Positions 1-64,000 of a DNA stretch of 64,000 nt are shown piece after piece; within the stretch, counting starts at the first letter, position 1; every line of letters begins with the position of its first letter. A program made the position numbers and the translations under genes. Below the pieces are notes generated by a model that was not told the origin of the DNA, did no database searches, and was given only the letters and a program-made list of their open reading frames with translations. This DNA comes from Cyclobacteriaceae bacterium (GTDB taxonomy: Bacteria > Bacteroidota > Bacteroidia > Cytophagales > Cyclobacteriaceae): NCBI GenBank assembly GCA_019638355.1, contig JAHBTY010000003.1:62001-126000 (forward strand), read 5' to 3'.

Positions 1-835
1 CTACAGCCGTCATTACCCAGCGTGTAGTAGGTGTAAATACAGGTACTAATTGTACTAATATAAAAATACCGGCTGCAACCATGGTGGCAGCATGTATCAA
101 TGCCGATACTGGTGTGGGACCTTGCATGGCATCGGGCAACCAATTGAATAATGGAAATTGTGCGGACTTACCCACAACCCCAATAAAAATACAAAGGCCA
201 GCAACGGTACTCCATATTCCTGATGTTGAAGTAATAAAGGCTAAGTCAAGTGTTCCGTTCTGTACCCATAAAATCAGCAAGCCAATTAAGAGCGCCACAT
301 CGCCCGCTTTGGTTAATAGAAATGCTTTGGTAGCAGCTCGTGCAGCCGCAGGTTTTTGTTGTGTATGTGCAATCAATCGGTAAGAACAAAAGCCAACCAA
401 CTCCCAAAAACAAAAAGTAATTAACAGGTTGGTACTATACACCAACCCCAGCATGGCAAACGTAAATATGCCCAGAAAACCGAAATAGCGATTGGTATTT
501 TTTTCATCGGCCATGTAGCCCACTGAAAAAATATGAACCATTGCCGAAACAAACAGCACTACTGCGGCCATCAGGCGTGTTACCGGTGTAGATAAGATTC
601 CTATTTCGATGGAAGTTGTGCCTAACGACAACCACGGGGTTGAATACGTTTCCATTAAATCATAATCAGCTACCAGCGGAAACAAAATAGCAATGGCCGC
701 GGCAAGCATGAGTGCAGAACTCAGAATCGGGATAAGCCAACTGAATTTTTCTTTTATTGAAAATGCAATACCAGCCGATGCCACCGGAATAACAAGTGTA
801 GCAAGCAAAACTGATAATGTGTTGCTATCGCTCAT
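1..835 (-). CDS. nuoL: NADH-quinone oxidoreductase subunit L, C-terminus cut by window edge
   Basis: This is the N-terminal ~278 codons of NuoL, the large antiporter-like membrane subunit of complex I that helps translocate protons. The reading frame begins at the ATG at 835 and stays open to base 1, so the C-terminal half lies outside the window. The stretch FPLFNWLPDAMQGPTPVSA, followed by LIHAATMVAAG, is the family signature, and several hydrophobic helices precede it. The start overlaps the nuoK stop in an ATGA arrangement, which indicates translational coupling within the nuoI-J-K-L gene run. Confidence 0.95.
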   Translation of the reverse strand, partial: MSDSNTLSVLLATLVIPVASAGIAFSIKEKFSWLIPILSSALMLAAAIAILFPLVADYDLMETYSTPWLSLGTTSIEIGILSTPVTRLMAAVVLFVSAMVHIFSVGYMADEKNTNRYFGFLGIFTFAMLGLVYSTNLLITFCFWELVGFCSYRLIAHTQQKPAAARAATKAFLLTKAGDVALLIGLLILWVQNGTLDLAFITSTSGIWSTVAGLCIFIGVVGKSAQFPLFNWLPDAMQGPTPVSALIHAATMVAAGIFILVQLVPVFTPTTRWVMTAV

Positions 836-1137
836 TGTTCTTTCAGATTGTTGATATTATCGGGTACGGCTGATTTATAATAATGATACACACGCAGAAT
901 AATGGCAATGCCTACTGCAGCTTCGCACACGGCAACCAGTATTACAAACAAGGCAAACAATTGCCCTTCCATACCGGTTTGTTGTTTGTTGAACAAAACC
1001 AGGTTTAGGTTGGCTGCATTTAGCATCAGTTCGATACCCATTAAAATCAGCAGCGCATTTTTTTTGGTGAATACAATTAACAGTCCGCAACTAAACAGCA
1101 AAGTGCCCAGGTAAAACAGAAAGTCTATTTCAGTCAT
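832..1137 (-). CDS. nuoK: NADH-quinone oxidoreductase subunit K
   Basis: This 101-residue protein has three hydrophobic helices, as expected for NuoK of complex I. The GIELMLNAANLNLV segment carries the conserved membrane glutamate used in proton translocation. I chose the ATG at 1137 (MTEIDFLFYL) and not an upstream in-frame ATG because it gives the usual length of about 100 residues and overlaps the nuoJ stop by 8 bp. The gene overlaps nuoL at its end, so J, K and L are tightly coupled. Confidence 0.95.
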   Translation of the reverse strand: MTEIDFLFYLGTLLFSCGLLIVFTKKNALLILMGIELMLNAANLNLVLFNKQQTGMEGQLFALFVILVAVCEAAVGIAIILRVYHYYKSAVPDNINNLKEQ

Positions 1138-1630
1138 GCACAGATTTTTTGAATGAAGAAGCAGTAAGGGCTGCACCTATCAGGCACACCAATAACAACA
1201 CACCTCCAATTTCGAAAGGTGCTGCATAGTCGGTAAAAAGTGCAACACCCATCGGTTTTAAGTTGTTTGCAGTTGGTTGGCTGTTGATTAAAAATGTAGT
1301 TTGATGATATCCGAACAATAACATTTGTAGTATTACGGCAGCAACGATTAAACCGACAAAATGATTATGCGATTCAACCTGCATGGTTTTACCCTCTAAG
1401 CGGTTGGTAACTACAATGGCAAATACAATTAACACCAATACCCCGCCAGCATAAATCAGAATTTGTGTTATAGCCAGAAAGCCGGCTTGCATAATTCCGT
1501 AAATGCCCGCCAATGCAAGTAGGCAAGCCAGTAAACAAAGTGCTGCATAGAATACTTGTCGCACAAAAATGATAGCAAGAGCACTGGCAGCGGTAATTCC
1601 TGTTAATATATACAACACCACTTGTTCCAT
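1130..1630 (-). CDS. nuoJ: NADH-quinone oxidoreductase subunit J
   Basis: NuoJ is a membrane subunit of complex I. The 166-residue product has five hydrophobic segments and the characteristic ILIYAGGVLVLIVFAIVV helix. Its ATG shares one base with the nuoI stop (TAATG), and its end overlaps the nuoK start. The length and the gene order I-J-K-L are standard, so the assignment is secure even though the family is not strongly conserved in sequence. Confidence 0.94.
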   Translation of the reverse strand: MEQVVLYILTGITAASALAIIFVRQVFYAALCLLACLLALAGIYGIMQAGFLAITQILIYAGGVLVLIVFAIVVTNRLEGKTMQVESHNHFVGLIVAAVILQMLLFGYHQTTFLINSQPTANNLKPMGVALFTDYAAPFEIGGVLLLVCLIGAALTASSFKKSVHD

Positions 1631-2280
1631 TATGAATTAGGTTGCGCGGGTGGAGTAGGTGGTTTGAATTTCGGTTTCATAGCCACAACTGGCTTTGTAC
1701 CTTCCGTAGCGGTGGCTTGTGTTTTGGTTTGCTGATGCGTGGCCCACTCTTTTTTTCGTTGTTCAATTTCGGCTACCGTCATATTACCAAAGCCAAAGGT
1801 GTGTGCCGTTATATCAAACGTAGAAAAATCATATTCTTTCGTCATGGTGAGGCACTCGGTAGGGCATACGGTTGTACATAATCCGCAAAAGCAACATTTG
1901 GCCATGTCAATATCAAACACGGCTGCGTAAATCCGTTTGGAGGTTCCATCCGATGTTTTACCAAATTCTTCAGGCGAGCGGATGGGTTCTATCGTGATGC
2001 AATTTACCGGGCAGATTTTTGCACACTTATCGCACACAATGCAATCATCAATTTCGTTGTGTAATTTATATCGACCGTTATCCGGCACGGGAATAGTTTC
2101 GTGTGGATATTGAACCGTAGCAATGCCGTGCTGGGCTTCAAAGTAGCCAGGCTCAGATATAGCAAATGACTTAACGCTTTTGCGCGACTTTACAAGATGT
2201 TTAAATGTTAAAGACAGCCCGTGCGTTAAGGTCTTAACCGCACTGCTAATATTACTCCAATATAACTGTTCTTTTTGCAT
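1630..2280 (-). CDS. nuoI: NADH-quinone oxidoreductase subunit I, 2x[4Fe-4S] ferredoxin-like
   Basis: NuoI is the peripheral-arm ferredoxin-like subunit of complex I that passes electrons towards the quinone site. The 216-residue protein carries two ferredoxin motifs, CIVCDKCAKICPVNC and CCFCGLCTTVCPTEC, each a CxxCxxCxxxC cluster-binding set. A proline- and threonine-rich tail of about 30 residues at the C-terminus is an extension beyond the core. The gene is preceded by a 96-bp gap with its own likely promoter, and it leads the I-J-K-L run. Confidence 0.95.
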   Translation of the reverse strand: MQKEQLYWSNISSAVKTLTHGLSLTFKHLVKSRKSVKSFAISEPGYFEAQHGIATVQYPHETIPVPDNGRYKLHNEIDDCIVCDKCAKICPVNCITIEPIRSPEEFGKTSDGTSKRIYAAVFDIDMAKCCFCGLCTTVCPTECLTMTKEYDFSTFDITAHTFGFGNMTVAEIEQRKKEWATHQQTKTQATATEGTKPVVAMKPKFKPPTPPAQPNS

Positions 2281-2347
2281 GGGGCGAGTGCTTTTCGCGA
2301 ATTGATCTCGATAACCGAGGAAATTTCGGATAGCTCAGTTCAAGTAA

Positions 2348-2355
2348 CAAAAATA
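2348..2355 (-). promoter_or_regulatory. Probable Bacteroidota -7 box ahead of nuoI
   Basis: On the minus strand this reads TATTTTTG, an exact match to the Bacteroidota TAnnTTTG consensus. It lies in the 96-bp gap between the kinase gene and nuoI, and would give a leader of about 60 nt. I see no convincing -33 TTG, so this is a motif-based inference. Confidence 0.45.
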
Positions 2356-2376
2356 GAAGTAAAAAGATTACCCCAG

Positions 2377-4398
2377 CTATGCTTTGCGTATTGTAAAATA
2401 AAAAGTACTGCCTTTACCCACTTCACTTTCCAGCCAAATGGTACCTCCGTTTTTTTCTACAAACTCTTTACAGAGAATAAGGCCCAAACCGGTACCTTTT
2501 TCGTTAGCAGTGCCGCGGGTGCTGTAACCCATCGTTTTCTCAAACAGTATCTTTTGAACTTCGGGTTGAATGCCTACGCCAAAATCGCGTACTGCCATTG
2601 TAATCCAACCGTCTTTTTCGGTTGCTGAGATTTCTATGTCGCCACCGGCTTTGGAAAACTTGATGGCATTTAATATAAGGTTGCGCAGCACCAGGTTAAC
2701 CATATTCAGATCACCCCAACCATAGGTATTGGCCGGTACTTTGTTTACCAACTTCATTTCCTTCAGGTGCATGGACGATAGCAGGCTGAAGTTTTCAATT
2801 ACTAATCCCGAAAGTTCAATTTTGTCGGGTTGGATTTTTAATTTATCCATTTGTAACAGTGCCCAATCCAGCAGGTTGTTGATAAGGGTGCGGGTATGAT
2901 TAAACTGGGTTCGTAGTTCTTTTGTAAGATTGGAAAATTCTTCGCGTGAAACATTATCACTTTCCATCAGGTTTAAAATTCCCGAAAGGGCATTCATAGG
3001 CGATCGCAGGTCGTGCGAAATAATGGAGAAGAATTTATCTTTTACCTGGTTGAGTTGCTCCAGTTCGTCTTTTCGTTTTTTTATTTCTTCCTGGTGCTCC
3101 ATCAACAATTTGTTAATCTGGATTCTGCGCTGGCCGCTTCGGTAAACGGTAAACAACATAATGGCCGTTAAGGCCACTACCACTACCAGGATATTTCTTA
3201 AAAATTCTTCGCGTTTAATTTCTTCTTGCTGGTCGAACCGGGCTTTGCTTAAGGTGGCGATTTCATAATCCTTGGTTTCGGTTTTAAACCGAAGTTGATC
3301 CTGGAATATTTTCTCCAACATATCTTTGCTAAAGAGTGAGTCTTCCAGTTCCTTGTAGTTTTTATAATAATCGAGTGAAAGTTTATAATCACCTTTTCGT
3401 TCGGCCAGGCTTGATAAAAGTTTGTAACAATCGATACTCATTTTATCGGCATTAAAACTTTGGGCGGTGGCCAGGCTGCTTTCGATTTTTTTCTGAGCCT
3501 CGGCAAATTTTCCTTGTTCAATTAAGATTTCACTCATACCCAGATTTACTTCGGCCACACCAAACTCGTTGCTGTTATGTTCGTATATGTTGGTTGCCGA
3601 ATCGTACATGGCCAGGGCTTTGTCAAATTGTTTGGTTTCGAAGTAGAGTTTGGCCAGGTGTTTCAGGATGCGGGGCTCCAATACTGTTAGGTTTCGGGCC
3701 TTGGTATTTTTTAGGGCTTTGGTCAGGTTTTCTTCGGCTTTTCCATAGTCTTTCTTTCGTAAAAAAACATCGCCCACGGCATCCTGATTGTAGGGCAATC
3801 CGTCCGAGTCATTACTGGCTTCACTTAGTTTTATGGCAACTGAAAAATGATCTAATGCCAGGTCGTATTGACCAAGTTCTGTTAAAACAGTGCCGGTATT
3901 AAACATGGCCACTGCCATAGCCAGGGTATCGTTAATGGCGCGGGCAACCCGGTAAGATTGTGTAAAGTAATAGTAGGCCTCATCGTATTTCCCTAAATCG
4001 CTGTAATCGTTGCCTAAAAAATTAAGTGTTTCGGCTATTGCGGCACTATCGCGTTGGTTAATAACTAATTGCAGATTTTGGTTATCGAACTTTATAGCGC
4101 TGGTGTAATCGCCACTAATGGTAGCTAAAAATCCTTCTTGTTTATAAGCGGCTACTTTGCCCCATACCCAGTTTTTAGCTTCGGCTAAAGCCAGGGCCTG
4201 ATCTGAAAATTGTTTGGACCTTGAAAAATTTTTGTATTGATAATTTTTAGATAGCTCGATCATGAGTCTGAACCTAACAGAATCGGTTGTGGTATTTCGC
4301 AGCACACTTTCTAAACTATCCAGGTTTTGGCGGGCAAATGTTATTACGGTTAGTAATAACCCACAACCAAGAAATGCAGATTTAATAAGATACTTCAT
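2377..4398 (-). CDS. TPR-containing membrane sensor histidine kinase
   Basis: This 673-residue sensor kinase starts at the ATG at 4398 (MKYLIKSAFLGCGLLL), which gives a clear signal peptide; an upstream in-frame ATG would run into nuoH. TPR-like helical repeats fill the extracytoplasmic half, for example around ALNFLGNDYSDLGKYDEAYYY. One membrane helix (NILVVVVALTAIMLFTVY) and a coiled coil follow. The HisKA box is FFSIISHDLRSPMNALSG, with the phosphoacceptor His in SHDLR. The HATPase domain has RDFGVGI and GTGLGLILCKEF. There is no receiver domain and no adjacent response regulator. It starts 4 bp after the nuoH stop and sits between nuoH and nuoI, an unusual position. Confidence 0.9.
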   Translation of the reverse strand: MKYLIKSAFLGCGLLLTVITFARQNLDSLESVLRNTTTDSVRFRLMIELSKNYQYKNFSRSKQFSDQALALAEAKNWVWGKVAAYKQEGFLATISGDYTSAIKFDNQNLQLVINQRDSAAIAETLNFLGNDYSDLGKYDEAYYYFTQSYRVARAINDTLAMAVAMFNTGTVLTELGQYDLALDHFSVAIKLSEASNDSDGLPYNQDAVGDVFLRKKDYGKAEENLTKALKNTKARNLTVLEPRILKHLAKLYFETKQFDKALAMYDSATNIYEHNSNEFGVAEVNLGMSEILIEQGKFAEAQKKIESSLATAQSFNADKMSIDCYKLLSSLAERKGDYKLSLDYYKNYKELEDSLFSKDMLEKIFQDQLRFKTETKDYEIATLSKARFDQQEEIKREEFLRNILVVVVALTAIMLFTVYRSGQRRIQINKLLMEHQEEIKKRKDELEQLNQVKDKFFSIISHDLRSPMNALSGILNLMESDNVSREEFSNLTKELRTQFNHTRTLINNLLDWALLQMDKLKIQPDKIELSGLVIENFSLLSSMHLKEMKLVNKVPANTYGWGDLNMVNLVLRNLILNAIKFSKAGGDIEISATEKDGWITMAVRDFGVGIQPEVQKILFEKTMGYSTRGTANEKGTGLGLILCKEFVEKNGGTIWLESEVGKGSTFYFTIRKA

Positions 4399-4402
4399 AC
4401 TA

Positions 4403-5485
4403 TTATAAAAGCCATAGTTTCCACAAAGCACACATCAAAAGTAGCACAAAAGCCAGTGGTGTAAGAAATTTCCAACTTAAAGATGTTAGCTGATCAATGC
4501 GGATGCGTGGATAAGTCCACCGCACCCAAATCTGAATGGCTACCAACGTAAAGGTTTTAAACACCAACCAAAAAATTCCCCACAGGTGTAATGCAAATGT
4601 TCCTGGTTGTCCGGTTGTCCAATCGGCTAATGCAATCGACCCGATGTTGGGCAGCGGGGTACTCCAACTTCCCCAAAAAAGAATTACGCCTACAAAACTC
4701 ACCAGCAACATCATGGCATATTCGGCCAGCATAATCACAGCCCACCGAAAGCCGGAATATTCGGTTTGATAACCCGCCACTAATTCCGATTCGGCCTCGG
4801 GCAAATCGAAAGGTGCGCGGTTGCTTTCGGCTAATGATGCGATAAAGAATATAATCCATACAAAAAATAAAGCCGGCATGCGAAACACATTCCAGGTAAG
4901 AAAGCCACCCACCGCAGCTACATCGGGTAAACCTTTTATACCGAAAAGTGGAGTTACACTTTCTGTATTAAGAATGCTTTGCTGATAGGAAATCTCCTGC
5001 AAGTCGAGTGATTGGGTGAACACGCAAACACAAAGTACTGCCAGGCTGAGCGGAACTTCGTATGAAATAATTTGTGCAACCGAACGCATGGTGCCCAACA
5101 TGCTGTACTTGTTGTTGGAAGCCCAACCTGCAATTACAATCCCGATTACATCCAACGAAATAATGGCCAACAGAAAAAAGAGGGCCGATGAAAAACCAAA
5201 ACTCCATTCGGCCGAAAGGGGCAGCACGCTAAATCCTAAGAAGATGGGGACAAAAATAATTAGTGGAGCCGCCTTGAAGAGAAACTTATTGGCTTGGGCC
5301 GGCACGAGGTCTTCCTTTTGCAACAACTTTAACAGATCGGCAACAGTTTGCAGAATGCCGTAATAGCCTACTTCCATGGGGCCGAGGCGATCTTGCATAA
5401 AGGCCGAAATCTTACGCTCAGCATATACCGCCACAATGGTATAGAATACCAGAAAGGGTAATATGAATAGCAACGTAGTAAGCAC
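4403..5485 (-). CDS. nuoH: NADH-quinone oxidoreductase subunit H
   Basis: NuoH is the membrane subunit of complex I that contributes to the quinone-binding chamber. The 360-residue product has eight or so hydrophobic helices. It also has the family signatures YAERKISAFMQDRLGP near the N-terminus and SNRAPFDLPEAESELVAGY in the quinone-site loop. The first ATG lies inside the conserved N-terminal motif, so translation must begin earlier; GTG at 5485 is the best choice. No nuoG or nuoA-F gene lies upstream; instead there is a gap of about 220 bp and an unrelated gene on the other strand. Confidence 0.94.
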   Translation of the reverse strand: MLTTLLFILPFLVFYTIVAVYAERKISAFMQDRLGPMEVGYYGILQTVADLLKLLQKEDLVPAQANKFLFKAAPLIIFVPIFLGFSVLPLSAEWSFGFSSALFFLLAIISLDVIGIVIAGWASNNKYSMLGTMRSVAQIISYEVPLSLAVLCVCVFTQSLDLQEISYQQSILNTESVTPLFGIKGLPDVAAVGGFLTWNVFRMPALFFVWIIFFIASLAESNRAPFDLPEAESELVAGYQTEYSGFRWAVIMLAEYAMMLLVSFVGVILFWGSWSTPLPNIGSIALADWTTGQPGTFALHLWGIFWLVFKTFTLVAIQIWVRWTYPRIRIDQLTSLSWKFLTPLAFVLLLMCALWKLWLL

Positions 5486-5733
5486 AAGCCTTTGGTTAAA
5501 GGGCTAAATTTCTGCTTTTATTTGAGATATAAACGCCACAAAGTGAAAAAATCCTACGTGTGAGAGGATTGGGGGTGGGTTGAGATTAAGTGTGTGGTTG
5601 GCTGAATTTCTGGCTCAGCGAAACTTTAAATCGGTGATTAGTTCACTTGTGTATAGCACCTTAAGAATGGAAGGATATACGTAATAAAGGTGCGTATATT
5701 TAAGAATTGTATATGATTTTAGCTTGGACAAAT

Positions 5734-6729
5734 ATGAGCAAAGAAAAAAGGATTATTAAACCACCAGTGCTCTACTTACAGACACAGCAGTTGATAAAAA
5801 AAATTGAGGAACTAAAAGGAATCAAACTTTTGTGTTATTGGAATTCAGTCAACGGATCAATTTGCCAAAATGACGTAAGTTCATTCTACGAAATAATTAA
5901 GAACTGGCCAGTTCAAGATGAGATATTTCTATTTATAAAGTCGGACGGAGGAGACGGAAAAGCATCCTTACGAATTGTAAATTTATTAAGAGAACACTCA
6001 AAAAAACTTACGGTATTAATTCAAGGTGAATGCGCTTCGGCCGCGACAATTATGGCGTTGGGCGCAAATGAAATTCAAATGGGGCCCTTATCCTATTTGT
6101 CTGCTGTGGACACTTCTTTAACACATGACCTATCACCAGTTGACAAAAATAATGCGCTTGTAAGTGTAAGTCAGGATGAGCTCACAAGAGTTTTGAAACT
6201 CTGGAAAGACTCAAAGAGCGATGAAAACCCTTTTCCAAATCTTTATCAACACATTCACCCTTTGGTTTTTGGTGCATTGGACAGAGCAAGTTCACTTTCA
6301 ATAAAACTTTGTACCGACATACTTTCATACCATATGACAGATAAGGACAAAGCTGCAAGTATTAGTAAGAAGTTAAACTCAGACTATCCTTCACATAACT
6401 ATCCGATTTTACTAAAAGAAGCGAAAGAAATAGGACTAAATGTAAAACCAATAGATAAGGAACTAAACGACCTGCTATTTGAACTTAACAATCTATACTC
6501 CCAAATGGGCCAAAAAGCATTGACAGACTATGACGAGAATAACTACCATGATAATGAAATAAGGAATATAATAGAGGCAACGGGGATTCAAATTTATTAC
6601 CAAGTAGACAAGGATTGGTATTATAGACAAGATGAAAGACGATACATTCCAATGAATGACAATAGTTCTTGGTATACAAGTAAGGGGGCACCGGACAAAT
6701 TTGAAACAAAAATATTTGAGATAAGGTAA
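5734..6729 (+). CDS. ClpP-fold serine protease of the serine dehydrogenase proteinase type
   Basis: This cytosolic protein of 331 residues resembles the SDH proteinase/SppA-like branch of the ClpP fold. From the ATG at 5734, IKSDGGDGKAS (about residues 68-78) matches the oxyanion loop. GECASAATIMALGA places the likely nucleophile at Ser102, and GPLSYLSAVDTSL fits the downstream GPxSxxGxxD motif. A further ATG at 5713 could be the start. There is no signal peptide. The C-terminal ~70 residues are a tyrosine-rich extension I do not recognise. Codon use is clearly more AT-rich than in neighbouring genes, which suggests acquisition by transfer. Its substrate is unknown. Confidence 0.75.
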   Translation: MSKEKRIIKPPVLYLQTQQLIKKIEELKGIKLLCYWNSVNGSICQNDVSSFYEIIKNWPVQDEIFLFIKSDGGDGKASLRIVNLLREHSKKLTVLIQGECASAATIMALGANEIQMGPLSYLSAVDTSLTHDLSPVDKNNALVSVSQDELTRVLKLWKDSKSDENPFPNLYQHIHPLVFGALDRASSLSIKLCTDILSYHMTDKDKAASISKKLNSDYPSHNYPILLKEAKEIGLNVKPIDKELNDLLFELNNLYSQMGQKALTDYDENNYHDNEIRNIIEATGIQIYYQVDKDWYYRQDERRYIPMNDNSSWYTSKGAPDKFETKIFEIR

Positions 6730-6932
6730 AACTGCATACAATAGCAGGTATGTGACCATTGCCGGGTTCAGTGTAAATTTGTAGTTTAATTTATCAAATT
6801 ACTTTTGGTCACTGTTGACAGTGACGTGGAGGTCGCGCTAAACATTCCGCTACGGTCCATTTTAGCGCTCCTATTCCCGCCACTACGTAAGCACAAACAT
6901 TAGCATTTTAAAGTAAATAGTTGAAGGTAGGA
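6730..6932 (+). repeat. Intergenic element with two strong hairpins
   Basis: This 203-bp spacer separates two AT-rich genes. It contains a perfect 7-bp hairpin, GTCACTG-TTGA-CAGTGAC, at 6808-6825. A second hairpin has GCGCTAAA (6835-6842) pairing with TTTAGCGC (6861-6868), with a nested CCG-CTA-CGG in its loop. Interrupted complementarity continues outward (ACGTGGAGG against the complement of CCTATTCCCGCCACTACGT). Neither hairpin is followed by a T-tract, so it is not an ordinary terminator. It recalls the folded recombination sites of gene cassettes, but I find no clear core-site pair. Confidence 0.5.
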
Positions 6933-7514
6933 ATGATACGTGTTATAATTTTATTCTCGATATTGTCTCTGTTTGGTTGCGAAACAAAATCTAGTCATAT
7001 AAATGAGATTAATAATTCGCAAACTGATTCAATTATATCAAAGATTGATCGTGAAATAGAATTGCCAAAGAATAAAACACTTGATACGTTGAATTATTAC
7101 CAAAAAACAAAAACTCAAATTCCGCCCGAATTATACAAGAGCATTTTTAACCAAGAATTGTTGGCTTATGATAAAATTTTTCTGAGAGAAATTAAAAAGC
7201 CTTTTGACTCTATTATTCCTGTAATTGTAATTTTTAAGACAGTTGAATCTGATAGAGAAAAGGAATACGTTGATTTATGTCTATTTGATTATAAATTGAG
7301 TCTTTTGAATTCATTTTCATTGGAGTATGAAATGGACTGGGACTTATTTAGACAGGAGTATCATTTTTTAAATGATTCAGTTTTTGAAATCAGTCAATAT
7401 AAAGGATTGAATTATGACGCTGACTCAACTGTAAAGACAACTCTCAAAATTAAATTCGATAAGGCCAAACTATTGGATACAATGAAAATTGAAATGGATA
7501 CGTTGCGTTATTAA
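6933..7514 (+). CDS. Hypothetical AT-rich lipoprotein
   Basis: I do not recognise this 193-residue protein. It begins at the ATG at 6933, preceded by AAGGTAGGA, one of the few Shine-Dalgarno-like sites in the window. The signal peptide ends in a lipobox (LSLFGC, Cys16), so it should be a membrane-anchored lipoprotein. The rest is charged and has no visible repeat or catalytic motif. Codon use is strongly AT-biased, like the upstream protease gene, so the two may have arrived together. It converges on murI. Confidence 0.6.
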   Translation: MIRVIILFSILSLFGCETKSSHINEINNSQTDSIISKIDREIELPKNKTLDTLNYYQKTKTQIPPELYKSIFNQELLAYDKIFLREIKKPFDSIIPVIVIFKTVESDREKEYVDLCLFDYKLSLLNSFSLEYEMDWDLFRQEYHFLNDSVFEISQYKGLNYDADSTVKTTLKIKFDKAKLLDTMKIEMDTLRY

Positions 7515-7562
7515 AAATTTAAGTTTTAACTCTTCAATGCTTATTAAAATCGAGAGATAATT

Positions 7563-8372
7563 TCAATTCCACAACGGATGATGCCTCAACTCTACCTGGC
7601 TCTTAAAAAATAATTTGGTAGCTGCTTCAAAGGCTTCGGTATAATCAGATACAAAAAACTGATGCGAGGCCGCAGTTGTGTTCAACAATCGGTGGGCCGC
7701 GAGGTATTGATGTAAGGCCTGTGCTACAATTGCAGCGGAGTCGAGGATGGCAATTTTGTTTTGATAATACTGGTTAATCTCCGGTTTGATCAGCGGATAA
7801 TGTGTACACGCCAACACGAGCGCTTCAATATCAGTCAGCGTTGGGTCTGCCAGGTATTGTGCAATTATCTCATGACTGATCTGGTTGTTGAAAAAACCTT
7901 CTTCAATCATAGGTGCCAGCAACGGAGTGGCCAATGTTTTCAGGTTAATGGTACGATCAGCTTCTTGCAGCTTGCGGGCATACACGCCCGATTGCACCGT
8001 GCGCTTGGTACCAATCAACCCAACCGTTTTGCCGGGGTAGTGTTCGGCAATGTAATCCACCATCGGGTCGATTACATTAATAATGTGTGCATCGTGGCGT
8101 ACATATTCTTTCAATAACTCATAAGCAGCAGAGCTGGCCGAGTTACACGCAATCACAATCACCTTGCAACCTTGCTTCAACAACACATCGGCAATTTTAA
8201 TGGAGAACGCCTGAATGGCTGCTTCCGATTTATCACCGTAAGGCAAGTGCGCGGTATCACCAAAATAAATCAGGCTTTCGTTTGGTAATTCCTGTTGGAT
8301 GGCATGGGCTACGGTAAGTCCACCAATGCCGCTATCAAAAACCCCAATGGGTGCTGTCGGTTGCTTTTTCAC
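7563..8372 (-). CDS. murI: Glutamate racemase
   Basis: MurI interconverts L- and D-glutamate and supplies D-Glu for peptidoglycan. The N-terminal signature FDSGIGGLTV is followed by the two catalytic cysteine regions, IACNSASSAAY and ALVLACTHYPLI. I place the start at GTG 8372 (MKKQPTAPIGVFDSG), which gives about 269 residues as in the family; a TTG at 8393 is the alternative. The gene is divergent from fabI with a spacer of about 70 bp. Confidence 0.93.
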   Translation of the reverse strand: MKKQPTAPIGVFDSGIGGLTVAHAIQQELPNESLIYFGDTAHLPYGDKSEAAIQAFSIKIADVLLKQGCKVIVIACNSASSAAYELLKEYVRHDAHIINVIDPMVDYIAEHYPGKTVGLIGTKRTVQSGVYARKLQEADRTINLKTLATPLLAPMIEEGFFNNQISHEIIAQYLADPTLTDIEALVLACTHYPLIKPEINQYYQNKIAILDSAAIVAQALHQYLAAHRLLNTTAASHQFFVSDYTEAFEAATKLFFKSQVELRHHPLWN

Positions 8373-8441
8373 AGAGCGCAAAAATAGGCGCAATGCGCAG
8401 GAAATTTGTAATATTGCTCAAACTTTTAAATCGAACTTCAC

Positions 8442-9251
8442 ATGGCCAATCTGCTTAAAGGAAAAAAGGGAATCATATTCGGAGCGTTAGATGAAAATTC
8501 TATCGCCTGGAAAACAGCATTGAAAATAAAAGAAGAAGGTGGTGAGTTTACATTAACCAATGCACCCATCGCCATGCGGTTGGGCACCATCAACAAACTG
8601 GCAGAAGCCTGCAACGCGCAGGTAATTCCAGCCGATGCTACTTCCGAAGCTGATCTGAACAACCTGTTTACCAAATCGATGGAAGTATTGGGTGGCAAAC
8701 TGGATTTTGTGTTGCACTCGATTGGTATGAGTCCTAACATCCGCAAAGGCAAAGAGTATGGCGATATGAACTACGAATGGTACTTAAAAACGCTCGATAT
8801 TTCTGCGCTGTCGTTTCATAAAGTTTTGCAGACTTCAGAAAAATTAGATGCCTTAAATGAGTGGGCTTCGGTAGTAGCGTTAAGTTACATTGCTGCACAA
8901 CGCGCTTACCCCGATTACACCGACATGGCACAAGCCAAAGCCATGTTGGAATCTATTGCGCGTAGTTATGGCCAGCGGTATGGCACCAAAAAGAAAGTAC
9001 GGGTCAATACCATTTCGCAATCACCCACCAAAACCACAGCCGGTACCGGTATTTCAGGTTTCGATGTGTTCTTCGATTTTGCCGATATGATGTCGCCCTT
9101 AGGCAACGCTTCCGCGGAAGATTGCGCCAACTATATTGCCGTTATGTTTTCGGATTACACCCGCATGGTTACCATGCAAAACCTGATGCATGATGGCGGG
9201 TTCTCTTCATCGGGTATTACCAATAACCTGATTGAACGGTTATCCAAGTAA
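8442..9251 (+). CDS. fabI: Enoyl-[acyl-carrier-protein] reductase, FabI-type SDR
   Basis: FabI performs the last reduction step of each fatty-acid elongation cycle using NAD(P)H. The 269-residue protein has a modified Rossmann nucleotide loop (IFGALDENSIAW). The FabI-type active site Tyr-x-Met-x-x-Ala-Lys appears as DYTDMAQAKAMLES, and the substrate-loop motif is NTISQSPTKTTAGTGI. The LHSIGMSPN segment is equivalent to the LHSIAF stretch of the family. A TAATATTG sequence at 8409-8416, one mismatch from the -7 consensus, may be its promoter. Confidence 0.93.
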   Translation: MANLLKGKKGIIFGALDENSIAWKTALKIKEEGGEFTLTNAPIAMRLGTINKLAEACNAQVIPADATSEADLNNLFTKSMEVLGGKLDFVLHSIGMSPNIRKGKEYGDMNYEWYLKTLDISALSFHKVLQTSEKLDALNEWASVVALSYIAAQRAYPDYTDMAQAKAMLESIARSYGQRYGTKKKVRVNTISQSPTKTTAGTGISGFDVFFDFADMMSPLGNASAEDCANYIAVMFSDYTRMVTMQNLMHDGGFSSSGITNNLIERLSK

Positions 9252-9260
9252 TAAAATTTA

Positions 9261-9320
9261 GTATCTGGTTAAGATTGTTGGGTGTGTAACACCAGCAACC
9301 AGAAACCGGCAACCAGTAAC
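9261..9320 (+). repeat. Imperfect palindrome ahead of ispE (dispersed family, copy A)
   Basis: The arm GTATCTGGTT near 9261 and the arm AACCAGTAAC ending at 9320 enclose CCAGCAACCAGAAACCGG. The same short words recur at 31781-31865 and 34161-34221. The element ends 7 nt before the ispE ATG, so it lies in the leader or promoter of that gene. Confidence 0.55.
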
Positions 9321-9327
9321 TATTTAA

Positions 9328-10137
9328 ATGGTCTCTTTCCCTCATTGCAAAATCAACCTCGGCCTGCACGTGGTAGCGAAGCGGGGTGATGGCTATCATA
9401 ATATTGAGACGTGTTTTTATCCGGTTCCTCGCACCGATATACTGGAGGTAATAAAATCAGATACGTTTGCCTTTACCACTTCCGGTTTACCCGTTGCCGG
9501 TTTGCCCGAACAGAATTTGTGTGTGAAGGCCTATAATTTCTTAGCTAATGAATTTAGATTAGGTTCGGTAAAAATTCATTTGCATAAAATATTGCCGATG
9601 GGTGCTGGTGTAGGTGGAGGCTCAGCCGATGCCGCTTTTATGGTGCGTTCTCTGAATACACTCTTTCAGTTGAACCTTTCGCACGATCAATTAAAAAGTT
9701 ATGCGGTAGAGTTGGGTAGCGATTGCGCTTTCTTTTTGCAAGACCAACCCATGTTGGCCGAAGGCAGGGGCGAAGTACTTTCAACTGCACCGGTTAGTTT
9801 GAAAGGCAAGTACCTGGTGTTGGTAAAACCCGATGTGCACGTAGCTACAGCCGATGCGTATGCCGGAGTAGTACCCACTAAACCCGTTAACAGCTTACAA
9901 GATGTTTTACAATTGCCCATTATAAGTTGGCGCGAAAAACTGGTAAATGATTTTGAACCTTCGGTGTTTAAAAAGTTTCCGATCATAGCCGAATTGAAAA
10001 AGCAACTGTATGATAATGGTGCGCTTTACGCGAGCATGAGTGGCTCGGGTGCTTCGGTGTTTGGAATTTTTGATGCACCGGTTAATCTGCAAAGTAAGTT
10101 TGGTGATGTAGATTATTGGGCTGGTACACTCGACTGA
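9328..10137 (+). CDS. ispE: 4-diphosphocytidyl-2-C-methyl-D-erythritol kinase
   Basis: IspE phosphorylates CDP-methylerythritol in the non-mevalonate isoprenoid pathway. This 269-residue GHMP kinase has the N-terminal substrate motif KINLGLHV, the RGDGYHNIETCFYPV segment, the ATP-binding loop PMGAGVGGGSADAAF, and the C-terminal SGSGASVFG motif. The ATG at 9328 directly follows one of the dispersed palindromes. The gene converges with the EamA transporter. Confidence 0.95.
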   Translation: MVSFPHCKINLGLHVVAKRGDGYHNIETCFYPVPRTDILEVIKSDTFAFTTSGLPVAGLPEQNLCVKAYNFLANEFRLGSVKIHLHKILPMGAGVGGGSADAAFMVRSLNTLFQLNLSHDQLKSYAVELGSDCAFFLQDQPMLAEGRGEVLSTAPVSLKGKYLVLVKPDVHVATADAYAGVVPTKPVNSLQDVLQLPIISWREKLVNDFEPSVFKKFPIIAELKKQLYDNGALYASMSGSGASVFGIFDAPVNLQSKFGDVDYWAGTLD

Positions 10138-10156
10138 GTTATTGCAGAATCAAATC

Positions 10157-10246
10157 AACCGCGAAGTCGCTAAGGTGCAAAGTTTAGTATTACAATTAAG
10201 AACAGACAACTTATTTACGCTTAGCGTCTCCGCGCCTTTGGGGTTA
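10157..10246. repeat. Imperfect inverted repeat between convergent genes
   Basis: The left arm (10157-10182, AACCGCGAAGTCGCTAAGG) resembles the reverse complement of the right arm (10219-10246, AACCCCAAAGGCGCGGAGAC). Such AACCGCAAAGRCGC-type repeats are a common intergenic element in Bacteroidota as far as I recall. It could serve as a bidirectional terminator, although no clear T-tract follows. Confidence 0.45.
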
Positions 10247-10284
10247 AACGGCAGTTCGCTCAGGCGTCAAACCACTCACAAAGG

Positions 10285-11175
10285 TCAAGCCGCATCACCC
10301 TGAGTCCTCTTTAAGATCGGATAAATAATAACGGCACTTAATACAATGGCAGTGCCCACATAAAATTGCCAGTTCATTACTTCTTGTTGCCCAAATACCA
10401 GTAAAGCCAACACAATTCCATAAAGCGGTTCAAGGTTCAGCGCAAGCTGAATCATAAACACACTTATTTTTTTGGAAAGATTAATGGAAGCTGAGAAAGC
10501 ATACACGGAGCAAGCCCATGCCATGATGGCTATGTAAAACCAATCGCTGGTAGCAGGTACTAAGTTTAATTGATCAACCATGGGAAGTTGTATATACAGT
10601 GGCATGAAAATCAAAATCAGTAAACAAGCCCCCAGCATTTCATAAAATGTAATAGTGTATGCATTTACCTGGTGTACCAGTTTTGAGTTGATAATGCTGA
10701 ACCAGGCAGCGGTTAATCCGGAGATTACTCCCAGAATTAAACCCAATGGATGTTTAAAATCAAAGGTGAGAATTATTCCCAACCCAATTAGCACCACCAC
10801 TCCCAACGCAATTTCAATTGCAGCAATTTTTTTTCTTTTCAGGATAGGTTCAAGTATAGCAGCCCAGAATGAACAGGTGGCAAAACCGACCAAACTGGTG
10901 GAGGGATTTGAAATTTTTCCGGAAACGAAAAACGAAATCCAGTGAATAGCAACAATTACACTCGTGGCCAACACCTTAGCCAACAACGATCCTGAAATCT
11001 GAAATGATTTTTTTAATAGCAACATGATCGCACCCATGCCGATGGCTGCCAGCAGCGTACGATAAAAAACCATTTCAACGGAAGGTATGGAAATGAGTTT
11101 ACCCAATACAGCCGTAAAACCCCATAGAAAAACGAGCAAATGCAAATGAATGTAATCTCGTGTTTTGGCAATCAC
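10285..11175 (-). CDS. EamA/DMT-family membrane transporter
   Basis: This 296-residue protein has about ten hydrophobic helices in two homologous halves, as in the drug/metabolite transporter (EamA) family. The N-terminal motif LVFLWGFTAVLGKL and the FATCSFWAAILEP segment fit the family. Substrates of these exporters are not predictable from sequence. The start is GTG at 11175, and it overlaps the stop of the upstream permease gene by 4 bp (GTGA), so the two are co-transcribed. Confidence 0.85.
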   Translation of the reverse strand: MIAKTRDYIHLHLLVFLWGFTAVLGKLISIPSVEMVFYRTLLAAIGMGAIMLLLKKSFQISGSLLAKVLATSVIVAIHWISFFVSGKISNPSTSLVGFATCSFWAAILEPILKRKKIAAIEIALGVVVLIGLGIILTFDFKHPLGLILGVISGLTAAWFSIINSKLVHQVNAYTITFYEMLGACLLILIFMPLYIQLPMVDQLNLVPATSDWFYIAIMAWACSVYAFSASINLSKKISVFMIQLALNLEPLYGIVLALLVFGQQEVMNWQFYVGTAIVLSAVIIYPILKRTQGDAA

Positions 11176-12269
11176 CGCGGAACATATTTATACATACCCA
11201 ACGATATAAGAATAAATACCCCATTGGGCAACCAGGCTGCCAAAAAGGGGGGCAGTGAACCGGATTCGGCAAAGGTGCGTGTCATTGTAAAAAATAAAAT
11301 GAAAACGAAAGAAAGTAAAAAGCCCAGAGCAATTTGAAAACCGGTTCCACCCCGGCTCTTGCGCGAAGAAACCAACACACCCATAAATACTAATACAAAA
11401 ATAGTAAAGGGTATGGCATAGCGGATTTGCTTCTCCGTTTCATACACCTCAACCCCGGTACTTCCGCGAAAGCGCATTTTATCTATTTGTTCAGTAAGTT
11501 CATCGATTGTCATTCCATCGTAACCGCGGTCGGTAGCTTCAAAATCTTTTGGGGTAACAGCCAGTGTGGTATCCATTGCATCCCCACGCGATGCCAGATC
11601 AACGGTACCCTGTGGCCTGATTCTGAAAATACTGTCGATGGGTTTGTGTTTCCAATAGCGCAGCGTCCATTTGCGTTTGGCGGTGTCCCATTGAATATTT
11701 TCAGCCGTTAATTTTTCAACCAGCCGGTTACTGTCAAAACGTTCTAAAGTAAACTGATGCCCCACCTGCGATTGGCTACTGAAGTTTTGTATAAACAGAT
11801 ATACGTTGGGTTCAACCTGCATGTGTATGTTCGAGCGGTTTGTTAGGTTGGCTTTTTTAAAATACTGCAACTCAAATTCAATCCGCTCGCGGTTCGATTT
11901 AGGTATTACCCACCCATTCAGGTAAAAGCTGATGCCGCCAATAATAATGGCAGCTATAAAGTAAGGAAGCAATAATCTTCGGAAGCTAACACCACTGCTA
12001 AGGATGGCAATAATTTCGGTATGCGCAGCCATGCGCGAGGTAACATATACAATGGTGATAAAAACTGTAATGGGTGAAATAAGTCCGGCAATCCACGGAA
12101 TAAAGTCGGCATAGTAACCCAGAATGCGCGCAGTGCTCAGGTTGTTGATAACAAACTTGTCAATTTTTTCGGTAACGTCAATTACGGTTATAATGGCCAC
12201 CAGAATCAGCACTACGTAAAAAAAAGTAGCCAGAATTTTTTTTATGATATACCGATCCAGAATGGTCAT
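11172..12269 (-). CDS. LptF/LptG-family lipopolysaccharide export permease
   Basis: The LptF/LptG (YjgP/YjgQ) proteins are inner-membrane permeases of the LPS export machine that work with the LptB ATPase. This 365-residue protein begins with the typical cytosolic start TILDRYIIKKILATFF. Further helices follow, with the family segment SRMAAHTEIIAILSSGVSFRRLL. A large periplasmic beta-jellyroll-like region spans residues ~125-270, and three helices end the protein. It lies 10 bp downstream of tgt and overlaps the EamA gene. I cannot decide between LptF and LptG. Confidence 0.85.
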   Translation of the reverse strand: MTILDRYIIKKILATFFYVVLILVAIITVIDVTEKIDKFVINNLSTARILGYYADFIPWIAGLISPITVFITIVYVTSRMAAHTEIIAILSSGVSFRRLLLPYFIAAIIIGGISFYLNGWVIPKSNRERIEFELQYFKKANLTNRSNIHMQVEPNVYLFIQNFSSQSQVGHQFTLERFDSNRLVEKLTAENIQWDTAKRKWTLRYWKHKPIDSIFRIRPQGTVDLASRGDAMDTTLAVTPKDFEATDRGYDGMTIDELTEQIDKMRFRGSTGVEVYETEKQIRYAIPFTIFVLVFMGVLVSSRKSRGGTGFQIALGFLLSFVFILFFTMTRTFAESGSLPPFLAAWLPNGVFILISLGMYKYVPR

Positions 12270-12279
12270 TTAAAATATA

Positions 12280-13539
<1,260 letters not shown>

Positions 13540-13542
13540 TCA

Positions 13543-14640
13543 TTGACGGTAACAGCAATTGTTTTTTGTGCAGCGGTAGGAATACAGGTAGTTTATTTAA
13601 GCTTGTTTCTGTTAACCTTTTTAAGAAGCAGGCAGTATGCTGTCGGTGCTCCTCAACCCGTTTCAATTATAGTTTGTGCTCACGATGAAGAAGAAAATCT
13701 ACGGGAGTTGGTGCCGTTATTGCTTGCGCAAGATCACCCCGAATTTGAGGTAATTATAGTGGAAGATCGCTGCAACGATGGTACGTACGATTACCTGCGT
13801 GAAGCAACTCAACAATATACCAACTTACGCATGGTGCGGGTATTGCATAAACCTGATCACATCAGTGGAAAAAAATATGCATTAACGCTTGGCATAAAAG
13901 CAGCCAAACACGAACATCTTTTGTTTACCGATGCCGATTGCCGACCAGCCAGTAATCAATGGGCCAAACTGATTACTTCAGCCTATCAACCAGCAACTGA
14001 AATCGTGTTAGGGTTTTCTCCGTATCAAAAAACAACAGGTTGGCTAAATGCATTTATCCGATTTGAAGCGTTGGTAACAGCCATACAGTACCTGGGGTTT
14101 GCGTGGTTGGGCAATCCCTACATGGGTGTTGGCCGAAATCTTTCGTATAAAAAATCGAAATTTTTATCAGGTAAGGGTTTTATAAACCATCAGCATGTTA
14201 CCGGTGGCGATGATGATTTGTTTGTGAATCAATACGCCAAAACAGGAAATACTGTAGCCTTAGCCTCTGCTGAAAGCATTGTTTACTCGAAACCTGCTTC
14301 AAGCTGGAAACAGTTTTTGCACCAAAAGCGCAGGCACCTGGCCGCAGGTAGGCATTATCGGCTGGCCGACAGGATTTTACTGGGTTTCTTTATGCTCAGT
14401 TGGTTGGCAGGTTGGTTTATGTTGGTGCCCGCATTATTCAACGGACTGATCTATTACATAGCCGGTGTAATTTTACTCAGGATACTGATACTCATGCTTT
14501 TGTTCGCAGTACTGGCGCGTAAAACAAGTGTGCAATTCGAAATGTGGAAAGTACCGGTTTTAGATTTTATTTTTGCCTTTTACTATCTTGTAACCGGCCT
14601 GCGGGCGTTAGTTGCGAAACGATTACGATGGAAGAATTAG
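13543..14640 (+). CDS. Membrane-associated family 2 glycosyltransferase
   Basis: This 365-residue protein has an N-terminal membrane helix and then a GT2 nucleotide-sugar domain. The domain shows SIIVCAHDEEENL, IIVEDRCNDGT, and the metal-binding DADCRP motif. TGGDDDLFVN follows, then a KQFLHQKRRHLAAGRHY stretch in the position of the Q/RxxRW motif. Two to three C-terminal helices follow. This is the layout of processive or polyprenol-linked glycosyltransferases, but donor and acceptor are not readable. The start is TTG at 13543, supported by a promoter box just upstream. The sigma-factor gene overlaps its end by 13 bp. Confidence 0.85.
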   Translation: MTVTAIVFCAAVGIQVVYLSLFLLTFLRSRQYAVGAPQPVSIIVCAHDEEENLRELVPLLLAQDHPEFEVIIVEDRCNDGTYDYLREATQQYTNLRMVRVLHKPDHISGKKYALTLGIKAAKHEHLLFTDADCRPASNQWAKLITSAYQPATEIVLGFSPYQKTTGWLNAFIRFEALVTAIQYLGFAWLGNPYMGVGRNLSYKKSKFLSGKGFINHQHVTGGDDDLFVNQYAKTGNTVALASAESIVYSKPASSWKQFLHQKRRHLAAGRHYRLADRILLGFFMLSWLAGWFMLVPALFNGLIYYIAGVILLRILILMLLFAVLARKTSVQFEMWKVPVLDFIFAFYYLVTGLRALVAKRLRWKN

Positions 14641-15242
14641 AAGAAAACCGGTTTTCATCCAAGGCGCTTGAAGATTTTAAGTTGATTGACATGGCCGTAG
14701 GTGGTGATGATAAAGCCTATGCCAAACTTTTACAACGGTACAAGCGGCCGGTATATCATATGATTCTGAAGATGGTGCGTAACATTGACGATGCCGAAGA
14801 TCTTACGATGGAATCGTTCTCGAAAGCCTTTCGAAGCCTGGCCCGGTTTAAAAAAGACTTCACATTCAGTACCTGGTTGTTTCGCATTGCTACCAATAAC
14901 ACCATCGACTTTATCCGCAAGAAAAAACTCAATACCCTCAGCATTCAAAATACCTTTACGGATGATGACGGGCAGGCGGTGAGTATTGATGTGGAAGACG
15001 ATGGCAACCTCAATCCACAAGATGAAGCCATCAAAGCACAAAAAGAGGAATTGATTCAGGTGTTTGTCAATATGCTGCCCGGCAAATATCAAAAGCTGGT
15101 GCGGCTGCGCTATTTTAACGAACTGAGTTACGAAGAGATAGCCGTTGAATTAGATGCCCCATTGGGCACGGTTAAGGCTCAATTGCATCGCGCCCGGGAG
15201 TTAATGTACGACCTGGTGAAGAATAAGAAGGAGCATATCTGA
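14628..15242 (+). CDS. ECF-type RNA polymerase sigma-70 factor
   Basis: This 204-residue protein has sigma region 2 (about residues 30-100; DAEDLTMESFSKAF and FSTWLFRIATNNTIDFIRKKK) and region 4 (about 145-195). Region 4 includes LRYFNELSYEEIAVELDAPLGT and the helix-turn-helix VKAQLHRARELM. An acidic linker joins them. The ATG at 14628 overlaps the glycosyltransferase end, so the two genes are coupled. No anti-sigma gene with a recognisable zinc motif follows; the next gene encodes a small membrane-anchored protein of unknown role. The resemblance is closest to RpoE/SigW-like general ECF factors of Bacteroidota. Confidence 0.92.
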   Translation: MEELEENRFSSKALEDFKLIDMAVGGDDKAYAKLLQRYKRPVYHMILKMVRNIDDAEDLTMESFSKAFRSLARFKKDFTFSTWLFRIATNNTIDFIRKKKLNTLSIQNTFTDDDGQAVSIDVEDDGNLNPQDEAIKAQKEELIQVFVNMLPGKYQKLVRLRYFNELSYEEIAVELDAPLGTVKAQLHRARELMYDLVKNKKEHI

Positions 15243-15300
15243 AATCGGACGCCACTGGATCAGATTTTGAGATTTCAAACATTTCGTTACCTTTATTCTT

Positions 15301-15840
15301 GTGAAAAGAGTTTTTGCCCTATTTCTGATGCTACTATTCCTGCTGAACGTGCTGGGATATTATGGCGTTTTGGTGGGCTTACAACTAAAAAACAAACAAA
15401 ACCTGCAGGCTCAGTTCGATTCAGATGAATATGAGCGTCAGCACGAGGTAACAATCAAAGTTCCGCTTACAATTCCGTACGCTACCGATTCAAAGGAATA
15501 TACCCGCGTAGATGGTGAGTTTGAACACGAAGGCGAGGTTTACCGAATGGTAAAACAGAAATTGCAAAGCGACACACTTTACATTGTTTGTGTAAAAGAT
15601 GCAACCTCCAAAGACATTAAACAGGCTTTGGCCGAGTACGTTAAATCGTTTACCGATAAACCGGCTTCAGAAAAGAGCCAATCAAAAACTTTACAAAATC
15701 TTATTAAGGACTATATCGCCACAACCACCAGCTTGCAAAATAATGTGTTCGGCTGGAGCAATGTGGTTGCGCATGGCAAAATGGTAGTTGCAGATCCAAC
15801 CTGGATCGCTTATACAAACAGTCCACCTCCCAAAGCTTAA
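15301..15840 (+). CDS. Hypothetical membrane-anchored or secreted protein
   Basis: This 179-residue protein starts with GTG at 15301 and has an N-terminal hydrophobic segment (VFALFLMLLFLLNVLGYYG) that is a signal peptide or anchor. The remainder is soluble and charged, with no cysteine pair, zinc motif or catalytic signature I can recognise. It follows the sigma-factor gene by 58 bp on the same strand. A role as regulator of that sigma factor would be a guess based only on position. Confidence 0.6.
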   Translation: MKRVFALFLMLLFLLNVLGYYGVLVGLQLKNKQNLQAQFDSDEYERQHEVTIKVPLTIPYATDSKEYTRVDGEFEHEGEVYRMVKQKLQSDTLYIVCVKDATSKDIKQALAEYVKSFTDKPASEKSQSKTLQNLIKDYIATTTSLQNNVFGWSNVVAHGKMVVADPTWIAYTNSPPPKA

Positions 15841-15850
15841 TTTTTAGAAT

Positions 15851-15890
15851 AAATCCAGTAACCGGATTTACTGTTCTGATTTTTTCAGAA
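15851..15890 (+). terminator. Weak hairpins after the sigma-factor gene group
   Basis: CAGTAA-CCGGAT-TTACTG (15856-15873) is followed by TTCTGA-TTTTT-TCAGAA (15874-15890). The stems are only 6 bp and no long T-tract follows, so terminator function is uncertain. The first hairpin shares the CCAGTAACC word with the dispersed palindromes. Confidence 0.3.
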
Positions 15891-15983
15891 TAAGACTGAG
15901 TGCATCTGATCGTGTGTTCCATCACACCAGTTTGTAAGTCAGCAATTGAACTAATACCCTAAAACCAACAAATTAATTTCTGC

Positions 15984-16901
15984 ATGAAAAAAATTATACT
16001 GTTACAGGTATGCTGTATCGGTTTGGCTACAACCGTAATCGGCCAAACCTACTCCGATGCCATTATGATGAAGAAGAAAGAGATATGTTTTGCCATGATG
16101 TACGATCAGGGTTCCTGGGATGAATACTGGGAAGGTACCAGACTGATTTCGAATGCAAACATTGGCACATTTACACGAACCACCTATATGCCCATGATTG
16201 CATACGGTATTACCAATAAATTAAATGTGTTGCTATCCACACCATACATCAGCACTAAATCAGATGGTGGCCAACTGGCAGGTGTAAAGGGGTTCCAGGA
16301 TGTAAACGTGGCGTTAAAATACGAAGCAGTAAAAAAAGATTTTGGAAAGCATCGGGTTTCTGCCCTGGCGGTTGCACAATTCGGTACGCCCATGAGTAAC
16401 TATTTATCCGATTACATGCCCTATAGTTTAGGCTTGGGCACTCAGGAACTTACAGGTCGTGTAATTGGCCAATATGAATTTAATAAAATGATTTACGTGC
16501 GTGCCACGGCAGCGTATGTGTGGCGCGGGCAAACGGAAGTAGAGCGCCCTTACTATTATAATAATGGCAGCTATTACACCACTTACATGGATGTTCCTAC
16601 AGCTGTAAACTATCAGGTTGTATTAGGCGGCTGGGCATTGAAGCATAACCTGCGGCTCGAAGCATCTTACTCAACACTTAATTGTTTGGATGGCGATGAC
16701 ATTCGCAGGTGGAATATGCCTCAGCCCACAAACAAAATGGAGGTTACACAAGCGGGCTTCTTTGCCCAATATTATTTCAAGTCCATTGAACCCTTAAAAG
16801 GCTTTAGCCTGATGGCTTCTTACAACCAGGTTTTGGAAGGACGAAACATGGGTAAGGCAACTGGTTTTGGTGGTGGTATTACCTATCAGTTTACATTTTG
16901 A
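15984..16901 (+). CDS. Outer-membrane beta-barrel protein, transporter-like
   Basis: This 305-residue protein starts at the ATG at 15984 with a signal peptide (KIILLQVCCIGLATTVIGQ). The body alternates hydrophobic and polar residues, rich in Tyr, Gly and Thr, and ends in ITYQFTF, an aromatic C-terminus typical of outer-membrane barrels. It resembles the MetA-pathway phenol-degradation type of transporter barrel seen in many Bacteroidota. It is the first of three co-oriented genes; the next starts only 11 bp downstream. The substrate is not readable. Confidence 0.75.
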   Translation: MKKIILLQVCCIGLATTVIGQTYSDAIMMKKKEICFAMMYDQGSWDEYWEGTRLISNANIGTFTRTTYMPMIAYGITNKLNVLLSTPYISTKSDGGQLAGVKGFQDVNVALKYEAVKKDFGKHRVSALAVAQFGTPMSNYLSDYMPYSLGLGTQELTGRVIGQYEFNKMIYVRATAAYVWRGQTEVERPYYYNNGSYYTTYMDVPTAVNYQVVLGGWALKHNLRLEASYSTLNCLDGDDIRRWNMPQPTNKMEVTQAGFFAQYYFKSIEPLKGFSLMASYNQVLEGRNMGKATGFGGGITYQFTF

Positions 16902-16912
16902 TCCCGATACAT

Positions 16913-18457
16913 ATGAAAAAGATTATAGCAATTAGTTTAAGCCTGGTATTGATCATAGCATCTGTAACCAGTTGTGAAAATGAACTTCCTACTTTTTTTA
17001 AATATACAGCGTACGAGTTTTCATCGTTGGATAGTGATGGTGGCACCTGGCAGCCCATTTTGTTTTCAAGTGCAACGGATATTGAAGTTGCTGCTCCGGC
17101 TGCAGTAAATTCATCTGCATATCAGTCCGAATTGGCGGCATTAAAAGCAGCCACTCAAAATCTCACCAATAAACAACGCGAGGCAATAACCTACTGGACA
17201 AACAACCCGGTTTTAAGATGGAATGAAATTGCACTTGAGCTTGCGGCCAAGTATAACCTTATTCCGCCTCCAAACCCAGATGGTACCTATACGTTGCCAT
17301 CGGCTGCTAATCCGGCAGGGCCGCCACCCTTTCCTTTTGCACACCCACCTTATACCAGCCGCATGCTGGCCTATTTAAGTGTAGCACAATTTGATGGCTT
17401 AATAACTGCGTGGCATTATAAGTATGAATACAATCGTCCGGCACCTTACGTAACGGATGCCAGTATTCAATATGCATACACAAAAAATTCGTTGCCTTCT
17501 TACCCAAGCGATGGTGCTGTAATAGCGGTGGCATCGCGCGATATATTAAAGGCAATGTTTCCATTGGAACATGATTACCTGAATGCCCGTGCTGAAGAAC
17601 ACCTGAATAGTTTGATGTGGTCGGGTTCAAATACAACCAGTGATATTGAAGCTGGAACAATTATAGCTAATGCAGTTAAAACAGTAGCATTAGCGCGTGC
17701 TTCAACCGATAAAATGGGTGCAGCTCAAACCCCACGCCCCATTTCTGATCAAATTAAACAAGAAGCATTCGATCGCTTTGGTTGGTCGTGGGATAATCAG
17801 GAGAGCCCTCAACGTCCGGTTGGATTAACACCGCGCTTTGGACAAGTTAACATGTGGAATGTTCCAGATGTGGTGGCGGTGCGTCCGGTTCCTCCACCGG
17901 CACCGGGCTCAGTTCAGTTTGAACGCGATGCCAAAGAGTTACGAGACATTGCCAAAAACCTAACAGCCGAACAACGCAAAATTGCAAACTGGTGGTCGGA
18001 TGGTTTAGGAACGTACACACCTCCTGGGCATTGGAATCGTAGAACCAAAGAATACATTGTTAAATACAACATGAATCCATTGCGCGCAGCCCGCACGTTT
18101 GCGTATTTGAACATGGCCGTAATGGATGCGGGTGTTGCCTGTTGGGATGCCAAATATTATTATCACTATCCACGCCCCATTCAAACCATGAACGGATTCA
18201 AAACTATTCTGGGTACCCCCAACTTTCCAAGCTACACATCAGGGCACAGTACATTCTCTGGTGCAGCGGCTGAGGTGCTGGCCTATATATTTCCGCAAGA
18301 AGCCAACGCAGTTAGAGCATGGGCCAATGAAGCAGCTGAATCCAGAATTTATGGCGGCATTCATTATCGGTTTGATTCTGAAGCTGGCTTAACGCAAGGG
18401 CGTGCAGTGGCAGAATACACCATAGCAAGGGCGCAGGCAGATGGTGCAGATAATTAA
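16913..18457 (+). CDS. PAP2/vanadium haloperoxidase-like lipoprotein with duplicated domain
   Basis: This 514-residue protein starts at the ATG at 16913 and has a lipobox-type signal (IIASVTSC). The C-terminal half carries the acid-phosphatase/haloperoxidase motifs: YHYPRPI, FPSYTSGHSTFSGAAAEVL with His445, and SRIYGGIHYRFDSEAG with His484. The N-terminal half repeats the plan with YEYNRPAPY and LPSYPSDGAVIAVASRDIL, but the motif-2 His is replaced (SGH becomes SDG). The protein thus looks like an internal duplication with one active and one decayed domain. It lies between an outer-membrane barrel gene and a TonB receptor gene that overlaps its end by 17 bp. Whether it acts as a phosphatase or a haloperoxidase cannot be told. 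Confidence 0.82.
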   Translation: MKKIIAISLSLVLIIASVTSCENELPTFFKYTAYEFSSLDSDGGTWQPILFSSATDIEVAAPAAVNSSAYQSELAALKAATQNLTNKQREAITYWTNNPVLRWNEIALELAAKYNLIPPPNPDGTYTLPSAANPAGPPPFPFAHPPYTSRMLAYLSVAQFDGLITAWHYKYEYNRPAPYVTDASIQYAYTKNSLPSYPSDGAVIAVASRDILKAMFPLEHDYLNARAEEHLNSLMWSGSNTTSDIEAGTIIANAVKTVALARASTDKMGAAQTPRPISDQIKQEAFDRFGWSWDNQESPQRPVGLTPRFGQVNMWNVPDVVAVRPVPPPAPGSVQFERDAKELRDIAKNLTAEQRKIANWWSDGLGTYTPPGHWNRRTKEYIVKYNMNPLRAARTFAYLNMAVMDAGVACWDAKYYYHYPRPIQTMNGFKTILGTPNFPSYTSGHSTFSGAAAEVLAYIFPQEANAVRAWANEAAESRIYGGIHYRFDSEAGLTQGRAVAEYTIARAQADGADN

Positions 18458-20618
18458 AATATCGATTTTAAGTTTACCCATCCTGGTGGCATGCTCAGCA
18501 ATAGCCCAGGAAGATACATTGCGTTCTCGCAAGTTGAATGAAGTTGAAATAAGAGGCAGCCGTTTATATGATATCAATCGGCTACCCGAATCATCGGGCA
18601 CTCATCTGTGGTCGGGGAAGAAAAGCGAAGTGATTAGCCTGAGCGGAACCAATGCCAACATAGCTGAAAAAACTGGCCGTCAGATTTTTGCCAAAGTTCC
18701 GGGTGTGTTTGTGTACGATATGGATGGCAGCGGAAATCAAATGAATATTTCTACCCGCGGGCTTGATCCACACCGCGGGTGGGAATTTAACATTCGCAGA
18801 AATGGTTCGATTACCAATTCAGATATGTACGGCTATCCGGCCAGTCATTATAGCATTCCCATGGAAGCGGTTGATCGTATTGAATTGGTAAGAGGTACCG
18901 GCTCCTTGCAATACGGAGCGCAGTTTGGCGGTATGTTAAATTATGTAACCAAAGCACCTGATAGCACGCAGGCCTTTAGTCTTGAGAGCATAACCTCATC
19001 AGGCTCGTATGGCTTGGTTAGTTCTTACATCGCGGCAAGCGGTACAATTGGAAAACTTCAATATGCTACCTACTATTCAAAGCGAGTGTCTGCAGGTTAT
19101 CGTACCAACAGCGAAACTCAGTATGATGCACAATCTGTTCAATTAATTTATAGCCTGACTGACAAGTTAAAATTTACAACCGAGCTGAGCAGATCGAATT
19201 ATATCTATCATATTCCCGGGCCATTAACGGATGTACAGTTTGCGCAAGACCCGCGCCAGTCCACGCGTACTCGTAATTATTTCAACCCCGAAATTTATGT
19301 TCCTTCTTTTTCAGTTGATTGGAAAATTGGAAAGGGCACCCATGTAACCTGGTTAACATCGGCTGTATTAGGTTATCGCAACAGCGTAATGTTTGATAAA
19401 CCGGCCGATGTTCAAGATACAATCGACCCTGCAACCAATCGCTATGCGGCCCGACAGGTTGATATTGATAATTTTAACAGCTATACCTCTGAACTGCGGT
19501 TGCTGCATGAATATTCTATTTCGAAGATGCCGGCTAAACTCGTGGCCGGAGTGCAATACTTTAATAACGACTTGCACCGCAGGCAACAAGGAAAGGGAAC
19601 TACTGGTACCGATTTTGATCTCTCACTCACCGATCCGGTGTTTGGTCGCAACATGCACCTTAAATCAACCAATGTGGCCCTCTTTGCAGAAAACAAAATT
19701 GAACTCACCGATAAACTATCAATAACGCCAGGTATCCGGTACGAGTCGGGGCAATCCCGTATGACGGGCGTTATTTCGTATTACGATGCCCATGATTTGC
19801 CGAATACAATCGTTCATAAATTTCCATTACTTGGAGTAAACACTCAGTATTCTCTAAAGTATGGTTCAATTTATACAGGATGGTCGCAAGCTTACCGGCC
19901 TGTAATTTTTAAAGACATTATTCCGGCTTCTGCTTATGAGCAAGCCGATAAAAATCTGAAAGATGCCTCCGGGTATAACCTGGAAGCAGGCTTTCGTGGT
20001 AACTCCACTTATTGGCGCTGGGATGTAGGCGTGTTTCATATTCAATACAATAACCGGTTAGGCACACAAGCTATGCGCGATGCGATGAATCAATTTTATC
20101 TCTATCGTACCAACATCGGTAACTCAGCTACTACTGGCGTTGAAATTTATACGGAATATGTAGCTCCACTGCATAAGCGGTTAGCATTTTCTGTTTTTAC
20201 ATCAACAGCATTATTTAACGGGAGATATACACAAGCCCAAATTCGGGTGGCAGAAAATAATGTAAACATTTCCGGAAATAAACTGGAGAGTGTTCCCAAT
20301 GTAATAACCCGAAATGGTGTAACCTTGCGTTCCGCTTCCGGAAGTGTATCACTGCTATACAGCTATGTAGGCGATACGTTTGCCGATGCATTAAATACCG
20401 TTTCACCTTCGGCCAATGGTGCGATGGGCCTGGTACCGGCATACAGGCTGCTCGATCTTAATTCCACTTTTTTAATTCGGAATGTAACAGTAAGAGTTAA
20501 CATAAATAATCTTACCAATCGCCAATACTTTACCAAGCGACCTTCCTTTTATCCGGGGCCGGGTATCTGGCCATCCGATGGTCGCTCGGTTGTGGTGTCC
20601 GTTGGGTTTAAGGTATAA
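18441..20618 (+). CDS. TonB-dependent outer-membrane receptor, FecA-like
   Basis: This 725-residue receptor has a signal peptide and then a plug domain: LNEVEIRGSRLYD, NISTRGLDPHRGWEFNIRRNG, and VDRIELVRGTGSLQYGAQFGG. A 22-strand-type barrel follows, rich in aromatic residues. The last region, NNLTNRQYFTKRP with the end VVSVGFKV, fits the family. It lacks the N-terminal carboxypeptidase-like domain and the SusC features, so it looks like an iron-chelate or small-ligand receptor and not a glycan importer. The start overlaps the PAP2 gene by 17 bp. A strong terminator follows. Confidence 0.9.
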   Translation: MVQIIKISILSLPILVACSAIAQEDTLRSRKLNEVEIRGSRLYDINRLPESSGTHLWSGKKSEVISLSGTNANIAEKTGRQIFAKVPGVFVYDMDGSGNQMNISTRGLDPHRGWEFNIRRNGSITNSDMYGYPASHYSIPMEAVDRIELVRGTGSLQYGAQFGGMLNYVTKAPDSTQAFSLESITSSGSYGLVSSYIAASGTIGKLQYATYYSKRVSAGYRTNSETQYDAQSVQLIYSLTDKLKFTTELSRSNYIYHIPGPLTDVQFAQDPRQSTRTRNYFNPEIYVPSFSVDWKIGKGTHVTWLTSAVLGYRNSVMFDKPADVQDTIDPATNRYAARQVDIDNFNSYTSELRLLHEYSISKMPAKLVAGVQYFNNDLHRRQQGKGTTGTDFDLSLTDPVFGRNMHLKSTNVALFAENKIELTDKLSITPGIRYESGQSRMTGVISYYDAHDLPNTIVHKFPLLGVNTQYSLKYGSIYTGWSQAYRPVIFKDIIPASAYEQADKNLKDASGYNLEAGFRGNSTYWRWDVGVFHIQYNNRLGTQAMRDAMNQFYLYRTNIGNSATTGVEIYTEYVAPLHKRLAFSVFTSTALFNGRYTQAQIRVAENNVNISGNKLESVPNVITRNGVTLRSASGSVSLLYSYVGDTFADALNTVSPSANGAMGLVPAYRLLDLNSTFLIRNVTVRVNINNLTNRQYFTKRPSFYPGPGIWPSDGRSVVVSVGFKV

Positions 20619-20664
20619 GGTTATGAAAGAAATTGTTGTTTAGTTTTTTTTGTTGTTTTAGGGT

Positions 20665-20700
20665 GAATGCCGGGTAGGGGTACCCGGCATTCTGTTTTAT
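20665..20700 (+). terminator. Strong rho-independent terminator after the TonB receptor
   Basis: A perfect 12-bp stem, GAATGCCGGGTA paired with TACCCGGCATTC, closes on a GGGG loop and is followed by TGTTTTAT. T-rich sequence also precedes it. It ends the barrel-PAP2-receptor operon before the ATP-grasp gene. Confidence 0.88.
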
Positions 20701-20785
20701 AGTGCAACCGTTTTCACCCTGATAGTAGTAAATTACTTGCGGCCATCCTTATTGCTTCCTTCAATAGCATTAGTATATTTAAGCA

Positions 20786-22231
20786 ATGTCTTTTGCATTA
20801 CTCCTTGCTGAATATGCTGCCCGCCCGAATATCTGGGATGAGATGTACACACAAGGTGAAATCAGGAATCATTACCAATTATTTTTTGATTCACTCAGCC
20901 AGGTTTCGCCAGCTGAATTAACCCGAAAGGATGAACTGGCCAAAAAATTATTCATGAGCCAGGGAATAACCTTTACCGTTTATAGCGATGGTGAAGGCAT
21001 TGAAAAAATTTTTCCGTTTGATATAATTCCGCGCATTATTACTGCGGCCGAGTGGCAACACATTGAAGCCGGAATTAAACAACGGATTAAAGCATTAAAT
21101 ATCTTTCTAAAAGATATTTATCACGATCAGTTTATTATAAAGGATGGTGTGATTCCTGCATCGCTTGTACACTCATGCCCAAATTTCTTGCGCGAGATGG
21201 TAAATGTAGATGTGCCCTTCAACATCTATACCCATATCTCGGGTATTGATCTTATCCGCGACCGCGATGGATCGTTTTATGTTTTGGAAGATAACCTGCG
21301 TACGCCTTCGGGAGTCTCGTACATGTTGGAAAACCGAAACATGACCTACCGCGTATTTCCTGGGTTGGTGCCGCGCAATAATGTACGTTCGGTAAAAGAT
21401 TATCCCGATATTTTACTGAAGAATCTTTTAGCAATCAGCAATCAACAAAAGAGTCAGCCCACGGTGGTGTTGCTTACACCCGGCATTTTTAATTCTGCTT
21501 ATTTCGAACACACAACCCTTGCCCGGCTAATGGGTGTGGAGTTGGTGGAAGGTCGTGACCTTGTGGTAGATAATGCCAAGGTTTATATGAAAACCACTGC
21601 CGGATTAAAGCAAGTAGATGTTATCTATCGCAGGGTTGATGATGATTTTATTGATCCCCTCATTTTTAACCCCGGAAGCATTTTGGGTGTGTCGGGTTTG
21701 TATTATGCTTATCGAAAGGGTAACGTAGCCATTGTAAATGCTCCCGGTAATGGAGTGGCCGATGACAAGGCTGTGTATCCATTCGTACCCGATATGATTA
21801 AATACTACTTGAACGAAGAACCAATTTTAAAAACTGTGCCTACCTATGCCATGGATAATCCGGAGCACTTTAAGCACGTGTTTGAAAATATTGATAAGAT
21901 GGTAATTAAAAAGACTAACGAAAGCGGTGGTTACGGTATGTTGATGGGGAGTGCTTCAACCGAACAACAGGTACGTGACTATAAAAAAGAAGTGGAGAAT
22001 AATCCGCGGCAATTTATTGCACAACCTATTATCAGTTTGTCGGCAGTGCCCTGTTTTATTAATGGTAAAATTCAACCCCGGCATGTGGACTTGCGGCCCT
22101 TTGCATTGTATGGCCCGCAAGGGATTGAAATTGTTCCGGGTGGACTAACTCGTGTAGCCTTGCGCGAAGGATCGTTGGTGGTTAACTCCTCGCAAGGAGG
22201 CGGTAGCAAAGACACCTGGATTTTAAGTTGA
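20786..22231 (+). CDS. Circularly permuted ATP-grasp protein (DUF404/DUF407 type)
   Basis: This 481-residue protein belongs to the circularly permuted ATP-grasp family, whose members probably ligate amines to carboxylates; no substrate is established here. Characteristic stretches are FPFDIIPRIITAAEWQHIE, FYVLEDNLRTPSGVSYMLENR, VDVIYRRVDDDFIDPL, NAPGNGVADDKAVYPFVP, and VDLRPFALYGPQGIEIVPGG. The ATG at 20786 is the start. The gene leads a conserved trio with an alpha-E protein and a transglutaminase, spaced by 7 and 10 bp. The trio has been linked to peptide or amide-bond modification by association only. Confidence 0.88.
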   Translation: MSFALLLAEYAARPNIWDEMYTQGEIRNHYQLFFDSLSQVSPAELTRKDELAKKLFMSQGITFTVYSDGEGIEKIFPFDIIPRIITAAEWQHIEAGIKQRIKALNIFLKDIYHDQFIIKDGVIPASLVHSCPNFLREMVNVDVPFNIYTHISGIDLIRDRDGSFYVLEDNLRTPSGVSYMLENRNMTYRVFPGLVPRNNVRSVKDYPDILLKNLLAISNQQKSQPTVVLLTPGIFNSAYFEHTTLARLMGVELVEGRDLVVDNAKVYMKTTAGLKQVDVIYRRVDDDFIDPLIFNPGSILGVSGLYYAYRKGNVAIVNAPGNGVADDKAVYPFVPDMIKYYLNEEPILKTVPTYAMDNPEHFKHVFENIDKMVIKKTNESGGYGMLMGSASTEQQVRDYKKEVENNPRQFIAQPIISLSAVPCFINGKIQPRHVDLRPFALYGPQGIEIVPGGLTRVALREGSLVVNSSQGGGSKDTWILS

Positions 22232-22238
22232 TGAAATT

Positions 22239-23159
22239 ATGTTAAGTCGTGTTGCTGATGCTGTTTTCTGGATGGCCCGTTACATGGAGCGCACGGATAA
22301 TATATTGCGTGCACTTCGCACCAACTATATTGCATCGCAAGATGAGATTCAGAATTTTGATTGGCAGCTTTGGATGGATGGCTTGGGTGCCTCTTCGAAA
22401 AAATCCGAAACCAACGTAGCTTATCGCGAGGCGTTGTACCAGCTTTTGCTGGATAAAGAGAACGACACGGCTGTGCTAACCAACATTGTACGGGCCCGCG
22501 AAAATGCCCGATCAGTACAGGATTATGTTACCAAAGAAGTGTGGCAATGCATGAATGATTATTACCACCTGATTCGTGAAAAGCATACCGAGTATTTGAT
22601 TTTGCATGGCGACCCGGTAACAGCATTTGACAACCTGCTTCGTGAAAGCACCTTGTTTTATGGTACCGTTGATATAACCATGAATAGGGGTGAGGGTTAC
22701 ACCTTTCTAAGTTTAGGTAAGTATGTAGAACGAATGCTACGCAGTTTGGATATCCTGGAATTAAAAATTAAAGAACTGGGTAAACACGGTAACGAGCTGG
22801 TACAATGGAAATACTTGTTGTATTCACTATCGGGCTATGAGTTTCATACCAAGTTTTATCGCAATACTCTGTCAACTGAAAATGTAATCCATCAAATTAT
22901 AATGAATGTTCAGTTTCCGCACTCGGTATTGTATTGCTTGTTGCAGGTGGAGCGCTACTTTAAAAGACTGGACACAATTTCATTGCCTGAACACTTTAAG
23001 GAGATGGAATTTTTATTAGGCCGGGCCATCAGCAACCTTCGGTATGGTGCACCCGCTAAACCTACTGTTGAAAACATTGTGCCACTGATTGAAAGCACCC
23101 GCACCGAAATAAAATCACTCAGTCAGAAACTGGCTACCTTGTACTTTGGATATTCTTAA
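22239..23159 (+). CDS. Alpha-E domain-containing protein (DUF403)
   Basis: This 306-residue, largely helical protein matches the alpha-E (DUF403) family that regularly follows circularly permuted ATP-grasp genes. The N-terminal motif MLSRVADAVFWMARYMERTDNI is the family signature, and GEGYTFLSLGKYVERM recurs mid-protein. No catalytic function is assigned to the family. The ATG at 22239 lies 7 bp after the ATP-grasp stop, so the two are certainly co-expressed. Confidence 0.9.
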   Translation: MLSRVADAVFWMARYMERTDNILRALRTNYIASQDEIQNFDWQLWMDGLGASSKKSETNVAYREALYQLLLDKENDTAVLTNIVRARENARSVQDYVTKEVWQCMNDYYHLIREKHTEYLILHGDPVTAFDNLLRESTLFYGTVDITMNRGEGYTFLSLGKYVERMLRSLDILELKIKELGKHGNELVQWKYLLYSLSGYEFHTKFYRNTLSTENVIHQIIMNVQFPHSVLYCLLQVERYFKRLDTISLPEHFKEMEFLLGRAISNLRYGAPAKPTVENIVPLIESTRTEIKSLSQKLATLYFGYS

Positions 23160-23169
23160 CCGATAAATC

Positions 23170-24135
23170 ATGCCGTTATTTTATATCCGACACCGAACGC
23201 ATTACCACTACTCAGGATTGGTAATTGATTCTGCCAACCAGATAAAACTTTATCCGGTTAACGATGCGTTTCAACGTGTAAGTGAACATCGGTTGGTTAT
23301 ATCTTCCAACCCGGCCATAACTACCATTCGGGATTACTTCGGCAACCAAACCGGTTTTTTTACTGTTCTGGCTCCGCATTCGCACTTGGCTATTGATAGT
23401 ATGGTAGCTGTAGAAATGGTAGCAAAGCCTGCCCCGGTAAAATCACTTTCGCCCTCCGAAGTGTGGAAGCAGGTTACCAGTTCTGAAAATCAGTTGCGCT
23501 TTCATGATTTCATCAAAGCCGAAGAAGCACGTGCGCAACAGGAAATTCAACAAGCCGTGCATGAAATTTTAAGTAAGGTGCAACACCCGCTGGATACGAT
23601 TGTTGACTTATCGAATTACATCTACGAAAATTTTACCTATAAAAAAGGTATAACCAATATTGAAACCAGCGTGGATGAATTATGGAACCTGCGTGCCGGT
23701 GTATGCCAGGATTTTGCACATTTATTATTGTACATGTTGCGCTTAATGGGTGTGCCGGGCCGATACATCAGTGGCTACATTTGCCCTGGTAGCAGCGAGT
23801 GGCGTGGCGAAGGTGCAACTCATGCCTGGGCCGAAGCATGGTTACCCGATACAGGTTGGGTGGGATTTGACCCTACCAACAAGTGTATTGCAGGCGAACG
23901 CCATGTGCGGCTTGCTTCCGGACGAAACTTTAGTGATTGTACACCGGTAAAAGGAACCTACAAGGGTGCTACCCAACATAAATTGGAGGTTACCGTGCAG
24001 TTTGGAACACAGGCTTTTTCTGAAGATCAGTTGGCAAATTCATTGCCCACCTTCAGTAGCGGCAGTACCACAGTAGAGGAAGGAGTGCCTCGCAATTCAT
24101 ACATGGCTTACATGCAAATGCAACAGCAGCAATAG
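23170..24135 (+). CDS. Transglutaminase-like cysteine protease family protein
   Basis: This 321-residue protein has the N-terminal bacterial transglutaminase-like beta domain (PLFYIRHRTHYHYSGLV). The core triad follows: Cys in RAGVCQDFAHLLLYMLR, His in GATHAWAEAW, and Asp in WVGFDPTN. Proteins of this kind can be proteases or amidases as well as cross-linkers. There is no signal peptide, so it should be cytosolic. It is the third gene of the ATP-grasp/alpha-E cluster. Its stop lies 5 bp from the end of the convergent antiporter gene. Confidence 0.9.
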   Translation: MPLFYIRHRTHYHYSGLVIDSANQIKLYPVNDAFQRVSEHRLVISSNPAITTIRDYFGNQTGFFTVLAPHSHLAIDSMVAVEMVAKPAPVKSLSPSEVWKQVTSSENQLRFHDFIKAEEARAQQEIQQAVHEILSKVQHPLDTIVDLSNYIYENFTYKKGITNIETSVDELWNLRAGVCQDFAHLLLYMLRLMGVPGRYISGYICPGSSEWRGEGATHAWAEAWLPDTGWVGFDPTNKCIAGERHVRLASGRNFSDCTPVKGTYKGATQHKLEVTVQFGTQAFSEDQLANSLPTFSSGSTTVEEGVPRNSYMAYMQMQQQQ

Positions 24136-24140
24136 TGCCT

Positions 24141-25613
24141 TTATTCCAGGCGCATATTAAAACTATTATAAACTTCCGCTCGTACTTCTTTATTGTCGGC
24201 CAAGATTAAAAGGTGATCGTTGGCCTCAATTTCAGTTTCACCGCCAGGGGTAACATATTTATCGTGTCGATGTATCAAAACAATTAAACATGACTTCGGT
24301 AATTTTAATTGAACAATTCGTTTACCAACAGCAGGCGAGTTTTCCGGAATGTCTAACTCGATCAATTCCGATTTCGAACCATCTTTCAACTCAAGGTCAA
24401 GTGGAAATTTTCGTTTCACTTTTTCAGGCACGCCCACATGCAACCACCGGGCCATCAGCGAAAGTGTAGAGCCTTGCAAGACAACAGACGTTACAGAAAT
24501 AAAAAATACCAGATTAAAAATGGTGTCTGCATAGTGCACCCCGGCAATTAGAGGATAGGTTGCAAACACAATAGGGGCCGCACCGCGTAAGCCAACCCAG
24601 GATATAAACAGTTTTTTTCGGAAGTTAAGATCTTTAGCACGAATCAACATCAGAAACACAGCAATGGGGCGTGCAACCACAATCAAAAACAAAGAAATCA
24701 AAATACCCTCGCCAATAATAGGCGTTATTTTGGAAGGATACACCAGCAAGCCCAGCGTTAAGAACATGACAATCTGCATGAGCCAGGCAATACCATCAAA
24801 AAATTTAATTAAACTCTTTTTATGAATAATACTGGCATTACCTAAAATAATCCCGGCACTATAAATGGCAAGAAACCCGTTACCACCAATAGCATCGGTA
24901 AAAGAAAAGGTGAAGAACATGAGTGATATCAGCAGCACCGGGTAAAGTCCTGCAACATCCAGGCTTATGCGATTGATAACATAAACCATCAAACGACCAC
25001 CGCCATAACCACACACCGCACCCAGTACCATTCCTTTTAAAAACTTAGGAATCATTATAGCGATGGAAGCATCCGGCTGCAAAACCAGATCGATAAAACT
25101 AATAGTGAGAAAGTATGCCATCGGGTCGTTACTACCACTTTCAAATTCCAATAGCGGTCGCAGGTTACCTTTGAGGCCAATGTTGCGGGTTCTTAAAATG
25201 GAGAATACGGCTGCAGCATCAGTTGAGGATACAATGGCTCCCAACAACAACCCTTCCATAATAGAGATGTTGAGAACATAGGATGTGAATAACCCAACAG
25301 TTACAGCGGTAATTAGTACACCCACTGTAGAAAGGGCCAACCCGTTCTTCAAAACAGGTTTAACGCTTTCAAGTTTAGTCTCGAGCCCGCCTGAAAAAAG
25401 AATAAAAGTAAGTGCAACCACACCCATAAACTGGGCTATCTTCGGATCATCAAAATATATTTTTCCGGGTCCTTCCGATCCGGCCAACATACCCACTATT
25501 AAAAAGAGAATGAGCGTAGGGAAGCCAAACTTAAAAGAAGTTTTACTGGCGATAATGCTCGCGAAAAGCATGATCGACCCCAGAAGCAAGATATTTTCGG
25601 CTGTTAAAATCAA
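24141..25613 (-). CDS. Potassium/proton antiporter, CPA1 type with TrkA_C domain
   Basis: This 490-residue protein has about 12 hydrophobic helices of the CPA1 sodium/proton exchanger fold. SSTDAAAVFSILR and FESGSNDPMAYFLT are the ion-site motifs; the Asp of SND is the expected ion ligand. After helix 12 the cytosolic tail (about residues 400-490) forms a TrkA_C (RCK_C) module ending in DHLLILADNKEV, as in the NhaP2/CvrA K+/H+ antiporters. It would export K+ in exchange for H+. A 31-codon membrane-protein ORF lies upstream on the same strand. Confidence 0.88.
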   Translation of the reverse strand: MILTAENILLLGSIMLFASIIASKTSFKFGFPTLILFLIVGMLAGSEGPGKIYFDDPKIAQFMGVVALTFILFSGGLETKLESVKPVLKNGLALSTVGVLITAVTVGLFTSYVLNISIMEGLLLGAIVSSTDAAAVFSILRTRNIGLKGNLRPLLEFESGSNDPMAYFLTISFIDLVLQPDASIAIMIPKFLKGMVLGAVCGYGGGRLMVYVINRISLDVAGLYPVLLISLMFFTFSFTDAIGGNGFLAIYSAGIILGNASIIHKKSLIKFFDGIAWLMQIVMFLTLGLLVYPSKITPIIGEGILISLFLIVVARPIAVFLMLIRAKDLNFRKKLFISWVGLRGAAPIVFATYPLIAGVHYADTIFNLVFFISVTSVVLQGSTLSLMARWLHVGVPEKVKRKFPLDLELKDGSKSELIELDIPENSPAVGKRIVQLKLPKSCLIVLIHRHDKYVTPGGETEIEANDHLLILADNKEVRAEVYNSFNMRLE

Positions 25614-25697
25614 AAAGGCAATTTATTTTCAGTTAAGACGATGCTGTCTTTTATGGTTGAGGCCATCAAACACAAAAGACAGTCATTCATCAGTAGT

Positions 25698-25793
25698 TTA
25701 AGACAGTTTCAAGATAATGAAAAGTGCCAATAGAAGCACACCCATTAAAATGATAAACCAAAGTCTTTTTAGGTGTTCAAAAAATTCTTTCAT
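25698..25793 (-). CDS. Possible 31-residue single-helix membrane protein
   Basis: An ATG at 25793 opens a 31-codon frame: a charged N-terminus (MKEFFEHLKRLW), a hydrophobic helix (FIILMGVLLLALFIILKL), and a TAA stop. The composition is what a small regulatory membrane subunit would show. It is co-oriented with the antiporter gene, whose start lies 84 bp downstream. No Shine-Dalgarno is visible, which is normal here. The short length keeps confidence moderate. Confidence 0.45.
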   Translation of the reverse strand: MKEFFEHLKRLWFIILMGVLLLALFIILKLS

Positions 25794-25912
25794 ATAGATC
25801 GGGATAATAAATGAGTCGATGTAAAGCATACATAACTCACTCAGCTTAATAAATTAAATGAGGAAATGTCATCGAAAAATTTTCGATGATCAAAAGCGCA
25901 GACTCGCTTTGG

Positions 25913-26245
25913 CTAAGGAGCGTTGATTGTAACTAACGAATAGAAGACGTTATAAACATGAGCCGGAATTTGTAAGGCTACATGTTGTGTGGTTGCTGTG
26001 CTAAGGTGAAGGCTGGCTTGTAGCCAATTGGTTTCAGTAAATTCAGGAATGCGAACCGGATTTACCGAGTCGCCTGTTGCATGCTCGCGAATGGTAATAC
26101 CACCAGTCTGACTAATATGAATAACCGCCTTACCAGTAGTGATTTTTGTTTTGGCCTGTGGCGAGGTGGTGAAAGCAACCAGAAAAAAAACAACCGGCAG
26201 CAGGAAGCTTGCAAAAAGATGTGTTGTATGCCGGATGATTTTCAT
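25913..26245 (-). CDS. Hypothetical secreted protein
   Basis: This 110-residue protein begins at the ATG at 26245 with a signal peptide (HLFASFLLPVVFFLVAFTTSPQA). The mature part is about 80 residues, Thr- and His-rich with beta-strand character, and carries no motif I recognise. It is divergent from rsmG across ~110 bp. Signal peptide and codon use support it as a real gene; its function is unknown. Confidence 0.55.
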   Translation of the reverse strand: MKIIRHTTHLFASFLLPVVFFLVAFTTSPQAKTKITTGKAVIHISQTGGITIREHATGDSVNPVRIPEFTETNWLQASLHLSTATTQHVALQIPAHVYNVFYSLVTINAP

Positions 26246-26335
26246 TTTTTCAAAAATACGAACAAAAACACAAACAGATTCTGAAACTTTATACCACAGT
26301 TTTCAAACGGTTGCTGAACTTTTTAAAAGGTGCCT

Positions 26336-26343
26336 TATCTTTG
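26336..26343 (+). promoter_or_regulatory. Probable promoter of rsmG
   Basis: TATCTTTG exactly matches TAnnTTTG. A TTG at 26311-26313, 22 bp upstream, could be the -33 element. The start site would fall about 10-15 nt before the rsmG ATG. Confidence 0.5.
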
Positions 26344-26356
26344 CTGACTTAAATAC

Positions 26357-26992
26357 ATGTATATGAACGGTGTTGAAATTATCCGACACTATTTTCCGGA
26401 ACTAACATCTTCGCAGTATAATCAATTTGAGAAGATGAGCGGGTTGTATCAGGCGTGGAATGAAAAAATCAATGTCGTGTCTCGCAAGGATATCGAGAAC
26501 ATATATATCAACCATATTTTGCATTCGTTGGGCATTGCAAAAGTAATTTCATTTAAACCAGGTGCTGATGTGCTGGATGTAGGAACGGGTGGCGGTTTTC
26601 CGGGAGTTCCATTAGCTGTGTTGTTTCCGGAAACACATTTCCACCTGGTTGATTCAATCGGCAAAAAAATTACAGTTGTTACCGAAGTAAGCAAAGCATT
26701 GGGTTTAAAAAATGTAATGGCAGAGCAAGTGCGGGCCGAGCAATTAAAAGGAAAATATGATTTTATTATAAGCCGCGCAGTTACGCGCATGAAGGAATTT
26801 CATGGTTGGATACACAATAAGGTGAAAAAAGAATCGGTACACACGTTAGATAACGGCATACTTTATCTGAAGGGAGGTGATCTGGATGAAGAGATGAATG
26901 AACTAAAACGGCCGTACAGTGTGTATAATTTACCTGATTACTTTCAGGAAGAATTCTTTGAAACGAAGAAGGTAATTTACGTGCCCTTATAG
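26357..26992 (+). CDS. rsmG: 16S rRNA (guanine-527-N7) methyltransferase
   Basis: RsmG methylates G527 in the 530 loop of 16S rRNA. The 211-residue protein shows the N-terminal YQAWNEKINVVSRKD motif, the SAM-binding loop DVLDVGTGGGFPGVPLA, and HLVDSIGKKITV, then the ISRAVTRMKEF segment typical of RsmG. ATG at 26357 and ATG at 26363 are both possible starts. Its stop overlaps the last codons of the convergent C1q-like gene by 6 bp. Confidence 0.93.
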   Translation: MYMNGVEIIRHYFPELTSSQYNQFEKMSGLYQAWNEKINVVSRKDIENIYINHILHSLGIAKVISFKPGADVLDVGTGGGFPGVPLAVLFPETHFHLVDSIGKKITVVTEVSKALGLKNVMAEQVRAEQLKGKYDFIISRAVTRMKEFHGWIHNKVKKESVHTLDNGILYLKGGDLDEEMNELKRPYSVYNLPDYFQEEFFETKKVIYVPL

Positions 26993-28438
26993 TTTGCTTC
27001 CAAAGAAAAGCCCATCCACCCGCTCGCCAATTAATAAACTGGTAACCACAACCTCAACCGTATCGCCTGCATTAAGTTTATAAATATTGGAGTCGTAATA
27101 ATTAATAACGGTTGCCACCGGGTATGCCAGGGTGCGCTTAATTTCATACAAGGTGGTGCTGCCGGAAGTAATACGAAGTTTAATCGGAATACCCCCTAAA
27201 CTTGAACTGCCTGTAACGGTAAACGAATATACTCCGGCAGCAGGTGCTGTAAACCGGTTTGTGGAAACTACATTAAAATCATCAAATACATCGGTAAGAG
27301 TAATGGGCGAATCGTTGAAAACACCAACCGGGTTTTGAAAACTAAAGCTTGACTTAAAAGCATAGTTGGTTGCAATGGCTGTAGCGATTGATGTGTCCAC
27401 ATATCCTTTGGTAGTAGCATCGGTAGCTGCAGTAGGTGCGCCAACATTCTGAATGCGAATACCACCTGCATTTGGATTGTTGGTAAGGGTTTGCGCCAGC
27501 GTGGTGATAATGTTTACACTGTTACCACCCGAAATAGCCAAACTGTTTGTACCGGCAGTATAAGTAAGCGTTTGTTTATAAGGTGTTAAATCAACCGGGG
27601 TAGCATCGTTGGTCAGGCTCAACTGGTTAGTAGCCGCATTCAAACTTAAATCCTGAATCTCGTTGGTAATGCTGTTATCATTATCGGCAACATCCAGCGT
27701 TACGGGTGTTCCGTTTGAAATATTTATGGTGCGGTTAGTACCGCTTACCATACCCAGTGATAGATTTTGATTATCGGTATTAACGGAGCCAATGTTTACA
27801 CTGTTGCCACCGCTAATGGTTAGGGTTGTTCCGCTCAGCGTAAGGCTTTGATTGGCAACCGGTGCCAGATCTACTTCTTTGGTGCCACCGGCATCGGTAA
27901 TGCGTAATTTTTTATCGGCCGTTAATGAAGCTCCTGTTATTAGTTCATTGGTTACGCTGTTGTCGGCATCACCGGTGTTGCTGATAACACCATTATTGAT
28001 AGCAATGCCAGTTCCGGCAGTTAAACTGTTATTTCCTGAAAACTCAGCATAAAATGCATACGGTACGCTCATTAATTGCTGGCTGCCGGCAAGTTGGTAA
28101 GACGATCCTCCGGCTGGGTCGATCTCAATTTGCAACCATTTATTGCCAATGGCCCAACTTACAAATGCAAAGTTTCCGCTTGTTACAGTACCCTGGCCAA
28201 TTACCATCGTAAACAACCCAAATGGATTGGTAACGGGATTGTGGGTTTCGCTATACTCAATGTTTCCTTGTGCGGAGTTTTGCAAAATGCTAATGCGCAC
28301 CGAAATGGTTTTGGATGCGATGGGTTTGCCTTCGTTATCGCGGGCTACACCCTGGTAATTAATACCCTTAGGTGCTTGCGCAGAAGCGGATGAATAGATT
28401 AATAAAGCCAGAACAGAGGGGAGTAAAAGTCTAATCAT
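26987..28438 (-). CDS. Secreted protein with internal repeat and C1q-like C-terminal domain
   Basis: This 483-residue protein has a signal peptide (cleaved near residue 20) and an N-terminal Bacteroidota domain ending in SVPYAFYAEF (about 21-131). Two copies of a ~59-residue beta-rich repeat follow, at roughly 159-217 and 254-312. Each starts DNS[VI]TNE and ends ISGGNSVNI. A short tail-fibre-like ATDATTKGYVDT linker leads to a C1q/TNF-like jelly roll (about 360-483). C1q-type domains usually trimerise and bind ligands, so an adhesive or surface-appendage role is plausible. It overlaps the upstream T9SS-sorted gene by 8 bp. Confidence 0.7.
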   Translation of the reverse strand: MIRLLLPSVLALLIYSSASAQAPKGINYQGVARDNEGKPIASKTISVRISILQNSAQGNIEYSETHNPVTNPFGLFTMVIGQGTVTSGNFAFVSWAIGNKWLQIEIDPAGGSSYQLAGSQQLMSVPYAFYAEFSGNNSLTAGTGIAINNGVISNTGDADNSVTNELITGASLTADKKLRITDAGGTKEVDLAPVANQSLTLSGTTLTISGGNSVNIGSVNTDNQNLSLGMVSGTNRTINISNGTPVTLDVADNDNSITNEIQDLSLNAATNQLSLTNDATPVDLTPYKQTLTYTAGTNSLAISGGNSVNIITTLAQTLTNNPNAGGIRIQNVGAPTAATDATTKGYVDTSIATAIATNYAFKSSFSFQNPVGVFNDSPITLTDVFDDFNVVSTNRFTAPAAGVYSFTVTGSSSLGGIPIKLRITSGSTTLYEIKRTLAYPVATVINYYDSNIYKLNAGDTVEVVVTSLLIGERVDGLFFGSKL

Positions 28439-28901
28439 AGTCGGTACCCACTTTTATTATTTTAATAGTTTTAGTTTCGTAGTTATTCAGGAATACTTTC
28501 ATGAAAAACACACCGGCACTCAAATCGCCTAAAGGCACTAAGTGGTTGGCGTTGGGTTTTGCCGTTGTTATGTATCGTCCAAACGTATCGTACAATTCCA
28601 TGTGCGAAATCTTTACATCGCAACCTTTAACTGTAATAGTTATCTCGCTTTTAACCGGATTTGGGTAGTAATCAAATTCCAACTCTTTACAGGGCAGTAA
28701 CTCTGGTTGCAAAAAGCCTTGCGTAAGAATTACCTCTGCATTTTGTAGGGTGATAATGGCAGGTTCGCCAATCGAACTTGTTAGAATAAAATTGGTAACG
28801 GAGATGTCGAAACCAGCCATATTGGTGACTTGCTGTCGGGCCTGAGCAAGGCCCAAAACGGGTGCCAAAAGAAGTAAGAAGCAGGTAAGTTTTAATCTCA
28901 T
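28431..28901 (-). CDS. Secreted protein with type IX secretion C-terminal sorting domain
   Basis: This 156-residue protein has a signal peptide (LTCFLLLLAPVLGLAQA) and a short mature region with VTNFILTSSIGEPAI and a conserved ILTQGFLQPE. A typical Por secretion-system sorting domain follows, recognised by FDYYPNPVKSEITI, MELYDTFGRYI, and the final LSAGVFFMKVF with a Lys-rich end. It should cross the outer membrane through the T9SS and be anchored or released there. The downstream C1q-like gene overlaps it by 8 bp, so the two products are made together. Confidence 0.85.
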   Translation of the reverse strand: MRLKLTCFLLLLAPVLGLAQARQQVTNMAGFDISVTNFILTSSIGEPAIITLQNAEVILTQGFLQPELLPCKELEFDYYPNPVKSEITITVKGCDVKISHMELYDTFGRYITTAKPNANHLVPLGDLSAGVFFMKVFLNNYETKTIKIIKVGTDYD

Positions 28902-28917
28902 AACTGTTTAGGGAATA

Positions 28918-28947
28918 GAAACTTACAACATTTGGTTAAATATTCAA
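28918..28947 (-). promoter_or_regulatory. Probable promoter of the T9SS/C1q gene pair
   Basis: On the minus strand TTG (28945-28947) is followed after 19 bp by TAAGTTTC (28918-28925), one mismatch from TAnnTTTG. The implied start site is about 10-15 nt ahead of the ATG at 28901. Confidence 0.45.
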
Positions 28948-29153
28948 TTAAAGTGTAATTTTTTAATGATTTTTTGTTTTTGGGAGGGTTCGGAGCGAAC
29001 CAGCATACGCATAGAAGTTAACAATTTTGGATAGACTGGGTGTAATCTAAAATATTGATTGCCATGCCGATAGATCAGTGGGGGCAACCAGGTGGAATTA
29101 TAAAAACAACTGTTAGGGAAGCAGGCCCGTTTTATCGGTTTGTAAAGGGTTGG

Positions 29154-29627
29154 TTATGGCTCCAACTCACTCCTTTCAGTGGCAGTTAGCTGCAGGTCGT
29201 TGGTAATGGCACTAATGGTTGGCCTGAAAAGCAGGAACAAGACAATTATCACAGCAGTGAATAAAAGGAATGCGGTATTGTTTGTAATAAATGCTGCCAC
29301 CGCAGCAAACATGCCAGGCATTTCGAAACCGGCAGCGCGGATTAAGACAGCACTTTGATAGCGTTGTAATTTAGAAGTTAACGGCAACTCCGGTTTAATT
29401 CCTTTCAATACAGCTTTGAAGGCTACGTAACTAATGCTCATTCCGGCAGGCACAGTAGCGATTACAAGTATTTGAAGCAGGCTTTCAAAATCGGCATCAA
29501 CTGGTGGCATCTCTTCTCCCAGGTATATCTGCACATATACAAACAATGCAAAACCAGCCATTACCACGGGCAATGCAAAATAAATGAGATTGAGCGTTGT
29601 TACTATTTGCTTTGCAGATGGTGTCAT
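29154..29627 (-). CDS. Hypothetical four-helix membrane protein
   Basis: This 157-residue protein has four predicted membrane helices (for example LIYFALPVVMAGFALFVYVQIY and TAVIIVLFLLFRPTISAI) and short charged loops. I recognise no motif or transport signature. It follows plsC by 22 bp on the same strand and may be co-transcribed with it. Codon use is native, so it is very likely a real gene. Confidence 0.6.
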   Translation of the reverse strand: MTPSAKQIVTTLNLIYFALPVVMAGFALFVYVQIYLGEEMPPVDADFESLLQILVIATVPAGMSISYVAFKAVLKGIKPELPLTSKLQRYQSAVLIRAAGFEMPGMFAAVAAFITNNTAFLLFTAVIIVLFLLFRPTISAITNDLQLTATERSELEP

Positions 29628-29649
29628 AGGTAGTTGGTTAAGCCGATAG

Positions 29650-30375
29650 CTATTGCTTCAACATTCCTTCTAATATCGCAAAAGTTTTTTCTTTCAAAAC
29701 GCGCGTATCTTCATCGGCACTTACCGGAATTTCAGGTCCAACTACGATTTTAATTTTTCCCGGACGTAACCGAATTGTACCCGGTGGCATTAATTTACCA
29801 GCACCAATTACAACCATTGGCAATAATGGTTTTTGTGTATCGGCCGCAATACGAAACGCACCATCTTTAAAAGGTTGTAGTAATTCTTTTGTTCTGTTTT
29901 GTGTTCCTTCCGGGAATACCAGAATGTTAATACCCATGTTGAGTATTTCTTTGAGACGTTCCAAACTTTTCTTGCGGCTTTCATTACTGCTGCGATCAAC
30001 TACTACACAGGTAGCGCGCGTAATCCAACCAAATACAGGCAACTTCAACAATTCTTTTTTGGCAAGCGGGCGAAACTGCCCCCGGATAGTCATGGCAATG
30101 CCGGGCAAATCCAGAAATGAAGTATGATTGCTTATGTAGATATAAGCTTTACCGGGCACAATGTTCTCACGACCCACCATTTCGTAGCGAATAAATGTAA
30201 GCATGCTGAACACCCAGCTCCAGGCTTTCATAAAAAAATAGGTTACGGCTACTGCGTGTTGTCCAAAAAATGCGGGAATAATAATACCGGGTAGAAACAG
30301 CAACATGAAAACCGTAAAAACCAGAAACACCCAAAAGATGTATAAACCCGAAAAGAATGCAGCGATATACTTCAC
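29650..30375 (-). CDS. plsC: 1-acyl-sn-glycerol-3-phosphate acyltransferase
   Basis: PlsC acylates lysophosphatidic acid to phosphatidic acid at the inner membrane. The acyltransferase motifs are clear: NHTSFLDLPG (the HX4D catalytic pair), VVDRSSNESRKKSL and FPEGTQNRTKEL. Two N-terminal helices (AAFFSGLYIFWVFLVFTVFMLLFLPG) anchor it. I chose GTG at 30375 because longer frames run through a terminator hairpin into the preceding gene, and 241 residues is the usual family length. A weak promoter would have to lie within the terminator region. Confidence 0.85.
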   Translation of the reverse strand: MKYIAAFFSGLYIFWVFLVFTVFMLLFLPGIIIPAFFGQHAVAVTYFFMKAWSWVFSMLTFIRYEMVGRENIVPGKAYIYISNHTSFLDLPGIAMTIRGQFRPLAKKELLKLPVFGWITRATCVVVDRSSNESRKKSLERLKEILNMGINILVFPEGTQNRTKELLQPFKDGAFRIAADTQKPLLPMVVIGAGKLMPPGTIRLRPGKIKIVVGPEIPVSADEDTRVLKEKTFAILEGMLKQ

Positions 30376-30384
30376 GTGATACTT

Positions 30385-30424
30385 AAAATAAAAATTCCCG
30401 AAAGGTGCGAATCTTTCGGGAATT
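30385..30424 (-). terminator. Rho-independent terminator after the Gfo/Idh/MocA gene
   Basis: A perfect 12-bp stem, AATTCCCGAAAG (30393-30404) with CTTTCGGGAATT (30413-30424), closes on an 8-nt loop. On the minus strand it is followed by TTTTATTTT. It sits 28 bp after the stop at 30452 and just before the plsC start. Confidence 0.8.
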
Positions 30425-30451
30425 GTTTGAAGCAAACTTTTATAAATGGTG

Positions 30452-31777
30452 TCAGGAATTATACTTGGTAATACCCGGCACGGCCACCGGATACAAACCA
30501 TCTGCATTTGGAACCACCGGTGGCATTGCATTAAAATCAAACTGCGTTGGCATAATACTCAGGCCCGAATTCAACGCCTTATCAAACTCAACTACATTAC
30601 CCGAGTATGTAGCCATTCGCCCTAAGATTGCCGTCATCGTACTTTTTGCCCCGTTCTCCGTGTCATCAAACTTGTATTCTTTTTTGGCGATGGCAGCAAA
30701 CAACTCATCGTGCTCGGTTTGGTACGGATTGTTTTCTTTGGTACGATCGTATTGATAAAGCACTTTACCTTTTCGATCAACCATGTTGGCGGCACCAAAA
30801 TAAATATTACCCTTGGTACCCATAATAAATTCGTCCACTTTACTCATGGTACCTTTTATATGGCGGCATTGACTGTTTAGCACCGTTCCATCGGCATAGG
30901 TAAACTCCACATAATGATGATCGAAGATTTCACCAAACTCTTTTCCCTTGCGTACTTCCCGTCCGCCCATCCCTTGGGCCTTTACAGGATAGCTGCCTTT
31001 AAACCAGTTGATCACATCAATATTGTGAATATGTTGTTCTACAATATGATCGCCACACAGCCAATTGAAGTAATACCAGTTGCGCATCTGGTATTCCATT
31101 TCGGTTTGATTGTACTTGCGTGGATTCACCCACACGCCTTCGTTGTTCCACCACGCTTGCGCGGAAACAATATCGCCTATAACACCTTCTTTAAACTTTT
31201 TATATAACTCGCGATAGGAGTTTTGATAATGACGTTGCAAACCCACCACTACATTTAGTTTCTTTTGGCGTGCAATAACAGCTGCGTCCAATACTCTTTT
31301 AATGCCGGCCGGGTCAGTTGCCACCGGCTTCTCCATAAATACATGCTTACCCATCCGTACAGCTTCTTCAAAATGAATAGGGCGGAAGCCGGGCGGTGTG
31401 GTTAAAATAACCACATCGGCTAAGGCAATAGCTTTTTTGTAACCATCAAAACCTACAAACTTATTTTCTTCGGGTACAGCCACACGCCCCGATACATTAC
31501 CTTCTTCATTGTCGGCATCGCTAAGCGCATTAAAGCATTGATCAATACGATCACGAAAGGCATCGGCCATAGCCACCAGTTTTACATTTTGGGTGGTGAG
31601 CAAGGCTTGCATCGCAGCTCCTGTGCCGCGCCCACCACAACCAATCAATGCAATTTTTATTGCATCATCCACGGAAGTGTTTACATGTTGAGCGTTGGTA
31701 ATGAAAGGAAGTGAAGCAAGACTTCCGGCAATGAGTGAGGTTTTTTTTACAAACTCTCTACGTGTGTGTGATTTCAT
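30452..31777 (-). CDS. Tat-exported Gfo/Idh/MocA family oxidoreductase
   Basis: This 441-residue protein starts with a twin-arginine signal (TRREFVKKTSLIAGSLASLPF; Arg6-Arg7), so it is exported folded with its cofactor. The Rossmann motif ALIGCGGRGTGAAMQA binds NAD(P). EKPVATDPAGI is the classic Gfo/Idh/MocA catalytic-lysine motif, followed by the HIVEQHIHNIDVINWF region. These periplasmic enzymes act on sugars or cyclitols; the exact substrate is not readable. Its start codon is 3 nt from a dispersed palindrome (31781-31865). Confidence 0.9.
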   Translation of the reverse strand: MKSHTRREFVKKTSLIAGSLASLPFITNAQHVNTSVDDAIKIALIGCGGRGTGAAMQALLTTQNVKLVAMADAFRDRIDQCFNALSDADNEEGNVSGRVAVPEENKFVGFDGYKKAIALADVVILTTPPGFRPIHFEEAVRMGKHVFMEKPVATDPAGIKRVLDAAVIARQKKLNVVVGLQRHYQNSYRELYKKFKEGVIGDIVSAQAWWNNEGVWVNPRKYNQTEMEYQMRNWYYFNWLCGDHIVEQHIHNIDVINWFKGSYPVKAQGMGGREVRKGKEFGEIFDHHYVEFTYADGTVLNSQCRHIKGTMSKVDEFIMGTKGNIYFGAANMVDRKGKVLYQYDRTKENNPYQTEHDELFAAIAKKEYKFDDTENGAKSTMTAILGRMATYSGNVVEFDKALNSGLSIMPTQFDFNAMPPVVPNADGLYPVAVPGITKYNS

Positions 31778-31780
31778 AAT

Positions 31781-31865
31781 TGGTTACTGGTTTCTGGTTT
31801 CTTGTTGCTGGTTGTACATCGCCAGAATGCTCCCGATGGCTATCGGGAAGCGAGTAACCAGTAAC
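31781..31865 (-). repeat. Imperfect palindrome ahead of the Gfo/Idh gene (dispersed family, copy B)
   Basis: Read from the gene, the element starts GTTACTGGTTACTCG and ends AACCAGAAACCAGTAACC, 3 nt before the ATG. A nested hairpin TCCCGAT-GGCT-ATCGGGA (31831-31848) sits in its middle. The flanking words match copies A and C. It also touches the stop codon of the upstream SUMF1 gene. Confidence 0.55.
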
Positions 31866-32800
31866 TATTTTAAATACAAGTTATAAAACTTTTCAATTTC
31901 TTCTTGTGAAGGTTGTACGAGCGGTCGCACTACGCGAAAGCCTACAAACATTCCATCGGTAAGCCACCATTTGCTTTTCGGAATTTGTGGATCGCGGATG
32001 TTCCAGTTAGAGTGTGAGGCAATCCGGTTGGCGCATCGCAGTTCGCTGGCTTCATCTAAATAGGAACCACCTTTTACTGTTTTGGGATGTTTGGATGCCG
32101 GAATAGTTAAAGGATTTTTATAAGTAGCTTTGGTGTAATAAGTTGCCTCGTACTGATCAATTGTCCACTCGCTTAAGTTTCCCAACATATCATACAAGCC
32201 CCAGGCATTGGGTTTTAGTTGTTTTACATGATGAAATTTATTGCCGCTGTTATCTTTAAAGTAAGCATACTCGCGCAAACTGGCAGCATCGTTACCAAAG
32301 GGATAGGCGGTTTCACTTCCGGCCCGGCAGGCATATTCCCACTCCGCTTCGGTTGGTAAGCGATAGAAAAGGCCGGTTTTGGTATAAAGCCACTTGCAAT
32401 ACATCATGGCTGCCGTGTGACTCATACTATTAGTAGGATGTTTACCATCACGACCCATGCCCCACGTTAAGTCAATATATTGTGGTGTGGCACGGGTTAC
32501 GCCATCAATGGTTTTACTTTGCGGAAGTGTATTGTCTTTAAAATATAAATCCCACTCAGCAAAGGTTACTTCATGCTCTGCCATCCAGAATGCACTTAAC
32601 GTTATTTCTTTTTGCGGACCTTCATCTTCGTTGCGACCGCGTTCAGTAATGGCACTTCCTATGATAAATTTTCCTGCCGGAATAGCCGCCATCTTAAATG
32701 TAACATCAGTACCGGGAATTGTTTGGTTATATGTTTTGAAATCCTGCGCGATTGTTGCATTAGACAAAGCGAGTAATAAAAGTAACAAAACGAATTTCAT
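31865..32800 (-). CDS. Secreted SUMF1/FGE-fold protein, probably not a formylglycine enzyme
   Basis: This 311-residue protein has a signal peptide (FVLLLLLLALSNATIA) and a complete FGE-sulfatase (SUMF1) fold. Visible pieces are ATERG-like KFIIGSAITERGR, EVTFAEWDLYF, YRLPTEAEWEYACRAG, WGLYDMLGNLSEW, and the end FVGFRVVRPL. The cysteine pair of true formylglycine-generating enzymes is missing: the KGGSYLDEASELRCANR segment has no Cys at those two positions. It is therefore more likely a GldK-like or C-type-lectin-like structural or binding protein. It follows the Gfo/Idh gene order and may act in the same surface process. Confidence 0.82.
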   Translation of the reverse strand: MKFVLLLLLLALSNATIAQDFKTYNQTIPGTDVTFKMAAIPAGKFIIGSAITERGRNEDEGPQKEITLSAFWMAEHEVTFAEWDLYFKDNTLPQSKTIDGVTRATPQYIDLTWGMGRDGKHPTNSMSHTAAMMYCKWLYTKTGLFYRLPTEAEWEYACRAGSETAYPFGNDAASLREYAYFKDNSGNKFHHVKQLKPNAWGLYDMLGNLSEWTIDQYEATYYTKATYKNPLTIPASKHPKTVKGGSYLDEASELRCANRIASHSNWNIRDPQIPKSKWWLTDGMFVGFRVVRPLVQPSQEEIEKFYNLYLK

Positions 32801-32887
32801 GCTGGATTTGAAACTTAATTTTAATAGCAGTTAAACCTATAAGATTTAGCATTCGAAAGTAGTAAAACCTTACACGTTTTAAAGCCT

Positions 32888-34075
32888 TTAACTTTTTTTA
32901 ATTCTGGCCATAAAAAATCCATCAAAACCTTCTGAAGGCCGCACCACGTGCTGATCCAGTAATTCAAAGTTAGAATGTGATTGCATGAACTGTTGCACCT
33001 GCTTTTCATTTTCGGATGGAAATAAACTACACGTTGCATAAACTAGAAGCCCACCCGGTTTTAACATGGTACTGTAATCAATCAGAATGTGTTGCTGCAA
33101 CTCTTTTACACGATTAATAAAATCAAGATTAAGTTTCCATTTAGCATCGGGGTTGCGCTTTAACACACCTAATCCCGAACACGGCACATCCAATAATAGT
33201 CTGTCAGCGGAGTTCTCCAACCGCTTTATTGTTTTGGATGATTCAATTACCCGTGTTTCAATATTTCCTACACCGGCTCTGCGAGCACGCTTTTTTAATT
33301 CTTCCAGCTTCCAGTCTTCAGTATCCATCGCAATAATGCGCCCTTTGTTTTGCATAAGCGATGCAAGGTGTAATGTTTTACCACCACCACCAGCACAAGC
33401 ATCAATTACACGCATGCCGGGTTTTACTTGTAAATAAGGCGCGATTAATTGCGAACCAGCATCCTGTACTTCAAACAAACCATCTTTAAAAGCTTGCCGT
33501 GTAAAAATATTCTGACGTTGTTCCAACAGAAGTGCATCTGGAAATTCTGGTGGTGCGTTGGTAGCAATGTCTTCTTCGTCCAGTATTTGTTGTAATTCCT
33601 TGCGCGAAGTCTTTAATGTATTCACCCGCAGCACCACCTTAGCTTCTTCATTCAATGCGGTTATTTCTTTTTCCCATGCAGTACCTAACTCAGATTGACC
33701 TAACTCATCCAACCAATCGGGAATGGACTCGCGCAGCACGCGGTTATTTTTCAATTGTTCATACCGGGCTTCAATTCGTGCGCGGTTAATTCCTTTCAAC
33801 TCATCCCACGCTGGCAGTTCGGCCCGGCTCCACACACACCACACCCCTAATAATTTCCAGAAGTCGTGTTCTTGTGCTTCGGCTAATTCACTAAAAAGCC
33901 GGTACCAACGCACAATATCATAAGTGGTTTCGGCAATAAACCGCCTGTCGCGTGCACCCCATTTGGGGTTGGCCTTCAGTACTTTTTCAATCACCTTATC
34001 GGCATATTTCTTGTTTACAAAGATTTCGCCCAGGGCATCAACAACGGCTACGGATAAATTGCGATATAATCTCAT
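32888..34075 (-). CDS. RsmB/NOP-type SAM-dependent RNA cytosine methyltransferase
   Basis: This 395-residue enzyme places a methyl group on C5 of cytosine in RNA. Visible motifs are the SAM loop VIDACAGGGGKTLHLASLM, the LLDVPCSGLGVLKRNPD motif with one catalytic Cys, and YATCSLFPSENEKQV with the second. The N-terminal helical NusB-like part (residues 1-150) and the RsmB-type linker are present. I start it at ATG 34075 (MRLYRNLSVAVVDAL), as upstream residues do not fit. Whether it targets 16S rRNA C967 or another site cannot be told. Confidence 0.87.
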   Translation of the reverse strand: MRLYRNLSVAVVDALGEIFVNKKYADKVIEKVLKANPKWGARDRRFIAETTYDIVRWYRLFSELAEAQEHDFWKLLGVWCVWSRAELPAWDELKGINRARIEARYEQLKNNRVLRESIPDWLDELGQSELGTAWEKEITALNEEAKVVLRVNTLKTSRKELQQILDEEDIATNAPPEFPDALLLEQRQNIFTRQAFKDGLFEVQDAGSQLIAPYLQVKPGMRVIDACAGGGGKTLHLASLMQNKGRIIAMDTEDWKLEELKKRARRAGVGNIETRVIESSKTIKRLENSADRLLLDVPCSGLGVLKRNPDAKWKLNLDFINRVKELQQHILIDYSTMLKPGGLLVYATCSLFPSENEKQVQQFMQSHSNFELLDQHVVRPSEGFDGFFMARIKKS

Positions 34076-34160
34076 GGTAGTAAAGGGTAGCAAGATAGAA
34101 CCTCGATTTTGTATTTGATCGTACTTTTGAGATAATGTTTATAAATTGAACCTTGAAATT

Positions 34161-34221
34161 GTTACTGGTTTCTGGCTGCTTGTTACTGGCAGTACGCGAT
34201 CAGTGACTAGGAACCAGTAAC
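34161..34221 (+). repeat. Imperfect palindrome ahead of the TIM-barrel gene (dispersed family, copy C)
   Basis: It opens GTTACTGGTTTCTGG (34161-34175), repeats GTTACTGGC, and closes GAACCAGTAAC at 34221, 9 nt before the ATG at 34231. The arms match copies A and B. Confidence 0.55.
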
Positions 34222-34230
34222 CCTTCATTT

Positions 34231-35154
34231 ATGAAATCCACACAATCGCGCAGAGAATTTGTTAAGCAAACATCTTTACTAACTGCACTTACAGCCTTAA
34301 CAGGCTCCACACTCGCTACTACAAAAGCCGATACTGCGGCCGGCAAACCGTTCAAATTAAACTACGCCCCGCACGATGGTATGTTTAAGAATCATGCGGG
34401 TGCCGATTTTATCGATCAGATAAAGTTTATGGCCGATCAGGGTTTTCGTTCTATTGAAGACAATGGGCTACTCGGCAGGCCGGTTGAATACCAGGAGCGC
34501 ATTGGCAAAACATTGGCACAGTTAAATATGACGATGGGTGTGTTTGTAGTAGATGGTGGCGATAACTGGAAGGTGTCACTTACATCGGGCAAACAAGAGT
34601 TTAAAGATAATTTTGTAAAAACGTGCAAGGCATCGGTAGAAGCTGCCAAACGTGTTAATGCAAAATGGATGACCGTGGTGCCGGGATTTTTCGATCGCAA
34701 GTTACCCATGGGCATCCAAACCAGTAATGTGGTAGATGCGCTGCGCAGAGGTGCCGAAATTTTTGAACCGCACGGTTTGATTATGGTACTTGAACCGTTA
34801 AGCGATACTCCGGAATTGTTTATGCGCTATTCCGATCAAACGTATGAATTGTGCAAAGCGGTGAATAGCCCGGCTTGTAAAATATTGTACGATGCGTACC
34901 ACATGCAACGGAATGAAGGCAACCTGATTAATAATATAAATTCCTGTTGGGATGAGATTGCCTACTTTCAGGTTGGCGATAATCCCGGTCGCAAAGAACC
35001 TGGCACGGGTGAGATTAACCATAGAAATTTGTTCAAACATATTTACGACAAAGGCTTTAAGGGTGTTATTGGTATGGAACATGGCAATGCCAAAGAAGGC
35101 AAGGAAGGCGAACTTGCATTGATACAAGCTTATAGGGAAGCAGACTCGTTCTAA
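34231..35154 (+). CDS. Tat-exported TIM-barrel protein, hydroxypyruvate isomerase-like
   Basis: This 307-residue protein starts with a twin-arginine signal (QSRREFVKQTSLLTALTAL; Arg7-Arg8). The barrel resembles hydroxypyruvate isomerase and AP-endonuclease-2-like sugar isomerases. It shows KLNYAPHDGMFKNHAG, MVLEPLSDTPELFM with a metal-ligand Glu, ILYDAYHMQRNEG with Asp/His, and IGMEHGNAKEGKEG with the last Glu. The set of acidic and His residues fits a divalent-metal isomerase. It acts outside the cytoplasm, as the Gfo/Idh protein does, although an RNA methyltransferase gene lies between them. Confidence 0.82.
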   Translation: MKSTQSRREFVKQTSLLTALTALTGSTLATTKADTAAGKPFKLNYAPHDGMFKNHAGADFIDQIKFMADQGFRSIEDNGLLGRPVEYQERIGKTLAQLNMTMGVFVVDGGDNWKVSLTSGKQEFKDNFVKTCKASVEAAKRVNAKWMTVVPGFFDRKLPMGIQTSNVVDALRRGAEIFEPHGLIMVLEPLSDTPELFMRYSDQTYELCKAVNSPACKILYDAYHMQRNEGNLINNINSCWDEIAYFQVGDNPGRKEPGTGEINHRNLFKHIYDKGFKGVIGMEHGNAKEGKEGELALIQAYREADSF

Positions 35155-35179
35155 GAAAATTAAATTATAAAAAAAGCAT

Positions 35180-37996
35180 ATGAAGCGTTTTGTATGGGTT
35201 ATGATGTTGATGCTGCCTGTTGCAGGATTTGGTCAACTTCAAAATCTAAAGAATAAAGTTGTACAAAAAACCAAAGAAGCTGCCAAAGGCAAAGCAGCCG
35301 AAAAAGCCGATGCCGCCCGCGACCGGTTGGATTCTACTGATTTTAACTATGCTATTTCGGTAATTGATAATTCCGGTATGATGAATGTGCTCGATGCGGA
35401 TGAGATAGCTACACGCGCGGCTTATTCCGCCTCCAACAAATACATGAAGAAAGAGAGCGACATAACAGCCGCTGAACGTTGCCGCTCCATTTTAGATCAG
35501 GCCGAAAACTTTTATCAGGCAAGAAGGTACCGGCTGGCAGAGTTATCTTTTCTGGAGGCTAAGCTGGCGTATGAGGCAGCCGGGTTAACCACCAACATCA
35601 ACTACAGTAAAGTAAATGCCGACCTGGGTTTATTGTATTCAACCATGGGCAGGTTTAATCAGGCCGAATATTATTTGAGCGAAGGCTTGGGCTTACGCGA
35701 ACAAACTTTAGGTCGCGATAGCAAAGCCGGGGCATCTTCGCTTAATAACCTGGCAGTATTATACCAGGAAACGGCACGCTTCAATGAAGCCGAAACTTAT
35801 TTTCAAGAGGCGTTACAAGTAGTAGCCAATCAGTTTGGGAAGGAAAGCCACGAGTATGCGGTGGTATTAAACAATCAAGCCATTTACTTTTCGGAAGTAG
35901 GTCGAACAGAGCAGGCCGTTAATAATCTGAATACGGCCATCGCCATTGCAGAGAAAATCAACAGCAAAAACAAGCGCACTGAAGTTGGCTTTCAATCAAA
36001 CCTGGCTATGTTATACCAGGAACAAGGTAAGCTGGCGGAAGCCGAAGTGGTGTACCTCAAGCTTGAAAAAATGTTACGATTGGTAGGTGATAAAACTTTT
36101 TATGCGGGGGTGCTGAATAATCTTGCGCTGCTCTACATTCAAATGAATAAGCTCGATAAAGTTGAAGAATACCTGAAACAATCGGCCCAGATATATCAAT
36201 CCCGATTAGGGAAGGAGAGTCCGAATTATGCGAAGGTGCTGGGTGATTTGGGAAATTTTTATCGCATGCAAGGTAAGTTTGCAGAGGCTGAAGACAATCT
36301 GAATAAAACATTAACCATCTATGCTACTTCCCTCAACACCAGCCATCCGGAATATGTAAAAGCCCAGGAAGACCTGGCAATTTTATATTGGAAGAAAGGT
36401 GATTTGACTAAAGCGGATGCCGGATTTAAGATTGCCATGGATAAATCGATGGAGTTTATCAATCAGTATTTTCCACCTATGAGCGAAGCAGAGAAGACAA
36501 AATACTGGGATGTGTTGCAACCGCGCTTTCAACGCTTCTATAACTATTGTTTGGAGGCAAGCGCCAGCAATCCGGCTGTAGTGCAAACCATGTTTAACTA
36601 TCAACTTGCTACTAAAGGGCTGTTACTGAACTCTACTAATAAAATAAAGAAGGCTATACTAAGTAGTGGAAATGCTGACTTGATAAAGGATTATACAGCG
36701 TGGTTGGATAAGAAGGAAACATTAGCTCGCTATTATTCACTTTCCAAAACAGAATTAACCGAACAGAATATCGATCTGGCCGCTCTTGAAGCTGAAGCGA
36801 ATACACTGGAGCGCTCCCTTTCGCAGCGATCTGGCGATTTCTCGCAAGGTTATGCTGCCGATAAAACCGATTTCAAACAGATTCAATCAACCTTAGCAGA
36901 TGCGGATGCGGTAGTAGAATTTATTCGTATCCGATCGTTCGATAAAGATTTTACTGCTGATAGTAAATATGCCGCCTTGATTTTAACAAAAAGTGCAGTT
37001 GAACCAAAGTTGATAATACTGGATAATGGTAATCAACTGGAAACACGTTACGCAAAATTCTATCGCAACGCCATTCAAAATAAACAGGCTGATAATTATT
37101 CATACGAACAATTTTGGGCACGGATTGATCCGGCTTTGACGAGCAAAAAAAATCTCTACATCTCAGCCGATGGCGTGTATAACCAAATCAGCTTAAATAC
37201 TCTGAAGAAACCCGATGGTGATTTTATATTGAACCGGTATGATATTGTATTAGTAGGTAACTCAAAAGATGTAATTGGGTTAAAAACACAAAAAACAATT
37301 GTTTCCAAAAAGAATGCATTCGTATTGGGTTTCCCCGATTACGGTGGCGATGCGGTTGCAGCTTTGCCGGGAACAAAAGTGGAAATTGACAACATCAGTC
37401 GTATTTTAAAAACAGGCGGTTATGCTGTAACTTCTTTCTCACAGAAGACTGCCACGGAGGCTTCTATCAAAGCGTTAAAAGGTCAGACTTTGGTACACAT
37501 AGCGACACACGGTTATTTTCAGGCTGATGTAGAACAAACTGCTGCCGGGGTGCATCAGGAAAATGCGAAGAACAATCCGCTATTACGTTCGGGTTTATTG
37601 TTGGCAGGTGCATCGCCTACATTAAAAGGCGACCTTGTTCCAAACCTGGAGAGTAATGATAACGGTGTACTTACAGCTTATGAAGCTATGAACCTTTCGT
37701 TGGAAGGAACGGATCTTATTATTTTAAGTGCGTGCGAAACAGGTTTGGGCGATGTGCGTGCGGGTGAAGGTGTATATGGATTGCAGCGTTCTTTTATTGT
37801 AGCCGGAGCCAAAGCCATGGTAATGAGTTTATGGAAGGTGGATGATGCGGCCACCCAGGCCTTGATGACCAACTTTTACACAAACCTTTCTAAGGGCACT
37901 CCCAAAGCAAAAGCGTTTAAACAGGCACAACTTCAGTTGATGACAAAATATAAAGAGCCTTATTACTGGGGTGCGTTTGTAATGATGGGCATGTAA
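35180..37996 (+). CDS. Secreted TPR-CHAT caspase-like protein (first of a tandem pair)
   Basis: This 938-residue protein has a signal peptide (KRFVWVMMLMLPVAGFG). A coiled Lys/Ala-rich segment and a long array of tetratricopeptide repeats (about 130-440) follow, for example LGLLYSTMGRFNQAEYYLSEGL. A helical bridge leads to a C-terminal CHAT domain with the caspase-type dyad His777 (HIATHGYF) and Cys852 (LSACETGLG). CHAT proteins are cysteine proteases or inactive relatives; TPRs usually bind a partner. It lies 61 bp ahead of a paralogue with a near-identical end. Its target is unknown, and export makes a cytosolic defence role unlikely. Confidence 0.9.
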   Translation: MKRFVWVMMLMLPVAGFGQLQNLKNKVVQKTKEAAKGKAAEKADAARDRLDSTDFNYAISVIDNSGMMNVLDADEIATRAAYSASNKYMKKESDITAAERCRSILDQAENFYQARRYRLAELSFLEAKLAYEAAGLTTNINYSKVNADLGLLYSTMGRFNQAEYYLSEGLGLREQTLGRDSKAGASSLNNLAVLYQETARFNEAETYFQEALQVVANQFGKESHEYAVVLNNQAIYFSEVGRTEQAVNNLNTAIAIAEKINSKNKRTEVGFQSNLAMLYQEQGKLAEAEVVYLKLEKMLRLVGDKTFYAGVLNNLALLYIQMNKLDKVEEYLKQSAQIYQSRLGKESPNYAKVLGDLGNFYRMQGKFAEAEDNLNKTLTIYATSLNTSHPEYVKAQEDLAILYWKKGDLTKADAGFKIAMDKSMEFINQYFPPMSEAEKTKYWDVLQPRFQRFYNYCLEASASNPAVVQTMFNYQLATKGLLLNSTNKIKKAILSSGNADLIKDYTAWLDKKETLARYYSLSKTELTEQNIDLAALEAEANTLERSLSQRSGDFSQGYAADKTDFKQIQSTLADADAVVEFIRIRSFDKDFTADSKYAALILTKSAVEPKLIILDNGNQLETRYAKFYRNAIQNKQADNYSYEQFWARIDPALTSKKNLYISADGVYNQISLNTLKKPDGDFILNRYDIVLVGNSKDVIGLKTQKTIVSKKNAFVLGFPDYGGDAVAALPGTKVEIDNISRILKTGGYAVTSFSQKTATEASIKALKGQTLVHIATHGYFQADVEQTAAGVHQENAKNNPLLRSGLLLAGASPTLKGDLVPNLESNDNGVLTAYEAMNLSLEGTDLIILSACETGLGDVRAGEGVYGLQRSFIVAGAKAMVMSLWKVDDAATQALMTNFYTNLSKGTPKAKAFKQAQLQLMTKYKEPYYWGAFVMMGM

Positions 37997-38057
37997 TTCA
38001 AAAATTGACCAATCGGTTTTTACTTAGTAGCTTCGGGGTACTTTCTCCCGATCTGGT

Positions 38058-40841
38058 ATGAAATTAAATTTTGTTTTTGTATTCCTGCTATGCAGCACCA
38101 TGGTGTTGGGGCAGGATGATTGGCTTACCAAAGCTATAGCGGATGCAGGTGCAGAGAAAAAGGCACAGTTGGATTCGCTTGACTTTCAATTTGCCATGTC
38201 GGTAAATGATAACTCCAGTTTTATCGATGTGCAACAAAAAGGTGAAGGCTGGGCCAAAGGTTTTTATTCCCTGAAACCCAAAAGTCAACGTACATTTTCG
38301 GAGGTAGCCAGCGATACCCTTAATTGGGCGGTTGATTACTACAACCTACGCTGGTACAAAATAGCAGAGGCATCGTTCATTGCAGCTAAAAATTTTATGG
38401 AGGTTTATAACCTTACCCAGGATATAAGCTACATCCGCTGCATTTCCAACATGGGTGTTATGTACCTGATACAAGGGCGCACGTTAGAGGCAGATGAGTA
38501 TATAACATATGCGCTTACCGAAAGTGAAAGGCTTGGAAAAAACAGTATAGCTTATGCTGCCAACCTGAATAGTATGGCTAAGCTGAAACAACTACTCGGG
38601 CATTACAACGAAGCTGAACAAATGTTTAACGAATCGATTGCCAGCATTGCGGCAAAAGTAGGTACCAATAGTTTACAGCACGCTATTGTGTTAAACAACA
38701 AAGCCATGCTGTACCAGGTAATGGGGCGCTACCCGGAGGCAATTGAGTTGATGAAACAATCATTGGTTGCGTTGGAGGCATCCAATAAACGCACCCTGCA
38801 AGGTAAGAAGTCGTTCGATAGCCGTAAGTTTAATTCTAATCTTGCATTGCTCTATCAGCTTTCGGGTAACCTTACGCAAGCTGAGACTGAATTTTTGGCC
38901 ATTCGAAAAGTATTTGAAAATCGGGGACAGAAAAATAACCCTGAGTATGCTAACCTACTGAACCAATTAAGCCTGCTCTACATCCAAATGAATAAGATTG
39001 ACCAGGTGGAGCCCTTGCTTATAAAAGCTGCGGATGTGTACAAACGAAAGTTTACTGCCGAAAATCCAAGCTATGCAAAAGTGCAGTACGACCTTGGTAC
39101 CTATTACCGGTTGCAAGGCAGAATGGCTGAATCAGAAACCGCCTTAAACAACGCATTGGGTATTCGCCAGCGTACATTAGGCGAGAACCATCCGGACTAT
39201 GTTAAGTCGATGGAGGCCGTTGGGATACTTTACTGGAAGAAAGGTGATCACATGCGCGCCTACCCTTTCTTGCAAGGTGCATGCAATAAATCGCTCGAGT
39301 TTATCAATCATTACTTTGCACCCATGAGTGAAACAGAGAAGACTAAATATTGGGATATTCTTCAGCCACGCTTTCAACGATTTTACAATTTTGCTATCGA
39401 TGCCGGAGCCACTATGCCCGAAGTATGGATAGATGTATTTATTTACCAGATAGCCACAAAAGCCTTGCTGCTGAATGCTACCAACAAAGTGAAGAAAGCC
39501 ATTTTGGCCAGCGGTAATGAAACACTTGTAAAAGATTACATCGCATGGATCGGACAAAAAGAAGCATTGGCCCGGTATTACGCGTTATCAAAAGCAGAAT
39601 TGAAAGAACAGAAAATCGATTTAGATGCATTGGAGAAAGCGGCTAATGAATTGGAACGATCCCTTTCACAACGATCAACTGATTTTGCCAAAGGATATGA
39701 ATCAGAGCAAATCTCGTGGACAATGATTGCTTCCCGGTTGACAGACACTGAAGCCGTGGTGGAATTAATTCGGGTGCGCACATTTGATAAAGACTTTACC
39801 GATCAATCGCGCTACCTTGCGTTAATAGCAGCCAAAGGTATTTCGCAACCACGTATGGTTTTGCTTGAAAACGGAAACGAGCTTGAAACCCGATATGCAA
39901 AATTTTATAAAAATGCAGTACAACAACGAGTGGCCGATCCTTACTCTTATTCTCAGTATTGGGAAAAAATCGATCCGCTTTTAGCTGGAAAGAAAACGGT
40001 GTACCTATCGCCCGATGGTGTTTATAATCAGCTTAACATAAACACCTTCAAAAAGGCAGATGGTGAATATGTATTAAATCGCTACGATGTTGTAGTGATT
40101 GGAAACTCCAGAGACATCATAGCTTTCAAAGAAAAGAAGAAGGTAACCACTAATAAAAACGCATTTGTGCTGGGTTTCCCCGATTATGGTGGTAATGCAG
40201 TGGCCTTACCAGGAACAAAAGAAGAGATTGACGCTATTAATAAAATTTTAAGTGCCAGCGGATATAAAGTTATGAAGCGCGAACAACGTGAGGCCAGTGA
40301 GGCAGCCCTTAAAACGGTAAACACACCAACCCTCATGCACATTGCCACGCACGGATATTTTTTGGCCGATGCCGATTTACGCAGTGGCGATGCCATGGGT
40401 ATTGATGCCGAGAATGCAAAAAATAATCCCTTGCTTCGCTCAGGTTTAATTTTAGCTGGGGTTCAAAGTCAAAACAACAACTCGGTTGATTTACAGAGTA
40501 ACGATAATGGTGTTCTTACGGCTTATGAAGCCATGAATCTTTCGCTTGAAGGAACAGACCTGATTATTTTAAGTGCCTGCGAAACCGGCTTAGGCGATGT
40601 GCGTGCCGGAGAGGGTGTATATGGTTTACAACGGGCTTTCCTGGTAGCCGGTGCTAATGCATTAATCATGAGTTTGTGGAAAGTAGATGATGCTGCTACA
40701 CAGCAACTAATGACTAATTTTTATTCTAATTGGAGTAAGACCGGCAATAAACAACAAGCCTTTAAACAAGCGCAACTTCAGTTGATGACGAAATACAAAG
40801 AGCCTTATTACTGGGGAGCCTTTGTAATGATGGGTATGTGA
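38058..40841 (+). CDS. Secreted TPR-CHAT caspase-like protein (second of a tandem pair)
   Basis: This 927-residue paralogue of the upstream gene has the same plan: signal peptide (KLNFVFVFLLCSTMVLG), TPR array (about 120-430), a helical bridge and a CHAT domain. His765 (HIATHGYF) and Cys841 (LSACETGLG) form the expected dyad. The 46 residues around the catalytic Cys and the last 26 residues are identical to the first copy. The TPR region has diverged much more, so the pair may share chemistry but bind different partners. The gene follows by 61 bp and is likely in the same transcript. Confidence 0.9.
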   Translation: MKLNFVFVFLLCSTMVLGQDDWLTKAIADAGAEKKAQLDSLDFQFAMSVNDNSSFIDVQQKGEGWAKGFYSLKPKSQRTFSEVASDTLNWAVDYYNLRWYKIAEASFIAAKNFMEVYNLTQDISYIRCISNMGVMYLIQGRTLEADEYITYALTESERLGKNSIAYAANLNSMAKLKQLLGHYNEAEQMFNESIASIAAKVGTNSLQHAIVLNNKAMLYQVMGRYPEAIELMKQSLVALEASNKRTLQGKKSFDSRKFNSNLALLYQLSGNLTQAETEFLAIRKVFENRGQKNNPEYANLLNQLSLLYIQMNKIDQVEPLLIKAADVYKRKFTAENPSYAKVQYDLGTYYRLQGRMAESETALNNALGIRQRTLGENHPDYVKSMEAVGILYWKKGDHMRAYPFLQGACNKSLEFINHYFAPMSETEKTKYWDILQPRFQRFYNFAIDAGATMPEVWIDVFIYQIATKALLLNATNKVKKAILASGNETLVKDYIAWIGQKEALARYYALSKAELKEQKIDLDALEKAANELERSLSQRSTDFAKGYESEQISWTMIASRLTDTEAVVELIRVRTFDKDFTDQSRYLALIAAKGISQPRMVLLENGNELETRYAKFYKNAVQQRVADPYSYSQYWEKIDPLLAGKKTVYLSPDGVYNQLNINTFKKADGEYVLNRYDVVVIGNSRDIIAFKEKKKVTTNKNAFVLGFPDYGGNAVALPGTKEEIDAINKILSASGYKVMKREQREASEAALKTVNTPTLMHIATHGYFLADADLRSGDAMGIDAENAKNNPLLRSGLILAGVQSQNNNSVDLQSNDNGVLTAYEAMNLSLEGTDLIILSACETGLGDVRAGEGVYGLQRAFLVAGANALIMSLWKVDDAATQQLMTNFYSNWSKTGNKQQAFKQAQLQLMTKYKEPYYWGAFVMMGM

Positions 40842-40868
40842 TGAACTAAATACTGTGAAGCAAAATTT

Positions 40869-41228
40869 ATGCAAGGCTTACGAACTACGATTTATAAAGT
40901 ACCTGATCTGGCCGCTGCAAAGGACTGGTACACACACGTGTTTCAGGTAAAACCATACTTTGACGAACCCTTTTATGTAGGCTTTAATATAAAAGGTTAC
41001 GAGTTAGGGCTGTTGCCTGAGGAAGGATATTCTACAAAAGCAGATAATGTTTTGTCGTACTGGGGTGTGGATAAAATAGAAGAAGCGTTTGAGAGAATAC
41101 TAAGTTTGGGAGCTACCGTGCATGAAGCGCCTACCAACGTGGGTGGCGAAATTGTAGTCGCAACTTTATATGATCCCTGGAAGAACGTTATCGGATTAAT
41201 CTATAATCCTGAATTTCGGGTGGCTTAA
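40869..41228 (+). CDS. VOC-family (glyoxalase/dioxygenase-like) protein
   Basis: This 119-residue protein has the vicinal-oxygen-chelate fold (beta-alpha-beta-beta-beta twice). LRTTIYKVPDLAAAKDWYTHVF is the usual N-terminal half and IVVATLYDPWKNVIGLIYNPEF the C-terminal half. It is close in style to the small unclassified VOC proteins of Bacteroidota. Metal ligands are not certain from sequence, so enzyme activity is unknown. It starts 27 bp after the second CHAT gene on the same strand. Confidence 0.82.
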   Translation: MQGLRTTIYKVPDLAAAKDWYTHVFQVKPYFDEPFYVGFNIKGYELGLLPEEGYSTKADNVLSYWGVDKIEEAFERILSLGATVHEAPTNVGGEIVVATLYDPWKNVIGLIYNPEFRVA

Positions 41229-41305
41229 AAATGCAGAGTTAATTCAAATCGCCATCAAGGTATTAGTATTACACAGGCAGAATATTTTCTTACTACCTTG
41301 CTACC

Positions 41306-42451
41306 ATGAAGGATAACAACCTGAAGGTGCTTTTTTACCACGCACATTTTTTTAATAGCAGCGAAACATTTATTTATCAACAGGCAAGCAACCCACACAT
41401 TAGGCCGGTGTTGCTGGCAAAGCGTTTTATTAACGCTACGGGAATGAGTTATGAAAAATTTGAACACATACAATTTAAACGCACATGGTGGGATGGGCTC
41501 ATTTCCAATCTATTGGTAATTTTTGGAGTTGATCGATACTATCAAAACACTTCCATAAATAAATTAGCTGATAAGATAAGGGCTTACCAGCCCGATGTTA
41601 TACACGCTCAATTTGGTTTTAGTGCGGTGCGGATTTGGCCGGTTGCTAAAAAACTTACTATTCCGCTTGTGGTTTCATTTCATGGAATGGATGCCTCGCA
41701 CATGCTGCGAAAACGCGCTTACCGAAATGGTTTAAAAAGAGTTTTTGAATATACTACATCAATAATTGTATGTAATCCTGAAATGGCAAGGGTACTGCCG
41801 CTTACACCTAACCAAAAAGAAAAAATAGTATGGATTCCTTATGGAATTAATCTTAATCATTTTAATCCTAAGCCCAAAAGCGATAGCGCCCTACTTCGCA
41901 TTTTACATGTAGGCAGGTTAATTGAAAAGAAGGGCGTGCCGGATTTGATTCGTGCTTTTGCTAAACTTAAGATAGCTCAGCCGCTTCAATTAGATTTAGT
42001 TGGTACCGGCCCTGAAGGACAAGCCTGTAAACGACTTGTAGAAGAAATGAAGCTTGACCAGAAAGTAATTTTTCATGGCTGGAAGTCACCTGATGAAGTA
42101 AAAAACCTGATGCAACAAGCTGATGTATTTGTATTGAATAGCCGCGTGGCAAGTAATGGCGATAGCGAAGGCTTACCCGTTGGAATTCTGGAGGCCATGG
42201 CAATGGGCTTACCGGTGGTATCAACAAACCATGCAGCCATTCCAAAGGCAGTTGAGCATGGGGTAACCGGACTGTTGGTTGAAGAGCGTGCCACTAATGA
42301 ATTAGCGCAAGCTCTTACCGATTTATTACAAGATGAGCAACTTCGGAAATCCTATGGTATGGCTGGCCGCAAAAAGGCAGAATCAGTTTTTTCAATGGAA
42401 CTAATGCATACTGCTCTGCATTCGGTTTACCGGAAATCCATCGATCAATAA
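41306..42451 (+). CDS. Family 4 glycosyltransferase
   Basis: This 381-residue GT-B enzyme shows an N-terminal acceptor domain. The C-terminal donor domain has LRILHVGRLIEKKGVPDLIRAF, LVGTGPEG, VIFHGWKSPDEV, and the EGLPVGILEAMAMGLPVVST motif with the catalytic E-x7-E set. It has no membrane helix. It resembles enzymes that build cell-surface polysaccharide, but it stands alone here with no other polysaccharide genes. Confidence 0.9.
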   Translation: MKDNNLKVLFYHAHFFNSSETFIYQQASNPHIRPVLLAKRFINATGMSYEKFEHIQFKRTWWDGLISNLLVIFGVDRYYQNTSINKLADKIRAYQPDVIHAQFGFSAVRIWPVAKKLTIPLVVSFHGMDASHMLRKRAYRNGLKRVFEYTTSIIVCNPEMARVLPLTPNQKEKIVWIPYGINLNHFNPKPKSDSALLRILHVGRLIEKKGVPDLIRAFAKLKIAQPLQLDLVGTGPEGQACKRLVEEMKLDQKVIFHGWKSPDEVKNLMQQADVFVLNSRVASNGDSEGLPVGILEAMAMGLPVVSTNHAAIPKAVEHGVTGLLVEERATNELAQALTDLLQDEQLRKSYGMAGRKKAESVFSMELMHTALHSVYRKSIDQ

Positions 42452-42473
42452 AAATGGCTGTTGACCGCAAGTC

Positions 42474-43928
42474 TTACTTCCGGGCGGAGTTCCAGATTTT
42501 TTTCACTTTGGCACCTCCCAATACTTCAACCCCAGGGTTAGTATGAGTAGGAAAAACCTGATCGGTAATGGTATAGAGCCCATCTGTTGAAAAAACTTCT
42601 ATCACCGATTGATCAACCAAGATTCGAATGGTTAACCTTTCAGGTTTGGGTTCAATGGTAACAAACTCCACGCTTGCAAAATCTTTTTGAAATTCAATAC
42701 GACCCGATTTTGTCCTGTCAAGAAATAGCTTTCCATCGCGCAAGCCAATGGTAGTTTGTTCAGTACCCGATTTGAATAGATGTATGCCACTTCCTTCCGG
42801 TAACTCAACCTCCAATTCAAAAGTTTGAGTTTGTAATTCGGTAACTGAATTTAATTCTTGCTGGCGCGTGGTTTCCCATTCTTTTACTGGTTGTTGGGTT
42901 AGTCGAAAACCTTGGTTTGTTTCTTTCAAACCTAACTCGCGCGGAATGGAGAACATGCCTCGCCATTTACCGGTTGGTATTTGATTGGCATACGTCCAGT
43001 TATTAACCCAGCCCAACATAATAGTTCTGTCTTTTACATTGTTAAATACAATGCCAGCGTAATAATCTTTTCCGAAATCAACATACAGTGGTTGCAATTG
43101 TGCGCTGGTAAAGGTTGTTCCATCAAACTCACCCACAAAATATTGCATACCCACAAAGGTTGGCCCAGCCGGATGACTTCCGGAAAGGGAAAGAATCCAT
43201 TTTGTTTTTCCGGGTTGGTCTTCTACCGGCAATTCAAACAGGTCAGGACACTCCCAGATGCGAAGCGTATCTCCTGCCGGGCCAAATTCACTCATCAGGT
43301 TCCACGCTAACAGATCTTTTGATTCGTACAATTGAACTTTATATAAATCAGGAACAACTAATGCCATTATCCATTTTTCGCGTTCCGGATACCAGAAAAC
43401 TTTCGGATCGCGAAAATCTTTCCGATCAATATCCAACACAGGATTTTTGTTATATCGTTTCCAGGTTCTGCCTTTATCGGTACTGTAGGCCAGGCTTTGA
43501 TGTTGCCTTAATCCTTGATTGTTCCGATGCAGGTGTGATGTGTAAATCGAAATTAAACATCCCGGTTCGTTGCATAACGTGGTTGAGTTGTTAAAATCAA
43601 CCACAGCCGTACCGGAGAAAATCATGGTACTGTCGCCTGTAGTTGCATCAAGGTATTCTTCAATAGCAACAGGTAACTCTTTCCAATTCACTAAATCGGT
43701 GCTAACGGCATGCCCCCAACTCATGTGGCCCCAGGTAGTGCCGTACGGATTGTATTGATAGAACAAATGATACTCACCATCCAGGTAAACTAATCCGTTC
43801 GGATCGTTGGTCCAGTTTTTTTGAGGACTATAATGAACTTGTGGTCGGTATTGTTCAATTGAAATTTTTTCTTTTGGTGAACAACTACTGATAAAAGCTA
43901 TAAGCACAAGAAGAGCAAAAGGTTTCAT
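42474..43928 (-). CDS. GH32 lipoprotein fructan hydrolase (levanase/inulinase type)
   Basis: This 484-residue enzyme starts at the ATG at 43928 with a lipobox signal (LIAFISSC, Cys16), so it is lipid-anchored. The GH32 catalytic set is present: WTNDPNG with the nucleophile Asp42, FRDPKVFW with the stabiliser Asp, and RIWECPDLF with the acid/base Glu. The five-bladed propeller is followed by the beta-sandwich module (IRILVDQSVIEVFS). It should hydrolyse beta-fructans or sucrose outside the inner membrane. It is 16 bp downstream of the histidine kinase gene. Confidence 0.93.
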   Translation of the reverse strand: MKPFALLVLIAFISSCSPKEKISIEQYRPQVHYSPQKNWTNDPNGLVYLDGEYHLFYQYNPYGTTWGHMSWGHAVSTDLVNWKELPVAIEEYLDATTGDSTMIFSGTAVVDFNNSTTLCNEPGCLISIYTSHLHRNNQGLRQHQSLAYSTDKGRTWKRYNKNPVLDIDRKDFRDPKVFWYPEREKWIMALVVPDLYKVQLYESKDLLAWNLMSEFGPAGDTLRIWECPDLFELPVEDQPGKTKWILSLSGSHPAGPTFVGMQYFVGEFDGTTFTSAQLQPLYVDFGKDYYAGIVFNNVKDRTIMLGWVNNWTYANQIPTGKWRGMFSIPRELGLKETNQGFRLTQQPVKEWETTRQQELNSVTELQTQTFELEVELPEGSGIHLFKSGTEQTTIGLRDGKLFLDRTKSGRIEFQKDFASVEFVTIEPKPERLTIRILVDQSVIEVFSTDGLYTITDQVFPTHTNPGVEVLGGAKVKKIWNSARK

Positions 43929-43944
43929 GGTAGAAGTATTTGAG

Positions 43945-45276
43945 TTAATTACTATGATTTTCAGAATCGGTTTCAGAATAAACCGGAAATACAACAGTAA
44001 AAGTTGAACCAAGTTGCAATTCAGAAGCAACCAGAATGGTGCCGTTTAATTTTTCAACAGCTTGTTTTACAATATACAGCCCCAGCCCCGAGCCCTCGGC
44101 TTTCTCATTAGCTTGGTAAAACATATCAAAAATTTTATGAATGTGATTGGACGGAATACCAAGGCCGTTGTCTTGTACAATAAACCTGATATGGCTTTCG
44201 CGCAGCGTTGCGCTTATTTTCAACATGGGGTTTTCCTTGGCAGGATCCATGTATTTAATGGCATTACCAATCAGGTTACCAAGTATAATTTGCAGCCGGG
44301 CCGGGTCTGAATAAATAACAAGATCGGATGGTACATCCAATTCTATTTTTACCTTATCGGTATGGGGGTGCGATCGTAGGTTTTCTAAAATAGTGCGCAC
44401 CAGTTTGCTCACCAATACCTTTTTCTTCTGTACGTCAAGTCGTGTGTTACGCGAATAGTCAGAGATATCTCGTATAAATTTTTGTAAATCATCCACGCGG
44501 CCCTCCATCATCTCAATCAGTTCTCGTAATTCTTTTTCGCTTTCGGTAACGCGGCTCAGGTGAATTAACCCCCTAACCGAACTAAGTGGTGCCATTAAAT
44601 CGTGCGAAGTGCTGTACACAAACTGATCCAGTTCGGTATTTAACCTTGTTAGTTCTAAGTTTTTATCGCTTATCTGTTTTTCGTTTTCACGAAGCGATTT
44701 TTCGGACCGGAAGTGGATACTGATTAAGTAATAAATAATAAGAACAGAAGCGGTTAAGGCACACGCAAAATTGGTTACCAGGTTAATTTTATCCAGGTCG
44801 CTTCGATGATATTCTTTTTCAATTATTGTAAAATCAGTAATCTGGCCAAGTAAAAATAATCCAATAGGAAGAAATAACATGACCAAACTTTTGAAACGTT
44901 CCTCATACCCAAAGGCAGCCATGGCACCCAAGGCAGCTGGTATGTATAACATGTAAAGCCCAACTTCGTTTGGTTCTACCTGGTTGAAGAAGAATACAAC
45001 CGAATTTACAGCAACTCCTAATAGTATTTTGGCAGTATTAAAATAGGTAAGCCTGTTTAACAGAAAGCATAATGCTGTTACTACAATAAAAACAACTTCA
45101 TAAATCAACCCATGATAAACGCCATAATATACATCCAACAGAAAATAGCCTAACCCAAAAAAGAAAGCTATTGCACACAGCTGGCCGGTGAGCAATACCC
45201 GTTTGTACTCTGTATAAGATAAGATGAAATTACTTTTGCCAATAATGAATTTACGGAGTGCGCCTGGGGGAAGCAT
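43945..45276 (-). CDS. Membrane sensor histidine kinase
   Basis: This 443-residue kinase has six to seven hydrophobic helices in the first 190 residues. A coiled coil and a HisKA domain follow, with phosphoacceptor His in DQFVYSTSHDLMAPLSSVRG, then an HATPase domain with LGNLIGNAIKYM, VQDNGLGI, and GSGLGLYIVKQA. There is no receiver or PAS domain. Its gene precedes the GH32 gene by 16 bp, so co-expression is likely and it might sense sugars, but that is inference. No response regulator gene adjoins it. Confidence 0.9.
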   Translation of the reverse strand: MLPPGALRKFIIGKSNFILSYTEYKRVLLTGQLCAIAFFFGLGYFLLDVYYGVYHGLIYEVVFIVVTALCFLLNRLTYFNTAKILLGVAVNSVVFFFNQVEPNEVGLYMLYIPAALGAMAAFGYEERFKSLVMLFLPIGLFLLGQITDFTIIEKEYHRSDLDKINLVTNFACALTASVLIIYYLISIHFRSEKSLRENEKQISDKNLELTRLNTELDQFVYSTSHDLMAPLSSVRGLIHLSRVTESEKELRELIEMMEGRVDDLQKFIRDISDYSRNTRLDVQKKKVLVSKLVRTILENLRSHPHTDKVKIELDVPSDLVIYSDPARLQIILGNLIGNAIKYMDPAKENPMLKISATLRESHIRFIVQDNGLGIPSNHIHKIFDMFYQANEKAEGSGLGLYIVKQAVEKLNGTILVASELQLGSTFTVVFPVYSETDSENHSN

Positions 45277-45277
45277 A

Positions 45278-45293
45278 GCTAAGTAAACTTAGC
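45278..45293 (-). promoter_or_regulatory. Palindrome abutting the kinase start codon
   Basis: GCTAAGT-AA-ACTTAGC, a perfect 7-bp inverted repeat with a 2-bp centre, ends 1 nt before the ATG at 45276. It could be an operator or a start-occluding hairpin. Confidence 0.4.
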
Positions 45294-45347
45294 AAAATTG
45301 TAAAACGCTATATCGTAACAGGCAACAAAAAACTTACCTTTTTCGAG

Positions 45348-46157
45348 CTAACGTACCTTAGCTTTTCGGATAATGCGCGAAAACATGCCCGGCATAAATC
45401 GTTTTAAAACGATCGCTAAACCTTCTTTAAAACCGCCTATGTAAACCTCTTCTTTTTTGCGGGCAATGGCCACCAGAGCTTTTACTGCAAACACATCGGC
45501 TGGCATTCCGGTTTTGGTGCTGCCATCCATTTGATTTAATTTACTACCATCACCGGTTACAGCATGCAGGGTTATGTTAGTCTTAATCCAGCCGGGGCAA
45601 ATAAGTGTAACATAAATGTCTTTGCTGTCTTTCCATAGTTCGGCCCGTAACGAATCGAAGAAACCATGCAAGGCGTGCTTGGCAGCAGCATAACCCGATC
45701 GGTAGGGTGTTCCGATTTTTCCCATTACGCTGGAGATGGTTACAATATGACCTGCCCTGCGTGAAAGGAAATGTGGTAACAGATATTTGGTTATACCTAT
45801 TGTACCAAAATAATCAACCTCCATCACTTTTCGGTCAACTTCAAGTTGTGTTTCTTTGCCGAGGCTGCGTTGGCTAATGCCACCGTTATTAATTAAAATA
45901 TCCACCTGCCCAAAAAGTTGAATGGCAGCTTCTGCACTTAGTTTATGCGTATCGGGTTTACTCAGGTCAACAGGTAAAATTTTAATGTGGGCCTGCGTGG
46001 CAATAGGGCAGTTACCCTTTACGCGCTCAAGTTCTTCTTTTCTTCGAGCCGATAAAATTAGTCGTGCGCCTTGCTGTGCCAACGCATAGGTTAAGGCTTC
46101 GCCAATACCAGACGAGGCACCGGTTATCCAAACAACTTTGCCAGCGTAATACTTCAT
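45348..46157 (-). CDS. Short-chain dehydrogenase/reductase
   Basis: This 269-residue SDR starts at the ATG at 46157 (MKYYAGKVVWITGASSGIGEAL), which gives the TGxxxGIG cofactor loop. LINNGGISQ is the NNAG-type motif, and the catalytic Ser-Tyr-Lys is seen in ISSVMGKIGTPYRSGYAAAKHAL. The last 40 residues are hydrophobic and basic. It resembles the DHRS7-like group of SDRs. Substrate is unknown. It overlaps the upstream membrane-protein gene by 4 bp (ATGA). Confidence 0.9.
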   Translation of the reverse strand: MKYYAGKVVWITGASSGIGEALTYALAQQGARLILSARRKEELERVKGNCPIATQAHIKILPVDLSKPDTHKLSAEAAIQLFGQVDILINNGGISQRSLGKETQLEVDRKVMEVDYFGTIGITKYLLPHFLSRRAGHIVTISSVMGKIGTPYRSGYAAAKHALHGFFDSLRAELWKDSKDIYVTLICPGWIKTNITLHAVTGDGSKLNQMDGSTKTGMPADVFAVKALVAIARKKEEVYIGGFKEGLAIVLKRFMPGMFSRIIRKAKVR

Positions 46158-46531
46158 GCAGTTTGTGATTTTATTTTGTTGTCGCCAGCATAAACCCAAA
46201 TGGTGTAAATGCCAATGGCGGTTCCAATCGGAAATGAAAAAAGTTTAAGGCAGCCCAATACCAATGCTAATGTAAGTGCCCATTTTTTTTGATTCAGTAG
46301 CCCCGCACCCGCAATAATTGCCGGAATAGCCAAAATCAAAACAACACCAATAGCGATGGTACGAATAAAGGGAATTAACCAGGTAAATACCCATTGTGCA
46401 TCGGGGCCTGCTTGTTCACTTATAAAAGGCATGATTGATTCAACTAAAGTAGCCAACAAAATCATACCCAGAATTTGCAATGAACCTGAGATGATATAAA
46501 TGAAGGCCAGAACGCGTTTGTGATTTTCCAT
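46154..46531 (-). CDS. Hypothetical four-helix membrane protein
   Basis: This 125-residue protein has four hydrophobic helices (for example LAFIYIISGSLQILGMILLA and IRTIAIGVVLILAIPAIIAGAGLL) and no motif I recognise. It lies between folA and the SDR gene; its end overlaps the SDR start by 4 bp, so it is surely co-expressed with that gene. Confidence 0.65.
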   Translation of the reverse strand: MENHKRVLAFIYIISGSLQILGMILLATLVESIMPFISEQAGPDAQWVFTWLIPFIRTIAIGVVLILAIPAIIAGAGLLNQKKWALTLALVLGCLKLFSFPIGTAIGIYTIWVYAGDNKIKSQTA

Positions 46532-46542
46532 TGTGGGTGAGT

Positions 46543-47043
46543 TTATTTTTTTTCATATACAACGAAATCAAAAGCAAATTGATGCCTGTCATCGGCTACA
46601 TGACGCTTGCGCGACAATTCTTTCCACGCGGCCAGGTTTATGTTCGGAAAGTATGTATCACCCTCAACCTCGGCCTGAATTTCAGTGAGGTAAAGACGGG
46701 TAGCAAGGCTTAATCCTAACGTATAAATCTCGGCTCCGCCAATAACAAAAACTTCTTGTTGATTGGCGCTACGCGCAATGGCCAAAGCACTTTCTAAACT
46801 ATGCACAACCTGGCAACCGGGTGCAGCAAAGTTGGCCGACCGGGTAACAACAATATTGGTGCGATGGGGTAGGGGCCGGAATTTCTCGGGTAACGATTGG
46901 TAATTTTTTCGGCCCATGATAACATAATGACCTTTCGTAGTTTCCATAAAATACTTCATATCATCGGGCAATCGCCAGGGCAGATCGTTATTTTTCCCGA
47001 TTACACGATTACTTGAAAGGGCGGCTATCAGCGATATGATCAT
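46543..47043 (-). CDS. folA: Dihydrofolate reductase
   Basis: DHFR reduces dihydrofolate with NADPH for one-carbon metabolism. The 166-residue protein has [26 protein letters not shown] with the active-site Asp. It also has [30 protein letters not shown], and the C-terminal FVIGGAEIY motif for NADPH. It is in a minus-strand gene run with fmt 40 bp upstream. fmt uses 10-formyl-THF, so the two share the folate pool. Confidence 0.94.
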
Positions 47044-47083
47044 GATTTAATCTAAGCGGTTTCAAGTTATAGAAATCAATCGA

Positions 47084-48004
47084 CTAAAGTTTGTTGCCGC
47101 GAAGAAACTCTTCTACAAGCATTCTTTTTTTTCCTTCCGGTTGAAATTCATGAATTAAAACCCAACCATCCGCTGTTCTGATTTTTAACCCATGGTCAAT
47201 AGTCCATCGTTCATCATTTACTTTTAATTGTTGACTATGGACTGTTGACACCTCACACTTAAAAATCTTATACATCTTTCCATTCAACAAAGTCCATGCT
47301 CCAGGATACGGACTTAGTCCCCGTACAAAGTCAACTATTTTTTTTGCGGGTTGATTCCAGTTGATCTCACATGTTTCTTTAAAAATTTTAGGAGCGTGTT
47401 TTATTTCGTGATGATTGCTCTGTGGAATAGCAGGATAGTTGCCCGCTTCAATAGCTTGAACTGTTTTTAAAACGAGTGCTGCACCTTTTGTCATCAGGCG
47501 TTGGTACAAAACACCTACATCATCACTTGCGTGGATGGGTTCCTTCTCCTGGAAGATAATACTGCCGGTATCAATTTCATGTTTCAGAAAGAAAGTAGTA
47601 ACACCCGTTTCTTTTTCGCCATTAATTATTGCCCAGTTAATAGGTGCTGCACCCCGGTATTGCGGAAGGAGTGAAGCATGAAGATTAAAAGTGCCTAGCG
47701 GGGGCATTGCCCATACTGCTTCGGGTAGCATCCGAAACGCAACTACTATCTGCAAGTTGGCATTATAGCTTTTCAACTCCTCTTGAAATGTTGTTGATTT
47801 TAGATTGGTTGGTTGCAATACGGGTAGGTTGTGTTGTAAGGCTGTAACTTTTACAGGCGAGGGAACCAGTCTTTGTCCGCGGCCCTGGGGTTTGTCGGGT
47901 GCAGTTATTACAGCAACAATGTTGAATTTATTTTCAATTAATATTTCTAAACTGGGTACTGCAAATTCTGGTGTACCCATAAAAATGATTCGCAACGAAT
48001 TCAT
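47084..48004 (-). CDS. fmt: Methionyl-tRNA formyltransferase
   Basis: Fmt formylates initiator Met-tRNA with 10-formyl-tetrahydrofolate. I start it at ATG 48004 (MNSLRIIFMGTPEFAVPSLE), giving 306 residues as usual. Motifs are RGQRLVPSPVKV, VVVAF-like IVVAFRMLPEAVW, NLHASLLPQYRGAAPINWAI with the catalytic Asn-His set, and GVTTFFLKHEIDTGSII. The C-terminal domain contacts the tRNA acceptor stem. It lies between nth and folA in the same orientation. Confidence 0.95.
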   Translation of the reverse strand: MNSLRIIFMGTPEFAVPSLEILIENKFNIVAVITAPDKPQGRGQRLVPSPVKVTALQHNLPVLQPTNLKSTTFQEELKSYNANLQIVVAFRMLPEAVWAMPPLGTFNLHASLLPQYRGAAPINWAIINGEKETGVTTFFLKHEIDTGSIIFQEKEPIHASDDVGVLYQRLMTKGAALVLKTVQAIEAGNYPAIPQSNHHEIKHAPKIFKETCEINWNQPAKKIVDFVRGLSPYPGAWTLLNGKMYKIFKCEVSTVHSQQLKVNDERWTIDHGLKIRTADGWVLIHEFQPEGKKRMLVEEFLRGNKL

Positions 48005-48088
48005 GAGGGATTGTATTTTTTCTTTTTTTATTGAGCCCCACAAATTGAAAGACAGACTTTCTATTTGCGGGGTTCGCAAAATTGGTAC

Positions 48089-48733
48089 TTATGCTTTATT
48101 TGTACGTAAATTCTTTCGCATATACTTTTTACAAATAGGGCAAGCCTCCCAATTATGATTGCGGGCCGGGCAGTACTCACGTCCGTAAAATATAATTTGA
48201 AGGTGAGCCTTATTCCATTTCTTTTCGGGAATCAAACGCTTTAAGTCTCGCTCGGTTTGTTCTACACTTTTGCCAGTGCTCAATCCCCACCGATAGGCCA
48301 GCCGATGAATGTGTGTGTCAACGGGAAAAGCCGGTACACCAAACCATTGCGTCATTACTACCGAAGCGGTTTTATGACCAACTGCAGGCAAGGCCTCTAA
48401 TTCTTCAAAGCTGTTGGGTACTTCACCGTTGTGTTTTTCTATCAGAATTTTTGATAATCCATAAATGCCTTTGCTTTTCATAGGCGATAGCCCACACGGT
48501 TTAATGATCTCCCGGATTTTCTCTACCGAAAGTTTAACCATGTCAAACGGGTTGTCGGCTAGTTTAAAGAGGGCAGGTGTGGTTTTGTTTACACGTATAT
48601 CGGTGCATTGAGCTGAAAGCAAAACGGCAATTAATAAGGTGTAGGCATCTTTATGATCCAATGGTACGGGTGGATCGGGATATAACTTATCCAGCGTTTT
48701 TAGAATGTCTGTAACTTTTTCAGATTTAGTCAT
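48089..48733 (-). CDS. nth: Endonuclease III, altered iron-sulfur motif
   Basis: Nth removes oxidised pyrimidines and cleaves the abasic site. The 214-residue protein has the helix-hairpin-helix LEALPAVGHKTASVVM with the catalytic Lys and VDTHIHRLAYRWGLS with the catalytic Asp. The C-terminal cluster region reads YCPARNHNWEACPICKKY: three cysteines spaced C-x9-C-x2-C, with no fourth Cys before the end, unlike C-x6-C-x2-C-x5-C in the E. coli enzyme. The [4Fe-4S] cluster may be absent or have another ligand. It lies 25 bp downstream of the namZ gene. Confidence 0.9.
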   Translation of the reverse strand: MTKSEKVTDILKTLDKLYPDPPVPLDHKDAYTLLIAVLLSAQCTDIRVNKTTPALFKLADNPFDMVKLSVEKIREIIKPCGLSPMKSKGIYGLSKILIEKHNGEVPNSFEELEALPAVGHKTASVVMTQWFGVPAFPVDTHIHRLAYRWGLSTGKSVEQTERDLKRLIPEKKWNKAHLQIIFYGREYCPARNHNWEACPICKKYMRKNLRTNKA

Positions 48734-48758
48734 AACAGTTTAACGGCTGGCAATTTCT

Positions 48759-49931
48759 TTACTGATATAAAAGATATTTCGCTCTCACAATTTTAAACTT
48801 ATCTAACTCGGATTGCCAACTGGCACGAATCTGCTCCTCAGTTAATCCATCTTTTATTTGTTGTTGTAAGATTGTTGAGCCGGCCAGAATATCAAAATAA
48901 GATGTAAAAAACTTTTCTTTGTGGGGATAAAGCGAGTACATTTTTAATATGTACGATAAATCAATCTTGCGTGCGGGTTTATCCTGTCGCAAGTCAATAC
49001 CATAACACAACTTGTTTTCGTGGGGAGGTTTTAGAGCTACGCCTTTAATAGTAATGGGTGTAAATGTAAACGGCAGTTGCTTCAATTCGGGGTTGCCCAG
49101 TACCTGAAACGGAAAGGGTGTTCCTCTTCCTAAACTGATAACAGTTCCTTCAAACAAACAAATAGAGGGGTAAAGTTGAATAGCCTGATTGTTTGGAAGA
49201 TTGGGTGAAGGGCCAATTGGTAATAGATAAGGCTCGCTATGCTTCCAGTTTTTTACGGTTATAATTTCAATATCGCATTTTACTTTGTTTAGTAACCAAC
49301 CTTCACCATTTAGCATCTGAGCTAATTCACCCACTGTAAGTCCATGTGCAACTGGAATGGTGTGCATGGCCACAAACGATTTTAAAGGTTTGTCATTCAT
49401 GGGCCCATCAACAAAGTCGTTGGGGTTGGGTCTATCGAGTATAATAACTTTTTTATTTACCTCGGCACAAGCTTCCATTACATAATGCATGGTACCGATG
49501 TAGGTATAAAACCGGGTGCCTACGTCCTGAATATCAAACACCATAATATCCACATCGGCCAGTTGTTGAGGTGTTGGTTTTTTGTTTTTTCCGTAAAGGG
49601 AAACCAATGGAATACCTGTTTTAACATCCAGGCTATCATTAACCAGTTCGCCATCAGCCGCATTTCCGCGAAACCCATGCTCAGGCCCGAAAATTTTTAC
49701 AATGTTTATACCCAAACTTTTAAGCGAATCGGCCAGGTGAGTTTTGCCAATCAGCGAAGTGTGGTTCACCGTAAGCGCAACACGTTTGCCTTTTAATTTT
49801 GGTAAAAGCAGATTAACCTGCTCGGCACCGGTAAGAATCTCGGGCTTAGGTGTAGTTTTTTCCTGGGTAGGTTGTGCTTTGCACGAAACTGTACCGAACA
49901 AAACGAAAACGAATATCAATAACCTGATCAT
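48759..49931 (-). CDS. DUF1343/NamZ-type exo-acting muramidase family lipoprotein
   Basis: This 390-residue protein has a lipobox (VLFGTVSC) and belongs to the DUF1343 family, whose NamZ members release N-acetylmuramic acid from peptidoglycan fragments. The family signatures are seen in ALTVNHTSL, IFGPEHGFRG, DVKTGIPLVSLYG, DIMVFDIQDVGTRFYTYIGTMHYVMEA, and ILDRPNPNDFVDGP. It should act in the periplasm in wall recycling. It is the first gene of a minus-strand run with nth, fmt, folA, a hypothetical and an SDR. Confidence 0.9.
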   Translation of the reverse strand: MIRLLIFVFVLFGTVSCKAQPTQEKTTPKPEILTGAEQVNLLLPKLKGKRVALTVNHTSLIGKTHLADSLKSLGINIVKIFGPEHGFRGNAADGELVNDSLDVKTGIPLVSLYGKNKKPTPQQLADVDIMVFDIQDVGTRFYTYIGTMHYVMEACAEVNKKVIILDRPNPNDFVDGPMNDKPLKSFVAMHTIPVAHGLTVGELAQMLNGEGWLLNKVKCDIEIITVKNWKHSEPYLLPIGPSPNLPNNQAIQLYPSICLFEGTVISLGRGTPFPFQVLGNPELKQLPFTFTPITIKGVALKPPHENKLCYGIDLRQDKPARKIDLSYILKMYSLYPHKEKFFTSYFDILAGSTILQQQIKDGLTEEQIRASWQSELDKFKIVRAKYLLYQ

Positions 49932-49974
49932 TTCTGTTTATTTTGGCGAAAGTATAAAATTATAGCATTAACCG

Positions 49975-51339
49975 GTGCTTTCCCGTTTCATAGCCCAACG
50001 AATCCGCCACACCCAAGGCAACAGTTTTGCTTCCGTTATTCATAAAATAGCAGTCGCCAGTATTGCTATTGGCTTGGCGGCTGCCCTGGTTTCTTTTCTG
50101 ATCATGCAGGGCTTTCAGGCCGCAGTTAAAAATAAAATTTACAACTTCAGTAATCATCTGTTAATAAATCGCTTTACCATGAGCAATGCCGTGGAAGAAC
50201 AACCTTTTGATTACCGGATTGAGTTGTACAAAAACCCTTTGCAATTTCCTTTTGTAACGCACGTGCAGGAGTTTGCACATAAAGCGGGTCTTGTAAAAAC
50301 GGACACAGAAGTATTGGGGATTGTATTTAAAGGGGTAGGCAAGAGTTTTAATTCTACGGCTTTTAGTAGTAATTTATTAGAAGGCAGGTTTATTCAATTT
50401 CCCGATTCGGCTTATGCCAATGAGGTGGTGATAAGTAAAGTAATTGCAGATAAGATTAATGCCAGGGTAGGAGATGAGCTTACTATACATTTTTTTCAGA
50501 ACCCACCCCGTTTCAGAAGATTGAAAGTAGCAGGCATTTACGAAACCAATCTTTCCGATTACTTCGATAGTAAAGTAATTATAGGTGATATTGGGTTGGT
50601 TCAACGATTAAATGATTGGGCACCACACGAGGCCGGTGGCCTCGAAATTCAAATAAACATGGATTACTTCAACACGTTTTCACTCTGGCGCGAGGATTTT
50701 TCCACTTATAAAGAATATGTACGCGAAGCCATATTCAATAACCCTAACATTGATAACCCGCAGTTAGCGTATAGCAAAGCTATTTTTGATTATAATTTCA
50801 ATTTCGATCGGGCTGCATTAGAAGCAGCCGCCAGGCAAATTGGTGATGCAATGGATTATGATCTGTACCTGGAAACGGTGCGCGATAAATACATTCAGGT
50901 TTTTGAATGGCTGGATTTGATTAAACGTCAGGTAAAGATTTTACTTATTATCATTCTGGTGGTTGTTTGTGTTAATATGATTTCGGTAATCCTGATTCTG
51001 GTAATGGAACGCACACCCATGGTAGGAATATTAAAGGCAATGGGTGCACGAAATCAATTGGTGCGAAATGTCTTTTTATACAGTGGTATTAACCTGATTG
51101 TGCGTGGACTGTTATGGGGCAATGCAATTGGCCTTGGTTTATGTTTCCTGCAATACAAGTTTAAGTTTATTACCCTCAATCCTCACGATTATTACATGGC
51201 TTATGTACCAGTGCAATGGAGTTGGGATACTGTATTTATTCTAAACGCCATAGTATTCATAACTGTGCTTGCAGTTTTACTTTTACCTACCCTGTATAGC
51301 TCGCGCATCAAGCCTATCCAGGCAATTCGGTTTGATTAG
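49975..51339 (+). CDS. FtsX-like ABC transporter permease (LolC/E or MacB type)
   Basis: This 454-residue permease has an N-terminal helix (VASIAIGLAAALVSFLIMQGF) and a periplasmic domain of ~230 residues. The four-helix FtsX domain in its last ~140 residues shows MISVILILVMERTPMVGILKAMGA and LLPTLYSSRIKPIQAIRF, the latter close to the family end. It starts with GTG at 49975, 43 bp from the divergent namZ. No ATPase gene adjoins it, so its partner is encoded elsewhere. Lipoprotein release is one possible role. Confidence 0.86.
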   Translation: MLSRFIAQRIRHTQGNSFASVIHKIAVASIAIGLAAALVSFLIMQGFQAAVKNKIYNFSNHLLINRFTMSNAVEEQPFDYRIELYKNPLQFPFVTHVQEFAHKAGLVKTDTEVLGIVFKGVGKSFNSTAFSSNLLEGRFIQFPDSAYANEVVISKVIADKINARVGDELTIHFFQNPPRFRRLKVAGIYETNLSDYFDSKVIIGDIGLVQRLNDWAPHEAGGLEIQINMDYFNTFSLWREDFSTYKEYVREAIFNNPNIDNPQLAYSKAIFDYNFNFDRAALEAAARQIGDAMDYDLYLETVRDKYIQVFEWLDLIKRQVKILLIIILVVVCVNMISVILILVMERTPMVGILKAMGARNQLVRNVFLYSGINLIVRGLLWGNAIGLGLCFLQYKFKFITLNPHDYYMAYVPVQWSWDTVFILNAIVFITVLAVLLLPTLYSSRIKPIQAIRFD

Positions 51340-51502
51340 TTTTTCTTCAGGTTGTGGATTTTAACCACACATTTAGGGCGCACCATCGAAATCCCTAAAA
51401 AAGTTACCTGGTTGATTTATAGAATGTTAACTGAAATCAGTAAGGGCTTTTAGTTTTAGCCGATTGTTTGCATCAGGTTTTTACAAACAAAACGAAGCAA
51501 CC

Positions 51503-52252
51503 ATGAAAGCTCAAATTATTTTAGGCATTGTAGCCACTTCAATTTTCTCCAGCTGTAATGTGAAGGAGAATGAAGAACTGAAAGCACGCGTAATTTCTCT
51601 TGAAGAGGAGTTGAAAGAAACACAGAAATCAGCCGATCAGTTACAACAAGTAAGCATTATGCTCGATTCAATTGAAGCAAACCGCACCTTGTTAAATGAA
51701 GGCCTGATTGAAGGTACCAACTACACGGATTATGCTACCCGAATGAAAAATTTGAATACATATATCAAAGAAACTCAAGGTAAGTTAAACGAGTTGGAGG
51801 CTTCCCTAAAAAAATCAAAGACCAATGCTTCTGCTTACTCCAAAATGGTTTCTAAACTAAAGGCCGACCTGGAAGCCAGCACCACGCAAGTTGCGTTGTT
51901 GCAGGCAGAAGTAGAAAAATTCAGAATCGAGAACCAGGCAATGGCGCAAGCAATTGTACAAAAGGATTCAGCCCTGCAAAGTAATGCAGAAGTTATCAAA
52001 GTAAAAGAGTCTGATATAGTGGCATTAGAAACCAAAGTAAAAGACATTACCAATCAATCCACTTTAACACAGGCCGATTTGTTGTTTGCGCAAGGCCAGG
52101 CACTAGAAACGGCAGCTGCCCGTACTAAATTGGCTCCGCGTAAAAAGAAAGACACGCAGCGCGAGGCCCTTGAACTTTACAAACTCTCTTACTCACTTGG
52201 AAAGCAAGAGGCGAAGGCAAAGATTGACGAGTTAGAGAAAGTGGTTGGCTAA
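51503..52252 (+). CDS. Coiled-coil lipoprotein of unknown function
   Basis: This 249-residue protein starts at the ATG at 51503 (MKAQIILGIVATSIFSSC), with a lipobox Cys near residue 18. Almost all of the mature protein is predicted coiled coil, with heptads around LKARVISLEEELKETQKSADQLQQ and VALLQAEVEKFRIENQA. A short Lys-rich tail follows (LAPRKKKDTQREALELYKLSYSLGKQEAK). I recognise no domain. It is lipid-anchored and could span part of the envelope. A strong terminator follows it. Confidence 0.75.
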   Translation: MKAQIILGIVATSIFSSCNVKENEELKARVISLEEELKETQKSADQLQQVSIMLDSIEANRTLLNEGLIEGTNYTDYATRMKNLNTYIKETQGKLNELEASLKKSKTNASAYSKMVSKLKADLEASTTQVALLQAEVEKFRIENQAMAQAIVQKDSALQSNAEVIKVKESDIVALETKVKDITNQSTLTQADLLFAQGQALETAAARTKLAPRKKKDTQREALELYKLSYSLGKQEAKAKIDELEKVVG

Positions 52253-52274
52253 ATGTGGGGTTGGCCGGCCACGG

Positions 52275-52308
52275 CCCACTGGGTGAAAACCCGGTGGGTT
52301 TGTTTTTC
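52275..52308 (+). terminator. Rho-independent terminator after the coiled-coil lipoprotein gene
   Basis: CCCACTGGGT pairs with ACCCGGTGGG (one G-T wobble) around a GAAA tetraloop and is followed by TTTGTTTTT. It lies ~22 bp after the stop at 52252. Confidence 0.85.
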
Positions 52309-52400
52309 TAAGATCAGTGTGAAACGAAAGTAACAGTTTGCAGAAATTGTTTTCACGCAAAGTTGTGGAGTAAAAATGTTAATACCTTTTACACAAGAGG

Positions 52401-52426
52401 GCCGGTTAGTTCCGGCTTTCTTTTTT
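52401..52426 (+). terminator. Small hairpin with T-tract just before the NtrC-type gene
   Basis: GCCGG-TTAGTT-CCGGC is followed by TTTCTTTTTT and ends 13 nt before the ATG at 52440. It could be a second terminator for read-through or an attenuator of the response-regulator gene. Confidence 0.55.
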
Positions 52427-52439
52427 ACTTTTATGTACT

Positions 52440-53780
52440 ATGGCTGTATTGCTAATTGAAGATGATCGCACTTTCCAACGAATTCTGGAAGGCTTTTTAA
52501 CCAAAAATAAATTTGAAGTAGCAGCTTGCGCCTCGGCTAAAGAAGGCCTCGCGGCAGTTTCAAAACATAACTTTGAATTGGTATTATTAGATTACCGTTT
52601 GCCCGATGGCACCGGCATGGAGGTATTGGAAAAAATAAAACACAACCATCCGCAGTTACCGGTAATTATTATGACCAGCTACTCTGACATTCGTACGGCC
52701 GTAAAAGCCATGAAGGCCGGTGCGTATGAATACATTACCAAACCGGTAAATCCAGATGAGCTTTTGCTGTTAATTAAATCAGCGTTGAGTAAACCAACTA
52801 AAAAGGAAACAAACATTTTGGTACAACCTCAGTTTGTAATTGGAAGCAGCGATGTAGCACGCCAATTGCAACAACAGGTTGGTCTGGTGGCACCAACCAA
52901 TTTGTCGGTTATTATTCAAGGCGAAAGCGGTACCGGAAAAGAACAAGTAGCCCGCTCCATTCATCAACTCAGCACCCGCGCACAAAAACCTTTTGTAGCG
53001 GTGGATTGCGGAGCGTTGTCAAAAGAATTGGCAGCCAGTGAGTTGTTCGGGTATGCCAAAGGTGCGTTTACAGGGGCTTTGCGCGATAAGGATGGCCAGT
53101 TTATTGCAGCCGATGGGGGTACGTTATTTTTAGATGAAGTTGGAAACCTCTCTTATGAAGTTCAAATAAAATTATTACGCGCCATTCAGGAGCGCATCAT
53201 TCAACCGCTCGGTACAACCAAACAAATTCAGGTTGATGTACGCATAATTACAGCCACCAACGATGATCTTCATGAGCAATCTAAAAATGGTATGTTTCGC
53301 GAGGATCTTTATTACCGCCTGAATGAGTTTAAACTTCAGGTGCCGGCATTGCGAAACCGGGCTGATGATTTGGAAGAATTTATGAACTATTTCCGTAACC
53401 AGGCAAACACTGAACTTGAACGTACCACAACTGGTTTCAGTAGCGAACTGCAACAACTGTTTCGCAAATATGATTGGCCCGGCAACCTGCGCGAAATGAA
53501 GAATGTAATCAAGCGGGCGGTGTTGGTAACCGGCACAGGCGAAATTGGTGTTTCGGCTTTACCCCCCGAAATGGTTGATGCCGCAAACAAGCCAGCTCCC
53601 GTAATACTAGCCGAAACCAATACATATGATTTAAAAGCAATACAAGAAACACAAGAGCGCGATCTGATTACAAAAACATTGGTTGAAGTACGATACAATA
53701 AATCCAAAGCCGCCCGGCTGTTGAACATTGATCGTAAAACTTTGTATTTAAAAATGGAGAAATACAATATCACTGGCTAA
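52440..53780 (+). CDS. NtrC-family sigma-54-dependent response regulator
   Basis: This 446-residue activator has a receiver domain with phosphoacceptor Asp51 (LVLLDYRLPDG), and MTSYSD and YITKP motifs. The AAA+ domain has Walker A GESGTGKE, the sigma-54 contact loop GYAKGAFTGA, Walker B LFLDEVGNL, and LRNRADDLEEF. The Fis-type helix-turn-helix is at 405-446 (NKSKAARLLNIDRKTLYLKMEKYNI). It activates sigma-54 promoters when phosphorylated. The hybrid kinase gene downstream converges and overlaps its stop by 4 bp, so the kinase is a likely partner but is not in the same transcript. Confidence 0.95.
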   Translation: MAVLLIEDDRTFQRILEGFLTKNKFEVAACASAKEGLAAVSKHNFELVLLDYRLPDGTGMEVLEKIKHNHPQLPVIIMTSYSDIRTAVKAMKAGAYEYITKPVNPDELLLLIKSALSKPTKKETNILVQPQFVIGSSDVARQLQQQVGLVAPTNLSVIIQGESGTGKEQVARSIHQLSTRAQKPFVAVDCGALSKELAASELFGYAKGAFTGALRDKDGQFIAADGGTLFLDEVGNLSYEVQIKLLRAIQERIIQPLGTTKQIQVDVRIITATNDDLHEQSKNGMFREDLYYRLNEFKLQVPALRNRADDLEEFMNYFRNQANTELERTTTGFSSELQQLFRKYDWPGNLREMKNVIKRAVLVTGTGEIGVSALPPEMVDAANKPAPVILAETNTYDLKAIQETQERDLITKTLVEVRYNKSKAARLLNIDRKTLYLKMEKYNITG

Positions 53781-56233
53781 ACCAGAGGTTTTACTTCTTT
53801 GGCAAGTTCTTGCTGCAGTTGTTTTACCTGATGTATAATGTGGTTGAGCTCGCGTATTTCGTGTAATGCGCTGCCATGCACCAGCAATTGTTCAATACGT
53901 TGCAGCTCCTTCATTAATGGCCGGGCACCAAACTGGCCTACGCGGCCAGCAAGCTGATGGATAATTTCGCGTGCACCGGCTGCGTCCTTATCCAACATTC
54001 TTTTTTCCAATTGCAGAATATTTTTTTGTGTTTCGGAAATAAATTCTTCAACAATAGAGTTCATCAGCAGTTTATCCCCGTGTGTCATTTTTTCTAACTC
54101 AGCCAGATCCAACGGAGTTTCGGGTTGTGCCAGTGTTCGTCCGCGATTCAAAGCGTCCATAAACTCGCTTTCGCGAAAAGGTTTGGGTAAAATTCTATTG
54201 AAACCATTTTCAACAATAAACTTTCGTTCATCTGGCAGTAAATGTGCGGTTAACGCTACAATGTAAAGATAAGGTGCCCGTGTACGAAGTTGTCGGCACA
54301 AGTCAACTCCGTTAATACCAGGCATGCGAATATCAAGAAATACTACATCGTTGTGTTGAAATTCCTGCGTTAGCATTTTCTCCGGATTTTGTACCGCGGT
54401 GTGGGCAATATTTTTCTTTTGCAAAATGAGCGAGCAAAGTTTCAGAATTAAGGGGTCGTCATCCACCAGCCAAACATGGCCTGTAAATAATTCCACCTTT
54501 GTAGTTTCCGTAGCTGCAATAACAGGCGTTTCTGATTTTTCAAAAGTTAAATCAATCTGAAACGTTGTTCCTACACCCGGTTCGCTTTCTACGGTTATAG
54601 TACCGTGTTGTTGCTCAATAATTTTTTTAGCAATTGATAATCCCAACCCGGAACCACCGTATTGCCGGTGAATGTTTTTGCCGCCTTGTTCAAATTGGTT
54701 GAAAATAATTTCCTGTTCTTCTTTGGCAATACCCTTGCCTGTGTCGGAAATAATGAATGCAACTTTTAACAACGTGTTGGTTTGTTCCTTTATCTGAAGT
54801 CGGAATGTGATAGATCCGGAAGTTGTAAATTTAATGGCATTACCCAACAGGTTAAAGAACACTTGTTTCAGCCGAAATGCATCGCCTAATACAGGTGTCG
54901 TAATCGTATCAATGTGAATATGAAATTGAAGATTCTTTTGCCGGGCCTGTATTTCTACTAACGTTGCTACTTCGTCCACTACTTCATCTAACCACAACGG
55001 GTTTTTATCCAGTATAAGCCTTCCGGATTCAATTCGGCTATAATCCAATACTTCATCAACAATGTGCAGCAGGTGTTCGGATGATTGTTGAATGGCCATT
55101 AAGGCTTCGGCATTATTTTTTTGAGCTTGAAGTTGTTCTGAAAATCCAAGGATGGATTGTAGCGGGGTTCGGATTTCATGACTCATGTTGGCAAGAAACC
55201 GCTGCTTAACTAAGCTTAGTCGTTCGGCTTCCTCCTTGGCTTGCATTAATTGCAAGCGATAATAATTACTGCGTGCAATATCAAGTAACATCAAAAATAC
55301 CAGGGCGGCTGTACCCAGAAAAAATAAAACCAGAATGATGCTAATTCGCTCCACGCTTACCTTTACCAACGATGCGGCCTCGTTGCTCTTCTTTTCAAAC
55401 ATGGCTAACTCTTCCAATTCAACTTCGCGTAAAATTGTAAGTAGTTGATTAATTAATGACATGTTGGCGGTAATAAGGCGTAGTTCGCGTTGCAACATTT
55501 CCTGCGTTTGCAGGCGTTGGTCTTCATCCAATTGTTTCATTATTCGCTCTACTTCAACCCGGGCATTTTCTTTTTGGATGGGTGCCACTGTATCTATTCG
55601 GGTTAAAGTTTCTTCTTTAACTTCAATGCCGGTGGCAACGGTATCTTTTTTACGGCTACCAAATAACCGGCTCAGGAAGTTGCGTTTTTCTTCGGGTATA
55701 TAGGTGGTAGTAGTGGTTTTAAATTGTTGGGTTACAACGGTGCTATCCAGTGGTGCAGTTACAGCAAGTACACGCGAAAGTGAATCAAGCTGGGTTGTAA
55801 ATTTTTTATTGGAGATAAACTCTGAACGCAGGCGCAGGTATTCCAACAACAAGTAATCGCGCTTGGCAACAATGCGCTTCATGGTTTCCACCCGCGTGGG
55901 TTGTATCGCATTACTCCAGGGCATTGCCAACAGCGAATCAAGTGTAGCGGTTAACAGTTGCGATTCCTTTAAAACCGCATGATACGATTTGCCCGGGTTG
56001 CGTATAGCATCGGCACGTTGCTGCTGATCGAGCCGCGTAATTTGTTCAAACAAACTACTTAAGGTGCGCAACTTGTTATTGGGTTCGGTTAACTCATCTA
56101 CCTGGCCTAATAAATTATTAAAGCCTACGTAGGTAGTACCGGCTGCAAGTATAATAGCTACACACGCCAGTAAAAATGCGGCAATAATTTTTCCGCGTAA
56201 TGGAAAAAGAAATGATTTTTCACTCAGCGCCAT
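53777..56233 (-). CDS. Hybrid sensor histidine kinase with receiver and HPt domains
   Basis: This 818-residue protein has two membrane helices (about 14-35 and one near 300). The extracytoplasmic region between them is mostly helical. A HisKA/HATPase core follows, with His in FLANMSHEIRTPLQSILGF, ISDTGKGI and GGSGLGLSIAKKII. The receiver domain has Asp in DVVFLDIRMPGINGVDL, and the C-terminal HPt domain has His in IHQLAGRVGQFGA. The phosphorelay path is thus complete within one protein up to the HPt. Its gene converges with the NtrC-type regulator gene, a plausible output. Confidence 0.93.
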   Translation of the reverse strand: MALSEKSFLFPLRGKIIAAFLLACVAIILAAGTTYVGFNNLLGQVDELTEPNNKLRTLSSLFEQITRLDQQQRADAIRNPGKSYHAVLKESQLLTATLDSLLAMPWSNAIQPTRVETMKRIVAKRDYLLLEYLRLRSEFISNKKFTTQLDSLSRVLAVTAPLDSTVVTQQFKTTTTTYIPEEKRNFLSRLFGSRKKDTVATGIEVKEETLTRIDTVAPIQKENARVEVERIMKQLDEDQRLQTQEMLQRELRLITANMSLINQLLTILREVELEELAMFEKKSNEAASLVKVSVERISIILVLFFLGTAALVFLMLLDIARSNYYRLQLMQAKEEAERLSLVKQRFLANMSHEIRTPLQSILGFSEQLQAQKNNAEALMAIQQSSEHLLHIVDEVLDYSRIESGRLILDKNPLWLDEVVDEVATLVEIQARQKNLQFHIHIDTITTPVLGDAFRLKQVFFNLLGNAIKFTTSGSITFRLQIKEQTNTLLKVAFIISDTGKGIAKEEQEIIFNQFEQGGKNIHRQYGGSGLGLSIAKKIIEQQHGTITVESEPGVGTTFQIDLTFEKSETPVIAATETTKVELFTGHVWLVDDDPLILKLCSLILQKKNIAHTAVQNPEKMLTQEFQHNDVVFLDIRMPGINGVDLCRQLRTRAPYLYIVALTAHLLPDERKFIVENGFNRILPKPFRESEFMDALNRGRTLAQPETPLDLAELEKMTHGDKLLMNSIVEEFISETQKNILQLEKRMLDKDAAGAREIIHQLAGRVGQFGARPLMKELQRIEQLLVHGSALHEIRELNHIIHQVKQLQQELAKEVKPLV

Positions 56234-56281
56234 TCCGAAAGGTAACGACTTAATCTGGCTATTGGTATGCTAATTTTTGAT

Positions 56282-56779
56282 TTAAAGGTTCAATTCATAC
56301 CGGTGTTCAATCAAGGGTTTACCAAACGCAGTGGAATATTTTTCTTCCGTACGAATAAAGCCATGCCGGGTATAAAGCGAAGCGGCAGTGGTGAGTTCGC
56401 TTGTAGTTAATAAATAGGCCCCCAAATAACCACACGATTTTAAAAAATCCATAAATAACTCCATTAGTTTTTTGCCAAGCCCTATTCCGCGGTAAGCGGG
56501 TTCGATTATAAAGTAGCGTAGTTGAGCGGTAGTACCCCGGTTCATTAAGGCAACAAAACCAATCATTTTTTGATCGTGTTCGCATACCCAAACCCGGTTT
56601 GTTTCTGGGTTGTAGTTCTTGTAAAATTCAAGCAAGCTTTCTGCCACATAACTTTCAAACACATTTCCAAACTGATATTCTTTACTATATAATTTGCCGT
56701 GCAGATAAACCAGGTAGCCAAAATCTCCTGGCTGTAATTCGGTGCGTATTTTAATATCGCTGATCGAAAAGGGTTTCAT
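56282..56779 (-). CDS. GNAT-family N-acetyltransferase paired with MarR gene
   Basis: This 165-residue protein has the GNAT fold. YRGIGLGKKLMELFMDF is motif A, the acetyl-CoA pyrophosphate loop, and LTTSELTTAASLYTRHGF is motif B. Its ATG at 56779 overlaps the stop of the marR-like gene by 4 bp. MarR and GNAT domains are often fused into one protein in other bacteria; here they are separate coupled genes. Its acetylation substrate is unknown. Confidence 0.88.
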   Translation of the reverse strand: MKPFSISDIKIRTELQPGDFGYLVYLHGKLYSKEYQFGNVFESYVAESLLEFYKNYNPETNRVWVCEHDQKMIGFVALMNRGTTAQLRYFIIEPAYRGIGLGKKLMELFMDFLKSCGYLGAYLLTTSELTTAASLYTRHGFIRTEEKYSTAFGKPLIEHRYELNL

Positions 56780-57207
56780 GTATGGTTATTTAAAAGTTGA
56801 CGAATAGCCTGCATGTGGCTGATAACAGACTTAATTTTACTGTCGGTTAATGGGGCCAACAATTGTTGAATTTGATTGGCCGAAGCTCTGTTGAGCTTTT
56901 CAAATTCCACCTTACCTTTAGCTGAAAGTCTAATTTCTGTTACCCGCGTATCGGTGCGTACTGCTTGTGTTTGGATTAATCCTTTGCGTAAAAAATTTTT
57001 TAAAATCCGACTGAGGTATCCCTTATCGATTTCTAACACCTGAATAATTTCTTTGGCACTGCACGGTTGCATGCGGTGTAACTCATATAGCACCCGCGCT
57101 TCCGGTAAGCTGAATGCACTATTCAGAATTTCTTTATCTAATAAACCCAGTATGCGGGTATAAAACCTGTTAAACTCTCGTACCTGTGCAATGGCAGTGG
57201 TTGTCAT
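56776..57207 (-). CDS. MarR-family transcriptional regulator
   Basis: This 143-residue protein has a winged helix typical of MarR. The recognition region is CSAKEIIQVLEIDKGYLSRILKNFLRKGLI, and the wing is TRVTEIRLSAKGKVEFEKL. It begins with ATG at 57207. A near-perfect palindrome at 57233-57257 overlapping its likely promoter suggests autorepression. It is coupled to the GNAT gene downstream, so the two probably respond to the same ligand or act in one pathway. Confidence 0.9.
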   Translation of the reverse strand: MTTTAIAQVREFNRFYTRILGLLDKEILNSAFSLPEARVLYELHRMQPCSAKEIIQVLEIDKGYLSRILKNFLRKGLIQTQAVRTDTRVTEIRLSAKGKVEFEKLNRASANQIQQLLAPLTDSKIKSVISHMQAIRQLLNNHT

Positions 57208-57222
57208 TTATTTTTTAATGCT

Positions 57223-57257
57223 AATATAAACCAAATAGTTGATTTTGTCAACTATTT
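57223..57257 (-). promoter_or_regulatory. Promoter with overlapping MarR-type operator
   Basis: On the minus strand TTGACA (57246-57251) and TATATT (57223-57228) are spaced by exactly 17 bp; read the Bacteroidota way, TATATTAG fits TAnnTTTG with one mismatch. The 10-bp palindrome AAATAGTTGA (57233-57242)/TCAACTATTT (57248-57257) covers the -35 and spacer, so bound repressor would block RNA polymerase. It ends about 26 nt before the marR ATG. Confidence 0.75.
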
Positions 57258-57321
57258 TAGCCTAACGCTTCGAGCGCATGCGTTGGGTGATACAAATATT
57301 CTTAGAAAGTAAAATGGTACG

Positions 57322-58068
57322 CTAGCGGGGGATGTATTTTTTAAACCAGCTTTGAACTGTCATTTGAATAACGCCAAAAAAAGCTTCTTTAAAAATACCA
57401 ACCGACATTTTGCTTTGGCCGCGCGTGCGATCTGTAAAAATGATGGGTACTTCGCTCAGTTTAAAACCATATTTCCAGGTTAGAAATTTCATTTCAATCT
57501 GAAAAGCGTATCCTACAAACCTGATCTGGTTAAGGGGTATTGTTTTTAAAACTGTGCTGCGGTAACAAACAAAACCTGCGGTGGTATCGTGCAGCGGAAT
57601 ACCGGTTATAACTTGCACATACTTACTGGCAAAAAATGAAAGTAACACGCGGCCCATGGGCCAGTTAACTACATTTACACCTGTAACATAACGCGAACCC
57701 ACCGATAAATCGCTGCCCCATTCGGCACAGTGTAAATACAGGTTTACCAGGTCTTTCGGGTTGTGCGAAAAATCAGCATCCATTTGCAAAATAAAATCAT
57801 ATCCCTTTTCCAGAGCGTATTTAAAACCCTGAATGTAGGCAGTACCCAAGCCTTGTTTGCCAGGCCGCTGCAATAAGTGCAACCGTGTTTCTGCTTCTGT
57901 GTTATATCCTTGTTGAAGTTCTCGTACAATGCGGGCTGTACCATCGGGCGAATTATCATCCACTATTAAAATATCAAAGTCTTTGGGAAGCGAAAACACC
58001 GTGTCAATAATCATGGTGATATTCTCCTGCTCATTATAGGTTGGAATAATAACAATCGCGTTGTTCAA
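57322..58068 (-). CDS. Polyprenol-phosphate mannosyl/glucosyltransferase-type GT2
   Basis: This 248-residue GT2 enzyme resembles DPM1-type polyprenyl-phosphate mannose synthases. Visible motifs are IIPTYNEQENI, LIVDDNSPDGTARIV, GLGTAYIQGFKYAL, and the metal-binding LQMDADFSHNP. FTDRTRGQSKMS is the conserved later motif. It has no membrane helix of its own. It probably charges a lipid carrier for protein or surface glycosylation. It follows the marR-gnat genes on the same strand with its own 5' gap. Confidence 0.9.
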   Translation of the reverse strand: MNNAIVIIPTYNEQENITMIIDTVFSLPKDFDILIVDDNSPDGTARIVRELQQGYNTEAETRLHLLQRPGKQGLGTAYIQGFKYALEKGYDFILQMDADFSHNPKDLVNLYLHCAEWGSDLSVGSRYVTGVNVVNWPMGRVLLSFFASKYVQVITGIPLHDTTAGFVCYRSTVLKTIPLNQIRFVGYAFQIEMKFLTWKYGFKLSEVPIIFTDRTRGQSKMSVGIFKEAFFGVIQMTVQSWFKKYIPR

Positions 58069-58170
58069 AGCTGTTGATTTTTTTAACCCGGATAAAATAC
58101 CGGGTATAACAAAACTAAATAAAACGGGTTTGTGAACAAGCCATCGAAAAAAAAACTCACCTGAAATTAG

Positions 58171-58183
58171 ACCAGTAACTGGT
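58171..58183 (+). repeat. Short palindrome of the CCAGTAAC family
   Basis: ACCAGT-A-ACTGGT is a perfect palindrome around one base, with the word GGTTTCGGTTGGTGG after it. It is 51 nt ahead of the HAD gene start and may be a truncated relative of the longer dispersed elements. Confidence 0.4.
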
Positions 58184-58234
58184 TTCGGTTGGTGGAATAC
58201 CGTATCATTGAGATGGATTGGATTTGTTATGGTA

Positions 58235-58747
58235 ATGAATAAATGTGTTTTTTTAGATCGGGATGGAGTGCTAAATAAAGATAACCCGAATTATACCTAT
58301 CTGGTGCAAGCTTTTGAAATACTACCGGGTGTTGTGGAGGCAACTCGGTTACTAAAAAAGGCTGGCTTTCGCCTGGTTGTTATTACGAACCAATCCGGAA
58401 TAGCCCAGGGAATTTACACCGAAGCTCAAATGGATGCCTGCCACCAATATTTTCAACACGTTTCCAAAAACAGTATCGATCACTTTTATTTTTGTCCGTA
58501 CCATCCATCGGTTACTGAATCGCTTGCACGTAAGCCGGGAACACTTATGTTTGAAAAAGCAATTGCGCGTTTTCAAATTGATGTTTCGGTTTCATGGATG
58601 GTGGGCGACAGGGGTAGAGATATTGTTCCTGCGCGTAAGTTGGGGATAAGAACCATTCAGATTGGCGATGAAGTAGAACCCGAAAACAAAGCCGACTTTA
58701 AGGTTGAGAGTTTGCTACAAGCGGCTCATTTAATAGTAGCCAATTAA
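58235..58747 (+). CDS. HAD-IIIA phosphatase, GmhB-like
   Basis: This 170-residue protein is close to D-glycero-D-manno-heptose 1,7-bisphosphate 7-phosphatase. It has the catalytic FLDRDGVLN motif with DxD, ITNQSGIAQG, and VGDRGRDIVPA as motif IV. The zinc-binding site of GmhB is incomplete: the CPYH half is present but the CxC before RKPG is replaced by LA. I start it at ATG 58235; ATG 58229 is possible. It could belong to LPS heptose synthesis or to another sugar-bisphosphate pathway. Its stop overlaps the convergent gene by 4 bp. Confidence 0.8.
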   Translation: MNKCVFLDRDGVLNKDNPNYTYLVQAFEILPGVVEATRLLKKAGFRLVVITNQSGIAQGIYTEAQMDACHQYFQHVSKNSIDHFYFCPYHPSVTESLARKPGTLMFEKAIARFQIDVSVSWMVGDRGRDIVPARKLGIRTIQIGDEVEPENKADFKVESLLQAAHLIVAN

Positions 58748-60078
58748 AATTTCAACCGTAGTTTCACAATTGGGCTGGCCAATTGTCCGGTTTGTACAAT
58801 TTTTTCTCCGGCTTGTTTATTCGCATAATAATTTTCAGGGGCAACATTCATTGAAAACTGAACACGTTTGCTGGCCGATTGCCCTAGCTTGATTTCGGCC
58901 AGGTTTTGTTTTTTGTACGAGTTAAACATAGCCTGGTGTGCTAATAATGCCAATACACTGGGTACACCTAATACCAATGAAGCAGAATCTACTTCTGCAA
59001 CCACCATTAATCCTATGCCTACCAAGGCCGCACCACCGGCAGCAAATGCAATTACATTGCCTTGCGATTTGCTGATTTGCGCACCCCGCACTGATTTCTG
59101 TCCTAATAACGTTCCGCTTATAGCGGTTAATCCAGGCAGCAGAAATAGTCCGGGAGAAAGATCTTCGCTTAGCGCTTCGGCTACTATGGCAAAACCCAAC
59201 CCGGTACTGATGATGGTAAGCGAACTTATTACATCTACATCGCCCTGCGTGTAAGTATATTTTTGTGCAGCGTGGTGCCCTACCACTAAACCTCCCATAC
59301 CACCCGCCACTAAACCGGCACCAATAGCATGGTTGTCGTTTACCTCGGCCGAAGCCATTAACATTCCCGTTGCAAACGGCCCAAGAAATCCATAATGCCG
59401 CATTAACTCAATATGACCTTCAGAGTAGTTTTTTCTTTTTTGGGTTTGAAAGGCAATTTCGCCTAATGTTATACTACCTACACTTGAGAATAGTAGTGCT
59501 GTATTGCCGGAGTTTTCGGAATTGCCCGCAACTAAAATCCCCAGGAACGAACCATTTACCAACCCTAATAGCCGGCCTGAATTACCAGCCCGGATGGTGC
59601 TGGCGTTAATGTTTGCATATTTTTTTTTATTGATTACCGGGCCCAGTTGCCACAAGCCGGCCGTAATAGGAATAATACCCGCAGCTGCCGGCCCACTGGC
59701 CTCGGTTCCTACTACAAAGCTTATCCCGTAGTAAGCACCATAAACTCCGTTTATAAGTCGGTCGCGGGTGCGCAACTCAAAATCTCGGGTAACGGTTTGA
59801 GGTTGTGTTAATTCTAAATCCCACTGGTATTTTTCCTGCTGATACTTGCGCTTTTCTTCTTCAGATAATCGCTCATAATATCCGGCCAGGTATTTTTCAT
59901 AATCTTCCAGATATAGTAATTCTGAACTGGTGAGCGAATCGCCTTTTAATTTACGATCGGCAATTTTGCGGTACGTTTCTTTTTTTGTTTCCTGCCAAAA
60001 CCCACGCGCTGTATAAAGCTCTTGCGCTTTTAGCTGAAAGCTAAGTAGGAACAGGATGGTAACTATCAACAGCCGCAT
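58744..60078 (-). CDS. Hypothetical secreted or membrane protein, glycine-rich
   Basis: This 444-residue protein has a signal peptide (LLIVTILFLLSFQLKAQ). A charged, helical Glu/Lys/Tyr-rich region (about 20-100) comes first, and then a long series of small-residue, Gly/Ala-rich hydrophobic segments (about 105-385). The last ~40 residues are polar and end in KLRLKF. It resembles membrane-embedded proteins of unknown function; I recognise no family. Its end overlaps the HAD gene by 4 bp. Confidence 0.55.
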   Translation of the reverse strand: MRLLIVTILFLLSFQLKAQELYTARGFWQETKKETYRKIADRKLKGDSLTSSELLYLEDYEKYLAGYYERLSEEEKRKYQQEKYQWDLELTQPQTVTRDFELRTRDRLINGVYGAYYGISFVVGTEASGPAAAGIIPITAGLWQLGPVINKKKYANINASTIRAGNSGRLLGLVNGSFLGILVAGNSENSGNTALLFSSVGSITLGEIAFQTQKRKNYSEGHIELMRHYGFLGPFATGMLMASAEVNDNHAIGAGLVAGGMGGLVVGHHAAQKYTYTQGDVDVISSLTIISTGLGFAIVAEALSEDLSPGLFLLPGLTAISGTLLGQKSVRGAQISKSQGNVIAFAAGGAALVGIGLMVVAEVDSASLVLGVPSVLALLAHQAMFNSYKKQNLAEIKLGQSASKRVQFSMNVAPENYYANKQAGEKIVQTGQLASPIVKLRLKF

Positions 60079-60129
60079 GGTATGCAGAATGGATTACCAA
60101 AATAGTGAAAAGGTTGTAACTATTATAAA

Positions 60130-61530
60130 TTATTCTGGTGCCCCTTCGTAACCCAGTAGTTTCATCATGCTGGTGCTCGATTGCTCTTTGGCGAACAACT
60201 CGGTTGTAATCTCACCGTCTTCGTTTCGGTCGATAAGTACATGTTTGGGCGCAGGAATAAGGCAATGCTGAATACCTCCATAACCTCCCAACGATTCCTG
60301 GTAGGCACCTGTATGAAAAAATCCAATATACAATGGTTCTTCATCGGTAATCATTGGCAAGAAAACTTCCCCGGTGTGGGCTTCGGAGTTATAGTAATCG
60401 TGGCTGTCGCACGTAAGCCCACCTATGTTTACTTTATGGTAAGGGTCGTCCCACTTGTTTATGGAAAGTAAAATGTATTTCTGATTTAAGCCCCAAACAT
60501 CAGGCAAATGTGTAATGAACGAACCATCAATCATGTACCACAACTCTTTGTCGTTTTGTAGTTTTTGATCTACCATGGAATATAAAACCGCTCCACTCTC
60601 GCCTACGGTAAAACTTCCAAACTCGGTAAAGATATTGGGTACGGGTACATTATTCTTTTCACAAATCCATTTAATGTTTTCCACGATCTGTTCGATCATG
60701 TACTTGTAGTCGTACTGAAATGTGAGTGATGTTTTAATGGGAAAGCCGCCACCAATGTCTATTGAATCCAACGTGGGGCAGATTTTTTTCAGTTCGCAGT
60801 ATTTGAAAATAAAGCGGCTTAATTCGCTCCAGTAATAGGCTGTGTCTTTAATGCCGGTGTTGATGAAGAAGTGCAGCATTTTAAGCGATGCTTTGCTGCT
60901 GGGCTGAATCTTTTCTTTGTACAATGGAATTATATCGCTGTAGCGGATACCCAAACGCGAAGTATAAAACTCAAACTTGGGTTCTTCATCGGCTGCTACA
61001 CGAATACCCACCTGATACGGCCGGGTTACATTGCTTTCGTAAGTGTCTATCTCGCTCAGGTTATCCAATATCGGAATGCAATTGAATTCTTCATTCAACA
61101 ATTCTGTTATGTACTGGCGGTATTGCGGCATTTTAAAACCGTTGCAAATAATGTAGGTTTCCTTCGATATTTTACCTCGTTCGTATAAGGTGCGCACAAT
61201 TGGAATATCAAATGCTGAAGAAGTTTCAATGTGTACATCGTTTTTCAAAGCTTCTTCCAATACAAAATCATAATGCGATGACTTGGTGCAATAGCAATAG
61301 GTGTACTTGCCATTGTATTTGAAGCGTTCAATGGCGTTGTTAAAGGTAGCTTGTGCAAACCGAATGTTTTCGCTGATGCGCGGCAGGTAGGTTATCTTAA
61401 GTGGCGTACCATACTGCTTGATGATGTCCATCAGAGGCACTTCGTTGAACAGTAATTCATGGTCGCGAACCTTAAATTCTTTTTGGGGAAACTCAAAGGT
61501 TTGCTCAATCAGTTCACGGTAGCTCTTCAT
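60130..61530 (-). CDS. speA: Arginine decarboxylase, PLP type of the alanine-racemase fold
   Basis: This 466-residue enzyme should convert arginine to agmatine for polyamine synthesis. It resembles the shorter SpeA-like decarboxylases of Bacteroidota: CYCTKSSHYDFV carries the PLP lysine (about Lys83). SIDIGGGFPI is the glycine loop, and GFFHTGAYQESLGGYGG lies near the C-terminus. Ornithine or diaminopimelate decarboxylase is less likely by length and local motifs. The gene is divergent from a ureohydrolase gene, which would take agmatine to putrescine and urea. A divergent member of the repeat family lies in its leader. Confidence 0.82.
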   Translation of the reverse strand: MKSYRELIEQTFEFPQKEFKVRDHELLFNEVPLMDIIKQYGTPLKITYLPRISENIRFAQATFNNAIERFKYNGKYTYCYCTKSSHYDFVLEEALKNDVHIETSSAFDIPIVRTLYERGKISKETYIICNGFKMPQYRQYITELLNEEFNCIPILDNLSEIDTYESNVTRPYQVGIRVAADEEPKFEFYTSRLGIRYSDIIPLYKEKIQPSSKASLKMLHFFINTGIKDTAYYWSELSRFIFKYCELKKICPTLDSIDIGGGFPIKTSLTFQYDYKYMIEQIVENIKWICEKNNVPVPNIFTEFGSFTVGESGAVLYSMVDQKLQNDKELWYMIDGSFITHLPDVWGLNQKYILLSINKWDDPYHKVNIGGLTCDSHDYYNSEAHTGEVFLPMITDEEPLYIGFFHTGAYQESLGGYGGIQHCLIPAPKHVLIDRNEDGEITTELFAKEQSSTSMMKLLGYEGAPE

Positions 61531-61534
61531 TAAT

Positions 61535-61610
61535 CAAATCGAAATAGTTGTTCGTTGTTTGTTCTTGGTTGTTGGTCTGATCTTCTAGTAACTAACAACG
61601 ATCAACATGC
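61535..61610 (-). repeat. AAC-rich imperfect inverted repeat (possible distant copy D)
   Basis: Read from the decarboxylase gene, AACAACCAAGAACAAACAACGAACAAC lies just before the start, with an opposite arm GATCGTTGTTAGTTACT further upstream. It shares layout, though few exact words, with copies A to C. Confidence 0.35.
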
Positions 61611-61646
61611 AACCATCAAGCAAAATTTAAGAGTGCAATAATGAGA

Positions 61647-61654
61647 TAATTTTG
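61647..61654 (+). promoter_or_regulatory. Probable promoter of the ureohydrolase leader
   Basis: TAATTTTG matches TAnnTTTG exactly. It would start transcription near 61660, giving a leader of about 165 nt that includes the whole folded region at 61682-61798. Confidence 0.5.
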
Positions 61655-61680
61655 CCATCTTTGCAACAATCAAAAGCCCT

Positions 61681-61752
61681 ATGGTTAATCACATTTCCTG
61701 CATGATTTTTAACCCCGTCCCCGCGGGCCTTCATGCTTTACCCGACTTCTAA
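61681..61752 (+). CDS. Possible 23-codon upstream ORF in the ureohydrolase leader
   Basis: An ATG at 61681 opens a frame of 23 codons ending at TAA 61752, starting MVNHISCMIF. It overlaps both main helices of the leader structure, so translation would change the fold. It contains no Arg or Lys codons, so an arginine-stalling leader is not suggested. Chance cannot be excluded. Confidence 0.3.
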   Translation: MVNHISCMIFNPVPAGLHALPDF

Positions 61753-61798
61753 ACGGGCAGGAAATGCGGTCGTTGAGGCCGGTTTTTACGATTAACCA
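61682..61798 (+). ncRNA. Structured leader RNA, three-way junction, candidate riboregulator
   Basis: Three helices can be read directly. P1 is TGGTTAATC (61682-61690) with GATTAACCA (61790-61798), 9 perfect pairs. P2 is CATTTCCTGC (61692-61701) with GCAGGAAATG (61757-61766), 10 perfect pairs. P4 is CGGTC (61767-61771) with GGCCG (61777-61781) around a GTTGA loop. The 55-nt top of P2 is GC-rich and can form CCCG/CGGG. P1 ends 28 nt before the GTG start of the ureohydrolase. I do not recognise a known riboswitch consensus. A ligand such as agmatine, arginine or guanidine is only a guess from the gene. Confidence 0.65.
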
Positions 61799-61826
61799 AA
61801 ATTCTTAATACTTAATTATTAGTTCT

Positions 61827-62789
61827 GTGAAAGAGATAAAGATCATCGAAGTGAAGTCCGAAATCGGTGCCGGTACACGCGGGGCCAGCCTGGGTGTGGA
61901 AGCGATGAAAATAGCCAGCCTTGACCTGAAGTCGGACCTATTCCGCCAGGTTGACTCTGTTGAAGTGGAAAATGTAAATGAACTTTTGTTTGATGGAGCC
62001 GAGCATGCTTATGCCAAATTTATAGATGGTGTTCTCATTATGGAAGAACGCGTTTGCCTGGAAGTGTACGAACAAATTTTTGATGATTACTTTCCCTTGA
62101 TTATGGCGGGCGATCACTCCACGGCTTATGGAACTATTGCCGGTATTAAAAAGGCTTATCCCAAGAAACGATTGGGGGTAATTTGGATTGATGCGCATGC
62201 CGATATTCACACACCTTTTACTACTCCCTCGGGTAACATGCACGGTATGCCACTGGCAATGGCCTGTGGTTTTGATAACCTGGAATGTAAAGTAAATGAC
62301 CCGCGCGGTGAAACGCTTGATTATTGGGAGCAGATAAAAAATGTGGGGATGCAAGGACCCAAAATTTTACCGGAAGACCTGGTTTATATTGCTGTGCGCG
62401 ATCTTGAAAAGCCCGAAAACTATTTGCTTAATAAACATAATATAAACTTCATTGAAGTTGACGAAGTAAAAAAAGCAGGTGCCGATGTAATTGCACACAA
62501 GGCATTACAAATGCTGGATCATTGCGACCTGATTTATGTTTCATTTGATGTAGATAGTATTGATAGCCGGTTTTCTACCGGTACCGGAACACCTGTGCCG
62601 AATGGACTAACCGTTGAAGAAGCAAAAATTCTGAATACCGAATTGTGCAAAGATGCGAAAGTGTGCGCCTGGGAAATTGTGGAGGTAAACCCCACCCTGG
62701 ATACTGAAAACCGCATGGCCGAAAGTGCATTCGAAATTCTGGAAGCCTCAGCAAAGTCAATTATGGGCCGGCCAGTAATGGCAGAGTAA
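61827..62789 (+). CDS. Ureohydrolase (arginase/agmatinase family), probably agmatinase
   Basis: This 320-residue enzyme has the complete manganese site of the ureohydrolases: His in MAGDHSTAYGT, Asp/His/Asp in WIDAHADIHTP, and Asp/Asp in SFDVDSIDSRFSTGTGTPVPNG. WEIVEVNP is a further conserved segment. The fold cannot by itself separate arginase, agmatinase or guanidinase activity. The divergent arginine decarboxylase gene favours agmatinase. The start is GTG at 61827, 28 nt after a strongly folded leader, so expression is likely controlled at the RNA level. Confidence 0.85.
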   Translation: MKEIKIIEVKSEIGAGTRGASLGVEAMKIASLDLKSDLFRQVDSVEVENVNELLFDGAEHAYAKFIDGVLIMEERVCLEVYEQIFDDYFPLIMAGDHSTAYGTIAGIKKAYPKKRLGVIWIDAHADIHTPFTTPSGNMHGMPLAMACGFDNLECKVNDPRGETLDYWEQIKNVGMQGPKILPEDLVYIAVRDLEKPENYLLNKHNINFIEVDEVKKAGADVIAHKALQMLDHCDLIYVSFDVDSIDSRFSTGTGTPVPNGLTVEEAKILNTELCKDAKVCAWEIVEVNPTLDTENRMAESAFEILEASAKSIMGRPVMAE

Positions 62790-62824
62790 GATTTTCTAAA
62801 CCCTGTAATTTTAAAATAAAATAT

Positions 62825-62832
62825 TAAATTTG
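62825..62832 (+). promoter_or_regulatory. Probable promoter of the ATPase gene, near-leaderless
   Basis: TAAATTTG matches TAnnTTTG exactly and ends 5 nt before the ATG at 62838. The transcript would begin at or next to the start codon. Confidence 0.45.
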
Positions 62833-62837
62833 CAGGG

Positions 62838-64000
62838 ATGATAACCCGGCAATTAAACACACAACTCCATGCTCAGTTAAATCGATTTCCCGTACTTGGT
62901 ATTATTGGCCCGCGGCAGGTGGGTAAAACAACGCTTGTTAAATCTTTAGCAAATCCCTCCGAAAAAAAGGTTGTATATCTTGATCTTGAACTCCCTTCCG
63001 ATCGTGCCATATTGAGAAACCCAGAACTGTTTTTCAAGGAGAATATGGATAAGATCATCATTCTGGACGAAATTCAGTTAGCTCCGGATATTTTCCCCGT
63101 GATGCGGTCTATAATAGACATCAGGCGAAAACCGGGAAAATTTATTGTAACCGGTTCTGCCTCTCCGGCTCTGCTTAAACAAGGTTCTGAAACACTGGCT
63201 GGCAGAATTATCTTCAATGAATTGCATCCTTTTTCCCTTGTCGAAACTGGCGACATAGATTATCGAAAGTTGTGGTTACGGGGAGGATTTCCTACGGCTT
63301 ATCAGGCAAAATCTCATGGTGCAGGTTTTGAATGGCTATCAAATTTTTTAGCTACCTACATCAATCGCGATTTACCTATCCTTGGTTTTACATCAAGTCG
63401 AATTCAGGTAGGAAGATTAATTCAGATGCTTGCAGGTTCGCAAGGTTCAATCCTTAATCTATCAACGTACTCAAAATCGCTGGGCGTATCGGTGCCCCTG
63501 GTTGATAAATATATTGATGTACTGGAAGAAACTTTTTTACTTCGTAAACTTCAGGCATATCATGCTAACTTCAAGAAGAGAATAGTTAAATCGCCTAAAG
63601 TCTATATCCGCGACACAGGATTATTGCATTCTCTTTTACGTGTAGGAAGTATAACGGAATTATTGAGTCATTTTTTAGCTGGTTATTCGTGGGAGAGTTT
63701 TGTTATTCAACAAATAGCGGCTCATCTGGATAGCAGAAATCAATTGTTTTACTACCGAACACAAGATGGTGCCGAGGTTGATTTGGTTATTACCAAAGGC
63801 GATAAACCGTGGGTAAGTATGGAAATAAAATTAACTGATAGCCCTGTGCTTACAAAGGGAAATTACATCGCGTTAGCAGATGTTAAGGCAAAGCATAACC
63901 TGATTGTTACACCATCATCAAAATCATATTCTTTTGATAAGAATATTCAGGTGACCAATATTAACGAACTACTTCCTCGCCTAGGTGATTTGAACTTATT
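62838..64000 (+). CDS. AAA ATPase with DUF4143, C-terminus cut by window edge
   Basis: The frame opens at ATG 62838 and has no stop before the window end, so at least 387 residues are present. The N-terminal AAA_14 domain has Walker A GIIGPRQVGKTTL, Walker B KIIILDEIQLAPD, and VTGSASPALLK. A DUF4143 domain follows, with YINRDLP, KVYIRDTGLLHSLL, GYSWESFVIQQI, and a nuclease-like end YRTQDGAEVDLVI then SMEIKLTDSP. This D-x-E-x-K arrangement resembles the PD-(D/E)xK fold. Such single-gene ATPases are common, mobile and of unclear function. Confidence 0.88.
   Translation, partial: MITRQLNTQLHAQLNRFPVLGIIGPRQVGKTTLVKSLANPSEKKVVYLDLELPSDRAILRNPELFFKENMDKIIILDEIQLAPDIFPVMRSIIDIRRKPGKFIVTGSASPALLKQGSETLAGRIIFNELHPFSLVETGDIDYRKLWLRGGFPTAYQAKSHGAGFEWLSNFLATYINRDLPILGFTSSRIQVGRLIQMLAGSQGSILNLSTYSKSLGVSVPLVDKYIDVLEETFLLRKLQAYHANFKKRIVKSPKVYIRDTGLLHSLLRVGSITELLSHFLAGYSWESFVIQQIAAHLDSRNQLFYYRTQDGAEVDLVITKGDKPWVSMEIKLTDSPVLTKGNYIALADVKAKHNLIVTPSSKSYSFDKNIQVTNINELLPRLGDLNL

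Follow-up and report, generated by a model that had tools for sequence, protein, structure and literature searches.

A putative leader peptide with a conserved Leu-Pro-Asp end ahead of arginase genes in a clade of the Cytophagales

The leader of an arginase-family gene, located in a 64,000-nucleotide stretch of Cyclobacteriaceae DNA (the window), is rather likely to be a regulatory leader-peptide gene that acts through arrest at its own stop codon and controls arginase through the RNA of the following spacer. The predicted 23-amino-acid product, ending Leu-Pro-Asp-Phe, probably pauses the ribosome at its stop codon. Promoter, upstream open reading frame (uORF), LPD[FYL]-UAA/UGA end and a spacer of 60-81 nt are constant among relatives and the helices vary by lineage; this is the anatomy of a leader peptide acting on its own ribosome at termination. 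Most of the leader fold in the window consists of the 23-codon uORF at 61681-61752, which was overlooked by an initial annotation of the same DNA. The features of the locus are as follows, in coordinates of the window.

60130-61530, minus strand: divergent arginine decarboxylase-like gene (TIGR01273); context, outside the leader
61656-61663, plus strand: -7 promoter box CATCTTTG, one mismatch to TAnnTTTG
61681-61752, plus strand: leader-peptide ORF (uORF), 23 codons and TAA, MVNHISCMIFNPVPAGLHALPDF (conservation, C-terminal profile, pN/pS)
61682-61690, plus strand: 5' strand of P1, covering the uORF start codon and codons 2-4, paired with 61790-61798 (cognate pairing, pair counts)
61692-61701, plus strand: 5' strand of P2, covering uORF codons 4-7, paired with 61757-61766
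61735-61752, plus strand: LPD[FYL]-stop motif, proposed arrest site (C-terminal profile, UAG avoidance)
61741-61744 and 61754-61757, plus strand: short third helix CCCG/CGGG, present in the sequence
61757-61766, plus strand: 3' strand of P2, 5-14 nt past the uORF stop (fold, cognate pairing, pair counts)
61767-61787, plus strand: P5 hairpin CGGTC-GTTGA-GGCCG followed by T5, a weak terminator-like element (1 found, 0.5 expected in shuffles)
61790-61798, plus strand: 3' strand of P1, ending 28 nt before the arginase start (fold, cognate pairing, pair counts)
61827-62789, plus strand: arginase-family gene with a GTG start, the proposed regulated gene (TIGR01229, PF00491)

The gene at 61827-62789 scored 235.7 bits against TIGR01229 (rocF_arginase), above the cut-off of 227.6, and 78.6 bits against the agmatinase model, below the cut-off of 174.3. 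The solved chains closest to its product are named arginase, the best being 6dkt_A (E 3.5e-44). An AAA_14/DUF4143 ATPase-type gene (62838-63998) lies directly 3' of the arginase gene in the window. The divergent gene at 60130-61530 yielded 149.2 bits against TIGR01273, below the cut-off of 624.1. Within the DNA fetched, a divergent decarboxylase was present at all 60 uORF-carrying loci L031-L090 and at 12 of the 29 non-carriers L091-L119; the decarboxylase/arginase pairing is thus not specific to carriers. The leader of the decarboxylase contains an imperfect inverted repeat of GTTGTTCGTTG type at 61547-61606, with arms of 17 nt that are 88% complementary and separated by 26 nt; stretches resembling GTTGTTCG...CGAACAAC are visible in some relatives (L048, L055). 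A chance match to mir-3613 is attributable to this repeat.

The initial annotation placed a TAnnTTTG box upstream of the fold, and such a box is present at 61656-61663, albeit with one mismatch. In Flavobacterium the corresponding promoter box is described as spanning -12 to -5 (PMC9723704), from which transcription is predicted to start at approximately position 61668. The sequence CATCTTTR occurs upstream of the uORF in all 82 relatives carrying it, 15-21 nt from the ATG in 77, and a second CATCTTTR or TAnnTTTG box was found within the spacer of a single leader of the 82. The order promoter, uORF, arginase is fixed across carriers. A compact promoter region common to both divergent genes occupies 61630-61670, and a GCAATATTG-type sequence on the decarboxylase side recurs together with CATCTTTGCAA on the arginase side in those leaders of relatives that were examined. 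The arginase gene of the window begins with GTG, as do 47 of the 82 carrier genes at the start inferred by BLAST, where 24 of the 82 showed no start codon and were left uncorrected; GTG is a weak start and fits a regulated arginase gene.

When the leaders of relatives were compared side by side, CCCGACTTCTAA was the most conserved stretch and shared its frame with the ATG that directly follows the promoter box. A first scan of 89 arginase loci identified the uORF in all 60 whose arginase identity was 69% or higher (L031-L090), and in none of the other 29. A second collection of 80 loci, with organism names included, lost 36 as duplicates of earlier loci, among them L121, which had also yielded a chance ORF match. 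The non-redundant total of 133 loci comprised 82 with the uORF; it was absent from a single member of the clade (L167) and from 50 distant loci, one of which (L177) cannot be judged because only 39 nt lie upstream. Accordingly, 82 of the 83 non-redundant leaders from one Cytophagales clade have the uORF, of 17-27 codons, and the 49 more distant arginase loci that could be tested have none; since the search motif was chosen after viewing the first loci, the clade counts are partly circular and the 49 distant loci serve as the control. Among the carriers are MAGs of Cyclobacteriaceae type, Chryseolinea, Chryseotalea sanaruensis and two Chryseosolibacter strains, and the arginase loci of Fulvivirga, Algoriphagus, Belliella and Cecembia were without the uORF. 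Within the 200 nt preceding the arginase start of L167, a 10-codon ORF (MALNLSRADS) lacking the motif occupies the usual place and is possibly a decayed leader peptide.

Among the 82 uORFs, 37 have 23 codons, 31 have 19, eight have 18 and six have other lengths; a 75-codon frame at L042 was shortened to its last ATG. The distance from uORF stop to arginase start is 74 nt in the window and 60-81 nt in 76 of the 82, with all three relative frames represented (31, 28 and 23). At 61735-61752 the last base of a His codon is followed by Ala-Leu-Pro-Asp-Phe-stop. Counting from the C-terminus, Pro occupies position -3 in every one of the 82 peptides, Asp position -2 in 81 and Leu position -4 in 71, and the last residue is Phe in 43, Tyr in 21 and Leu in 13 (77 of 82 together). 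His is found at the sixth position from the end in 50, and L084 is exceptional in ending PGY. The N-terminal two thirds vary freely, with length steps of 4-5 residues, and several peptides have a hydrophobic middle. The third codon positions of the C-terminal motif are degenerate. In frame, pN/pS was 0.17 for the 18-codon set, 0.46 for the 19-codon set and 0.47 for the 23-codon set, compared with 3.02/2.64, 1.30/1.35 and 0.90/1.23, respectively, for the other two frames; these tests took the 76 of 82 uORFs with lengths of 18, 19 and 23 codons, and in the 23-codon set the frames differ only modestly. Judged from these substitution patterns, the uORF evolves as coding sequence. A search of NCBIfam with three of the 82 peptides returned no families up to E 10, short peptides being hard for HMMER.

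The stop codon of the uORF is constrained as well. TAA terminates 42 of the uORFs, TGA 39 and TAG only one (L032), whereas the arginase genes of these loci have TAA 21 times, TAG 21 times and TGA 11 times; these figures refer to the 53 of 82 genes that could be read, the stop of the remaining 29 lying beyond the DNA fetched. ORFs of at least 180 aa in the window end in TAA (24), TAG (11) or TGA (8). On a FastTree tree with Fitch reconstruction, one of 16 stop changes at the uORF involved TAG against 14 of 17 at the arginase gene (Fisher p 1.3e-5). UAG is the stop codon read by RF1 only. Its avoidance therefore suggests that release by RF2 matters for the uORF, as has been described for TnaC (PMC8429421). 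Two features of peptides that arrest the ribosome at termination, as TnaC and SpeFL do, are seen here: the C-terminal constraint (Pro 82/82, Asp 81/82) and the constraint on stop identity.

The motif was sought elsewhere with pattern scans. In the genome from which the window derives, 20 sites matched YTNCCNGAYTWYTRA and five matched the reversed control, and only in the arginase leader did the match belong to an ATG-started ORF of 18-27 codons that lies outside any larger gene; another 18-codon match (L203) was set aside as it lies inside a 342-aa ORF. The pattern HALPD[FY]-stop gave four matches among 395 genomes sampled from the phylum, three of them arginase leaders, and 14 among 295 sampled from the family, ten of them arginase leaders and the remaining four without an in-frame ATG. 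In these scans the motif stood within an ATG-started short ORF only ahead of arginase; the strict pattern misses most variants and hence says little about relaxed relatives elsewhere.

Two long helices of 9 and 10 bp, noted in the initial annotation, are present where it placed them (P1 and P2) and covary across relatives. They connect the early codons of the uORF with the spacer beyond its stop, and the 3' strand of P1 at 61790-61798 bears out a fold closing 28 nt before the GTG. In the minimum-energy fold a competing local hairpin takes the place of the innermost two pairs of P2. Compared with dinucleotide shuffles, the fold of 61655-61826 gave z -2.78 (1/200 as good) and that of 61668-61800 gave z -3.24 (0/200). 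As the leaders are more divergent than a single alignment can hold, a cognate-pairing test was preferred to a covariance model: codons 1-9 of every uORF were paired with its own spacer and with those of distant relatives, with correction for row and column means. Four of the 82 leaders, with gaps exceeding 100 nt, were left out of the pairing, pN/pS and spacer analyses, leaving 78. Cognate pairing of P1/P2 was favoured among 36 representatives (z -5.5, 0/5000 null draws as extreme) and among all 78 leaders (z -11.8), 25 of the 78 being in the best 5%; taken singly, only 9 of the 36 representatives were in the best 5%, and the test detected no P1/P2 pairing in leaders such as L042, L060, L078, L084 and L088. 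An earlier version without composition correction was weaker, with 18 of 78 (23%) beating 95% of non-cognates.

Pair counts in two sub-alignments agreed. In alignment A1 (13 leaders) five pairs had changed on both sides against 1.9 in shuffles (2/500 as high), and in A2 (8 leaders) four against 1.6 (6/500), further pair types in A2 not rising above shuffles (487/500). Pairs of P2 changed on both sides numbered 3 of 9 in A1 and 4 of 11 in A2. RNAalifold favoured the forward strand in group B (-65.3 vs -45.6 for the reverse); in group A the reverse strand folded as well as the forward (-43.9 vs -43.7). Conservation of P1/P2 by pairing and covariation is supported in some lineages only. Since many leaders have no recognisable P1/P2, the output step must differ between leaders. 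The third helix of the initial annotation is present as the short CCCG/CGGG, with the Pro-Asp codons of the uORF as its 5' arm; as an RNA element it found no backing, a hairpin around the stop codon giving z -0.84 with 961/5000 null draws as extreme in 55 representatives. Such a stop-codon hairpin had seemed frequent on inspection of the leaders and was rejected as a conserved RNA element by this test. No conserved unpaired junction or core was found across the clade, so that of the covariation and conserved junction by which the proposed RNA was to be recognised, the former was obtained in part of the clade and the latter was not. Terminator-like folds of -15 kcal/mol or lower followed by U were found in 63% of the 78 leaders and in 26% of shuffles. 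The spacers are T-rich (39%) with C exceeding G in only 26 of 78; without a C-over-G bias, a TnaC-like rut site is not evident, and a Rho/rut spacer of that kind was rejected.

These data can be assembled into a largely inferred working model. Transcription would start near 61668 and a ribosome would initiate on the uORF at 61681. In the presence of a small metabolite from the arginine or polyamine pathways, the nascent peptide would, through its C-terminal (A)LPD[F/Y/L], slow or block its own release at UAA or UGA. The ribosome held there would cover the start of the spacer, so that the first uORF codons could not pair with the 3' strand of P2. This strand begins 5 nt past the stop, presumably partly within reach of the held ribosome, which would therefore prevent its pairing. 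Upon release, P2/P1 would close behind the ribosome, followed in many lineages by a U run, and the closed helices would lower arginase expression, either through early transcription termination or through folding of the leader. An arrested ribosome would thus favour arginase, and by the analogy of TnaC and SpeFL the signal would be the substrate or product of the enzyme (arginine, ornithine) or a polyamine.

Several other explanations account for part of the evidence. It is unlikely, although worth serious thought, that there is no peptide-specific sensing and that translating the uORF does no more than open P1/P2, or is linked to arginase through reinitiation, arginase then following general translation. 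P1 covers the uORF start and P2 the next codons, any ribosome on the uORF would open both, and a general reinitiation role has been proposed for leader genes (PMC4833913). Under such a mechanism the invariant Pro-Asp, the fixed C-terminus and the avoidance of UAG would not be needed. A stop-to-start gap of 60-81 nt is, moreover, long for reinitiation. We consider it very unlikely that the uORF encodes a small functional protein that happens to share a transcript with arginase, such as a small peptide of the membrane or one that binds arginase: coding-type evolution and the hydrophobic middle of several members would suit such a protein, but not the freely varying N-terminal two thirds with their length steps, the occurrence of the motif in ATG-started short ORFs ahead of arginase only, or the avoidance of UAG, which it leaves unexplained. 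Least probable is a classical amino-acid attenuator, with pausing at regulatory codons when charged tRNA is scarce. A leader ORF, an alternative hairpin and a U run are present, and attenuators have been suggested for amino-acid biosynthesis operons of F. psychrophilum (PMC9723704); yet there is no run of Arg codons, the only codons counted (27 of the 82 uORFs have none and the maximum is three), and conservation is concentrated at the last codons and the stop.

A metabolite-binding RNA aptamer, with the ORF incidental, is in our estimation equally as improbable as the small protein. The stable fold and the covarying P1/P2 would be expected of a riboswitch, and absence from Rfam is compatible with a new family: Rfam 15 produced no matches at gathering across the whole window, in line with the initial annotation, which saw no agreement with the consensus of several known riboswitch classes, and four sub-threshold matches within 61530-61900 (searched to E 10; E 0.24-4), including a minus-strand match to twister-P3, were judged to be chance. 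Conservation is nevertheless at the level of codons, with third positions varying; there is no unpaired junction conserved clade-wide, the third helix is unsupported, and many leaders keep the peptide without P1/P2. The initial annotation was therefore right in seeing a regulatory leader of a ureohydrolase gene, here arginase, but its riboswitch gives way to a peptide present in 82 of 83 leaders, in which P1/P2 are often unrecognisable. Its interpretation is partly supported, the leader being cis-regulatory, new to Rfam and equipped with two covarying long helices. Arginine or polyamines may be sensed, but by a nascent peptide within its ribosome and not by the RNA alone.

Searches of the openly licensed literature found no paper on a Bacteroidetes ribosome arrest peptide or on an upstream ORF leader peptide under Cytophag-, and nothing relevant on an arginase leader peptide with transcription attenuation or ribosome stalling. 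If the leader-peptide interpretation is true, Bacteroidota would contribute a natural arrest peptide, and translation in this phylum is unlike that in E. coli, with initiation proceeding largely without Shine-Dalgarno sequences. Some 80 natural variants would then be at hand with which to map the requirements of the arrest sequence, and the case would warn that coding sequence may be concealed in covarying leader folds. The avoidance of UAG offers a sharp and cheap handle on release-factor dependence.

The fungal arginine attenuator peptide is likewise the uORF peptide of an arginine-pathway gene and arrests at its stop with arginine; it differs from the present leader in being eukaryotic, in preceding a biosynthetic gene and in its unrelated sequence. 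Bacterial precedents of the same layout are described for TnaC and SpeFL (PMC8429421) and for mdtU and speFL (PMC7815308). TnaC, of the E. coli tryptophanase operon, is a 24-residue uORF before a catabolic gene with a conserved C-terminus, a Pro near its end, an RF2-readable stop and the arrangement promoter, uORF, spacer, enzyme (PMC8429421). Its sequence is unrelated and its Pro is the last residue rather than the third from last, and in contrast to TnaC the present leader belongs to Bacteroidota and to arginase, has no rut-like spacer and, in part of the clade, has its uORF start buried in long-range helices. The ornithine-sensing SpeFL also precedes a gene of the arginine/polyamine pathway, speF, and is described as arresting at its stop and affecting Rho and RNA structure (PMC8429421, PMC7815308), arrest being a proposal in the present case. 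It is an unrelated peptide of gammaproteobacteria for which release by RF1 is reported, whereas UAG is avoided here. MdtU, the uORF of the mdtJI spermidine exporter, is similarly polyamine-linked, with a conserved C-terminus, a position approximately 100 nt before its gene and pairing with downstream RNA, but has 34 codons, is Rho-dependent and is unrelated in sequence (PMC7815308). We regard the case as evenly poised for LPD[F/Y/L]-stop being a new class of metabolite-sensing arrest peptide in Bacteroidota, in which peptide and ribosome together would respond to arginine, ornithine or a polyamine by preventing RF2-type release and would keep a long-range hairpin embedding the uORF open, thus combining a peptide sensor and an RNA switch in one leader, the helices having been rebuilt often while the end of the peptide stayed fixed. 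By this comparison, the leader peptide would work in the manner of TnaC, SpeFL and MdtU, but is a member of none of them by sequence.
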